Part shown: positions 1 to 37,178 of the stretch, in pieces
Numbering within the stretch: the first letter of the stretch is position 1
How the letters are laid out: every line of letters begins with the position of its first letter
Assembly: GCA_902797945.1 (NCBI GenBank)
Contig: CADBUU010000115.1
Location: forward strand, 1 to 37,178
DNA from: an uncultured Eubacteriales bacterium
Lineage (GTDB): Bacteria; Bacillota; Clostridia; Christensenellales; Borkfalkiaceae
Reading direction: 5' to 3'
DNA: 37,178 nt
Made by a program: the position numbers and the translations under genes
The notes under the pieces: generated by a model
Database searches by the model: none
What the model saw: the letters and a program-made list of their open reading frames with translations, nothing else
What the model was told of the DNA's origin: nothing

Positions 1-60
1 GTGTATACAAATACATCGAGTGAGAATTTGCTGAAATACGCCGAAATTCAGCCGTTTTAA

Positions 61-255
61 CAAGTTCAATCTTATTTTCATTCGGCTTTCGGCGAACTCG
101 GCGTTCATCGTTTTTACGTCGGAAAGGTAGGAACAGGAATTCTTTGGCTTCTTACCTTAGGGTTTTTCGGAATAGGCTCGCTTATCGACCTTATACTTAT
201 AATCGTCGGAAGTTTCAAAGACAAACAAGGCAAAGAACTCAAAAATTGGAATTAA
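61..255 (+). pseudogene. TM2-domain protein remnant
   Basis: Read in frame to the TAA at 253-255, this stretch encodes a clear TM2 core: [10 protein letters not shown], a Gly-rich first helix, then [17 protein letters not shown] and a charged tail. The family is small two-helix membrane proteins of unknown biochemical role. The frame has a TAA stop at 58-60 and no ATG, GTG or TTG between that stop and the TM2 core, and the residues just before LGVHRFY look degenerate (SYFHSAFGE). It therefore looks like a gene that has lost its start, although a frameshift or sequence error near position 60 would give the same picture. A second, intact TM2 gene lies at 23491-23784. The domain call is firm; the pseudogene call is moderate because the window edge hides what lies upstream. 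Confidence 0.6.
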
Positions 256-264
256 CGCAAACGG

Positions 265-291
265 AAACCCGAAACACGGGTTTCTTTTTTT
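265..291 (+). terminator. rho-independent terminator after the TM2 remnant
   Basis: Seven-base stem AAACCCG (265-271) and CGGGTTT (277-283) around the loop AAACA, followed by C and a T-run. It sits ten bases after the TM2 stop and also marks the end of the convergent ArsR gene. Confidence 0.85.
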
Positions 292-646
292 ATTCTAAAA
301 CGTGTTCTATCGCCATTTCGAAAATCTTTACGACGTGGTCGTCGGCAAGCGAATAAAACACTTCTTTTCCGACTCTCCTCGCCTTTACGAGTTTACTTTG
401 GCGAAGCACGCGAAGTTGATGAGAGATAGCGGATTTGGTCATACCGAGGAGTTCGCATATATCGCACACGCACATTTCGCTTTCGAAAAGCGCAGTTAGA
501 ATATTCGTTCTCGTGCTGTCGCCGAACACTTTGAATAGTTCGGCAATATCGTAAAGAGTCTCCTCGTCGGGCATCATTTCCTTTACTTTTTCAATCACCT
601 TTTCGTGAGGGTTTTCCACCTCGCATATTTCGACTTTATTCGTCAT
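290..646 (-). CDS. ArsR/SmtB-family metal-sensing repressor (CadC/CzrA-like)
   Basis: A 118-residue winged-helix repressor. ArsR proteins bind operator DNA as dimers and release it when metal binds. The ATG at 644-646 is chosen because GGAG lies just upstream; a more distal ATG would put coding sequence over the operator. Helix-turn-helix: residues about 60-82 (CDICELLGMTKSAISHQLRV). Two metal sites can be read. C8, C59 and C61 resemble the alpha3N thiolate site of CadC. D102, H104, H115 and E118 fit the alpha5 pattern D-x-H-x10-H-x2-E/H of zinc sensors such as SmtB and CzrA. It is monocistronic: no transporter is linked on its strand, so the regulated partner must be elsewhere or be only itself. 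Metal identity is inference; Zn, Cd or Pb are the most likely. Confidence 0.9.
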   Translation of the reverse strand: MTNKVEICEVENPHEKVIEKVKEMMPDEETLYDIAELFKVFGDSTRTNILTALFESEMCVCDICELLGMTKSAISHQLRVLRQSKLVKARRVGKEVFYSLADDHVVKIFEMAIEHVLE

Positions 647-662
647 AAATAATTCTCCGTTA

Positions 663-680
663 GTTGAATAATTGTTCAAC
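663..680. promoter_or_regulatory. ArsR operator palindrome
   Basis: GTTGAATAATTGTTCAAC is an almost perfect inverted repeat whose core TGAATAATTGTTCA matches the classic SmtB/ArsR 12-2-12 type operator. It covers the expected transcription start (about 681) of the promoter at 688-716, which implies autorepression. Confidence 0.85.
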
Positions 681-687
681 TGTTTTT

Positions 688-716
688 ATTATACTACTAT
701 TATATTCTGCGGTCAA
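688..716 (-). promoter_or_regulatory. sigma-A promoter of the ArsR gene
   Basis: On the minus strand: -35 TTGACC (711-716), 17-bp spacer, -10 TATAAT (688-693). The predicted start lies at the edge of the operator palindrome. Confidence 0.8.
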
Positions 717-776
717 GTAAAAAACGAAAAAATACGCAAAAAATTTTTATATATAAAAAACTGCGCTCGAAAGCGC

Positions 777-805
777 TTGACTTTAAAAGATAAATAAATT
801 AAAAT
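777..805 (+). promoter_or_regulatory. sigma-A promoter of glyS
   Basis: -35 TTGACT (777-782), 17-bp spacer, -10 TAAAAT (800-805). The leader to the ATG at 844 is only about 30 nt, too short for a T-box. A small GCGCT-CGAA-AGCGC hairpin (763-776) lies just upstream of the -35. Confidence 0.7.
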
Positions 806-843
806 ATATAGGAAAAAAGCGCCGTAAGGCAAGAGGTCAAAAT

Positions 844-2229
844 ATGGAAGAAAAAAGAGCGGTTACGATGGAAAAACTCGTAAACTTATGTAAAGCGAGA
901 GGAATAATTTTCCCCGGAAGCGACATTTACGGCGGTATGGGCAACACTTGGGATTACGGCCCTATCGGAGTAGAGATAAAAAACAATATAAAGAGAGCGT
1001 GGTGGAAAAAATTCGTTCAAGAGAGCGAAAATTCTTACGGCGTAGACGCCGCAATACTTATGAACAGCAGGGTTTGGGAAGCCTCGGGACATACCGCAAG
1101 TTTCTCCGATCCCAAAATGGATTGTAAGGAATGTAAGAGCCGTCAACGCGCCGACAATCTCATAGAAAACTTCTCAAAAGGCGAAGTCAATCCCGACACA
1201 ATGAGTCAAGAAGAGATGCAGGCGTATATCGACGAGCATAAAATAAAATGCCCTATATGCGGCAAATTCAACTGGACGCCGATAAGAAATTTCAACTTGA
1301 TGTTCGAAACGTCGAGAGGCGTAACCGAAGACAATCAGAATAAAATTTACCTTCGTCCCGAAACGGCGCAAGGCGAATTCGTAAACTTCCAGAACGTTCA
1401 GCGTTCCGTAAGGGCGAAAGTTCCCTTCGGAATAGCGCAGATAGGAAAGGCGTTTAGAAACGAAATAACCCCCGGCAATTTTATTTTCAGAACGATAGAA
1501 TTCGAGCAGATGGAACATCAATGGTTCTGCAAAGAAGGCACGGATATAGAGTACTACGAATATTATAAAAAAGAAGCGTGGAATTTCCTTCTTTCTCTCG
1601 GATTTAACCCCGAACATTTAAGATATAAAGACCACGATAAACTCGCTCACTACGCTAAATGCGCCTGCGATATACAATATCTTTTCCCGATGGGGTGGTC
1701 CGAACTCAACGGTATTCACAATAGGACGGACTACGACCTTTCCCGTCATCAGGAATATTCCGGCAAGAATATGCTTTATATCGATCCGATCACAAACGAA
1801 AAGTATATTCCTTACGACATAGAATATTCTATCGGAGCGGACAGACTGATGCTTGCGGTTTTATCCGAAGCCTACGACGAAGAGAGTTTGGAAGGCGGAG
1901 ACACAAGAGTCGTGATGCATTTTCATCCTGCGCTTGCGGCGTATAAAGTATGTATTCTTCCCTTGCAGAAAAAAGAAATGGGAGAAAAAGCAAAGGCGCT
2001 CTATAAGTCGCTTTCGAGGCATTTTATGTGCACTTACGACGACGCAGGTTCTATCGGCAAGAGGTATCGCCGCCAGGACGAAATAGGAACTCCGTTCTGC
2101 GTAACTCTCGACTTTGATACGTTAAACGACGACACGGTAACGATAAGAGATCGCGACAGTATGGAGCAAGTCAGAATGCCTATAAGCGAACTCGCGTCTT
2201 ATATCGAAGAAAAAATCAGAATATATTGA
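844..2229 (+). CDS. glyS: Glycyl-tRNA synthetase, alpha2 (eukaryote/archaeal-like) type
   Basis: Attaches glycine to tRNA-Gly in the cytoplasm with ATP; class II synthetase. The single 461-residue chain is the homodimeric GlyQS form found in many Gram-positives, not the alpha2-beta2 enzyme. Visible marks: an inserted zinc knuckle, C94-x2-C97 with C136-P-I-C139; motif 2 FRNEITPG (204-211) followed by RTIEFEQME; motif 3 GADR (331-334); and a C-terminal anticodon-binding domain from about residue 365 ([29 protein letters not shown]). The start is supported by AAGAGG eight bases upstream. It has its own promoter and terminator, so it appears to be monocistronic. Confidence 0.97.
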
Positions 2230-2242
2230 TTTAAAAAGGAAC

Positions 2243-2279
2243 AAGCCGTCGCAAAATCGTTGCGACGGCTTATATTTTT
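2243..2279 (+). terminator. terminator after glyS
   Basis: Twelve-base perfect stem AAGCCGTCGCAA (2243-2254) and TTGCGACGGCTT (2260-2271) with loop AATCG, followed by ATATTTTTC. The next gene starts only 12 bases after the stem. Confidence 0.93.
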
Positions 2280-2282
2280 CTT

Positions 2283-3611
2283 ATGAAGATAAAACTTTCC
2301 GACCACTTTAATTTTAAAAGACTTATATTATTTACTCTCCCCTCCGTCAGCATGATGGTATTTACTTCAATTTACGGAGTCGTGGACGGATATTTCGTAT
2401 CCAATTTTGCCGGAGACACCGAATTTGCTTCGGTAAATTTCATAATGCCTTTTTTAATGATTTTAGGAGCGATAGGATTTATGTTCGGCGCAGGAGGAAG
2501 CGCGCTCGTTTCTAAACTCTTCGGGGAAAAAAAAGACGAGAAAGCCAACTCGGTTTTCTCGATGCTTGTTTTTTGTTCCGTAATATTAGCCGTCGTTTTA
2601 TCGATACTCGGCATTACTTTTTTAGGAGAAATAACGAAATTTTTAGGCGCGAGCGACGAGATGTTCGACGTCTGTCTGCTATACGGACGAATTATTCTTC
2701 TCGCTCTTCCGTTTTTTATTTTACAATACGAATTTCAAGCATTTATGATAACCGCTGAAAAGCCGACTTTCGGCTTTATCGTAACGCTCTCATCGGGATT
2801 TGCGAATATTATAGGCGATTTCCTTTTCGTCGGCGTATTTAAGTGGGGGGTAACGGGCGCGGCGCTTGCGACTGCATTAAGTCAATTCGTAGGCGGTATT
2901 ATTCCGCTCTTATACTTTATTTTCCCGAATAAAAGTATTCTTCGAATCGGAAAATTCACATTTGATTTTCCCGCTCTTTTTAAAAGTTGTTTCAACGGTA
3001 TTTCGGAATTTATATCTAATATTTCGATGTCAGTCGTAAGTATGCTGTTTAACTATCAACTTATGAAATACGTCGGACAAAACGGCGTTTCGGCATACGG
3101 AACTTTTATGTATATAAGTTTTATTTTCGTTTCGATGTTCGTAGGATATTCCACGGGAATAGCGCCCGTATTTTCATATAACTACGGCGCCGAAAATAAA
3201 AAAGAACTTAAAAATCTATTCAAAAAAAGCATTATCGTTATAGCGACTTTGACTTTAATAATGGTCGTATTCGGACAGCTGATGTCCTCTCCCCTATCGA
3301 AATTATACGTCGGATATAACGATGAACTCTTTTCCCTAACGAGGAGAGCAATATCTATCTCGTCTCTTTGTTTTTTATTCAGCGGAATAGGAATATACGG
3401 CTCTTCATTGTTTACGGCTCTTAATAACGGACTTATATCCGCGGTAATATCATTTTTAAGAACGGGCGTATTTCAGTCGTTATCCGTAATCGTATTACCT
3501 CTTATAATAGGTGTGGACGGGATTTGGGTATCCATAGTCGTTGCCGATATGCTCGCCGCAATCATAACTTTGATATTTATTATTTTCTATAAAAAAAGAT
3601 ACGGTTATTGA
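2283..3611 (+). CDS. MATE-family multidrug/Na+ efflux transporter
   Basis: A 442-residue integral membrane protein with about twelve hydrophobic segments. MATE transporters export cationic drugs or metabolites in exchange for Na+ or H+. The N-terminus (LPSVSMMVFTSIYGVVDGYF) and the repeat AGDTEFASVNFIMPFLMILGA are typical of the clostridial MepA/VmrA-like branch, and the second half repeats the pattern (NGVSAYGTFMYISFIF). The ATG at 2283 gives a normal N-terminus but no Shine-Dalgarno sits in front of it. A TATATT hexamer lies 6 nt upstream and the glyS terminator stem 12 nt upstream. AAGGA occurs at 2236-2240, on the other side of the stem. The substrate cannot be predicted. Ends before a bidirectional terminator. 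Confidence 0.9.
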   Translation: MKIKLSDHFNFKRLILFTLPSVSMMVFTSIYGVVDGYFVSNFAGDTEFASVNFIMPFLMILGAIGFMFGAGGSALVSKLFGEKKDEKANSVFSMLVFCSVILAVVLSILGITFLGEITKFLGASDEMFDVCLLYGRIILLALPFFILQYEFQAFMITAEKPTFGFIVTLSSGFANIIGDFLFVGVFKWGVTGAALATALSQFVGGIIPLLYFIFPNKSILRIGKFTFDFPALFKSCFNGISEFISNISMSVVSMLFNYQLMKYVGQNGVSAYGTFMYISFIFVSMFVGYSTGIAPVFSYNYGAENKKELKNLFKKSIIVIATLTLIMVVFGQLMSSPLSKLYVGYNDELFSLTRRAISISSLCFLFSGIGIYGSSLFTALNNGLISAVISFLRTGVFQSLSVIVLPLIIGVDGIWVSIVVADMLAAIITLIFIIFYKKRYGY

Positions 3612-3629
3612 AAATTACCGTAAATCTTA

Positions 3630-3672
3630 AAATCCTCCGCCAACGTTTTTCGTCAGCGGAGGATTTTTTATT
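3630..3672. terminator. terminator between convergent MATE and GH13 genes
   Basis: Stem AAATCCTCCGC (3630-3640) and GCGGAGGATTT (3656-3666) with a T-run on the plus strand. It overlaps the last bases of the minus-strand GH13 gene and probably serves mainly the MATE gene. Confidence 0.85.
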
Positions 3673-5275
3673 TTTCGAATATCACGAAACTTTCGCCCAT
3701 AAGTTTTACGCCGTCGGAAGTTTCCTTAAAGTTTGCCCCTTCGATTACTTTGCCGTATTTTTTAACCTTGTGTTCTCCCTTCTTCGGATATATGACTACG
3801 ACGAAAGATTTTCTTTGTCCTCTTCTCTCGTAGACGAGCGGATATCCCCCGTTTTCACTTTCGAGGATTGTCAGTTCACCGTCAGCGGAAAGCGCGTTAT
3901 TTCCCAAACGAAGGGCTATAAGGCGTTTAACGAGGTTTAGAAGAGAGTTCTCGTCTTTTTCCATATCTTCGACGTTTCTGCCTTTATCTCCTTTAACGGG
4001 CAAATACAACTCGTTTTCATCGGCAGTCGAAAAACCGCAATTTTTACCGCCGTTCCATTGCATCGGCGTTCTGCAACCCGTCCTTATATATCCTCCGTCT
4101 TTATTTATTCCGTAATAGTGAGTCATTCCTATCTCGTCGCCGTAATAAATAAACGGAACGTGCTTGAAAGTGAGAAGAAAAGCAAAAATTACCTTTAACT
4201 CATCTTCGCTCTTTTTCTCGCCCTGTCTTATCACGTCATGATAACCGCTCGGGACCGAAAAATAACCTTTACCCTCAACTTCTCTATAAAGTCTTTGCGT
4301 GTATTTCAGAAATTTATCGACGCTCCCAAGACCGTCGGGAGAGAAATAGTTGTGTCCTTTTTCAAAATTCGGGATAATATTCGTATCCTTTTCATTTCTG
4401 AAAAGGTCGTTGTATTCGGGGCGGTCGTGTCCGAGATAATCGACGTCGAAACCGCATTTTCCGACAGAGTTCGATGGATATACCCATTCGGCGATAAAGC
4501 CGACGTCGGGATATTCTTTACGGATCGTTCCGATAAGGATATTCCAAAGCCATTTCAGCCCTTCTATCTCCTCGTCTTTATCGGAGTCGTATACGCAGCC
4601 CTTAACGAGCGAATTTGCGAGATCGACTCTGAATCCGTCAACTCCTTTTTTTAGCCAGAAACGCATTATATTGAGTATTTCTTCCCTTAAAGGCTTTAAC
4701 CTCTCGTCCGAATAATGCATCATCCAATCTGTGCCGAGGTCGTATTCGCTTTCTCTCTTTCCGGGATTTTCAACTCTGTTAAAACCGTAATTAAGCGCAG
4801 GCTGACAAGCGTAATAATTGATATAATAACCGCCGTCGCGAGGATAAAGCCCATGAATCGTCTTGTCCTTATATTTATTAAAAATGCTGTCAGTCCAGAT
4901 ATACCAATCGGAATATTTATTTTTTTCGCCTTTTGCCGATTCTTTAAACCATTCGTGATTAAACGAGGTATGCCCGATAACGAGGTCTATAACGACTCTG
5001 ATACCGAGTTCCTTACTTCTCTTTAAAAGTTTTTCGAAGTCGGCAATACTTCCAAGCCGAGGATTTACGTCGTAATAGTCGCTGACGTCGTATCCTCCGT
5101 CCATAAACGGAGAAGGATAAAAAGGGTTTAACCAAATGCCGTTTACTCCGAGCGATTTGACGTAATCGAGTTTCTGAGTTATTCCGTTGATATCACCTAA
5201 GCCGTCGCCGTCGGAATCGTAAAAACTCGTAGGATATATTTGATAAAAAACGCTGTCAGAAATCCACTTGTTCAT
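3668..5275 (-). CDS. GH13 alpha-glucosidase / alpha-amylase-family enzyme
   Basis: A 535-residue intracellular protein (no signal peptide) with a GH13 (beta/alpha)8 barrel; the family cleaves or transfers alpha-glucosyl units. Conserved regions are readable: region I DLVIGH (97-102), region II GFRVDLANS (214-222) with nucleophile D218, region III AEW with acid E263, and region IV YHD (345-347) with D347. The three catalytic acids are present, but the usual DxxxNH Asn is Gly and the usual NHD Asn is Tyr, so substrate preference may differ from oligo-1,6-glucosidase. The N-terminus (SVFYQIYPTSFYDSDGDGLG) and the calcium-loop-like DSDGDG motif fit the family. Start at 5275 has AGGAG upstream and overlaps the end of plsC by 20 bp. 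It is the last gene of the minus-strand train. Confidence 0.9.
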   Translation of the reverse strand: MNKWISDSVFYQIYPTSFYDSDGDGLGDINGITQKLDYVKSLGVNGIWLNPFYPSPFMDGGYDVSDYYDVNPRLGSIADFEKLLKRSKELGIRVVIDLVIGHTSFNHEWFKESAKGEKNKYSDWYIWTDSIFNKYKDKTIHGLYPRDGGYYINYYACQPALNYGFNRVENPGKRESEYDLGTDWMMHYSDERLKPLREEILNIMRFWLKKGVDGFRVDLANSLVKGCVYDSDKDEEIEGLKWLWNILIGTIRKEYPDVGFIAEWVYPSNSVGKCGFDVDYLGHDRPEYNDLFRNEKDTNIIPNFEKGHNYFSPDGLGSVDKFLKYTQRLYREVEGKGYFSVPSGYHDVIRQGEKKSEDELKVIFAFLLTFKHVPFIYYGDEIGMTHYYGINKDGGYIRTGCRTPMQWNGGKNCGFSTADENELYLPVKGDKGRNVEDMEKDENSLLNLVKRLIALRLGNNALSADGELTILESENGGYPLVYERRGQRKSFVVVIYPKKGEHKVKKYGKVIEGANFKETSDGVKLMGESFVIFEK

Positions 5276-6002
5276 TGTTTTCTCCTAAATTTTCGAGCAT
5301 TTTAGCCCTTATTCTCCCGCTTATTTCATGCGTAGAAAGTTCTTTGACATCGTTTGAAGAGATGACGTCGACGACGTCGAATTCAACTTGAGTTTTTCTC
5401 TTCGGGAAGTTTTTGGAAATGTTTTCAGTTCCCTTCGCGGTTATAGCGACTATAGGAACACCCGACAATTTCGCTATTTTGAAAACGCCGTCGTGAAAGG
5501 GAAGAAGTTCGAGCGTTTTGCTTCTCGTTCCTTCGGGGTAAACTCCTATCGAAACTTCGTCTTTTTTAATGAGGTCGGCAGAACGGACAATGGTTTTCAT
5601 CGCATTTCTGGGATTCTCTCTGTCGATAGCCATAAAACAACATTTTCTTATTATTTTACCGAAGAAAGGAACTTTAAAATTTTCTTTTTTTGATAAAAAC
5701 GCAAGTTTGTATTTGCGAAATACCCACCAACACAAAATCGGATCGAACTTCGATCTATGATTTGAAACGAATAAAATTCTGCCTTCGGGCAAATTTTTAT
5801 CGCCCGTTACCTTAATTCTTATTCTTATTGTAATTATTCCGAAAACAGTCCAAAAATAAAGCAAAAATCTGAAAAACGCGCTGCTTTTATCGTAATCCTT
5901 TTCTTTGATGAACTGTGAAATTATTATCGTAAAGAGGGCAAATAAAGCGATAAGTCCCAACCCCCCGCCTATTACGCCCAAAATTATCCATAAAACGATC
6001 AT
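5256..6002 (-). CDS. plsC: 1-acyl-glycerol-3-phosphate acyltransferase (PlsC family)
   Basis: A membrane-associated acyltransferase of 248 residues that would acylate lysophosphatidic acid to phosphatidic acid in phospholipid synthesis. An N-terminal hydrophobic segment (residues 1-31) is followed by the catalytic H(x4)D motif NHRSKFD (81-87) and the phosphate-binding EGTRS motif (157-161). A second hydrophobic stretch occupies about 43-63. It lies two bases after the lipid kinase gene and overlaps the GH13 gene, so translation is likely coupled. Pairing with a diacylglycerol-kinase-like gene supports a lipid role; the exact acyl acceptor is not shown by sequence. Confidence 0.9.
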   Translation of the reverse strand: MIVLWIILGVIGGGLGLIALFALFTIIISQFIKEKDYDKSSAFFRFLLYFWTVFGIITIRIRIKVTGDKNLPEGRILFVSNHRSKFDPILCWWVFRKYKLAFLSKKENFKVPFFGKIIRKCCFMAIDRENPRNAMKTIVRSADLIKKDEVSIGVYPEGTRSKTLELLPFHDGVFKIAKLSGVPIVAITAKGTENISKNFPKRKTQVEFDVVDVISSNDVKELSTHEISGRIRAKMLENLGENNEQVDF

Positions 6003-6004
6003 CT

Positions 6005-6862
6005 TTATTTAGTCGCTCTTGCGGTATATTCGGTAACGCCGAGGATTGTTTCTCCGTCGACTTGCGCCGCTCTCGGAGAGTTAAACTTTACCGTAATTTC
6101 CTTACCCGTCAAAACTTCGACGTTTTTGACTTTTTTAACGTGTTCTCCCTTAAAAATCGATGGGAAAATCATAAGAGTTTTGATTTTGCTTGCGCAGTGA
6201 AAGACCATGACCGAAAGAGTTCCGTCGGGATTTTTTCTGTCTTGATCGGGAGTAGGCATCATACCTCCGCCGTAATATCTGCCGTTCATTGTAGGAGCGA
6301 GCCAGACGTGCTTATATTCCTTCGTAACGCCGTCTACCGTAATAGTTGCGGAAGTCGGCTTATAGTTGAATAACAGTCCATTTATCGCGATAGAAGTATA
6401 ATTTATGGGTTTATCCGAAGTTGCTCTGAGTTTATCTCCCACTTCGCAGCAATATCCGTCTATACCGAAACCGACGTTATTTAAAAACTTATAAATTTTG
6501 CCTTGAATTTCGGCTACGGGAAGATTATGAAGATATTCGTTTATATTTATGGGCTCGGAAGAGTTTTCTCCGTTTATATCTTTCCAAAAATCGTTGCCGC
6601 TTCCGCAAGGATAGTAAAATACGGGAACTTTTATCTCTTCGTCTTTAACGCCGTTTACGAACCTGTTCAAAGTTCCATCGCCGCCGCATAAAATTACTGA
6701 GTCCTCTTCGCCGAGAGAGGCAAGAAAATCCGAATAATTCACAGTTGTAAGGTCGATAAATTCGAGTTCGTCTGCCGAATAGACGTTTTTGAGATTTTCA
6801 GCGTTTTCTTTGCCTTTGCCGTTATTTCCGGCAGGATTGTAAAGCACCTTGTATTTTATCAT
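6005..6862 (-). CDS. Diacylglycerol/lipid kinase (DagK/YegS family)
   Basis: A 285-residue cytoplasmic lipid kinase that phosphorylates diacylglycerol or a related lipid with ATP, returning it to phosphatidic acid. The nucleotide-binding loop GGDGT is at 60-64 and the second conserved motif GSGND at 87-91; the C-terminal beta domain includes NGRYYGGGMMPTP and ends near QVDGE. The ATG at 6860-6862 is preferred because AAAGGAG lies five bases before it; an upstream in-frame ATG would add nine residues that overlap this ribosome site. It precedes plsC by two bases, consistent with a small lipid-metabolism pair. Confidence 0.9.
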   Translation of the reverse strand: MIKYKVLYNPAGNNGKGKENAENLKNVYSADELEFIDLTTVNYSDFLASLGEEDSVILCGGDGTLNRFVNGVKDEEIKVPVFYYPCGSGNDFWKDINGENSSEPININEYLHNLPVAEIQGKIYKFLNNVGFGIDGYCCEVGDKLRATSDKPINYTSIAINGLLFNYKPTSATITVDGVTKEYKHVWLAPTMNGRYYGGGMMPTPDQDRKNPDGTLSVMVFHCASKIKTLMIFPSIFKGEHVKKVKNVEVLTGKEITVKFNSPRAAQVDGETILGVTEYTARATK

Positions 6863-6891
6863 ATTTTCTCCTTTGTCGCAAAAATACAAAT

Positions 6892-7854
6892 TTATACGAG
6901 TAATAAATTTTGAAAAATCATATAGGCGATCGGAATAGTCGCGATTGATAATATGTGAGTTATAAGCACCATTCCCGTGGCGTCGGTAACGTCCTTACCG
7001 TAAGCCGCGGGTATTACTATACCGTTCATACCTATCGGCATAACGGCAAAGTTCATACAGCAAATAAGCACGGTATTATCTATAAAAGAAAGCCCTTTAA
7101 GACATACGGCTATCGCAATAAATACCGCGGGGAACACAATGAGTTTTATCGCCGAAATTATGTATAACTTATAGTTCTTGACCATTTTTAAAAGGTCGAT
7201 ACCGGCGACGGTCAGCCCCGTCAGAAACATTGCGAGAGGAGACATACAATCCCCTGCGGATTTAACGGCTATTTTAACGGGCGAAGGAAGCGGGATACCG
7301 AAGAGTCCGATTATAAGTCCGACAAGCATCGAAATCAGCAACGGATTTATAAAAGGTTTAACTATCTCTTTAAAAGTTCTCTTCTTTTTCTCTTCGTCGG
7401 CGTCGGCAATTAAAAGCGCAGGAGCGCCCCAAAGGTATATACCCGCCCAAAGTGGGAGAGTAAACACCGTGTATTCAAAGAATATTTCCGGAAAAGCGCC
7501 CTTTATTATCGCCATACCCATAAACCCGAAATTGGCGAACGCAAGCCCGTATGTGGTTACGTTTCTCACGTTTCCCCGTTTATATAAAAATTTTGAAAAC
7601 AGCAAACCGAGAAGTATAAAGACAAGCATTTCGACTATTGCCGAAAGTAACAGCGTTTTGCTTTTCGAAATCGTTTCCAAACTGCAATTTTCTATAAAGG
7701 CGCTCATGACGAGAGCGGGAACGAAAAGATAAGTTTCGAGTTTTGATAACGCGACCTTAGCGTTATCGGGAAGCAATCTTAATTTCCCGAACAAAAAGCC
7801 CAAAGCGATAAAGATAAACAAATAGATTGTCTGATTTAAAATAGTTAAAAACAT
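6892..7854 (-). CDS. AEC-family transporter (auxin efflux carrier type)
   Basis: A 320-residue integral membrane protein with about ten hydrophobic helices, split by a hydrophilic loop around residues 150-165 (DADEEKKKRTFKEI). AEC proteins move organic anions such as malate or related metabolites; bacterial members are poorly characterised. The N-terminal FIALGFLFGKLRLLP and the C-terminal MNFAVMPIGMNGIVIPAAYGKD segments are typical. The start lies six bases after the stop of the upstream gene and no good Shine-Dalgarno is visible, so translation may depend on coupling. Neighbours give no hint about substrate. Confidence 0.88.
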   Translation of the reverse strand: MFLTILNQTIYLFIFIALGFLFGKLRLLPDNAKVALSKLETYLFVPALVMSAFIENCSLETISKSKTLLLSAIVEMLVFILLGLLFSKFLYKRGNVRNVTTYGLAFANFGFMGMAIIKGAFPEIFFEYTVFTLPLWAGIYLWGAPALLIADADEEKKKRTFKEIVKPFINPLLISMLVGLIIGLFGIPLPSPVKIAVKSAGDCMSPLAMFLTGLTVAGIDLLKMVKNYKLYIISAIKLIVFPAVFIAIAVCLKGLSFIDNTVLICCMNFAVMPIGMNGIVIPAAYGKDVTDATGMVLITHILSIATIPIAYMIFQNLLLV

Positions 7855-7860
7855 AAGCGA

Positions 7861-8460
7861 TTATTTTTTATGAAACCTTATCGAGTGAAATCTGCCGGCA
7901 AGTCCTAACGCATAATCCCTGTCTTCTTTGTTTTGAACGACGAGAAGGGTAAGAGCTTCCCAAAAAGTAACGGTTGTTGCAATATCGCTGACGTAGGAAA
8001 AAATATCTTTTAAAAGAGATTCCCCCGTCCACGTTTTATTTATTAAAATCATGAGGACGAAAAACAAAATTCCGACGCCGAACAATCCGAGGGCAATTTT
8101 ATTTCTTTTTTTAGAAGCGTTCCGAAGAGTTCTGTATTCGAGCATGGTATTAAGTTTAAAAATATCCAAAAGCTCATCCTCGTCGTATCCCTGCATATCT
8201 TCGAACTCTATATCGAGATCTATTTTGTATTTTGACGGAACGATATCGAAAGCGCTCTTTACCCAATCGAAAAAGTCGTCGCTTAAAACGGGTTTTTCGG
8301 AAACGTAATTCAAATCAAAAACCGACGACGGATTGGGGAAACGCAAATTTATACGAGCGATTTTTTGTTCTTCGTCTATATCGAAGAACTCCTGCTCGAT
8401 ATTTTCGAGCAACCTTACGTCCGATTCGGCTTTCAGAAAACCCTCTCTGACTTTTTTCAT
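7861..8460 (-). CDS. Hypothetical protein with C-terminal two-helix membrane hairpin
   Basis: A 199-residue protein that I do not recognise. The first 115 residues are hydrophilic and acidic (SDDFFDWVKSAF, DEDELLDIFK). Then comes a strong transmembrane helix (about 122-141, IALGLFGVGILFFVLMILIN) and a second hydrophobic segment (about 155-177), followed by a basic tail ending RFHSIRFHKK. It probably sits in the cytoplasmic membrane with its N-terminal domain in the cytoplasm. The start ATG overlaps by one base the stop of the 37-residue gene (TAATG). GGAGG lies 13 bases upstream, further than usual, so coupling is likely. Real gene: good spacing, codon use and linkage; function unknown. Confidence 0.72.
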   Translation of the reverse strand: MKKVREGFLKAESDVRLLENIEQEFFDIDEEQKIARINLRFPNPSSVFDLNYVSEKPVLSDDFFDWVKSAFDIVPSKYKIDLDIEFEDMQGYDEDELLDIFKLNTMLEYRTLRNASKKRNKIALGLFGVGILFFVLMILINKTWTGESLLKDIFSYVSDIATTVTFWEALTLLVVQNKEDRDYALGLAGRFHSIRFHKK

Positions 8461-8573
8461 TAGAAAAATATATCCTCCGTAAAGTTGTCTACGTCTGTTT
8501 CGTTACTAAAACACAACACGTCTAAATATGGCAATTCTATAATTTTAAGGACGGGAAGTCGGAATTTTTTCAT
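8460..8573 (-). CDS. Translationally coupled 37-residue small protein
   Basis: An ORF too short for usual gene callers. It starts at ATG 8571-8573, overlapping the stop of the upstream secreted-protein gene (ATGA), with GGGAG six bases upstream. It ends with TAATG overlapping the next gene's ATG. It thus exactly fills the space between two genes with overlaps on both sides. The peptide begins MKKFRLPVLKIIELPYLDVL, then an acidic tail (NETDVDNFTEDIFF). The beginning recalls the abundant unnamed clostridial small proteins with the pattern KKY-x-x-P-x-x-E-x-I-x-F-x-x-EDV, but that resemblance is from memory and weak. No hydrophobic helix. Function unknown. Confidence 0.6.
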   Translation of the reverse strand: MKKFRLPVLKIIELPYLDVLCFSNETDVDNFTEDIFF

Positions 8574-9805
8574 AATTCTCCCCCTTCTCCGATATAACCG
8601 TCGATAATTTCTTTCTGTTTCTCGGAAAGGTTTTTATATCCGTCCGCCTTAACTCTCGACGCAACCGTTCTTATGGACCTCGAATTGTCCTCTTCCGAAT
8701 AATTCGTATAGACGAATTTTTCTCCGTCGAAATATTTGACTTTAACGTAACCTCTGACCGAAAAATCCCTGTCGTAATTAGACGTATGGATCTTTATCAA
8801 AGCGACGTTAAACTTCAACTTATCGTCCTCGACGTAATTTTTAGTCGCATTTATTTTGACGACGCTCTGCCCTTCGATAAGATTATCGAGATCGAATTCG
8901 CAAACGTCCTTAAAAAGGTCCGTAGGAGAAATTATCCCTCCGTATTCCGAAATAAAACTTTCGGCGCTCTTAAACTCCTCGAAATCGAAATTCAAAGAAA
9001 ATCTTATTCCGGACTCGTCGGAACTTTCGCAAACTCTCACGCTTGCGCCGTAGTCAGCGTAAAAGACGACGCCGACGGCGAAATAATCGTCGTTGTCATC
9101 GTTTATAAAACTTCCGACGTCAAATAAATTCTTACCGTCGCTCCAACCGAGAAATACTCCGTTTTCGCCCCAATCGTAATCGGGTAAAGGGGTATTTGAC
9201 GATATTTGCTTAAAAACTTTTCCGTCTTTCCCGTAAAGAGAAATGGTTTTATTTACGACGGTTTTCTCTTCGCCAATAAACGCCTTGACCGTCCCGGCGT
9301 CCTCTTCCCTTGCGGTAACGGATATCTTTTCTCCGTCGTAAAAATAATATATCGAACTGTTGCCGTTGCTGCCCGTCCAATTATAAGGTTCGGACGGAGA
9401 AAAAGCGGCGTTCGTCGGATCGCTCGTGGTAGTAAGCCCGAGTGCCGTCGGCTTTGCTAAATACAAACTATTGGATTTGCTTTTTAAAAGAACTGTTTCG
9501 CCTGGCACTTTTTCGACTATAAAAACGCAGTCGTCCGAAATATTTTCGGCTATCCCGTCGACAACGGTTATCCGTTTTGCCGAGATACCGCCCGTTTCAT
9601 TTACCGAAAGGGCGTAATATTCGCTTTCATACTCGCAGGCTAAGACGACGTAATCGTTGCCATTTAGCAAATTTTGGGAACACTTGTATACCGTTACAGA
9701 TTCTTTCGCGTCGCTTTTCTGAACTGTTGTCAAAGAAAAAAGTAAAAAGCAAACAATCATCGCAGAAAGAAAAACGCCGGTATATCTTTTTCTCTTTCGC
9801 ATCAT
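8570..9805 (-). CDS. Secreted or surface hypothetical protein
   Basis: A 411-residue protein with a clear signal peptide: KRKR, then a hydrophobic core (GVFLSAMIVCFLLFSLTTV) and a likely cleavage after SDA near residue 33. The mature part is acidic and beta-rich, with no LPxTG, lipobox or C-terminal membrane anchor, so it is probably released or held non-covalently. Residues 262-305 (SVRVCESSDESGIRFSLNF ... YGGIISPTDLF) resemble a module seen in many large clostridial surface proteins (VRV...GIRF...YGTLI.PTD). Function unknown. It lies 12 bases after trpS and overlaps the small gene downstream by 4 bp. AAGGA stands 9-12 bases before the double ATG. Confidence 0.75.
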   Translation of the reverse strand: MMRKRKRYTGVFLSAMIVCFLLFSLTTVQKSDAKESVTVYKCSQNLLNGNDYVVLACEYESEYYALSVNETGGISAKRITVVDGIAENISDDCVFIVEKVPGETVLLKSKSNSLYLAKPTALGLTTTSDPTNAAFSPSEPYNWTGSNGNSSIYYFYDGEKISVTAREEDAGTVKAFIGEEKTVVNKTISLYGKDGKVFKQISSNTPLPDYDWGENGVFLGWSDGKNLFDVGSFINDDNDDYFAVGVVFYADYGASVRVCESSDESGIRFSLNFDFEEFKSAESFISEYGGIISPTDLFKDVCEFDLDNLIEGQSVVKINATKNYVEDDKLKFNVALIKIHTSNYDRDFSVRGYVKVKYFDGEKFVYTNYSEEDNSRSIRTVASRVKADGYKNLSEKQKEIIDGYIGEGGEL

Positions 9806-9817
9806 CCTATAAAATCC

Positions 9818-10903
9818 TTATCCGCCGTATTTCTCCGATTGAGATTTAATAAGTTCGGCGTCGTCAAAATAATTTATTTTCATTGCCGACTTAACTTCGG
9901 CAAGTGTTTCTGCCGCCGTCTTTTCGGCTTTTATGCTACCTTTTTTAAGTATTTCGTATACTTCGGGAATATTCTTTTCAAATTGTTTTCTGCGATTTCT
10001 TATGGGTTCCAATTCCGCCTGTAAAACGGCGTTAAGGAATTTCTTGACTTTCATATCGCCGAGTCCGCCCCTCGTATAGTGGGCTTTAAGTTCGTCGAGC
10101 GAGGCGTATTCGGGCAAAAACTCTTTAAAGTGTTCGTCGGTGGCAAAAGCGTCGAGATAGGTAAATACGGCGTTTCCTTCAAGTTTACCGGGGTCCGTGA
10201 GTTTTATATGATCGGGATCGGTAAACATACTCATTACTTTGGTCCTTACCTCTTCGGGAGTATCCGAAAGGTAAATACAGTTACCGAGCGACTTACTCAT
10301 TTTCGCTTTTCCGTCGATACCGGGAAGGCGCATACACGCCTTGTTTTTAGGCAAAACGACTTCGGGCTCCACGAGCGTTTCGCCGTATACCGAATTGAAT
10401 TTCCGAACTATTTCCCTCGTCTGTTCTATCATCGGAAGTTGATCTTCTCCGACGGGAATAATATTTGCCTTAAACGCTGTAATATCCGCCGCCTGACTTA
10501 TGGGATAAGCGAAAAATCCCACGGGGATACTCGTTTCGAAATTGCGCATCTGTATTTCGCTTTTAACCGTCGGATTTCTCTGTAATCTCGAAACGGTAAC
10601 GAGATTCATATAGTAAAAAGAAAGTTCGCATAGCTCGGGGACCTGCGACTGAATAAATACGGTAACTTTTTCGGGATCTACTCCGCACGACAGATAATCG
10701 AGAGAGACCTCGATAATATTCTGCCTTACTTTTTCGGGATTTTCGGCATTGTCGGTAAGAGCCTGAGCGTCGGCGATCATAACGAACATCTCGTCGAAGT
10801 CGCCCTCGTTTTGAAGTTCCACCCTTCTTTTAAGCGAACCGACGTAGTGTCCGACGTGAAGTCTGCCGGTCGGTCTGTCGCCCGTAAGTATTATTTTTTT
10901 CAT
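9818..10903 (-). CDS. trpS: Tryptophanyl-tRNA synthetase
   Basis: Class I synthetase that charges tRNA-Trp. The 361-residue chain shows the HIGH-type signature HVGH (16-19) in TGRLHVGHYVGSL, the conserved GEDQ at 152-155 (VGEDQLPMIEQTREI), and KMSKS (201-205). The middle contains the usual SRLQRNPTVK and PVGFFAYPISQAADI segments. The ATG follows GGAG by seven bases. It begins 15 bases after whiA, which leaves no room for a T-box, so it is transcribed with the whiA train rather than from its own tryptophan-responsive leader. Confidence 0.96.
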   Translation of the reverse strand: MKKIILTGDRPTGRLHVGHYVGSLKRRVELQNEGDFDEMFVMIADAQALTDNAENPEKVRQNIIEVSLDYLSCGVDPEKVTVFIQSQVPELCELSFYYMNLVTVSRLQRNPTVKSEIQMRNFETSIPVGFFAYPISQAADITAFKANIIPVGEDQLPMIEQTREIVRKFNSVYGETLVEPEVVLPKNKACMRLPGIDGKAKMSKSLGNCIYLSDTPEEVRTKVMSMFTDPDHIKLTDPGKLEGNAVFTYLDAFATDEHFKEFLPEYASLDELKAHYTRGGLGDMKVKKFLNAVLQAELEPIRNRRKQFEKNIPEVYEILKKGSIKAEKTAAETLAEVKSAMKINYFDDAELIKSQSEKYGG

Positions 10904-10918
10904 AAAATTTCTCCTGCC

Positions 10919-11851
10919 TTATAACTCGCCGGCAATTTCAACGAGTTTTCTGAGTCTGTGATTCAAACAACTTTTGGTAAGATTAAGTTTATCCGCAAGT
11001 TCTTTTAACGTATCGTTTTTATATTTCGTTCTCGCTTCGGCGACTGACCTTAAACTTTCGGGAAGTGAAGAAAGACCAATCGCCTCGTCGATTTTATTAA
11101 CCGCGCGTATCTGTTTAACGGAAGCGTCTATTTGCTTGGTCATATTCGACATTTCACAGTTTAAACGCCTGTTTTCCAGATTGTTCATATCTCTTTCCAC
11201 CGAGAGAGCGGAAAGTTTTAAAACCGCCTTATTTGCTCCTATCAAAGCAAGAAGGTCGGATATTTCGTCCATGGTTTTAAGGTATACGACGTAATCGCCC
11301 TTTCTCTCTATAAGTTTAGGTAAAAAATACGCTTCGCTGAGTATTTCGCAAAAATCCGTCGCAGTCTGATAATTCGTAAAGACGAATTCGAGATGATACC
11401 CCGTCGAAGAACCCGAACCGCTCGGAAGAGTAACGCTTCCGCTGCCTAAAAAAGCGCCCTTTATATACGCCGTCCTGCAATCGTCGCCCTCGACGGATGA
11501 CCAGTCGACGTTTAAGTTGACCGCAACTCCCCCCTCGTCTATTTTTACGATGCCGAGGTCTTCGAGAACGAAAAGAGTGGAACCGTCGAGAAAAACTACC
11601 GCCGTCCTTCCGTTTTTTTGCGGTTTATCCTCTTTTTCAACGGGCGTAAGCCCGTAAAGGTCGGCGACAATGTTTTTAAAGAATTCGGCAAGGTCTTTAT
11701 GGTCGGTCGTAATTTCGAAACCTACTTTTCCCGACTTGGAATAAATAACGCCCGCAGTCCTTATAAAAGCCGATAAGAGCGCTCTCTTTTCCTCATCGTG
11801 TTTTATTCTCTTTTCAATAATTTCACCTTTGACCTGAGTTGAAAAGTTCAC
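10919..11851 (-). CDS. whiA: WhiA, DNA-binding cell-division/sporulation regulator
   Basis: A 310-residue protein with the WhiA layout: an N-terminal homing-endonuclease-like fold without catalytic function (KGAFLGSGSVTLPSG and the YHLEFVFTNYQTA strand region, about residues 128-165) and a C-terminal helix-turn-helix (LKELADKLNLTKSCLNHRLRKL). In Streptomyces WhiA activates sporulation septation genes; in Bacillus it affects cell division and chromosome segregation. Start codon is GTG (11849-11851), supported by GGAGGA seven bases upstream. In many Firmicutes rapZ and yvcK precede it; here a PHP gene does so directly. Confidence 0.95.
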   Translation of the reverse strand: MNFSTQVKGEIIEKRIKHDEEKRALLSAFIRTAGVIYSKSGKVGFEITTDHKDLAEFFKNIVADLYGLTPVEKEDKPQKNGRTAVVFLDGSTLFVLEDLGIVKIDEGGVAVNLNVDWSSVEGDDCRTAYIKGAFLGSGSVTLPSGSGSSTGYHLEFVFTNYQTATDFCEILSEAYFLPKLIERKGDYVVYLKTMDEISDLLALIGANKAVLKLSALSVERDMNNLENRRLNCEMSNMTKQIDASVKQIRAVNKIDEAIGLSSLPESLRSVAEARTKYKNDTLKELADKLNLTKSCLNHRLRKLVEIAGEL

Positions 11852-11865
11852 TTTTTACTCCTCCG

Positions 11866-12639
11866 TCAAAGGTGTTTTTTAAATTCTGAAAATCTGAGCG
11901 TCGGAATACGCCCGTCAATATTCATTATTCTGTCCATCGGAAATTCCACTCTTTCAAACAGTTTTTCCGCCAAAACCCCGTCGCCTATCCTGTCGGGCGA
12001 ATGGGCGTCGCTGTCCACCACGAATAAAACCCCCGTATCGATAACCTGTCTCCACTGCTCGTCCGACATGTGAGTTTTTTTCGTGCTGATTTCTATATAA
12101 GTTCCGTAATCTCTCGCGCACTTGGCGACTTCCACGACGTCGCACGGAGCGCCGAAATTGACGTGAGTAATAACGTCGATAGGGTGATTTTCAATTGCGT
12201 TTATATAACATCTCGTATTGTATTTTATAAGCCTGTCCGACGGCTTCCATTTAAAAATATCCCAAAGGTTGTCCACTATCATCATATTGTGGAAATCCTT
12301 ATACCTGTCGCAAACGATAAACTTATGGATACCCGCAAGAACGACGTCGAGTTTATCGTAATCTTTCGGCACCACGTCGATAATTCCGCTTTCGCCCCTT
12401 ATGTTCGACTCAATTCCGAGAAGCACGTCAACGCCGCTTTCTTTTTTGGCAATATTGCAATGTTCTCTCATTTCGTCGAGTTTTTTCCTGCGCATACCAT
12501 AAACGGGATGCGAAAAACCGTGATCGGTTATCGCTATCCCTTTAAGCCCCTTTTCCTTTGCGGAACGAGCGTTATCCTCTATAAGCCCCGTTCCGTGGCT
12601 GTAAACAGTATGCGTGTGTAAATCAAAACTTATCTTCAT
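11866..12639 (-). CDS. PHP-domain phosphoesterase
   Basis: A 257-residue metal-dependent phosphoesterase of the PHP superfamily (YcdX/histidinol-phosphatase-like). Metal ligands can be read in order: HTHTVYSHG near the N-terminus, ITDHG, LGIESN, GIHKF, THVNFG and DSDAHSPDRIG near the C-terminus. The ATG at 12637-12639 is chosen because GGGTGA precedes it at normal spacing; an in-frame GTG lies four codons upstream without a ribosome site. It overlaps the end of murB by 17 bp. PHP genes at this place (between murB and whiA) are usual in Clostridia; the substrate is not known. Confidence 0.88.
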   Translation of the reverse strand: MKISFDLHTHTVYSHGTGLIEDNARSAKEKGLKGIAITDHGFSHPVYGMRRKKLDEMREHCNIAKKESGVDVLLGIESNIRGESGIIDVVPKDYDKLDVVLAGIHKFIVCDRYKDFHNMMIVDNLWDIFKWKPSDRLIKYNTRCYINAIENHPIDVITHVNFGAPCDVVEVAKCARDYGTYIEISTKKTHMSDEQWRQVIDTGVLFVVDSDAHSPDRIGDGVLAEKLFERVEFPMDRIMNIDGRIPTLRFSEFKKHL

Positions 12640-13528
12640 TTTCAAATTCACCCAGATAGCGTATCTCTTCGACGAGTTCTACGTTTCGTTTTTCTTTGAC
12701 CGCCGCCTTTATTTTTTCAATAAGTCGACGAATATCCGTACTTGTCGCTCCGTTTTTCGCAATTATGAAGTTGGCGTGTTTTTCGGACACGAAGGCATTT
12801 CCTTCGCTAAGACCTTTAAGATCGCAACTCTCGATTACTTTACCGGCAAAATAGCCGTCGTTTTTAAAGACGCTGCCGGCAGACTTGCCGATAGGTTGTT
12901 TACGCCTTCTCATTGCGGTAAAATAGGTTATTTTATTCTCGGACTGCTCGTATTCGGCGTTATCGAGATTAAAGCAAACCGAAAGCACACCGTCGTTTTC
13001 GGTCAGAAATCTGCTCGTTCGGTAACCGAAACCACATTCGCCTGCAGGATATATCCCCGAAACTGCGACGACGTAACTGACGTAATCTCCTACGCTTTTT
13101 CCGAAACACCCCGCATTCATTGCGACCGCTCCTCCGACAGACGCCGGAATTCCGCTTAAAAACTCTATCCCTCCGAGGCTGTTATACAGAGCGGAAGTCA
13201 TTATATCCGAAATCTTATCGCCGGCTTTCGCCGTCAGTATCTTTCCGTTTACGGTAATGCCCTTTAAGTCGGAAGTCGAAATGACCGCCCCGAAATAACC
13301 GTTATCCGAAACGAGGACGTTCGTTCCTCCTCCGAGATAGACGAAAGGAAGATTTCTCTCCCTTAAAGTCCTGTCTAAAAGCCTTACTGCATCTTCGCTT
13401 TCGGGATAAAATATCGCCGAGGCGTTTCCTCCCGTCCCATAAGAACACATCGACGCAAGCGATGCGTTATATCTCGCTTTTACACCGAGTTTTTCGGATA
13501 TTTCAGCATAAACGCCATTATCCTTCAT
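12623..13528 (-). CDS. murB: UDP-N-acetylenolpyruvoylglucosamine reductase
   Basis: Reduces UDP-GlcNAc-enolpyruvate to UDP-MurNAc with NADPH and bound FAD, the second committed step of peptidoglycan synthesis. The 301-residue length and the FAD-binding segment (YLGGGTNVLVSD, about 83-94) fit a short type II MurB. Also visible are GIEFLSGIPASVGGAVAMNAG, the SAGSVFKN loop carrying the catalytic serine, and the VSEKHANFI motif. The start has AGGAGG seven to eight bases upstream. It heads a long minus-strand series (PHP, whiA, trpS and beyond). TTGTAA-N17-TAAAAT sits so close to the ribosome site that a dedicated promoter is doubtful. Confidence 0.95.
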   Translation of the reverse strand: MKDNGVYAEISEKLGVKARYNASLASMCSYGTGGNASAIFYPESEDAVRLLDRTLRERNLPFVYLGGGTNVLVSDNGYFGAVISTSDLKGITVNGKILTAKAGDKISDIMTSALYNSLGGIEFLSGIPASVGGAVAMNAGCFGKSVGDYVSYVVAVSGIYPAGECGFGYRTSRFLTENDGVLSVCFNLDNAEYEQSENKITYFTAMRRRKQPIGKSAGSVFKNDGYFAGKVIESCDLKGLSEGNAFVSEKHANFIIAKNGATSTDIRRLIEKIKAAVKEKRNVELVEEIRYLGEFENEDKF

Positions 13529-13583
13529 TTAAACCCCTCCTATTTTACAACAAAATTAAAATTATTACAAGTAATTTATATTA

Positions 13584-14543
13584 TTATTTTATATATTTTA
13601 CAGATTCTCCCGCTTTCTCCGCCATTTTGCTTATATCGTTTTCCTCAGATATAGCCTCGATTATATCGGCTGAAAGAAAAGGACTAAACGTATAACCCGT
13701 TTTAAATATATCGTATTTCCCCAACTCTCCGTCATAATAATTACCGCTTGCGGAAAACATTCCCGTCTTATTCACCTTGTCGCCGAGAGTCGTCAGATAT
13801 TCGACTATACTAACGCATTTTTCGTATTTTCGTTCGTCCGTAGTCGTTATTGCGACGTATTGATACAAATCGCAAAAGTCCTCGATAGGCTCGGCGACGA
13901 ACGACTTTCCTCTGGCTGTAAGGCGCCAAATATCCCTTTGAGTTCCGAGCAATACTTTTCCGCCTTTCAGATATTCGGTATAAGCGTTCAATGGCTCTGC
14001 CGTTTCGACTTTTCCATATTCGATTTTCGAATAATATGCCGCTATGAGCGGATTATTATACTTTCCTTTTGAAACGATAAGCGCCTCTATAGGTCGATTA
14101 ATCCCCTTTTCGGAAATGAGGAAATAGCCTCCTCTGCACCAGGGAACGGCATAGACTGCGCCGTTTATTTCTCCGCCTAAAAAGCCGCCGTAAGGAAGTT
14201 TTTCGGCAACGCCGGCAACAAAGTCGCAACCAATCCCGAAAGAAATCATATCCGGCGTGTGCGTTTTTAAACTTTCTTTTGCTCCTTCGACGGAATAAGA
14301 TGATACGAGGGTGTGTATTCCGTTTTTTGAATAATCTGCGAGAACGTCAGACAAAAAATCCCCTCTCGATCCTACTCCGCCTTCGAAAGAATCGATGTGC
14401 CAAAGGGTTAACACGTCGTCGTATTTTTGCGATTCGACGGGAAAATTTTTTAAATTTGTAGTTTTCGGAATTGCGTAAGCGGGCGTAAAAATTATCACGA
14501 AGGATAGCGCGACTGCGGCGACCGTCCTGAATAAGTATTTCAT
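13584..14543 (-). CDS. Orphan extracellular solute-binding-like protein
   Basis: A 319-residue exported protein. The signal peptide (YLFRTVAAVALSFVIIFTPAYA) ends in a type I cleavage site, with no lipobox cysteine. The mature start LTLWHIDSFEGGVGSRGDFL is the hallmark opening of sugar ABC solute-binding proteins of family 1, followed by AVPWCRGGYFLISEKG, a typical hinge region. The protein is shorter than usual (family about 400-450) and no permease or ATPase gene is nearby. Without a lipid anchor in a Gram-positive it would be released, so transport is doubtful; sensing or scaffolding are alternatives. No Shine-Dalgarno is seen: TATACT lies six bases before the ATG, with a poor -35. Confidence 0.8.
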   Translation of the reverse strand: MKYLFRTVAAVALSFVIIFTPAYAIPKTTNLKNFPVESQKYDDVLTLWHIDSFEGGVGSRGDFLSDVLADYSKNGIHTLVSSYSVEGAKESLKTHTPDMISFGIGCDFVAGVAEKLPYGGFLGGEINGAVYAVPWCRGGYFLISEKGINRPIEALIVSKGKYNNPLIAAYYSKIEYGKVETAEPLNAYTEYLKGGKVLLGTQRDIWRLTARGKSFVAEPIEDFCDLYQYVAITTTDERKYEKCVSIVEYLTTLGDKVNKTGMFSASGNYYDGELGKYDIFKTGYTFSPFLSADIIEAISEENDISKMAEKAGESVKYIK

Positions 14544-14557
14544 ATTTTTAGTATATG

Positions 14558-14586
14558 AAAAAGGAAAGCGTAATAAAACGCTTTCC
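14558..14586 (-). terminator. terminator after hprK
   Basis: Stem GGAAAGCG and CGCTTTCC (14563-14570 and 14579-14586) with an 8-base loop. On the minus strand it is followed by five T residues, 20 bases past the hprK stop. It can also terminate in the plus direction (CTTTGTTTTTT). Confidence 0.88.
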
Positions 14587-14605
14587 CTTTGTTTTTTATA
14601 AAAAA

Positions 14606-15550
14606 TTATTTAATATCCTGTTCGCCGAACACCGCTTTCATAAGATCTGCCGAAGCGTCGTATCCCGCCTGTTTCAAGCGGTATTTTCTCGCCGCCGTTT
14701 CCAAAACTACGGGAATATTTCTTCCCGGCGATACGGGAACGACTATTTTAAGTTTATTTATACCGAGAACGTCTTCGTAATTTTCTTCGTAGCCAATTCT
14801 ATCGTATGTATTTCCTTCCGCCCAAGGCGAAAGTTCTGCGATAATATCCACCGTCTTTTCAGGTCTTATAGCGCCGGGGCCGAACATCTGCTGAACGTTG
14901 ATGATTCCAATTCCTCTTATTTCCATAAAATACCGTATTTTTTCCGGAGATTTGCCAAATATCTGGTCGTTTTTATTTTTCAGAATAACCGAATCGTCCG
15001 CAACGAGCCTATGCCCTCTGTTGACGAGTTCGAGCGCTATTTCGCTCTTTCCGACTCCCGACCTTCCAATTATAAGTATTCCTACGCCGAAAACGTCTAC
15101 CAAGACGCCGTGAACGACTTTCGTCGGCGCTAAAATATCGTTTTGAAATATCGTTAATTCGTTGATAAGAGTTGTTGTGACCATATCCGAACGAAAGAGA
15201 GGGCATTTATACTTTTCCGCATATTTACGCAAATTATCCGAAACGTCAAGCCCCCTTGCGAAAATCATACAGGGAATATCTCTCGAAAAAAGATTTTCGA
15301 GATTTTCGTTCATAGCGGTTTTCGGCGCGGAACGGATATACTCGTATTCTGCATTTCCTATAACCTGAACCCTCTTGTGGTCGAAATGTTTAAAATAACC
15401 CGTAAGTTGAAGACCGGGACGGGAAATACTTATAGTTTGGAGCGAAACTTCTCCTCTCCCCTCGTATTCGACTTCGAGGTTGAGCGCCTTGGCGAAATCC
15501 TTGACGCTTATGACGGCAATATTGTCCGCCGATTGATTTTTACTTTGCAT
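14606..15550 (-). CDS. hprK: HPr kinase/phosphorylase
   Basis: Phosphorylates Ser46 of HPr in the PTS and reverses it, the central sensor of carbon catabolite control in Gram-positives. The 314-residue protein shows the N-terminal domain, the conserved H147 in VVHGVLVDV, Walker A GRSGVGKS (162-169), DDSVIL with the catalytic acidic pair, and the HprK signature IRGIGIINVQQMFG. AAGGAG lies ten bases before the ATG, and the gene overlaps the uvrC stop by 11 bp. Its presence implies HPr-Ser46-P/CcpA control in this organism, though no PTS gene is in the window. Confidence 0.96.
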   Translation of the reverse strand: MQSKNQSADNIAVISVKDFAKALNLEVEYEGRGEVSLQTISISRPGLQLTGYFKHFDHKRVQVIGNAEYEYIRSAPKTAMNENLENLFSRDIPCMIFARGLDVSDNLRKYAEKYKCPLFRSDMVTTTLINELTIFQNDILAPTKVVHGVLVDVFGVGILIIGRSGVGKSEIALELVNRGHRLVADDSVILKNKNDQIFGKSPEKIRYFMEIRGIGIINVQQMFGPGAIRPEKTVDIIAELSPWAEGNTYDRIGYEENYEDVLGINKLKIVVPVSPGRNIPVVLETAARKYRLKQAGYDASADLMKAVFGEQDIK

Positions 15551-17360
15551 CTTCGAAATACTCCTTTATTTTTATCGCTTGAGCCCTTCCGACTCCGTCT
15601 GTTTCGGCAAGTTCGTCTACGCTTGCCCTCTTGATATTCTCAACGCTCCCGAATTTGTCGAAAAGCGCTTTTCTTCTCTTTTTACCTATTCCGTCTATCT
15701 CGTTTAACACCGAAGCGAGATTTCTTTTAGCGTGCGTAGCCCTGTGATAGGTTATTGCGAATCTGTGCGATTCGTCCCTTATTCTTTGAAGCGTCCGAAG
15801 AGTAAAATCTCTCCTCGGCAAAACTATCGGCTCCAACGAATTCTCGGTAAAAATCTCCTCGTTTTGTTTAGCGAGGGAAATAAGGTCGATATTTCTTCCG
15901 TATGCGGAAATGACCTCGCTTACGGCGGACAACTGCCCTTTACCTCCGTCGATGACGATAAGGTCGGGTTGAGGAAATTTATCTTCCTCTTCTCCACCAA
16001 GTTTATCCATTCTTCTTTTTAAGACTTCCTGTAAACAAGCGAAATCGTCCGATCCTTCGACCGTCTTTATTTTAAATCTCCTGTAAGAGTTCTTGTCGGG
16101 TTCTCCGTCGATAAACACGACCATAGAGCCGACTTTATCAACTCCGCTTATATGCGAAATATCGTAACATTCCATTCTCTTAGGATATTTTTTAAGACCG
16201 AGAACTTCTTTTAATCTCTTGCACGCCTTGACGGTCATATCGTCTTTATGGCGAATTCTGTCGACTTCTTTTTCGAGGAAATCCTCGGCGTTTTTCTTCG
16301 CCATTTCGCAAAGTTGGCGTTTTACTCCCCTTTCGGGCAAATAAATTCTGACGTTTTTTGAAAACTGACTTTTGAAATACCCGACTATTGCGTCGGTTTC
16401 TCCAACGTCTTCCGAAACGATTATCTCGTCGGGTGCTTCGGTTTCCTGCGTATAATATTGAGTAATAAACGAATACAACCTTTCGGAGTTTGACAAAGAA
16501 GCGTCCTCGAATGCGAAATTTCTTCCACCCTGCATTCTTCCGCCCCTCGTATAGAGCATATTTACCGAACTGAAAACGCCGTTCGTAGCTGCGGCAATAA
16601 CGTCTATATCCACGAATTTATTGAGCGCGGTTATTCTTTTTAGCTTGATTTTTTCAAGCATTTTGAGTTTGTCTCGATAAGACATAGCGAGTTCAAACTC
16701 CTCGTTTTGAGCGAGTTTTAACATTTTTTCGGTCAATATTTCTTCGACGCCGTCGTCGTTGCCCGACAAAAAATCAACGGCTTTAACAACTCTCTCGCCA
16801 TAGTCTTTCTTGCTTTCAAGCCCGGCGCAAGGCGCCGAACATCTCTTTATATGATAATTAAGGCAAGGTTTTCTCGGCTTATTATCGTCGATTACCACCG
16901 AACACGGTCGAAGCCCGAAAGCGCCGTTGACTATCTCCAAAGTATCTTTAGCGTTGACTCCTCCCATAAAAGGACCGAAATATTTGCTTCCGTCTTTTTT
17001 TATCTTCCTCGTAACCGTAAACGCAGGAAAATTTTCCTTTAAGTTCACCCTGATATAAGGATAAGTCTTGTCGTCCTTTAACAATATATTATAATGCGGT
17101 TTATGCTTTTTGATAAGATTGTTTTCGAGTGATAAAGCGTCGATTTCCGACTGTGTGATTATATAGTAAAAGTCGGCGATATTCGAAACCATTGCGGCAA
17201 CTTTCTCGGGTTTTTTATTCGAGTAGAAATATTGCTTGACCCGATTTTTAAGAATTTTCGCCTTTCCGACGTATATTATCTGTCCGTCCTTATTCAGCAT
17301 AACGTATACGCCGGGATTTTCGGGCAACATTTTAATTTTCTCTTCTAAAATCTCGTTCAT
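15540..17360 (-). CDS. uvrC: Excinuclease ABC subunit C
   Basis: Dual-incision endonuclease of nucleotide excision repair; acts with UvrA and UvrB on damaged DNA. The 606-residue protein has the usual order: GIY-YIG nuclease domain (residues 16-90, PGVYVM and IIYVGKA), a UVR helical motif near 210-240 (KLAQNEEFELAMSYRDKLKMLEKI), an RNase H-like second nuclease domain (CYDISHISGVDKVGSMVVFIDG, LIVIDGGKGQLSA), and a C-terminal helix-hairpin-helix pair ([20 protein letters not shown]). The start codon overlaps the cca stop (ATGA) and no strong ribosome site is visible, indicating coupling. Confidence 0.97.
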   Translation of the reverse strand: MNEILEEKIKMLPENPGVYVMLNKDGQIIYVGKAKILKNRVKQYFYSNKKPEKVAAMVSNIADFYYIITQSEIDALSLENNLIKKHKPHYNILLKDDKTYPYIRVNLKENFPAFTVTRKIKKDGSKYFGPFMGGVNAKDTLEIVNGAFGLRPCSVVIDDNKPRKPCLNYHIKRCSAPCAGLESKKDYGERVVKAVDFLSGNDDGVEEILTEKMLKLAQNEEFELAMSYRDKLKMLEKIKLKRITALNKFVDIDVIAAATNGVFSSVNMLYTRGGRMQGGRNFAFEDASLSNSERLYSFITQYYTQETEAPDEIIVSEDVGETDAIVGYFKSQFSKNVRIYLPERGVKRQLCEMAKKNAEDFLEKEVDRIRHKDDMTVKACKRLKEVLGLKKYPKRMECYDISHISGVDKVGSMVVFIDGEPDKNSYRRFKIKTVEGSDDFACLQEVLKRRMDKLGGEEEDKFPQPDLIVIDGGKGQLSAVSEVISAYGRNIDLISLAKQNEEIFTENSLEPIVLPRRDFTLRTLQRIRDESHRFAITYHRATHAKRNLASVLNEIDGIGKKRRKALFDKFGSVENIKRASVDELAETDGVGRAQAIKIKEYFEDAK

Positions 17361-18709
17361 AAGTTTTTTATTCTCTTTTTTGCCGATTCGAGTAAAATTT
17401 CCCGTTCATTTATGAGATTGCCGCAAACCACGTCGTCGAGTATTCTGTCTAATGCCATACCTATCGACTTACCTTCATATCCCAAGCCGAGCAGATCGTC
17501 GCCGTTTAATTTTAAATCGGACAGACGATAGCAATCCCCCCTCGCTATAATTTCTTCCGCAAGTTTTTTTACTTTAAGAGTCTTTTGCATCTCGGCGACG
17601 GCTTTGTCCGTTCCCTGAGCGTAGCCGTCGGCAAGTTTTAAGGAGATAATATCGAAAAATGTTTGCTCTCCGAATTTACGAAGTCTTTTCTTGATTGTAA
17701 AATCGTCGGGAGTAATCGGTATATCGTGATATTTAACGAGCATTACAACCTCGTTAATCAACCTATTCGGGGCTTTAAGTCTTTTTAAAACCCTCTCCGT
17801 CGTTATCGCCGACTTCTCGGCGTGTCCGTAAAAATGCCCCTCTCCGTTTTTAACGAAAAAAGTTTCGGGTTTACCGACGTCGTGCAAAAAAGCCGCTATT
17901 TTAAGTCTCGGAATATTATCGATTTTTGCCGTCGCCTTGACTATATGCGTATAAACGTCAAAACTGTGCCAACTGCTCCTTTGTTCGAATTTATAACATT
18001 TTTCAAGTTCGGGAACGACCGTAAAAATCACGTTTGAAAACTCCGTCAATACTCTTTCCGCATCTTTCCCGGATATAATTTTGACGAGTTCCGAAAAAAC
18101 TCTTTCTACAGATATGGATTTTAACAAATTTTTAAGTTCCGTCAAACTCTTCGCCGTATTCTCTTCGACGAAAAAACCGAGTTCGGAAGAAAACCTGAGC
18201 GCTCTTAAAATACGCAAAGCGTCTTCCGAAAACCTCTCTTTCGGATCTCCCACAGTTCTTAATATCTTATTTTTTATATCCGATAAACCGCCGTATAGGT
18301 CGATTATTCCCTCTTCGTCGTTGTAAGCGATAGCGTTTATCGTAAAATCTCTTCTCTTTAAGTCCTCGGACAAAGTCGAAACAAATTCGACTTCGTCCGG
18401 TCTTCTTAAATCGCTGTAACCTTTTTCGGTTCTGAAAGTCGTTATTTCGTAGCCCTTTCCGCCCTTTAAGACGGTTACCGTTCCGTGTTTTAATCCCGTC
18501 GGTATAATCGTATCGCCCTTAAAAACCTCTATTATCTCTTCCGGTCGAGCGGAAGAAGTTATATCGTAATCGTATACGGTTTTCCCTATAAGACTGTCGC
18601 GAACCGCTCCGCCGACGACGTATGCTTTAAATCCGTTATTTTTAAGGGTATTTATTATGTTTTTTACTTCGACAGGTAAAACCACGTCGTTAAACGAACT
18701 ATATCCCAT
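17357..18709 (-). CDS. cca: CCA-adding enzyme / poly(A) polymerase family with HD domain
   Basis: Class II nucleotidyltransferase that builds or repairs the 3' CCA of tRNAs. At 450 residues it shows GGAVRDSLIG and DYDI (metal-binding DxD) at the N-terminus, RRDFTINAIAYN (RRD motif), the EDALRILRALRFSSELGF helix region, and an HD domain (HDVGKPETF, VKYHDIPI), which suggests phosphohydrolase activity. The tRNA-Leu gene at 21845 encodes its own CCA, so this enzyme would serve repair or other tRNAs. It begins six bases after glpK with no good Shine-Dalgarno and overlaps uvrC by 4 bp. Confidence 0.93.
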   Translation of the reverse strand: MGYSSFNDVVLPVEVKNIINTLKNNGFKAYVVGGAVRDSLIGKTVYDYDITSSARPEEIIEVFKGDTIIPTGLKHGTVTVLKGGKGYEITTFRTEKGYSDLRRPDEVEFVSTLSEDLKRRDFTINAIAYNDEEGIIDLYGGLSDIKNKILRTVGDPKERFSEDALRILRALRFSSELGFFVEENTAKSLTELKNLLKSISVERVFSELVKIISGKDAERVLTEFSNVIFTVVPELEKCYKFEQRSSWHSFDVYTHIVKATAKIDNIPRLKIAAFLHDVGKPETFFVKNGEGHFYGHAEKSAITTERVLKRLKAPNRLINEVVMLVKYHDIPITPDDFTIKKRLRKFGEQTFFDIISLKLADGYAQGTDKAVAEMQKTLKVKKLAEEIIARGDCYRLSDLKLNGDDLLGLGYEGKSIGMALDRILDDVVCGNLINEREILLESAKKRIKNL

Positions 18710-18715
18710 TATTTA

Positions 18716-20176
18716 TCAAAGCGCCCTTACTATTGCCTTTTTCCAATTTTCATAATATTCGTCGTATTTTTCATCTCCGTCGGGGCTGAATATTTTTTGT
18801 GTTTTTCTGTATCCTTCGAGGTCGTCGGGACGCATTATACCAAGACCTATTGCGCAGAGATACACGGCTCCGAGCGCCGTGCTTTCCTTTTCGACGGGGC
18901 GATTAATGTCGACTCCTAAAACGTTTGACTGAAATTGCATAAGAAAGTCGTTCGCAGAAGCGCCTCCGTCGCACCTTATTTCGCTTATTTTTATCTTACT
19001 CTCGCTTTCCATAACCAATGAGAGGTCTTTTGCCGAATAAGCCATCGATTCAAGTATCGCCCTTGCGATATGCGCTTTTGTCGAACCTCTCGTAAGTCCG
19101 CAAATCATTCCCCTTGCGTCGCCGTTCCAATAGGGCGCTCCGAGTCCAGTAAACGCGGGTATAAAATACACTCCGCCGTTATCTTCGACCGAAGTTGCGA
19201 GCGGCTCTATCTCCTTTGACCTTTTTATAATGCCGAAAGCGTCCCTGAACCATTGAACGGCGCTTCCGGCGTTAAAGACGCTTCCCTCGAAGGCGTAAAC
19301 CGTTTTATCCGCTATTTTATAAGCGACCGTCGTTACGAGTCCGTTCTTGGATATTATCGGCTTATCTCCGACGTTATATAACATAAATAAGCCCGTTCCG
19401 TAAGTGATTTTACTTAAACCCGTTCTTATACAGCCTTGACCGATGAGCGCGGCTTGTTGATCTCCGGCTATTCCGCAAATCGGAATTTTAGCGCCTGCGT
19501 ATTCAAAATATCCGACTTGTTTATCGCAAGACACGACGGTCGGAAGGCAATTTCTCGGAACGTTGAATATTTCGAGAAGTTGGTCGTCGTAATCCATAGT
19601 ATGGATATTGAAAAGCATCGTCCTTTGAGCGTTGGTAACGTCCGTAACGAAAGCTTTACCGCCCGTGAACTTATATATAAGAAAACTGTCTATCGTTCCG
19701 AAACACACTTCTCCTCTTTTCGCTCTCTCCGCAATTTCGGGAACGTTGTCCATAAGCCACTTCATTTTGCTTGCCGAAAAATAAGCGTCCATGACGAGCC
19801 CCGTTTTTTCTCTGATAATATCGCCGTAAGTCGGCTCTATGGACTTCATAAATTCGGTAGTTCTTCGGCACTGCCAGACAATCGCATTATAGAGGGGTTT
19901 ACCCGTCTTTTTATCCCATGCGATGACCGTTTCTCGCTGATTGGTTATACCTATGCCCTGTATTTGGTCTATACTGTCGGCGCTCTCTATCATTTCAACG
20001 AGCGAAGAAAGAGTTTCGGCGTATATTTCGTTGGCGTTTTCCTCAACGTAAGAGGGTTTAGGATAAATCTGTTTTATAGGCGAAGCCTTTTGAAGAACTA
20101 TTTTCTTTTTTTTGAGATCGTATAAAACCGCTCTCGTCCCGGTAGTTCCTTCGTCAACGGCAATAATATAACTCAT
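18716..20176 (-). CDS. glpK: Glycerol kinase
   Basis: Phosphorylates glycerol to glycerol-3-phosphate with ATP. The 486-residue protein (family about 500) has the FGGY signatures: DEGTTGTRAVLYD at the N-terminus, GITNQRETVIAWD, AGDQQAALIGQGC and TYGTGLFML, and the C-terminal CDGGASANDFLMQFQ. Many Firmicutes GlpKs are activated by HPr-His~P at a histidine in an HFYG-like segment just before the AGDQ motif. Here the corresponding stretch reads EYAG (225-228), without His, so PTS control is probably absent. No glpF or glpO/D gene is nearby. It has a strong promoter and AGGGAG ribosome site, and starts a glpK-cca-uvrC-hprK operon. Confidence 0.96.
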   Translation of the reverse strand: MSYIIAVDEGTTGTRAVLYDLKKKKIVLQKASPIKQIYPKPSYVEENANEIYAETLSSLVEMIESADSIDQIQGIGITNQRETVIAWDKKTGKPLYNAIVWQCRRTTEFMKSIEPTYGDIIREKTGLVMDAYFSASKMKWLMDNVPEIAERAKRGEVCFGTIDSFLIYKFTGGKAFVTDVTNAQRTMLFNIHTMDYDDQLLEIFNVPRNCLPTVVSCDKQVGYFEYAGAKIPICGIAGDQQAALIGQGCIRTGLSKITYGTGLFMLYNVGDKPIISKNGLVTTVAYKIADKTVYAFEGSVFNAGSAVQWFRDAFGIIKRSKEIEPLATSVEDNGGVYFIPAFTGLGAPYWNGDARGMICGLTRGSTKAHIARAILESMAYSAKDLSLVMESESKIKISEIRCDGGASANDFLMQFQSNVLGVDINRPVEKESTALGAVYLCAIGLGIMRPDDLEGYRKTQKIFSPDGDEKYDEYYENWKKAIVRAL

Positions 20177-20206
20177 TTTTTTCTCCCTAATTATTATTCA
20201 ATAAAT

Positions 20207-20235
20207 ATTTTAGTATATTTAATAAAATTTTTCAA
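20207..20235 (-). promoter_or_regulatory. sigma-A promoter of the glpK operon
   Basis: Minus strand: -35 TTGAAA (20230-20235), 17-bp spacer, -10 TAAAAT (20207-20212), about 30 bases before the glpK ATG. Divergent from the murG promoter. Confidence 0.78.
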
Positions 20236-20252
20236 GTTAAAAAGATAAATTT

Positions 20253-20282
20253 TTGTCAATTTTAACTCTTTTTACGCATAAT
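20253..20282 (+). promoter_or_regulatory. sigma-A promoter of murG
   Basis: -35 TTGTCA (20253-20258), 18-bp spacer, -10 CATAAT (20277-20282). The leader is about 12 nt and carries the AGGAGGGGAG ribosome site. Confidence 0.7.
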
Positions 20283-20301
20283 ATAGCGAGGAGGGGAGAA
20301 A

Positions 20302-21353
20302 ATGTCGAAAATAATCTTTACCGGCGGAGGAACTGCCGGACATTACGCGCCGAATTTCGCCGTAATTTCCGCCCTTAAAAACTCTTTTGACGAAATATAT
20401 TATATCGGAAGCAACTTCGGACCCGAAAAACAAGCGGTAAAATCTAAAAACATTCCCTATTTCGGTGTTACAACCGTAAAACTTCTCAGATCTTTGTCTT
20501 TAAAAAACGCAACTATTCCCATTAAACTTTTAAAAGGTATCAAAGATAGTAAAAAAATATTAAGGGAAATTCAGCCAGACGTCGTGTTTTCAAAAGGGGG
20601 ATACGTCGCGCTTCCCGTAGTTATTGCGGCGAGCAATTTAAAAATACCCGTTATAACCCACGAATCGGACGTATCCATCGGACTTGCAAATAAAATCGCA
20701 TGTCGCCGTTCGTCGATGGTTCTGACATCATTCGAGGTTACTTCAAAAAAATAAAAGGAGCGGTTGCCGTCGGCACACCGATACGCCCCGAACTCTTTGA
20801 AAAAAGAGATAAATCTCTTATTATTAAGCAATTCGGACTTGACGAAAACAAAAAGACTTTACTCGTTACGGGAGGAAGTCAAGGTAGCGTCGCAATCAAT
20901 CAGGCGATTGAAAAGATTGCCTATATGCTCGTTAACAGGTATAATATAGTTCACGTCTGCGGAAAAGGTAAACTTATAAAAAGCAAATTTAAGAATTACC
21001 ATACAATGGAATACTGCTCGGAAATGGAAAAACTATATTCGATTGCCGACCTTGCCGTATCGAGAGCGGGCGCAAATACTTTATTCGAACTTATTTCTCT
21101 TAAAATACCCACTCTTGCTATACCTCTACCAAAGGGAAATTCTCGTGGCGACCAAGTTGAAAACGCTTTATATTTTAAAGATAAAGGACTTATAGACCTT
21201 CTTTTTGAAGAAAACGCTTCTCCTCTCGCTCTATACGAAAAAATCATCGAACTCGACGCTAATTCCGAAAGGATAAAGCGTAATTGTATGGAAGTGGACT
21301 ATTCGAAGAATGCGGAAAAAATTGCGGAAATACTAAAAAATTATAGACGTTAA
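20302..21353 (+). CDS. murG: MurG N-acetylglucosaminyltransferase, interrupted by a -1 frameshift
   Basis: Transfers GlcNAc to lipid I to form lipid II at the membrane's inner face. Frame 1 (20302-20754) carries the N-terminal domain with GGGTAGHYAPNFA, FSKGGYVALPVV and THESDVSIGLANKIA. It stops at TAA 20752-20754 straight after a run of seven A. The -1 frame then continues without a gap (KKIKGAVAVGTPIRPELF) through TGGSQGSVAIN, SRAGANTLFELISLKIP and RGDQVENA to 21353. The joined protein would be 350 residues, normal for MurG, and the RGDQ form is the clostridial branch. Either a base was lost in the A-run (mutation or read error) or expression uses slippage. It has its own promoter and a strong ribosome site. 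Confidence 0.9.
20745..20754 (+). other. A7 slippery heptamer followed by UAA in murG
   Basis: A_AAA_AAA at 20745-20751 is in phase as X_XXY_YYZ with respect to the murG start, and the zero-frame stop TAA follows directly. A -1 slip restores the full MurG frame. AAAAGGAG follows at 20753-20760. Confidence 0.75.
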
Positions 21354-21355
21354 TA

Positions 21356-21384
21356 TTGCAAAAAAAGGGAATATATGGTATAAT
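21356..21384 (+). promoter_or_regulatory. sigma-A promoter of the DUF2188 gene
   Basis: -35 TTGCAA (21356-21361), 17-bp spacer, -10 TATAAT (21379-21384). It begins three bases after the murG stop. Confidence 0.8.
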
Positions 21385-21411
21385 ATTCTTGAATTTACAA
21401 AGGAGAAAATT

Positions 21412-21621
21412 ATGGCGATAGGACAGAAATATCACGTTTCGTTAAACGACGACGGTAAATGGCAGGTCAAAGGCGAAAAGGCTGAAAAGGCGTTGAAACT
21501 TTTCGCAACTCAAAAGGAAGCGATCGCATACGCAAAATCTGTTGCGGGAAATCAAGAAGGTAACGTAGTAATTCATAAAACCGATGGAAAAATAAGAAAG
21601 CAGGACTACTCCAAAAAATGA
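21412..21621 (+). CDS. DUF2188 domain protein
   Basis: A 69-residue soluble basic protein matching the DUF2188 pattern: YHVSLNDDGKWQVKGEKAEKALKLFATQKEA, then IAYAKSVA, ending with VVIHKTDGKIRKQ. The family is small, widespread, and has no established function; the two-part beta-alpha-beta shape resembles a small nucleic-acid-binding fold, but that is speculation. AAGGAG stands seven bases before the ATG and the gene has its own promoter. The stop codon overlaps the start of the truncated DUF1294 gene (ATGA). Confidence 0.88.
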   Translation: MAIGQKYHVSLNDDGKWQVKGEKAEKALKLFATQKEAIAYAKSVAGNQEGNVVIHKTDGKIRKQDYSKK

Positions 21622-21803
21622 TTTTAAAGGATATATTCAGCGTATATCTTCTTTTCCTTTTTATAATGAACGCCATCGCTATTTTCGCATATTATGCAGA
21701 CAAGAAAAAGGCTGAAAAGAAAAAATGGCGAACACCTGAAAAAGTTTTGCTCGGAATAAATCTGCTCGGCGGATGTTATACGGGTTATATAAAAAACGGT
21801 TGA
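21618..21803 (+). pseudogene. DUF1294 membrane protein, C-terminally truncated
   Basis: The 61 residues match the front of DUF1294: a first membrane helix (FSVYLLFLFIMNAIAIFAYY), then DKKKAEKKKWRTPEKVLLGINLLGG. In the family this is followed by G-x-x-G-M-x-x-F-R-H-K-T and a last helix. Here the protein ends in YTGYIKNG, so about 30 or more residues are missing. The TGA stop lies inside the -35 box of the tRNA-Leu promoter, as if a deletion had fused the gene to the tRNA unit. It overlaps DUF2188 by 4 bp and is probably non-functional. Confidence 0.75.
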
Positions 21804-21828
21804 CAAAAAGACAAAAAAGGTATATATT
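21800..21828 (+). promoter_or_regulatory. consensus promoter of tRNA-Leu
   Basis: -35 TTGACA (21800-21805), 17-bp spacer, -10 TATATT (21823-21828), 16 bases before the mature tRNA 5' end. The -35 shares its TGA with the stop of the DUF1294 fragment. Confidence 0.88.
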
Positions 21829-21844
21829 TAATCAGTAATAATAA

Positions 21845-21931
21845 GCGGACATGGCGGAATTGGCAGACGCGTTAGATTCAGGTTCTAATGGGGGCGACTT
21901 CGTGCAGGTTCAAGTCCTGTTGTCCGCACCA
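21845..21931 (+). tRNA. tRNA-Leu (anticodon CAG)
   Basis: An 87-base class II tRNA. The acceptor GCGGACA pairs with TGTCCGC and is followed by encoded ACCA. The anticodon stem TTAGA/TCTAA encloses TTCAGGT with anticodon CAG, reading CUG. The long variable arm GGGGGCGACTTCGTG and the T-arm GCAGG-TTCAAGT-CCTGT complete the structure. It has its own consensus promoter and a terminator 9 bases downstream. Confidence 0.97.
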
Positions 21932-21940
21932 AACAAGAAT

Positions 21941-21981
21941 AATACGAACCCTGCCGGAAAGTCGGAGTTCGTATTTTCTTA
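21941..21981 (+). terminator. terminator of tRNA-Leu
   Basis: Stem AATACGAAC (21941-21949) and GTTCGTATT (21967-21975), then TTCTT. An inner CCGG/TCGG pairing extends it. Confidence 0.88.
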
Positions 21982-21987
21982 TAAGAC

Positions 21988-22026
21988 AAGCCGAGAGGGC
22001 TCCCTTGGGAGTTTCGGCTTATTTTT
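21988..22026 (+). terminator. second tandem terminator hairpin
   Basis: Stem AAGCCGA (21988-21994) and TCGGCTT (22014-22020) enclosing an inner GGCTCCC-TT-GGGAGTT hairpin, followed by ATTTTTTA. It lies 12 bases after the tRNA terminator. Confidence 0.85.
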
Positions 22027-22069
22027 TATCCGTGATTATTTCGGCGTGAAAATATCGCTTAATTGAAGA

Positions 22070-22103
22070 AGATAGCCTGACTTGTTTGTCGGGCTATCTT
22101 TTT
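22070..22103 (+). terminator. third tandem terminator hairpin
   Basis: Twelve-base stem AGATAGCCTGAC (22070-22081) and GTCGGGCTATCT (22088-22099) with one G-T pair, loop TTGTTT, then a T-run. No gene lies between this and the previous hairpins. Confidence 0.85.
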
Positions 22104-22246
22104 ATGCGCTTTGCATACTCAAACTCGCAAGGATTTTGCGAATTAGACGATTAGGCGTGCGCTTGTCTTGATACAAGTGTGTGGGTTAAAAGTTCGTTAG
22201 AGGTAGGATTTGAATGTTAGAAGATAAAAAAATTTTTAAAGCTACG
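22104..22246. other. Non-coding stretch at the entry of the accessory patch
   Basis: No convincing ORF. Two short hairpins are readable: CGCAA/TTGCG near 22125-22140 and CTTGT/ACAAG near 22162-22177. Composition turns sharply AT-rich after about 22215. No repeat of the tRNA-Leu 3' end was found here, so no attachment site can be shown. Confidence 0.4.
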
Positions 22247-22276
22247 TTGTTATTTGACATTGTTTTATGGTAGAAT
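22247..22276 (+). promoter_or_regulatory. possible promoter of the frameshifted hypothetical gene
   Basis: -35 TTGTTA (22247-22252), 18-bp spacer, extended -10 TGG-TAGAAT (22271-22276). A perfect TTGACA at 22254 has no matching -10 at 17 bp. Tentative. Confidence 0.4.
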
Positions 22277-22307
22277 AATTATGAAAATTTATATAGGATA
22301 ATAAAAA

Positions 22308-22951
22308 ATGAAAGATGACTTAAATTTAAAGCAAGAAATTAGGGCACTGGTTTTATTAAAGACTTTATATCCTAATATATATACTGAAATCATTAAAGAT
22401 GAACGACCTGATTTAAAAGATTTTTTAGAAAATGTCGGTATTGAAGTTACTTGTGCCACCTATGACATTAAAGATGCACTTATCAATAATTTTAAGAATA
22501 AAAAATATAACAAAAATACCAACTTGATTAATAAAATTAAAAAAGACAAAGAGCCCTGTGGGGTTTCTGTAAATTCGGAAAAAATTATTGCGGTTACCTA
22601 CTGGAATAATATTTCTTGTTTTATTGAAAGGCTTAAAGATAAATTAAACAAGTTGATTGAATATAAAAAGATTAATACTTTTGATTTATATGATTTATAT
22701 ATAAACGGTGAAAGTTTTTCGTTAGACACTGAAGACTGCGATTATTTATTAAAAGAATTTATTAAAACTCAAAAAGAGTGGAAAGAAAGTATCGTTTTAT
22801 TTATATTCAAATATCGCCTATACTATATAAATTTGATTTAGTTAATAATGTGTTTGATTATAAAAACATATATGACGAAATAAGTTTTAATTTAGAAGAG
22901 GTTGTCAAGAAAAAAGCAGATAAACATTTAAAGGAATTGACAAAAAAATAA
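22308..22951 (+). pseudogene. Hypothetical protein, frameshifted; possible nuclease-like fold
   Basis: The first frame (22308-22841) gives 177 residues ending in a poor tail (FKYRLYYINLI). The -1 frame picks up with good sequence, IQISPILYKFDLVNNVFDY and onwards, to a TAA at 22949-22951; joined, the protein would be about 214 residues. So a single-base loss occurred near 22800-22812. The N-terminal part has KQEIRALVLLKTLYP followed by RPDLKDFLENVGIEVTCA; a PD...GIEVT arrangement recalls PD-(D/E)xK nuclease cores, but the rest of that motif is not certain. Codons are strongly A/T-ending, unlike core genes. AGGAT precedes the ATG by nine bases. No function is claimed. Confidence 0.6.
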
Positions 22952-22965
22952 ATTTATGGTATATT
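22937..22965 (+). promoter_or_regulatory. promoter of the leader RNA
   Basis: -35 TTGACA (22937-22942), 17-bp spacer, extended -10 TGG-TATATT (22960-22965). The -35 lies in the last codons of the hypothetical gene. Predicted start about 22972, at the foot of the large hairpin. Confidence 0.85.
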
Positions 22966-22970
22966 ACATT

Positions 22971-23103
22971 TGCTACACATCTTAATATTTTTCTTATCAA
23001 AGGAGAATACTATGTAAAATGTATTCTCTCGCCTTTGGTAAGAAAGGATGTGTAGCAACAAGAGAGAAGCATTTTGGGTGCGTCTTTCGGGGCGCACTTT
23101 TTT
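22971..23103 (+). ncRNA. Structured leader RNA with 87-nt three-tier hairpin and terminator
   Basis: Predicted transcript of about 132 nt. The hairpin spans 22971-23057 in three stacked stems: TGCTACACATC with GATGTGTAGCA (22971-22981, 23047-23057), CTTATCAAAGG with CCTTTGGTAAG (22993-23003, 23032-23042, one G-U), and AGAATAC with GTATTCT (23004-23010, 23021-23027). A strong Shine-Dalgarno AAAGGAG (22999-23005) is sequestered in the stems. The apical loop holds ATG-TAA (23012-23017), a start codon followed directly by a stop. A terminator ends the unit just before the lipoprotein ribosome site. Either a transcription attenuator of the lipoprotein gene or a stand-alone small RNA. Confidence 0.7.
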
Positions 23104-23117
23104 ATTGTGGAGTATGA
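23019..23117 (+). CDS. Putative 32-codon upstream ORF spanning the terminator
   Basis: ATG at 23019-23021, seven bases after the start-stop ATG and 13 bases after AAAGGAG. The frame runs through the terminator stem and ends TGA at 23115-23117, four bases before the lipoprotein ATG. The peptide starts MYSLAFGKKGCVATREKHFG and is cysteine-bearing. A ribosome translating it would open the terminator, which is the logic of a translation-coupled attenuator. Whether it is translated is not shown. Confidence 0.4.
   Translation: MYSLAFGKKGCVATREKHFGCVFRGALFYCGV
23078..23103 (+). terminator. terminator or attenuator before the lipoprotein gene
   Basis: Eight-base stem from GTGCGTCT (23078-23085) and GGGCGCAC (23090-23097) closed by a TTCG tetraloop, followed by six T residues (23098-23103). 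Confidence 0.88.
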
Positions 23118-23121
23118 TTTT

Positions 23122-23433
23122 ATGAGAAAAAGCTTTTTAATTAAAACTATATTGTTATTATTCTTTTCGTGTTTGTTTTTAGTGTGCTTTTCTGCATGTA
23201 ATAAAGAAGATAAAACAATTAAAGGCACTGATATATTTTCAGATATACTAACAGTAGATAATACGAATAAAACAATATACGGTAAATTATCAAATGGTAC
23301 GACATCCTTTAACATTAATGATAATATAAAGGTTGCCGAGAACGCTCATCATCGTTTCGTTCGGAATAAATATATTGACGGTGATAAACCTTGCAATAAT
23401 ATATGCTATAAAGTTCAGAAATCAGATATTTGA
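23122..23433 (+). CDS. Small lipoprotein, possibly truncated surface protein
   Basis: A 103-residue protein with a lipoprotein signal: MRKSFLIKT, a long hydrophobic core, and lipobox CFSAC (residues 22-26), so the mature protein would begin at C26 and be tethered to the outer face of the membrane. The mature part is short (KEDKTIKGTDIFSDI, then TIYGKLSNGTTSFNINDNIKV). That resembles the start of modules in larger clostridial surface lipoproteins (vsN.T..fsf...I.V), hence a possible truncation; the last 30 residues look unrelated. The ATG at 23122 follows GTGGAG by nine bases; a longer in-frame start would overlap the terminator. It is placed directly downstream of the attenuator-like leader. 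Confidence 0.6.
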   Translation: MRKSFLIKTILLLFFSCLFLVCFSACNKEDKTIKGTDIFSDILTVDNTNKTIYGKLSNGTTSFNINDNIKVAENAHHRFVRNKYIDGDKPCNNICYKVQKSDI

Positions 23434-23490
23434 CGGAATTCATTTTTGGGAATAACCCGATTTGAAAATAAAACAAAGGAGGTATGATTT

Positions 23491-23784
23491 ATGGATCAGC
23501 AGACTCAGCAATCGCAGCAATCTCAGCCGCAACAACAGCCGACCATAATAATTCAGAACATCAACACGAACACGAACGTAAACGCAGTGCCTACCGGCAG
23601 CCGCAAAAACAAGTGGGTAACGCTCTTGCTTTGGTTTTTCTTCGGCGTCGTCGGCGGACACAAATTTTACGAGGGCAAAGTCGGTATGGGCATACTCTAC
23701 ATCTTTACCGCAGGTCTGTTCGGCATAGGGCTGCTTGTCGACTTTTTCGCAATCTTGTTCAAGCCGACTCACTATTATTGTTGA
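23491..23784 (+). CDS. TM2-domain protein with Gln-rich N-terminus
   Basis: A 97-residue membrane protein. Residues 1-20 are Gln/Ser-rich, 20-36 are Asn/Thr-rich, and a TM2 domain follows: KNKWVTLLLWFFFGVVGGHKFYEGKVGMGILYIF read as first helix plus turn, then GLFGIGLLVDFFAILF as second helix. TM2 proteins are small two-helix membrane proteins without a firm function; the variant GGHKFYEGK replaces the usual GxHRFYxGK. AAAGGAGG stands eight bases before the ATG. Base use is GC-richer than the flanking accessory genes, more like the core. A strong terminator follows. Related to the remnant at 61-255. Confidence 0.85.
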   Translation: MDQQTQQSQQSQPQQQPTIIIQNINTNTNVNAVPTGSRKNKWVTLLLWFFFGVVGGHKFYEGKVGMGILYIFTAGLFGIGLLVDFFAILFKPTHYYC

Positions 23785-23808
23785 TCACTCATTTTTCCAA
23801 CATACGTT

Positions 23809-23860
23809 AAAACGGGTATTTTCACCGTGATAAGCGAAAAATACCCGTTTTAATATATCT
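23809..23860 (+). terminator. terminator after the TM2 gene
   Basis: Fourteen-base stem AAAACGGGTATTTT (23809-23822) and AAAATACCCGTTTT (23838-23851), followed by a U-rich tail. The symmetric A and T tracts let it work in both directions. Confidence 0.88.
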
Positions 23861-23948
23861 TTTTATAAATTTTCACCGTTGCGGCCTTAATTTTTGAGGG
23901 CTAATACTTCCTCCTAAATATTTTTTTAAAAAAATAATTGCAAAAGAC

Positions 23949-23998
23949 TTGACAAGTTTACTTGGCATATCGTATAATATGCTTGCAAAGTTAACTTG
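23949..23998 (+). promoter_or_regulatory. promoter with two palindromic operators for the DUF6442/XRE pair
   Basis: -35 TTGACA (23949-23954), 18-bp spacer, -10 TATAAT (23973-23978). Two related palindromes flank the -10: CAAGTTTACTTG (23953-23964, over the -35) and AAAGTTAACTTG (23987-23998, at the start site). They are likely binding sites of the XRE regulator encoded at 24352. Confidence 0.8.
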
Positions 23999-24022
23999 GC
24001 ATTGTCTTGGGAGGTATTGAAA

Positions 24023-24355
24023 ATGAATAAAGATGAAATTTTATTGAAAGCGCAAGAAGAAAACAAAGGGAAAGATATTGCTGATTTAGAGGCTCAAAGA
24101 AAAGGGGCGTATCTTGCATATTTTGTGGGGTTGTTTTTGATTATTATTTGGGATATGGTAGAAGGTTTTATCTTTCATCATATCAATTATGGCGGAAATA
24201 TGGCGTTATTTGCAATGGCTGCCACAGCATTTTTGGTGAAATATTTTCAGTTAAGGAAAAGACATGAATTAATCGTTGGCTTGATTTATGGATTAGGGGC
24301 GATTGTCTTTTTGGTTTTATGGATTTTACAATTAACAGGAGTTATGCCAAGATGA
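24023..24355 (+). CDS. DUF6442-like small membrane protein
   Basis: A 110-residue protein with a charged start (NKDEILLKAQEENKGKDIADLEAQRKG), then about three hydrophobic segments (residues 33-50, 57-75 and 88-106). This matches my recollection of the DUF6442 family, which is normally encoded with a small Cro/CI-type regulator, exactly as here. Function unknown. The ATG at 24023 is chosen over an upstream one because GGGAGG lies eight bases before it. The stop overlaps the start of the regulator gene (ATGA). Codon use is A/T-ending, unlike core genes, so the pair may be acquired. Confidence 0.75.
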   Translation: MNKDEILLKAQEENKGKDIADLEAQRKGAYLAYFVGLFLIIIWDMVEGFIFHHINYGGNMALFAMAATAFLVKYFQLRKRHELIVGLIYGLGAIVFLVLWILQLTGVMPR

Positions 24356-24558
24356 ATCAAGAATTAAAGTTAAAAAACAATCTTGCCGATATCAGAAAAA
24401 ATAAAGACCTGTCTCAATCCGAATTGGCAAAACTTGTGGGTGTATCGAGAAACACAATCAGTTCTATAGAAACCGGACAATACGAGCCGACTGCTAAATT
24501 AGCTCTCCTATTATGCATTGCCTTAGACAAAAAGTTTGATGATATATTCTATTTTTAA
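24352..24558 (+). CDS. XRE/Cro-CI-type small transcriptional regulator
   Basis: A 68-residue protein that is almost only a helix-turn-helix: NLADIRKNKDLSQSELAKLV, GVSRNTISSIETGQYEPTAKLALLL, and a C-terminal LDKKFDDIFYF, the YgzD/HTH_3 type. It overlaps the preceding gene by 4 bp with GGAG ten bases upstream. Together with the twin palindromes around the shared promoter this indicates an autoregulated pair. The signal is unknown; the membrane partner may control the regulator, which is inference from the conserved pairing. Confidence 0.9.
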   Translation: MNQELKLKNNLADIRKNKDLSQSELAKLVGVSRNTISSIETGQYEPTAKLALLLCIALDKKFDDIFYF

Positions 24559-24609
24559 CGTTAAATAATTGCTTTTGTATCCAACAAAATTATTATCTAA
24601 ATTAAATTA

Positions 24610-24643
24610 GCAAAAGGACAGTCGAATATAACTGTCCTTTTGC
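24610..24643. terminator. hairpin after the XRE gene
   Basis: Perfect 12-base stem GCAAAAGGACAG (24610-24621) and CTGTCCTTTTGC (24632-24643). No clean T-run follows on the plus strand, but T residues lie in the stem. Probably ends the XRE unit. Confidence 0.6.
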
Positions 24644-24710
24644 TCAACTCGAAATTATACGAATCTACCTAAAAAAGTATTTTACCATATTGTATTTAAT
24701 TCAAAAGTAA

Positions 24711-24735
24711 AAGGATATAGCGTCGCTATATCCTT
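24711..24735. terminator. terminator of the cps module
   Basis: Stem AAGGATATAGC (24711-24721) and GCTATATCCTT (24725-24735) with a 3-base loop. On the minus strand TTTTACTTTT follows, after the phosphatase stop; on the plus strand GCGTTTTATTTT follows. Confidence 0.85.
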
Positions 24736-24740
24736 GCGTT

Positions 24741-25427
24741 TTATTTTATTATTTTTTCAGCGTTCGAGATAAAAATCTTTTCCGCAATTTCGGGATATTT
24801 TTTCTTTACCTTTAAATAGGCGTCAGCCATATAGTTTTGTCTTCCGTGATGGACGTCGCTCCCGACTAAATCGACGAGATTTCTCGTCAAAAGCCCCTTG
24901 ATAAATATTTTATCTTTTAACCCGCACTTTCCTGCCAAGGCGTTTGCATTCACCTGAACGAGCGCGCCGTTTTTTCTCACTGCGGAAATCTCATCGAAAT
25001 TTCTGAAATAAGAATATCTTTCGATGTGGGCGATTATCGGTTTAAATCCCAAAAGCGACGCTTCGTAACAAACCTCGTCGACGTCCGTCGCCGCTGTATA
25101 CGGAAATTCGAGCAAGACGTATTCGCTCCCGTTTATCGTCGTATAATCGTCCTTTAAGACGTCTTTCAGCCGTCTATCGATAGTAATTTCCCTTCCGAGA
25201 TAGAGAGCGACCGGCAAATTCTTCCTTTCGACTTCTTTTTTTAAAATATCGAAATCCCTTTTTATTTCTTCGCCTGTTTTTTCAAAAACGCCTTTTCTAA
25301 AATGCGGAGTGCAAATTATTTTATCTACACCCTGCTTTATTTCCTCTTCTATCATGGAAATCGATATATCGAGGCTATTGCTTCCGTCGTCCACGAACGG
25401 AATTATATGACTGTGAACGTCAATCAT
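24741..25427 (-). CDS. cpsB: PHP-type protein-tyrosine phosphatase (CpsB/YwqE family)
   Basis: A 228-residue manganese-dependent tyrosine phosphatase that would remove phosphate from the Tyr-rich tail of the neighbouring BY-kinase. Metal-site motifs: DVHSHIIPFVDDG at the N-terminus, CTPHFRKG, GREITID, LLEFPY, IAHIERY and GSDVHHG. Length and motif order fit CpsB/Wzb of Gram-positives. It overlaps the kinase gene by 4 bp (ATGA) and is the last gene before a terminator; no glycosyltransferase or polymerase genes follow. Confidence 0.93.
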   Translation of the reverse strand: MIDVHSHIIPFVDDGSNSLDISISMIEEEIKQGVDKIICTPHFRKGVFEKTGEEIKRDFDILKKEVERKNLPVALYLGREITIDRRLKDVLKDDYTTINGSEYVLLEFPYTAATDVDEVCYEASLLGFKPIIAHIERYSYFRNFDEISAVRKNGALVQVNANALAGKCGLKDKIFIKGLLTRNLVDLVGSDVHHGRQNYMADAYLKVKKKYPEIAEKIFISNAEKIIK

Positions 25428-26176
25428 TTTTGATTATCTTGCGATTCGCCGTATGTATAACTCTTTCCGTAGCCGTATTTATATCTGTAATAACCGTAAT
25501 AACCCGACGCGCTTTCCGTGAACGTCATAACAGCGCCGATAACGGGACTATCCGTTTTTTTGATAAGTTCGTGCGCCTCTATGACGGCGGATTTTTTAGT
25601 GTATCCCGCCGCAACGACGAAAATTATTCCGTCTGAATATCTCGCTATGTTAATATAATCGGAAATCAAGAGAACGGGCGGACAGTCAAGCAAAACGAAA
25701 TCGTAAACTTGACGAAGAGCGGTAATTAAATCCGACATTTTCCCGGAAGTCAATACGAGCGAAGAATTGTAAATCGCCTTTCCTCCGGTAATAATATCGA
25801 CGCCGTATTCGGTGTGTTTTACAATTTCCGAAACGCTTAAATCTCCCGAAAGAAAATCGCCTATTCCGTTTTCTTTGGAGATTTTAAACGCCCTGTGCGT
25901 TCTTGGTTTTCTGAAATCGAGGTCGACTATAACGACTTTCTTGTCGTTTTTCGCAAGCGAAACGGCAAGGTTACAGGCAAGAGTTGTTTTTCCTTCGCCG
26001 GCAATGGACGATTCTATTTGAATAACCCTGTGTTTACCGTCGTTGCTGTAATAGATAAGATTATCTTTAAGCCTGTTATATCCTTCATCGTATCTGCCGT
26101 TTCCGTTTTCGGTAACGACTATCGTTTCGCTTCTGTTTACATGGCGTTTACGGAATAAACCGGTCGTTCTTGCCAT
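25424..26176 (-). CDS. cpsD: BY-kinase, tyrosine-protein kinase (CpsD/YwqD family)
   Basis: A 250-residue cytoplasmic ATPase that autophosphorylates on tyrosines and controls polysaccharide assembly together with its membrane adaptor. Walker A GEGKTT (60-65), Walker A' VVIVDLDFRKPR (81-92) and Walker B FVLLDCPP are clear. The C-terminal tail holds a dense tyrosine cluster (YYGYYRYKYGYGKSYTYGES), the phosphorylation region. AAGGAGG precedes the ATG. As in other Gram-positives the kinase is separate from its activator, encoded directly upstream. Confidence 0.95.
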   Translation of the reverse strand: MARTTGLFRKRHVNRSETIVVTENGNGRYDEGYNRLKDNLIYYSNDGKHRVIQIESSIAGEGKTTLACNLAVSLAKNDKKVVIVDLDFRKPRTHRAFKISKENGIGDFLSGDLSVSEIVKHTEYGVDIITGGKAIYNSSLVLTSGKMSDLITALRQVYDFVLLDCPPVLLISDYINIARYSDGIIFVVAAGYTKKSAVIEAHELIKKTDSPVIGAVMTFTESASGYYGYYRYKYGYGKSYTYGESQDNQK

Positions 26177-26177
26177 T

Positions 26178-26939
26178 TTACTTACCCTCCTTTGCGTCGA
26201 TATTATCTATGAAAGCGAGGATCTCTATCGACAAATCTCTTTCAAGTTCTTCTTTGGAGGTATAGGTGTCGTTGATAAACACTCCGAGAACAAGAATTAC
26301 CGCCGAAACGGCAAGCCCCAAAACAAACGCTATCAACAAATACTTGATTACCTTGCTTCTTTCGTCGTTTGACGACCTTTCCGCATAATCCATTACGCGA
26401 AGTTTATCCGCAAGAAGTCTTATATTGTAAGTTTCCTCACCCTTTTCGTCAGTAACCGTCTGATTCGAATATTCCAAAACGCTATCGACGAGAAAATTGA
26501 GTATCTCGTGCGACTTAGGATTGGAAGACGAATATTTGACGACAATTACAAAACTCTTTTCATCGGTAGTAACGGTCGTGCCGGACATTATCTGCGACGC
26601 TGAAATTTTAGCGTCCGGATATTTTTTGTTATATTTATCGGCGGCAATTCTGCTGACTGCCGACGAGGGAATTACGCTTGCAAAGGTATAGGTCAAATTG
26701 ACGGCAAACGTAAGTTCGGTATTATTACCCATTCCCGTTCCCATTTGTTCGGGAACTACGATAAGCGACGAACTGGCGCTATAAGTGGTTTTAACGTAAA
26801 ATTTTCCGAAAAGTCCACCCATTACTGTAAAAATAACGGTTATAAGCGCAACGATCCACCATTTTTTCTTAAATTCGTTCCATAAGATTTGTAGCGAAAT
26901 CTGGCGAGCTTCTCCGCTCTGATTTAGAACTTCTTCCAT
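26178..26939 (-). CDS. cpsC: Wzz/CpsC-type chain-length adaptor protein
   Basis: A 253-residue membrane protein with two helices: residues 31-52 (WWIVALITVIFTVMGGLFGKF) and about 205-228 (YLLIAFVLGLAVSAVILVLG). The extracytoplasmic part between them carries FAVNLTYTFASVIPSSAVSRIA. The cytoplasmic C-tail is short and acts in the family as BY-kinase activator. It has its own promoter, GAGG upstream of the ATG, and leads the three-gene module. No polysaccharide synthesis enzymes are linked, so this may be a regulatory module acting in trans or the remains of a larger locus. Confidence 0.92.
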   Translation of the reverse strand: MEEVLNQSGEARQISLQILWNEFKKKWWIVALITVIFTVMGGLFGKFYVKTTYSASSSLIVVPEQMGTGMGNNTELTFAVNLTYTFASVIPSSAVSRIAADKYNKKYPDAKISASQIMSGTTVTTDEKSFVIVVKYSSSNPKSHEILNFLVDSVLEYSNQTVTDEKGEETYNIRLLADKLRVMDYAERSSNDERSKVIKYLLIAFVLGLAVSAVILVLGVFINDTYTSKEELERDLSIEILAFIDNIDAKEGK

Positions 26940-26987
26940 TTCATCCTCAAATAAAATATTTTATACTACATAAAATGCGGTATTTAT

Positions 26988-27016
26988 ATTTTAACATATA
27001 AGTTTTATCTTGTAAA
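26988..27016 (-). promoter_or_regulatory. sigma-A promoter of the cps module
   Basis: Minus strand: -35 TTTACA (27011-27016), 17-bp spacer, -10 TAAAAT (26988-26993); leader about 40 nt. Confidence 0.75.
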
Positions 27017-27042
27017 GCATTTTTTTGTTTTTTAAAATTATC

Positions 27043-27071
27043 TTATAATTTTTTCTCTAAAATAATACAAT
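27043..27071 (+). promoter_or_regulatory. sigma-E-like promoter before ylbJ
   Basis: TTATAAT (27043-27049), 14-base gap, AATACAAT (27064-27071). Compared with the Bacillus sigma-E consensus KMATATT-N13/14-CATACAMT there are 5/7 and 7/8 matches. The -10 ends six bases before the ATG and no Shine-Dalgarno is present. Confidence 0.45.
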
Positions 27072-27077
27072 AGTTCT

Positions 27078-28037
27078 ATGAAAGTCATTAAATTATCCGC
27101 AATATTTTTTTTAGTAATATGTATCGCAATGCTCGTGGCGTTTCCCGAAATATACGTTCGAAGTTCTTTTGACGGAATAAAACTTTGGGCGCTCGTCGTT
27201 CTTCCGACGTTACTTCCCTTCTTTTTTTTAACGACTGCGCTTTCGTCATTGGGGCTTATTGAAAAACTGTCCTTAATTTTTGCAAGACCGATGAAACATC
27301 TCTTCGGCACGAGCGGAATAACGGCATACGCCTTTATTTCAAGCGTAATATCGGGATATCCCGTAGGGGCGAAAATAATCTGCGACCTCGTAGAAAACGG
27401 AATAATATCTCGCGACGAAGGAACGAGAGCGTCGACTTTTTGTTCGACGTCGGGACCGATGTTTATTATAGGGAGCGTGGGTTCGGCTATGTTTTCGGAC
27501 AAAAAAGCGGGCTATATATTGTTTATCGCCCATATTTTATCATCTATAATATGCGGAATGATATTCAGATTTTATGGCAAAAAAGAAAACGGGCGAAGCG
27601 TTTTGCCCGTTTTCGGAAAGCGACAAAGCAGCGTTTTATACGAATGCGTTTACTCTTCCGTTATTTCCGTTACTGTCGTAGGAGGTTTTATTTCGCTTTT
27701 TTATCTTTTCGCCGATGTAGCCCAAAATCTAAAAATCACTTTTCCAATCGAATATATTCTGTCTTTAATAGTTCCAAAGGAAATAGCGAGCGGTTTTTCC
27801 GCCGGTTTAATAGAATGCACGAGGGGGTGTCTTGCCCTGTCAAAATGCGGTTTATCGTCATATAGCCTATCTTGTGCATGCTCGGTAATATCTTTCGGGG
27901 GAATTTCCGTTTGGTTTCAATCTATTGCTTTTTTATCGAAAGCAAAAACAAACGTCGGAGTTTTCGCTCTTGCAAAAATATGTCAAGCGGTCATCTCTCC
28001 GGCGCTGTGCTGTTTATTTTATAATTTGTTTTTTTGA
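27078..28037 (+). CDS. ylbJ: Sporulation integral membrane protein YlbJ
   Basis: A 319-residue polytopic membrane protein needed in Bacillus for spore coat/cortex maturation; it acts in the mother cell. The conserved ISGYPVGAKI (91-100) within a nucleoside-recognition-like domain, the early LPTLLPFFFL, and CSTSGPMFIIGSVG identify it. About eight hydrophobic segments. The start at 27078 gives a proper N-terminal helix but has no ribosome site. It implies this organism, or its recent ancestor, sporulates. Its last 24 bases overlap the convergent coaD gene. Confidence 0.92.
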   Translation: MKVIKLSAIFFLVICIAMLVAFPEIYVRSSFDGIKLWALVVLPTLLPFFFLTTALSSLGLIEKLSLIFARPMKHLFGTSGITAYAFISSVISGYPVGAKIICDLVENGIISRDEGTRASTFCSTSGPMFIIGSVGSAMFSDKKAGYILFIAHILSSIICGMIFRFYGKKENGRSVLPVFGKRQSSVLYECVYSSVISVTVVGGFISLFYLFADVAQNLKITFPIEYILSLIVPKEIASGFSAGLIECTRGCLALSKCGLSSYSLSCACSVISFGGISVWFQSIAFLSKAKTNVGVFALAKICQAVISPALCCLFYNLFF

Positions 28038-28496
28038 AATTATTTCTTCTACGCCTTTCGGCACGAAATCTTTAAAATCGACGCCGAACTTTATTAGTTG
28101 TCTTACCGCCGAAGAACTGACGAATTCAAGATTTTTCTCGCAAGGAATATACACCGTTATGCATTCGGGAATAAGTTTTGCATTATAAAACGCCATAGAA
28201 TTTTCATAGTCGAGATCAACTCCGTTTCTTATCCCTCTGACGCTTGCGACGGCATTTTCGGCCTTTAAAAGCCGATATAGCATTCCTTGATGACAAACCA
28301 CTCTGACGTTGCTAATACCCTCGCACCCTTTCCGAACCGTTTCAAGTCTTGTTGGAAGGTCAAACATAGTCTGTTTTTCGGGATTTTCCGCAACTGCAAC
28401 AATTACTTCGTCGAACAATTTCGTCGCCTTATTTATTATATCGACGTGTCCTATCGTAATGGGATCGAAACTCCCTGCGAATATGCATTTTTTCAT
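28014..28496 (-). CDS. coaD: Phosphopantetheine adenylyltransferase
   Basis: Transfers AMP from ATP to 4'-phosphopantetheine, the penultimate step of coenzyme A synthesis. The 160-residue length, GSFDPITIGHVDII with the TIGH nucleotide motif (14-17), and the later RGIRNGVDLDYE and FVSSSAVRQL motifs are typical. GAGGT lies nine bases before the ATG, and the gene overlaps rsmD by 4 bp, the usual rsmD-coaD pair. Its 3' end overlaps ylbJ. Confidence 0.96.
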   Translation of the reverse strand: MKKCIFAGSFDPITIGHVDIINKATKLFDEVIVAVAENPEKQTMFDLPTRLETVRKGCEGISNVRVVCHQGMLYRLLKAENAVASVRGIRNGVDLDYENSMAFYNAKLIPECITVYIPCEKNLEFVSSSAVRQLIKFGVDFKDFVPKGVEEIISKKQIIK

Positions 28497-29026
28497 TTTT
28501 TATTTACCTCGTAAAACTCAAAAACCGCTATACCGTAATTTCTCGTAGATTTTCTCGTAAGTCCTTCGATTTCCTTATCATATTTATCGGTATGCTCGTA
28601 TATAACGACGCCCTCAGATTTAAGCAATTCTCTTTCCGCAATGATTTTTAAGACGTTTTCGGCGTCGTCTTTATACGGCGGATCGAGAAAGATAATATCG
28701 AATTTTTCGTTCGTTACCGAAAGGAATGAATAAGCGTCCGACAAAATAACGTTCGCCTCTTCTTTAAGATAAGCAAGATTTGTTTTCGTAAGCGCAACGC
28801 TTTCTTTCGAAGAGTCAACGAATACGACTTTCCCCGCTCCCCTCGATATTGCTTCTATTCCTACGTTGCCCGTTCCACAATAAAGGTCGAGGAAGGAAGC
28901 GCCGAAAATTTTCGTCTGTAAAATATTGAACAGCGCTTCTTTTGCCCTATCTGCAGTAGGTCTTATGTCTTTTCCTTTAAATTCCGCCAAATGTCTTGAA
29001 CGATGTTTTCCTGCTATAACTCTCAA
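28493..29026 (-). CDS. rsmD: 16S rRNA (guanine966-N2)-methyltransferase
   Basis: SAM-dependent enzyme that methylates G966 of 16S rRNA in the small subunit. With a TTG start at 29024-29026 the protein begins (f)M-RVIAGKHRSRHL, as in the family, and AGGAG sits seven bases upstream; an in-frame ATG further upstream would add 13 atypical residues and lies inside queH. The SAM-binding loop LDLYCGTGNVGIEAISRG and the catalytic DPPY motif (IIFLDPPYKD) are present. 177 residues. The start overlaps the queH stop by 4 bp (TTGA). Confidence 0.93.
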   Translation of the reverse strand: MRVIAGKHRSRHLAEFKGKDIRPTADRAKEALFNILQTKIFGASFLDLYCGTGNVGIEAISRGAGKVVFVDSSKESVALTKTNLAYLKEEANVILSDAYSFLSVTNEKFDIIFLDPPYKDDAENVLKIIAERELLKSEGVVIYEHTDKYDKEIEGLTRKSTRNYGIAVFEFYEVNKK

Positions 29027-29643
29027 TCTTCTTCTCCTAACCCCTGATATTTCGAATAAATACAACCGCAGTAATTCTGGCGGTATAATTCGTATTGAGC
29101 GGACAGTTCGACGGAACGCTGATATCCTCCTCTCTTTTTAAAATCGCTCGGAAGAAAAGTAACGCCGTATTTTTCTCCTATTCTTTCGCCAATTTCGTTT
29201 ATCCAATCCGAATTTTTATGCGGACTTACCGAAAGAGTGGAACAAAAAAATTCAAAAGAATTTTCTTTTGCGACTTTTGCCGTTTCTTCAAGTCTTTGTT
29301 CGTAACACTTATAGCACCTTTCTCCCCCCTCGGGAATTTTTTCGAGACCTTTAGCCATCTCGAAAAATTCGGCGCTCTTATATCTTCCTTCTATAAGTTT
29401 TACCTTATCTCCGTAAACTTGGGACAAAAACTTCTTCTGTTCGTTAAGCCTCAAATAATACTCTTCGCTTTCGTTGATATTCGGATTAAAATAAAAAACG
29501 GTTACGTCGAAATCGTCGACGAGTTTTTCAAGGCAAGCCGAACTGCAAGGCGCGCAACAACTATGAAGAAGTAGCGTTTTCTTTTCGCCGTTAAACCCCT
29601 TCACGACTTTTTTCATTTCTTCATCGTAATTCTTTTTATTCAT
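29023..29643 (-). CDS. queH: Epoxyqueuosine reductase QueH
   Basis: Reduces epoxyqueuosine to queuosine in tRNA, the cobalamin-independent alternative to QueG. The family (DUF208) binds an iron-sulfur cluster and another metal through cysteines seen here: SCCAPCSS (residues 28-35), ERCYKCYEQRL and the C-terminal NYCGC. The ATG at 29641-29643 gives a usual short N-terminus (MNKKNYDEEM); a TTG at 29673 overlapping mreB is an alternative, and neither has a strong ribosome site. No other queuosine genes are in the window. Confidence 0.9.
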   Translation of the reverse strand: MNKKNYDEEMKKVVKGFNGEKKTLLLHSCCAPCSSACLEKLVDDFDVTVFYFNPNINESEEYYLRLNEQKKFLSQVYGDKVKLIEGRYKSAEFFEMAKGLEKIPEGGERCYKCYEQRLEETAKVAKENSFEFFCSTLSVSPHKNSDWINEIGERIGEKYGVTFLPSDFKKRGGYQRSVELSAQYELYRQNYCGCIYSKYQGLGEED

Positions 29644-29662
29644 AAGCCTGTCTATAAGTCGA

Positions 29663-30670
29663 TTATCCGGCAATAAGTCTTATTTTCTTTAAAAGAGCCG
29701 GATCGGCTGCAACTATACCTCCGCCGATTGCGGTTGAAAGTTCGGGATCGTCTACGAGGTTGACTCTGATTGCCATTTTATCTCTGAAATATTCCGCTAA
29801 CCCTACGACTTTACTCGTTCCTCCTGCAAGATAGACGCCCGAACGCCTTATCTCCGCAGAAACTTCGGCAGGCAATTTTGCCATTACCATAGAAGCAATT
29901 TCAAATATTTTATCAAAAAACATCTTTATCGGAAGATATACGTCCTGAGCCCCGACCGATATTTCGCGAGGCTTTCCGGTTGTAAGATCCCTTCCGTTTA
30001 CCGCCATTCTCGTTCCGTCGTTTTCATTTAAACTTCCGACTTGAATTTTTATTCTTTCCGCCGTGAGCGTCCCTATTTTTAAATTGAAATACTGCGCTAT
30101 ATAGTCGATAAGCATTGCATCGATATTGCTACCTCCCATATTGACGTTTACGCCCGCGATTACACCGTCCAAAGACACGGCGGCGATGCTCGTCGTTCCC
30201 CCTCCCAAATCCATGACGAAACAAGGAGTTGAATTGGTTATCGGAGCGCCAACGCCGAGAGCCGTCAAAATCGGCGCCTCAACGAAATCGACGTTAAAAA
30301 GTCCGGCGCCGTTCAATACTTTTTCATATTTCTTTATCTGTTCGTTTTCAAGTCCGCACGGAACTGCCAAAACCGCTTTCGGACGTAGTCCAAGCCTTTT
30401 TAAAGTGATTTTATTTATGAAATTTTCCATCATATCGGTCGCAACTTCTTCGTTTTCGATATTTGCCTCAAAAACGGGAAAAATAATCTGCGTCGCGTCC
30501 GCTGTTTTGCCGATAAGTTTTTTAGCGTCGCTTCCTATCGCCTTGATTTTACGATTATCTCCTGCGGCTGCCGCTACCACGCTCGGCTCAAACAAAACAA
30601 CGCCGGAACCGAGTTTATAAATCGCAGTATTTACCGAACCGACGTCGATCGCAATGACGTTATTTTTCAT
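29663..30670 (-). CDS. Divergent MreB-like actin-family protein
   Basis: A 335-residue MreB-family protein. Actin-fold motifs are present but altered: phosphate 1 DVGSVNTAIY (MreB usually DLGTANT), phosphate 2 VMDLGGGTTSIAAVSLDG, and adenosine motif GVYLAGGTSKVVGL (usually LTGGGA). MreB polymers guide wall synthesis in rods. The lack of mreC and mreD downstream, with queH instead, suggests a paralogue or a solitary MreB. It overlaps maf by 4 bp, a trace of the common maf-mreB order. Either shape control or a specialised role; sequence alone cannot decide. Confidence 0.85.
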   Translation of the reverse strand: MKNNVIAIDVGSVNTAIYKLGSGVVLFEPSVVAAAAGDNRKIKAIGSDAKKLIGKTADATQIIFPVFEANIENEEVATDMMENFINKITLKRLGLRPKAVLAVPCGLENEQIKKYEKVLNGAGLFNVDFVEAPILTALGVGAPITNSTPCFVMDLGGGTTSIAAVSLDGVIAGVNVNMGGSNIDAMLIDYIAQYFNLKIGTLTAERIKIQVGSLNENDGTRMAVNGRDLTTGKPREISVGAQDVYLPIKMFFDKIFEIASMVMAKLPAEVSAEIRRSGVYLAGGTSKVVGLAEYFRDKMAIRVNLVDDPELSTAIGGGIVAADPALLKKIRLIAG

Positions 30671-31230
30671 TTTAAAAACTCCTTTAAACTTTCTTCTATT
30701 CTCTCTAACGGAAGTCCTACTACGTTATCGTAATATCCGTTAAAACCTTTTATAAGTCCGAAACCGTCCTGTATACCGTAAGCGCCCGCTTTTCCTTGAT
30801 ACAAACCGCTTTTTATATACGCGTCTATCCTACCTTCGTCGAGTTCGTTAAAAGCGACTTCGGTTACAACGCTTCCGCTTTCTCTCATATCTCCCGAAAT
30901 AAGACAGTATCCCGTTATTACTTGATGAGTTTTACCGCTCAAATATTTTAGTATCCGCCTTGCGTCATTTTCGTCTTTCGGTTTTCCGAATATTTCTCCC
31001 GACAACGCAACTACCGTATCCGCGCCCAAAACGACTGAATTTTTATCTTCTATTCGACTGAAAACGTCTTCGGCTTTTAGACATGCGTTTCTTACGGCAA
31101 GTTTTTCGGGCGAAACCCCCTTTATCGACGATTGTTCTTTATCGCTCGCGATAATTTCAAAATTATAACCCGCCGACTTTAATATATCTCTGCGTCTTGG
31201 CGACGCGCTTGCAAGAATAAACCTTTTCAT
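30667..31230 (-). CDS. maf: Maf family nucleoside-triphosphate pyrophosphatase
   Basis: Hydrolyses non-canonical or modified nucleoside triphosphates such as dTTP/UTP analogues; Bacillus Maf affects septum formation. The 187-residue protein begins with the signature LASASPRRRDIL. It also has GADTVV (VVLGADTVVAL), SGKTHQVITGYCL, and GKAGAYGIQ with the conserved tail. The ATG has no Shine-Dalgarno and lies seven bases after a consensus -10, so the mRNA may be leaderless. First gene of the maf-mreB-queH-rsmD-coaD operon. Confidence 0.95.
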   Translation of the reverse strand: MKRFILASASPRRRDILKSAGYNFEIIASDKEQSSIKGVSPEKLAVRNACLKAEDVFSRIEDKNSVVLGADTVVALSGEIFGKPKDENDARRILKYLSGKTHQVITGYCLISGDMRESGSVVTEVAFNELDEGRIDAYIKSGLYQGKAGAYGIQDGFGLIKGFNGYYDNVVGLPLERIEESLKEFLK

Positions 31231-31237
31231 TTGTTTT

Positions 31238-31266
31238 ATTATACATTATTTACCTTTTTTTGTAAA
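31238..31266 (-). promoter_or_regulatory. consensus promoter of the maf operon, leaderless geometry
   Basis: Minus strand: -35 TTTACA (31261-31266), 17-bp spacer, -10 TATAAT (31238-31243). Only seven bases separate the -10 from the maf ATG, so transcription should begin at or next to the A of ATG. Confidence 0.85.
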
Positions 31267-31299
31267 GATATTTTTCATAAAGGAAGTAAATTATCCTCA

Positions 31300-31336
31300 A
31301 AAATAAAGAAAAGACGCTTTTCAAATGAAAAACGCC
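31300..31336 (-). terminator. terminator after rplL
   Basis: Minus-strand stem GGCGTTTTTC/GAAAAGCGTC (31313-31322 and 31327-31336) with two G-U pairs, then TTTTCTTTATTTT. It separates the r-protein block from maf. Confidence 0.85.
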
Positions 31337-31362
31337 TTGACTTATTTTTAAATATATGGTTA

Positions 31363-31734
31363 TTATTCCATAACTGCGGTTGCGCCGGCTTCCTTGAGTT
31401 TTGCAACCATCTTTTCCGCATCTTCCTTCGGAGCGGCTTCTTTAACGACTCCGCCTTTTTCAACGAGGTTCTTAGCGTCAACAAGTCCAAGTCCGGTAAT
31501 TTCACGAACAGCCTTGATAACGGCAATCTTATTTCCGCCAACATCTTTCAAAACAACGTTGAATTCGGTCTTTTCTTCTTCAGCGGGAGCAGCGGCTGCA
31601 ACAGCAGCGCCGGCAACGGCAACGGGAGCGGCAGCGCTAACGCCGAACTCTTCTTCGATTGCCTTAACCAAACTGTTAAGTTCCATAACAGTCATACCTT
31701 TGATTTCTTCGATAAATTTTGCAATATCTGCCAT
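31363..31734 (-). CDS. rplL: Ribosomal protein L7/L12
   Basis: The 123-residue stalk protein that recruits translation factors to the ribosome. An N-terminal dimerisation helix ([31 protein letters not shown]), an Ala-rich hinge (about 39-52), and the C-terminal globular domain ([31 protein letters not shown]) are all complete. AGAGAGG precedes the ATG. It is cotranscribed with rplJ (39-base gap) and is followed by a terminator and maf, not by rpoB as in most bacteria. Confidence 0.98.
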
Positions 31735-31773
31735 TTTATTTTTCCTCTCTAAATTTTATTTTGCTCTTACAAA

Positions 31774-32274
31774 TCAAGCAGTTTCCTGCTCTTTCTTTTC
31801 TGCGACTGCGTTAAGAGCAACAGCCAAGCCGCGAACGACGCCGGACAATGCGCCGGCAAGTTGAGCGATAAGAACGTCTTTGGACGGAATCGCCGCAAGT
31901 TGTTTAACACCTTTCTGATCAACGTAAGCTCCGTCGACGTATGCGCTCTTGACCGAAATCTTGTCGTTAGTGTCTTTACACATATCTACCGCAACTTTTG
32001 CGGCGGAAGTTTCATCGGGACAGAATGCAACGGACGTAGTTCCGTTTAAATCGTTGTCGAACGCAGTAACGTCGAGTTCGTTGAAAGCTTTACGAAGCAA
32101 CGTATTTTTCAATACCTTGTATTCGGTGTTAGCTTTTCTCATCTTGTTACGGAATTCGGTATCTTCGGCTACGGTAAGTCCCTTATAATCGATAAGAATT
32201 ACCGACTTGGAAGCGTTTATCTTTGCCTTGATTTCTTCAACGATCTGTTTTTTAGCCTCAATATTTGCTGACAA
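31774..32274 (-). CDS. rplJ: Ribosomal protein L10
   Basis: The 166-residue base of the ribosomal stalk, binding 23S rRNA and the L7/L12 dimers through its C-terminal helix. Start codon is TTG (32272-32274), with AGGAGG eight bases upstream. The N-terminus (SANIEAKKQIVEEIKAKINASKSVI) and the KNTLLRKAF motif are typical. It is autoregulated in Firmicutes by binding an L10 leader, whose conserved elements are readable upstream (32366-32418), together with an attenuator hairpin. Confidence 0.97.
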   Translation of the reverse strand: MSANIEAKKQIVEEIKAKINASKSVILIDYKGLTVAEDTEFRNKMRKANTEYKVLKNTLLRKAFNELDVTAFDNDLNGTTSVAFCPDETSAAKVAVDMCKDTNDKISVKSAYVDGAYVDQKGVKQLAAIPSKDVLIAQLAGALSGVVRGLAVALNAVAEKKEQETA

Positions 32275-32426
32275 ACCTTTTACCTCCTGTTTTTTTCAAG
32301 AAATAAACCCCCGACAGCGCGAAGCAATCGGGGGCATAATTCGAATAAAATTCATTTTACGCTTTGATTACCTCGGCGGGCAGCGCGTTTGCGCTTTAAA
32401 GCCTGCTGTCTTCGGCTATTTAATTC
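32275..32426 (-). ncRNA. L10 ribosomal-protein leader
   Basis: Minus-strand leader from the predicted start (about 32426) to rplJ. The conserved parts of the Firmicutes L10 leader can be read: GCCGAAGACAGCAGG near 32405-32418 and CTGCCCGCCGAGGTAAT near 32365-32380, separated by a GCGC-rich hairpin. L10 or L10(L12)4 binding here represses rplJL. Confidence 0.88.
32301..32334 (-). terminator. attenuator hairpin in the L10 leader
   Basis: Seven-base stem CCCCCGA/TCGGGGG (32308-32314 and 32328-32334) followed on the minus strand by TTTATTT, about 25 bases before rplJ. It fits a transcription attenuator formed when L10 binds the leader. Confidence 0.8.
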
Positions 32427-32432
32427 TTTAAC

Positions 32433-32461
32433 ATTATATCATCAATGATATAACTTGTCAA
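32433..32461 (-). promoter_or_regulatory. consensus promoter of rplJL
   Basis: Minus strand: perfect TTGACA (32456-32461), 17-bp spacer, perfect TATAAT (32433-32438), seven bases from the rplA stop. Confidence 0.93.
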
Positions 32462-32467
32462 ATAAAA

Positions 32468-33157
32468 TTACGCGTTTTTAGGCAAAACTTTTACGCCCGG
32501 GCCCATAGTGCTGGTAACCGAAACGCTCTTAACGTATTGTCCTTTCGCGGCAGCCGGCTTAGCCTTTAAAATAGCGTCAGCCAAAGCGTTGTAGTTTTCA
32601 ACGAGTTTTTCTTTACCGAAACTCTTCTTTCCGATAGCGCAGTGGATAATGGCTTGTTTATCAAGTCTGTATTCGACTTTACCTGCTTTAATATCGGAAA
32701 TAGCTTTCGCTACGTCCATAGTAACCGTTCCGCTCTTCGGGTTAGGCATCAAACCTTTAGGTCCTAAAAGTTTACCTATTCTTCCGACTACGCCCATCAT
32801 ATCGGGAGTAGTGATAACAGCGTCGAAATCGAACCAGTTGTCCTTTTGAATTTTGGCAACGAGTTCTTCCGCTCCGACGTAATCTGCTCCGGCAGCCAAA
32901 GCGGCGTCAGCCTTATCGCCTTTCGCCAAAACCAAAACCTTAACGGTTTTACCTGTTCCGTTTGGAAGAACGATAACGCCTCTGACTTGTTGATCGGCCT
33001 GTTTGGGATCAACGCCTAAACGGCAATGGAATTCTATAGTTTCGTCGAATTTTGCTTTCGCATTGTTTAAAACGATGTCGATAGCTTCGCCTACTTCGTA
33101 TTGTTTAGTGCGGTCAAACGCCTTAATTGATTCGGCGTATTTTTTTCCGTATTTCAT
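32468..33157 (-). CDS. rplA: Ribosomal protein L1
   Basis: The 229-residue L1-stalk protein, also a translational repressor of its own operon. Typical segments: [62 protein letters not shown] and the C-terminal [18 protein letters not shown] precedes the ATG. A copy of the L1-binding-like motif lies in the 49-base gap to rplK, and a second one upstream of rplK. Confidence 0.98.
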
Positions 33158-33169
33158 TAAATCCTCCTT

Positions 33170-33198
33170 GTGGTTCGCGCGGGGATAACCCCTCCCAC
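33170..33198 (-). promoter_or_regulatory. L1-leader-like RNA motif between rplK and rplA
   Basis: On the minus strand GTGGGAGGGG (33189-33198), then GGGG-TTAT-CCCC, GCGCG, and a closing CCAC (33170-33173), just before the rplA ribosome site. The GTGG/CCAC pair and GGGAGG side match the other copy before rplK. Likely L1 autoregulatory site. Confidence 0.6.
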
Positions 33199-33206
33199 TT
33201 TAAACT

Positions 33207-33632
33207 TTATTCTTCTACAGTTATACCCATACTGCGAGCGGTTCCCTTTATCATGCTCATTGCCGCTTCGAGCGAAGCCGCATTGAGGTCGGGCATCTTT
33301 TGTTTCGCGATTTCTTCAACTTGCGCCTTGGTAAGCTTAGCGACTTTAACCTTGTTAGGTTTAGCGCTTGCCGTTTCTATACCGCACGCCTTCTTGATAA
33401 GAACGGGCGCCGGCGGCGTTTTAAGAATAAACGTGAACGAACGATCCTGATAAATGGTGATGACCACGGGAATAATCAAACCGACGTCATTTGCCGTTTT
33501 TGCGTTGAATTCCTTCGTGAATCCCGGAATGTTGATACCGTAAGGGCCTAACGTAGAACCGACCGGTGGTCCGGGGGTCGCTTTTCCGGCTTGCAGTTGC
33601 AATTTTACGATTGCAGTAACTTTTTTAGCCAT
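33207..33632 (-). CDS. rplK: Ribosomal protein L11
   Basis: The 141-residue protein of the GTPase-associated centre; also needed for RelA-type stringent signalling. The ATG at 33630-33632 is supported by GGAGGA upstream and by the usual start [20 protein letters not shown]; longer versions run through the leader motif. It includes [16 protein letters not shown] and the C-terminal rRNA-binding [11 protein letters not shown]. In tandem with rplA, both under L1-type control. Confidence 0.98.
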
Positions 33633-33650
33633 ATTTCTCCTCCATAGATT

Positions 33651-33695
33651 GTGGTGATAACAGAGCGTCATGAACGTATTTAACGCCCCTCCCAC
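33651..33695 (-). promoter_or_regulatory. L1-leader-like RNA motif upstream of rplK
   Basis: GTGGGAGGGG (33686-33695 read on the minus strand), an internal hairpin, and a closing CCAC (33651-33654), about 20 bases before rplK. It has the same opening ten bases and closing CCAC as the motif before rplA. Confidence 0.65.
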
Positions 33696-33704
33696 TATAT
33701 AAAG

Positions 33705-33722
33705 GCAAGCGAAAATGCTTGC
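33705..33722 (-). terminator. short hairpin between nusG and rplK
   Basis: GCAAGC (33705-33710) and GCTTGC (33717-33722) with a six-base loop; on the minus strand CTTTATATAG follows. A weak or partial terminator, or part of the rplK leader. Confidence 0.45.
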
Positions 33723-33748
33723 GATTAAACTTATTTAATAATCGGAAA

Positions 33749-34288
33749 TCAAATTTCCGCTTCGGTCTTTTCAAATTGACCGTATTCGAGTTCGACTTCC
33801 GTTTCCGTTCCCCACATCGTAACTTTAACTCTCGCTTTCTGAGTTGCGGCGTTGAGGTCGGTTATGATTCCCACGCCGTCTTTAAGCGGACCGTCAACGA
33901 TTTTAACGCTGTCGCCGACAGACATATCGAGATTTTCAATAACGGGTTTTTCGAGTCTCATTTTTCTGACCTCTTCTTCTCCGAGAGGCGTTGCTCTGCC
34001 TTGCGGACCGACGAAACCCGTAACTCCCCTCGTGTTTGTAAGGAGGAACCACATATCGTTGGAATAAACCATTTTTATAAAAACGTAGGACGGAATAAGT
34101 TTACGGGAAACGACTTTCTTTTTCCCGTTCTTTTCCTCTATGGTTTCTTCCATGGGAATTTTAATATCTAAAATGGTATCGCTTAAATTATTGTTTTCAA
34201 TAAGTTTTTCGATATTATCCTTTACGAGAGATTCGTAACCCGAATAAGTATGAATAACGTACCATTTAGCCGTTTCGGGGCTACCCAT
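33749..34288 (-). CDS. nusG: Transcription elongation factor NusG
   Basis: A 179-residue factor that binds RNA polymerase and influences pausing, termination and coupling to ribosomes. The NGN domain starts AKWYVIHTYSGYESLVKDNIEKL, with the PSYVFIKM strand and NTRGVTGFVG; a KOW domain follows (VGDSVKIVDGPLKDGVGIITDLN). GAGGTG is eight bases before the ATG. Directly follows secE (2-base gap), the conserved order. Confidence 0.98.
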   Translation of the reverse strand: MGSPETAKWYVIHTYSGYESLVKDNIEKLIENNNLSDTILDIKIPMEETIEEKNGKKKVVSRKLIPSYVFIKMVYSNDMWFLLTNTRGVTGFVGPQGRATPLGEEEVRKMRLEKPVIENLDMSVGDSVKIVDGPLKDGVGIITDLNAATQKARVKVTMWGTETEVELEYGQFEKTEAEI

Positions 34289-34290
34289 TT

Positions 34291-34578
34291 TTAAAGCACC
34301 TCGCCTATAAACGCAAGCGCCGAAGACGCTCCGCCCTGAATCAACTTAAGAGCTTGTTGAAGTCCGAGGTCGATTACCATTATAAGGACAAGCATAACGA
34401 GCACGAATGCGAGAACGCAGCCGAGTTGCTTTATAACCGTCCCGAAAGTGGGCCAGGTAACCTTTTTAAGTTCGGAAAAAATCTCCTTTATTTTACGCCC
34501 GATACGAACGAAAAAATTAGGTTTATCCGACTTTTTTGTCTTCTTGACGTCTTTTGCGTCAACCTTTTTGTTTTCCAT
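34291..34578 (-). CDS. secE: Preprotein translocase subunit SecE
   Basis: A 95-residue single-spanning subunit that clamps SecY in the export channel. A charged N-terminus with Lys-rich start (KKVDAKDVKKTKKSDK) leads to the amphipathic FFVRIGRKIKEIFSELKKVTWPTFGTVIKQ, the family hallmark, then a membrane helix (about 52-74, VLAFVLVMLVLIMVIDLGL). GAGGT precedes the ATG. Lies between rpmG and nusG. Confidence 0.96.
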   Translation of the reverse strand: MENKKVDAKDVKKTKKSDKPNFFVRIGRKIKEIFSELKKVTWPTFGTVIKQLGCVLAFVLVMLVLIMVIDLGLQQALKLIQGGASSALAFIGEVL

Positions 34579-34606
34579 AAATAGTTTACCTCTCGCGAAT
34601 ATAAAC

Positions 34607-34771
34607 TTACTTCGTTTCCTTGTGAAGAGTGTGCTTCTTGCAGAACGGGCAATATTTGTTGAGTTCTATTCTGTCAGGATCGTTCTTTTTGTTCTTATAA
34701 TCGTCGTAATTTCTCTGTTTACATTCAGTACAAGCCAAGGTAATTCTTGTTCTAGTGTTTCCTTTTGCCAT
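34607..34771 (-). CDS. rpmG: Ribosomal protein L33, zinc-binding (C+) form
   Basis: A 54-residue protein of the large subunit, readable on the minus strand from CAT 34769-34771 to a TAA at 34607-34609. It begins [20 protein letters not shown] and ends with [15 protein letters not shown]. Two CxxC pairs (C14-C17, C41-C44) make the zinc-ribbon form. It begins the rpmG-secE-nusG block; GGAAGG lies ten bases upstream. The usual tRNA-Trp between rpmG and secE of many Firmicutes is absent here. Confidence 0.96.
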
Positions 34772-34786
34772 ATCTTTCGCCTTCCC

Positions 34787-34816
34787 AAAAAATTAACACC
34801 CCGTTTGAGGTGCTAA
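34787..34816 (-). terminator. terminator-like hairpin at the transcript start of rpmG
   Basis: Minus-strand stem TTAGCACCTC/GGGGTGTTAA (34807-34816 and 34793-34802) with loop AAAC and a run of six T (34787-34792). It begins at or just before the predicted start site (about 34813) of the promoter at 34820-34848 and ends 15 bases before the rpmG ATG. Confidence 0.75.
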
Positions 34817-34819
34817 TAT

Positions 34820-34848
34820 ATTCTACAATATTTTTATATACTTGTCAA
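34820..34848 (-). promoter_or_regulatory. promoter of rpmG-secE-nusG
   Basis: Minus strand: -35 TTGACA (34843-34848), 17-bp spacer, -10 TAGAAT (34820-34825). Confidence 0.88.
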
Positions 34849-34910
34849 ACGTTTTACGATATTTTTTTATTTTAATTTTATTTTAATATTTTTTTATTTG
34901 ACTAAGATCG

Positions 34911-35582
34911 TTATTCCGCTTTCCCGGCAAGGAAATCTTCGACTTCTTTTATAGCGTCGACTTCGGTAAATTTCGGATTTTCTTTAAGTCCGTGAAGTTC
35001 GGCGCATTGGTCGATAAGAAGTTTAGCGTATTTGACCGCTCTGCCGGACTTGATACGAAGGAGAACGGGGACGGTCTCGTAAGTTTTTTTATCTCTCATA
35101 TCCTTACAATGGAATTTAGGATCGGTCGTCGCAATATCCATATTAAGATAGAGTTTAAGAGTTTTGCCTGCGACGGAGAGTTTTACGAAATGAAGTCTGC
35201 CCTGATTGATACTGTCGAACTTCTTAGAAAGTCTCGACTTTAATTTTTTGAAACGAAGAGCGTAATTTTTGAGTTCGTCGTAACGGTCCTGTAAAAGTTC
35301 GTCCGCCTTCATCATCTTCTGAGCGAAAGTCGGCGAAGGAAGATATTTAGGTCCTTCCGCAACGGGAGCCTCGATCTCGTCCGCAATAACGGGCGCGGTT
35401 GCGTCCATAACGGCAAGTTCTTCAACGTTCTCGAATTCTGCAGGATAATATTTACCCAAATCTCTCCTGCACGCTTCGAGCAAGTTCTGATCGACGTCGA
35501 AACTTTCTTCGCAAACGTTTGCGAAAAATCCGTTTTTCAAAGCGGCTTCCTGATCAACTTTCGTTCCCGCATAAGTTCTCAT
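34911..35582 (-). CDS. Conserved hypothetical protein with Lys-rich C-terminal domain
   Basis: A 223-residue soluble protein. The start at 35582 is supported by GAGGTG upstream and by the promoter at 35625-35653, which lies inside any longer version. Two parts are visible: an acidic N-terminal half (FENVEELAVMDATAPVIADE) and a basic domain from about residue 95 (LQDRYDELKNYALRFKKLKS, SRLSKKFDSINQGRLHFVKL, GKTLKLYLNM, DKKTYETVPVLLRIKSGRAV). I recall the second part as a repeated, uncharacterised domain in proteins of uncultured Clostridia. No catalytic motif, signal peptide or membrane helix. Function unknown. Confidence 0.8.
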   Translation of the reverse strand: MRTYAGTKVDQEAALKNGFFANVCEESFDVDQNLLEACRRDLGKYYPAEFENVEELAVMDATAPVIADEIEAPVAEGPKYLPSPTFAQKMMKADELLQDRYDELKNYALRFKKLKSRLSKKFDSINQGRLHFVKLSVAGKTLKLYLNMDIATTDPKFHCKDMRDKKTYETVPVLLRIKSGRAVKYAKLLIDQCAELHGLKENPKFTEVDAIKEVEDFLAGKAE

Positions 35583-35624
35583 ACCTACACCTCGTTTTGC
35601 ATAATTTTTGACTATTTCATTTAT

Positions 35625-35653
35625 ATTATATACCATTATCCTTTTTTTTTCAA
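35625..35653 (-). promoter_or_regulatory. promoter of the conserved hypothetical gene
   Basis: Minus strand: -35 TTGAAA (35648-35653), 17-bp spacer, -10 TATAAT (35625-35630); leader about 36 nt. It rules out the longer upstream start. Confidence 0.82.
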
Positions 35654-35721
35654 GCATAAACGATGAAATTTTTTAAATTTTAGTATAATTTTAACTTTTT
35701 TTTATTTGTTTTTTATTTTAA

Positions 35722-35750
35722 TTGACATTTTGATATTGCCGGCGTATAAT
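35722..35750 (+). promoter_or_regulatory. consensus promoter of the antiporter gene
   Basis: Perfect TTGACA (35722-35727), 17-bp spacer, perfect TATAAT (35745-35750); leader about 32 nt. Confidence 0.9.
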
Positions 35751-35788
35751 ACAATAACGTTTGAACGATTATAAACGGATTATATATT

Positions 35789-37045
35789 ATGGAATTAGTA
35801 AATATTTTTTATTATCTTGCGATTATTTTGATATTTTCGAAATCTTTCGGGCTTTTATCGAGGAAGATCGGCTTGCCGCAAGTTGCGGGAATGGTCGTTG
35901 CCGGCGTTCTCGTCGGACTTTTGGGCAATTTGCACAGAGATGATAACTTCTTCCTTTGGTTTTTTATGAAACCGACGGGAGAGGAAATGGATATACTGCA
36001 CGTTTTCAGCCAGATAGGCGTCGTGCTTATTTTGTTTTCAAGCGGACTCGAAACCAACCTCGGCGACCTTAAAAAAAGCGGATTTGCCGCAACGATGATA
36101 GCGCTTGCCGGCGTTGTCACTCCGATGCTGCTCGGAACTCTCGGCTGTCTTGCGTATATGAACGGATTTTCCGAATGGGGAGAAGACAAACTTCTCAATT
36201 CGATTTTCGTCGGAACGATACTTGCCGCCACGAGCGTAGGCATTACCGCCGAAACGCTCAAAGAACTCGGCAAACTTAACGGGAAAATCGGTCAGACTAT
36301 AATGAGCGCCGCAATTATAGACGACGTTTTAGGAATAATCGCTTTAAGCATAGTTACGGGAATAAGAGGGGGCGGAGCAAGCCAGATATGGATAACTCTC
36401 CTTAAAGTCTTCAGTTTCTTTGCTTTTTCGATTGGATTCGGCATACTTTTACGTTTATACTTCAAATGGGAAGAACGCAAATTCCCGCACAAAAGAAGAA
36501 CGAGCATATTCGCATTCGGTATGTGTTTTCTCTTTGCATTCTGCGCTGAAAAGTTTTTCGACGTTGCGTCGATAACGGGGGCTTATATGGCGGGAATAAT
36601 GCTAAGCGGTCTCGACGACACGAAATTCGTCGACAGAAAGGTCGTCGTGAGCGGATATATGATTTTCTCCCCGATTTTCTTCTCATATATCGGTATAAGC
36701 GCCGATTTCAGCGGTTTTAATCTCTCTTATCTTTTGTTCGCCATAACGTTTATAGTTTTGGGAATTCTCGGAAAAATTATAGGTTGCGGTCTTACGTCTA
36801 TGCCTTTCGGTTTCAATTTTAAAGAGTCTGCGACCGTCGGATGCGGAATGATAGCGAGAGGAGAAGTCGCGCTTGCGGTTTATGCGGCAGGCAAATCGTT
36901 GATTGCTCCCGTGAACGGAGTCGACCCCCTCGTGGCGACTATAATTCTCATAGTATTTTCATCGATACTTTGCCCCTCTTTATTAAAACTGCTGTTCAAA
37001 GAAAAGCCGACAGAACTTTTGTCTCCCCAAGCCGATAACAAATAA
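35789..37045 (+). CDS. CPA2-family cation:proton antiporter
   Basis: A 418-residue membrane protein with about twelve helices, exchanging Na+ or K+ for protons. Typical CPA2 marks: GLLSRKIGLPQVAGMVVAGVLVG at the N-terminus, GVVLILFSSGLETNLGDLKK, the unwound-helix region TILAATSVGITAETLKELG, and the ion-binding Asp pair in SAAIIDDVLGIIALS. A later GCGMIARGEVALAVYAAG is also typical. No C-terminal TrkA-N domain, so not a full Kef channel. The ribosome site is weak (CGGATT, 11 bases). Substrate ion not predictable. Confidence 0.92.
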   Translation: MELVNIFYYLAIILIFSKSFGLLSRKIGLPQVAGMVVAGVLVGLLGNLHRDDNFFLWFFMKPTGEEMDILHVFSQIGVVLILFSSGLETNLGDLKKSGFAATMIALAGVVTPMLLGTLGCLAYMNGFSEWGEDKLLNSIFVGTILAATSVGITAETLKELGKLNGKIGQTIMSAAIIDDVLGIIALSIVTGIRGGGASQIWITLLKVFSFFAFSIGFGILLRLYFKWEERKFPHKRRTSIFAFGMCFLFAFCAEKFFDVASITGAYMAGIMLSGLDDTKFVDRKVVVSGYMIFSPIFFSYIGISADFSGFNLSYLLFAITFIVLGILGKIIGCGLTSMPFGFNFKESATVGCGMIARGEVALAVYAAGKSLIAPVNGVDPLVATIILIVFSSILCPSLLKLLFKEKPTELLSPQADNK

Positions 37046-37080
37046 AAAAGACTTACCGACAACAAATAAAAACACACTTA
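37032..37080 (+). repeat. Imperfect 24/25-bp tandem duplication at the antiporter 3' end
   Basis: CCGATAACAAATAAAAA (37032-37048) recurs as CCGACAACAAATAAAAA (37056-37072); each unit ends in ACTTA and the units abut (37032-37055 and 37056-37080). The first unit contains the antiporter stop codon. Confidence 0.85.
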
Positions 37081-37100
37081 CGCCCCGAAGGAAAATGATA

Positions 37101-37178
37101 TGCACCCCAAAAGTTAGACACTTTTGGAGGTGCATTTTTTATGCAAAGGAAACAATATAATACAAAATATTCGCCAGA
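37101..37178 (+). mobile_element. Left end of an IS3-family-like insertion sequence, cut by the window edge
   Basis: The sequence TGCACCCCAAAAGTTAGAC (37101-37119) has the TG...GTTAGAC layout of IS3-family terminal inverted repeats (IS150-like). It folds with 37120-37134 into a stem (TGCACC-CCAAAAGT with ACTTTTGG-A-GGTGCA), followed by six T. The ribosome site GGAGGT of the transposase lies in the right arm. The right end and transposase body are outside the window. Confidence 0.75.
37141..37178 (+). CDS. IS3-type transposase OrfA, 5' end only
   Basis: Twelve full codons are visible (MQRKQYNTKYSP) before the window ends. The short basic start with a K/R-x-Y-x-x-x-(F/Y) pattern fits the beginning of the helix-turn-helix OrfA of IS3 elements. 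GGAGGT at 37127-37132 lies eight bases before the ATG. The call depends mainly on the adjacent inverted-repeat end. Confidence 0.55.
   Translation, partial: MQRKQYNTKYSP

Follow-up and report, generated by a model that had tools for sequence, protein, structure and literature searches.

The murG split at an A7 run in an uncultured Eubacteriales bacterium is most probably a non-programmed one-base indel

Background

MurG is, in general, an essential enzyme, and dnaX is a known case of programmed -1 ribosomal frameshifting. Three described systems lie closest to the locus reported here. The programmed -1 sites of the dnaX/IS type (PMC4066793) share with this murG an in-phase A-rich heptamer; a separate value for an A7 heptamer does not appear in the sections covered of that source. 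The A-tract frameshifts of Buchnera and Blochmannia (PMC5574713) are alike in being indels of an A-run in an otherwise conserved gene, and the drift of M.HaeIII (PMC3812077) is alike in that the gene of a needed enzyme has lost one base within an A-run. In addition, a literature search on murG, frameshift and homopolymer returned no slippery murG among the matches listed.

Results and discussion

Position and phase of the murG split

In the window, by which we mean the whole stretch of 37,178 nucleotides analysed, murG lies on the forward strand and starts in the zero frame at ATG 20302, preceded by a ribosome-site-like stretch, GAGGAGGGGAG. The zero-frame, N-terminal part covers 20302-20754 and encodes 150 aa, ending T-S-K-K-stop. 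The frame is lost at an A7 run at 20745-20751, which is followed in the window sequence by TAAAAGGAG and is read as TCA AAA AAA TAA, i.e. in the phase A_AAA_AAA, with the UAA stop at 20752-20754 immediately 3' of the run. On the same strand, the -1 frame stays open over 20694-21353, shows MurG homology from about 20742 and holds the whole remainder of the protein. The original prediction, that murG is split at an in-phase A_AAA_AAA heptamer beside UAA and that the -1 frame supplies the entire missing C-terminal part with nothing lost, was borne out on both counts. Specifically, the N-half matches NF009102 at profile positions 1-149 and TIGR01133 at 5-150, and the C-half matches them at 156-347 and 154-352, respectively; since the halves are collinear and continuous in two MurG profiles, the break costs the frame only and no segment of the family. 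Both MurG domains, PF03033 (108.8 bits) and PF04101 (111.1 bits), are present and collinear, and neither half reaches the TIGR01133 full-length cut-off of 250.25 bits (121 and 112.2 bits) because the frame is broken. As far as the assembly goes, the split is real.

The protein is homologous to the structures 7d1i, 1f0k and 3s2u, and the break falls just ahead of the GTPxRPEL stretch, at which we take the C-terminal domain to open, with domain limits as in E. coli MurG (1F0K). Production of MurG as two independently translated polypeptides, divided close to the domain boundary, would suit this position and an ATG at 20700 in the C-terminal frame, but that ATG lacks an SD sequence, the next ATG, GTG or TTG of the frame (20925) already lies within the domain, and a two-gene murG of this kind was seen in none of the relatives examined, so that we give this arrangement next to no probability.

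Copy number and genomic context

The assembly, from an uncultured bacterium of gut type, comprises 1.55 Mb in 155 contigs and is 92.68% complete. Throughout it, PF03033 was matched once and PF04101 twice. The second PF04101 match, on contig C81, is a 382-aa protein in which the domain is partly covered and which has no PF03033 match; by resemblance, it is presumably a diglucosyl-diacylglycerol-synthase-like enzyme. Being another glycosyltransferase, and one that lacks the N-domain family, it was rejected as a second murG, and the earlier statement that the window holds no other murG can be extended to the assembly on the single match of PF03033. The gene mraY is present on another contig than murG, next to a gene that by eye looks like a Mur ligase; this pair suggests that the genome has the lipid II pathway.

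Around murG, in window positions 15543-21618, lie genes for an FGGY sugar kinase, a CCA-adding-type nucleotidyltransferase and uvrC on the opposite strand, with a gene for a DUF2188 protein following downstream. A tRNA-Leu (cag) gene lies shortly 3' of murG at 21845-21931 (+), and a ribosomal protein L10 leader (Rfam RF00557, 62.1 bits) was located at 32293-32433 (-).

The site in related genomes

A DNA search over 101 genomes gave matches in 44, or 43 without the genome itself. We found that murG was in one frame across the site in all 29 relatives of a first set of loci, two of which (L007 and L031) run off their contigs beyond the site. A further 110 loci, 80 of them named and 30 more, come from genomes that partly overlap those of the first set; of these, 109 read through the site, the exception being the window's own locus. 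Heptamer and split together are thus not conserved in these relatives, and a break at this site is private to this genome among all the sequences read. The nearest relative, G013, with 75% nucleotide identity, has a continuous murG of 1053 bases, one base longer than the 1052 of the window, and at the site reads GCG AAA AAA ATC in frame, so that it also has seven A, in another phase. In a different genus, the murG of locus L222 (genome G272) is unbroken, with A_AAA_AAA standing in phase at this very position. The original prediction had proposed a comparison with close relatives and held that a continuous frame together with a missing A-run would speak against it; the continuous frame was found, but an A-run, in another phase, is present in G013.

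No same-species or near copy was obtained when genome contigs and viral contigs were searched with the C-terminal part. Likewise, in a second contig scan, by alignment, none of the 80 named loci exceeded 52% identity to the query, and none is close enough to date the event.

The C-terminal part, although out of frame, keeps 36 of 38 invariant residues, the other two being conservative V/I swaps, and its dN is far below dS, a ratio that is only rough because dS is saturated. Changes on the window branch and the G013 branch numbered 11 vs 7 in the C-terminal part and 4 vs 2 in the N-terminal part. Decay of the C-terminal part was considered and set aside, as the branch of the window shows no surplus of changes such as prolonged decay would leave.

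Frameshifts in the assembly and in drafts of the family

The conserved coding DNA sampled, for which relatives give coverage, amounts to 89 kb when each strand is counted; it has 84 A/T runs of seven or more, and the break in murG is its only true frameshift. An error-ridden assembly was therefore rejected as a general cause, since with a single frameshift in 89 kb no general homopolymer error rate explains the split; the break, an isolated event, would go back to one error of the consensus, to a variant that is segregating, or to a genuine mutation. A list of adjacent ORFs was too noisy to be used for this purpose. A list guided by relatives gave 23 candidates for the genome itself, all but three of them frame-preserving and mostly antisense shadow ORFs; two of the remaining three were intergenic stretches, leaving only murG to be taken for a frameshift. 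A tblastn version gave three candidates, of which murG was retained, an ArsR-like gene was dropped because the reference ORF was in the wrong frame, and a conserved stretch ahead of a gene was dropped on reading.

Among 301 genomes of the family, MurG was found in 275 at E <= 1e-30, and the 13 in which the match was weak or double were inspected more closely, a selection by which breaks behind a strong single match may be missed. Most of the 13 were explained by contig-end cuts, by two copies or by two match pieces in one frame. Genome G301 carries two MurG copies (L226 and L238), and in G187 one of two copies (L225 and L239) is interrupted at an NN gap. In two other genomes, the only murG copy found is broken at an A-run with a shift of +1: at A9 in G242 (L240, G242:C104) and at A6 in G142 (L241, G142:C72). 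With the window included, sole murG copies broken at A-runs thus number 3 of 275, each at a different place and not all shifted the same way. For the control gene mraY, a match was present in 266 of the 301 genomes; 10 were irregular, most of them at contig ends, and one copy, in G260 (L255/L263, G260:C23), is internally broken, with frame changes that involve no long homopolymer. Broken sole copies of needed genes therefore form a background of roughly 0.4-1% per gene in these drafts, which gives an approximate rate of broken sole copies for draft genomes of this family.

The heptamer and its putative stimulators

A programmed -1 ribosomal frameshift, yielding two MurG products by design, would draw on the in-phase heptamer, the adjoining UAA, the SD-like GAGG at 20734-20737 (+), 7 nt upstream of the run, and a weak predicted stem-loop at 20755-20798 (+), which begins 3 nt past it. 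We examined how special these elements are in a motif sample of the window plus 40 stretches, amounting to 421 kb, about 27% of the genome, with 316 predicted genes. The heptamer at 20745-20751 has the slippery form X_XXY_YYZ, yet 124 A7 runs in this phase occur in the 316 genes, the two remaining phases having 120 and 71, so that A_AAA_AAA is neither rare nor avoided in this genome. Moreover, when an A-run placed as in this gene loses one A, the in-phase heptamer and the UAA arise automatically; because of this automatic origin, neither the phase nor the stop counts as independent evidence, and a slippery heptamer can look designed although it is merely the remnant of a one-base loss.

For the 99 nt 3' of the run, the predicted folding energy is -22.1 kcal/mol (z -1.79, 11 of 200 shuffles equally low), and a repeat fold of the same stretch gave z -1.96 (7 of 200 shuffles). 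Over 60 nt, a fold of this strength is reached at eight of the 124 in-phase sites, counting the target itself; the fold is mildly strong, and the hairpin not unusual among such sites. The corresponding stretch of G013, at -24.6, has z -0.5 and no comparable excess of structure. An SD-like word precedes 18 of the 124 in-phase heptamers, that at 20734-20737 included, and this GAGG is probably just the codons GAG GTT. Fold and GAGG are the sole points in favour of a programmed site, and weak ones. With the split absent from every relative read, and the other murG breaks lying at other places and in the opposite direction, we regard programmed frameshifting in this murG as extremely unlikely.

Origin of the missing base

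What was observed is a split gene in a single copy, relatives in which it is intact, and further breaks at A-runs; we infer that the missing base very probably reflects a non-programmed one-base indel in the A-run, specific to the lineage or to the assembly. One base would have been lost inside the A-run of murG, the phase of which would then turn the following bases into UAA, so that the rest of the gene falls one frame back. We think it likelier that the consensus or assembly is in error, or that a minority of the sampled population carries the variant, than that a null allele is fixed, since murG is the sole copy, mraY is present and the C-half is conserved. The original prediction had allowed two outcomes, of which a one-base loss or assembly error is the one favoured by the continuous relatives, the other A-run breaks and the automatic phase; programmed or transcriptional slippage is left without comparative support.

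The same three observations, the sole copy, the presence of mraY and the conserved C-terminal part, would also suit a seven-A allele that is real and fixed, with enough full-length MurG made through unprogrammed slippage of RNA polymerase or the ribosome. A precedent is M.HaeIII, of which a form with an A deleted in an 8A repeat was active at basal expression in E. coli (PMC3812077). Seven A is short for strong slippage, however, recorded bypass being mostly at 10 A or more according to that source, and frame-restoring transcription errors were not found in Buchnera or E. coli according to PMC5574713. Such a rescue is, in our view, unlikely. Very unlikely is the specific case of a Clostridia lineage, no reduced endosymbiont, with a fixed frameshifted sole murG, in which slippage at A7, with GAGG and hairpin nearby, would throttle cell-wall synthesis by the efficiency of recoding. 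Were a real allele rescued in this way, the supply of an essential cell-wall enzyme would hinge on errors of decoding; and if seven A were the true and common state, leaky rescue would be the interesting remainder.

Comparison with known systems

Unlike the dnaX/IS-type sites (PMC4066793), the murG site is unconserved, lacks convincing stimulators and is split in one genome only. It also differs from the Buchnera and Blochmannia cases (PMC5574713) in that the window has 41% GC, the run is only 7 long and the break is a single case in sampled DNA. For M.HaeIII, activity was measured (PMC3812077), whereas a full-length product of this murG would be hypothetical and its base loss is a probable one; the two are nevertheless alike in that one and the same sequence invites slippage at the level of DNA, RNA and the ribosome.

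Follow-up and report, generated by a model that had tools for sequence, protein, structure and literature searches.

The 5' leaders of the pyr (PyrR) attenuators of Bacillus can fold into three hairpins that exclude one another, namely an anti-antiterminator, an antiterminator, and a terminator. Ribosome-mediated attenuators precede the resistance genes tet(M), erm, and ABC-F. Integron attC sites are folded elements whose ends are conserved and whose middle varies; they lie next to changing cassettes. Published examples of ribosome-mediated attenuators of resistance genes include those of msrD (PMC10314930) and HflXr (PMC6310831). Also described, in outline, is the SLH motif, a riboswitch candidate from Synergistaceae, Clostridia, and Negativicutes that lies in about 60% of cases ahead of S-layer homology genes (PMC6429828), and a large list of candidate structured RNAs has been predicted from human microbiomes (PMC8040213). 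The main text of the latter contains no match to the RNA reported here; its full list could contain it.

Here we describe a leader RNA in a window of 37,178 nucleotides, the whole stretch of DNA that was analyzed (contig CADBUU010000115.1 of assembly GCA_902797945.1), from an uncultured Eubacteriales bacterium assigned to the Borkfalkiaceae (Clostridia; Christensenellales). We put the probability at about 80% that this RNA is a cis-acting transcription attenuator, located at the 5' end of accessory-gene transcripts across the class Clostridia. The kind of mechanism is already known; neither Rfam 15 nor the literature that we searched yielded the RNA family, its spread, the mixed set of genes behind it, or its exchange as a module. 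Like the pyr attenuators, the RNA appears to combine an anti-antiterminator, an antiterminator, and a terminator in a 5' leader, but those attenuators belong to pyrimidine operons, whereas the present RNA precedes unrelated accessory genes, has a different hairpin, and matches nothing in Rfam. With the ribosome-mediated resistance attenuators it shares its place in front of accessory genes and a leader that contains a terminator and can fold in alternative ways; unlike them, it lacks a conserved leader peptide, and resistance genes are rare downstream. The SLH motif, as its description presents it, is likewise an orphan leader found partly in Clostridia ahead of genes for cell-surface proteins. 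Judged against that description, the present RNA differs in that SLH is not among its commonest downstream families and in that a sample of the phylum yielded no copy outside its class. The resemblance to integron attC sites lies in the folding and in the conserved ends and variable middle beside changing cassettes, whereas nearly every copy here has its own promoter, terminator, and RNA-level alternative pairings.

All parts of the window copy lie on the forward strand. A sigma-70-type promoter (22937 to 22965) consists of a -35 box, TTGACA (22937 to 22942), a 17-nt spacer, and an extended -10 element, TGG-TATATT, which ends at 22965, 6 nt 5' of a hairpin whose first nucleotide (22972) is the predicted 5' end of the transcript. 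The hairpin (22972 to 23056; -37.6 kcal/mol), identified by folding and covariation, has three tiers: P1 (22972-22982/23046-23056, 11-12 bp), P2 (22990-23003/23032-23045, 14 bp), and P3 (23004-23010/23021-23027, 7 bp), capped by an apical loop (23011 to 23020). An asymmetric internal loop between P1 and P2 (22983 to 22989) contains a conserved AAUA, which is exact in 47 of 68 diverse representatives, and a CUCG bulge occupies 23028 to 23031 on the 3' side. The whole leader folds far better than dinucleotide shuffles of it (z = -7.35), 0 of 200 being as good. A first-pass annotation of this DNA had described an extended-consensus promoter at the foot of an 87-nt, three-tier hairpin; the promoter and the three tiers are present, and the length is 85 nt. 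The strong Shine-Dalgarno sequence that it placed inside the hairpin is there as well, in the form of a Shine-Dalgarno-like AAAGGAG (22999 to 23005) buried within the stem.

The part that the first-pass annotation overlooked is strand D, or strand 3 (GAGAGAAGCAUUUU, 23062 to 23075). This strand is the predicted partner of both the 5' arm of the terminator and an apical strand 2 (S2; AAAAUGUAUUCUCUC, 23016 to 23030), which would otherwise pair with strand 1 in P3. In the predicted antiterminator (23062 to 23088), positions 23062-23067 and 23069-23073 would pair with 23077-23081 and 23083-23088. The intrinsic terminator (23078 to 23103) comprises a hairpin at 23078-23097 with a UUCG loop (23086-23089) and a U-tract (23098-23103). 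Beyond it lie a Shine-Dalgarno-like UGGAG (23108 to 23112) and a small lipoprotein gene of 103 amino acids (23122 to 23433) with its ATG at 23122. A 32-codon open reading frame (ORF) (23019 to 23117; TGA at 23115-23117) does run through the UUCG-capped terminator, as had been annotated, and stops 4 nt before that ATG, but it is probably not functional. The patch holding the RNA and the gene has a G+C content of 0.21-0.31 versus 0.41 for the window, in agreement with the distinct composition previously ascribed to it.

A low-G+C orphan ORF on the forward strand (22308-22841) apparently carries on in another frame to 22948; the combined stretch (22308-22948) ends just before the end of the promoter, looks interrupted, and has no Pfam match. 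Farther upstream, a MurG-like glycosyltransferase (20302-21353, forward strand) is split over two overlapping frames, with the family 28 N-terminal domain in 20302-20754 and the C-terminal domain in 20700-21353. This normally essential gene thus appears frameshifted, which is possibly an assembly or sequencing error.

In a DNA search, the query genome yielded a second copy, and 10 of 60 relatives had matches. True copies from this search each precede a different gene, except for one identical pair; among the weakest matches, L012 and L013 were not the element, and L013, a short terminator match only, was left out. Because MAFFT misaligned the variable stems (P2/P3), we used covariance-model alignments instead. 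A first covariance model, built from six copies, gave matches for 97 of 301 family genomes, representing 12 of 18 genera, and for 47 of 396 genomes at the level of the order, representing 25 of 143 genera. A second model, built from 92 copies, detected the RNA in 71 of 391 genomes sampled from the class, spread over 44 of 223 genera; single genomes gave as many as 9 matches, and several pairs of copies lay in tandem. When 398 genomes sampled from the phylum were searched, the query genome alone matched, which points to a low false-positive rate of the covariance search. These counts place an orphan, putatively regulatory RNA, often in multiple copies, in about a third of the sampled genomes of this gut family and nearly a fifth of those of the class. 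Records titled 'Clostridia bacterium' or 'Clostridiales bacterium', most of them of ruminant-gut origin, were linked to it by an exact-pattern search, and the genomes seen by name are metagenome-assembled.

Searches of Rfam 15, at the gathering threshold and at E values up to 10, gave nothing credible for the window element, and no match overlapped the element in 20 class-level loci. The scan itself works, since it detected an L10_leader and a tRNA in the same window; the former (RF00557; 32293-32433, reverse strand) is the ribosomal protein L10 leader, an ordinary known leader RNA. An Rfam check and a covariance-model search were the follow-ups that the first-pass annotation had suggested: the window leader matches no Rfam 15 family, and the search yielded many homologues with covarying stems ahead of different genes. 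It is close to certain, from these comparisons, that the window copy is one member of a large structured-RNA family that is absent from Rfam 15. BLAST found no match to the element in plasmids and none to the window copy in phages, and exact patterns found none in IMG/VR. Two unannotated human-gut scaffolds named 'Bacteriophage sp.' (L167 and L168) carry class-level copies, one of them ahead of a lipoprotein-like gene; these scaffolds may be host fragments or prophage.

Covariation was scored in alignments fitted to the model. Among the 92 homologues, 96.4% of pair cells were standard and 27 of 30 pairs had changes on both sides, with a covariation score of 0.629 compared with 0.177 for shuffled alignments and at most 0.10 for slid ones. 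The 47 matches from other families, whose loci were unused for the model, were 94.9% paired with two-sided changes in 29 of 30 pairs, in an alignment again fitted to the model, and scored 0.812 versus 0.224 when shuffled, with slid controls again far below. The stems differ in what they keep. P2 is unconstrained in sequence while its pairing is retained, but P1 is sequence constrained (GCnACAYA ... URUGUnGC), with a third pair that takes all four Watson-Crick types. Elements repeatedly show the AAUA internal loop and an apical loop of the GGYA type, and the constrained P1 together with the AAUA loop is as expected of a recognized element. A T-box reading, in which the apical GGYA would meet the tRNA end, was considered from the sequences only and rejected, since UGGN is not kept in the loop.

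The elements have a common layout of -10 box, P1-P2-P3 hairpin, strand D, terminator, and usually a start codon. A promoter with at least 9 of 13 matches lies upstream in 137 of 143 elements, compared with 2% of random positions; the end of the -10 box lies exactly 6 nt 5' of the hairpin in 136, and 138 have the extended TG. A U-tract stands at the place of the terminator in 138 of 143 elements, so that an intrinsic terminator generally separates promoter and gene, as it should in a transcription attenuator. An ORF of at least 50 amino acids begins within 75 nt downstream in 97 of the 143.

For the alternative pairings, we performed swap tests on 68 representatives sharing less than 75% identity, comparing own with swapped duplex energies over 5,000 permutations. 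Own S2:D duplexes came to -14.6 kcal/mol against -9.2 for swapped ones (z = -16.2; 0/5,000), and duplexes between D and the terminator 5' arm (T5) to -14.5 against -9.3 kcal/mol (z = -15.7; 0/5,000). The control combinations (strand 2 with the terminator arm, strand 1 with D, and strand 1 with the terminator arm) were null among the same representatives. In the window copy, the S2:D duplex has an energy of -16.3 kcal/mol, and the antiterminator (-10.5 kcal/mol) is set against a terminator of -13.4 kcal/mol; across the family, the median difference between the two is 2.3 kcal/mol. The D:T5 swap test, the null controls, and the balanced energies together indicate a mutually exclusive antiterminator kept by compensatory change. 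There is little room for doubt that the alternative pairings of D are real in this RNA family, and they suggest a five-strand logic of anti-antiterminator, antiterminator, and terminator.

In the switch that we propose, transcription would start at the foot of the P1-P2-P3 hairpin, which is the likely sensing part. If D paired with apical strand 2, the terminator arm would be free and transcription would stop; if D paired with the terminator 5' arm, the resulting antiterminator, which could form before the terminator as the transcript emerges, would allow read-through into the gene. The direction of switching and the P1 gate are what we infer. With P2 kept, pairing of D with strand 2 would create a pseudoknot, difficult on steric grounds while P1 is closed, so whatever holds P1/P3 closed would leave D free for antitermination. 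The nucleotides from P1 to D look too few to span P1 plus P2, and P1 would thus probably have to open. At two loci (L150 and L166), a gene of the FCGH.. family seems to start at a UUG overlapping the U-tract, and the terminator hairpin contains its Shine-Dalgarno sequence, AAGGAG; termination may thus be coupled to translation at these loci.

The genes behind the RNA are varied. BspA-type leucine-rich repeats (LRRs) occur in 18 of 104 downstream proteins; others carry zinc-ribbon, SHOCT, Mrr-type nuclease, or RCC1 repeat matches, some are candidate defense proteins according to PADLOC, and many have no family among the matches listed. By the raw counts of a simple scan, 29 of 112 downstream proteins are lipoprotein-like and 20 more are N-terminally membrane anchored or signal bearing. 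Judging from such matches, the downstream genes appear to be unrelated accessory genes for lipoproteins, BspA-LRR surface proteins, small membrane proteins, and defense-like proteins. The RNA would then give shared access to a large group of genes whose function is unknown and which have apparently spread by horizontal exchange, and the identity of its effector would show when bacteria turn on these lipoprotein, BspA-LRR, and defense-like genes. The window lipoprotein is 51% identical over its first 77 amino acids to a 312-amino-acid lipoprotein behind the same RNA at another locus (L035), and its weaker homologues are open frames of 121 to 1,075 amino acids. Because it matches just the first 77 residues of the longer protein, the window gene is probably a truncated member of a larger lipoprotein family.

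The first-pass annotation had read the leader as a promoter-driven transcription attenuator, and covarying stems kept ahead of different genes support this. It had further inferred that the switch works by translation of the 32-codon ORF, with the logic of antibiotic- or stress-induced attenuation on mobile elements. Under such ribosome-mediated control, translating, or stalling on, the ORF would melt the terminator, and the lipoprotein gene would be transcribed or reinitiated. The ORF and its stop 4 nt before the gene fit this, similar ORFs are kept in some close relatives, and a Shine-Dalgarno-like sequence plus start codon is found in the apical region of 21 of 68 diverse representatives (17 of the 21 running through strand 2) versus 7.3 in shuffled hairpins. 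That excess, however, plausibly reflects the frequent AGGG at the P2 top in this family, and most representatives lack the combination. Nor is the frame of the ORF more often open to the terminator end than the other two (13, 16, and 18 of 42 representatives for the three frames; 34, 23, and 37 of 75 family elements). In the window, the best-spaced ATG (23012) is immediately followed by TAA, and the 32-codon ORF uses a second ATG (23019); coding-like conservation (MYSL...VAT...) can be explained by the RNA pairings. A conserved translated leader ORF, the mark of such an attenuator, was not found. With a start that is not conserved and a frame no more open than the others, we reject translation of this ORF as a general sensor and regard ribosome-mediated attenuation as quite improbable, although the ORF could still modulate the window copy alone. 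Resistance-type proteins are likewise few (two APH-like kinases and one MATE-like protein of 104), and a drug-resistance regulon is rejected as the general rule.

The stable hairpin from +1 and the strong terminator would also suit a mainly trans-acting small RNA of about 130-150 nt, with read-through into the neighboring gene being incidental. Some copies lie far from any ORF or adjoin none, so part of the family may be stand-alone small RNAs or relics, and in tandem pairs the leading unit comes with a promoter and terminator of its own. For the family as a whole we think this unlikely, given the ORF that starts within 75 nt in 97 of 143 elements and the conserved antiterminator pairing, from which a stand-alone small RNA would have no evident benefit. 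Near-identical elements within unrelated flanks, diverse accessory cassettes downstream, and tandem copies could instead indicate a site of DNA recombination or a mobile repeat (an attC-like site or a MITE) that is incidentally transcribed, its covariation coming from a single-stranded-DNA hairpin. Such a site would leave unexplained the fixed spacing to the extended -10 promoter and the terminator, as well as the element-specific complementarity of D to both S2 and T5; the 25 commonest downstream families include none of recombinases, and promoter and tail travel with the element only sometimes. We consider it very improbable.

In the 20 element pairs with identities of 95% or more, the downstream 300-nt flanks were unrelated in 18 and the upstream flanks in 14, and in several such pairs the similarity of the promoter region was at background level. 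That near-identical elements often sit in unrelated flanks indicates modular exchange of the leader, apart from its promoter and gene. At L029-L031, the promoter or upstream flank comes along and the gene alone is exchanged. Four loci spread across genera (L070, L071, L067, and L060) carry elements 96-100% identical, with unrelated promoter spacers and flanks on both sides; the unit they have in common begins at the predicted start of transcription and reaches as far as the terminator. More tentatively, and as a possibility rather than an expectation, the leader may be a spreading module, a start-to-terminator unit copied between loci and genera that lands 6 nt behind a -10 box and puts unrelated surface, lipoprotein, and defense-like genes under one class-wide signal, with P2 replaced wholesale between otherwise identical neighboring copies. 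A conservative guess is that the units move and diversify by homologous recombination between copies. At L147, two tandem copies (1001-1132 and 1316-1441) are nearly the same in promoter, apical part, D, terminator, and tail but have P2 stems that differ wholly on both strands. Elsewhere, L005 and L006, from genomes placed in two different genera, are identical in element, flanks, and lipoprotein gene, which suggests recent transfer; a resolvase-like ORF lies within the L005 locus.
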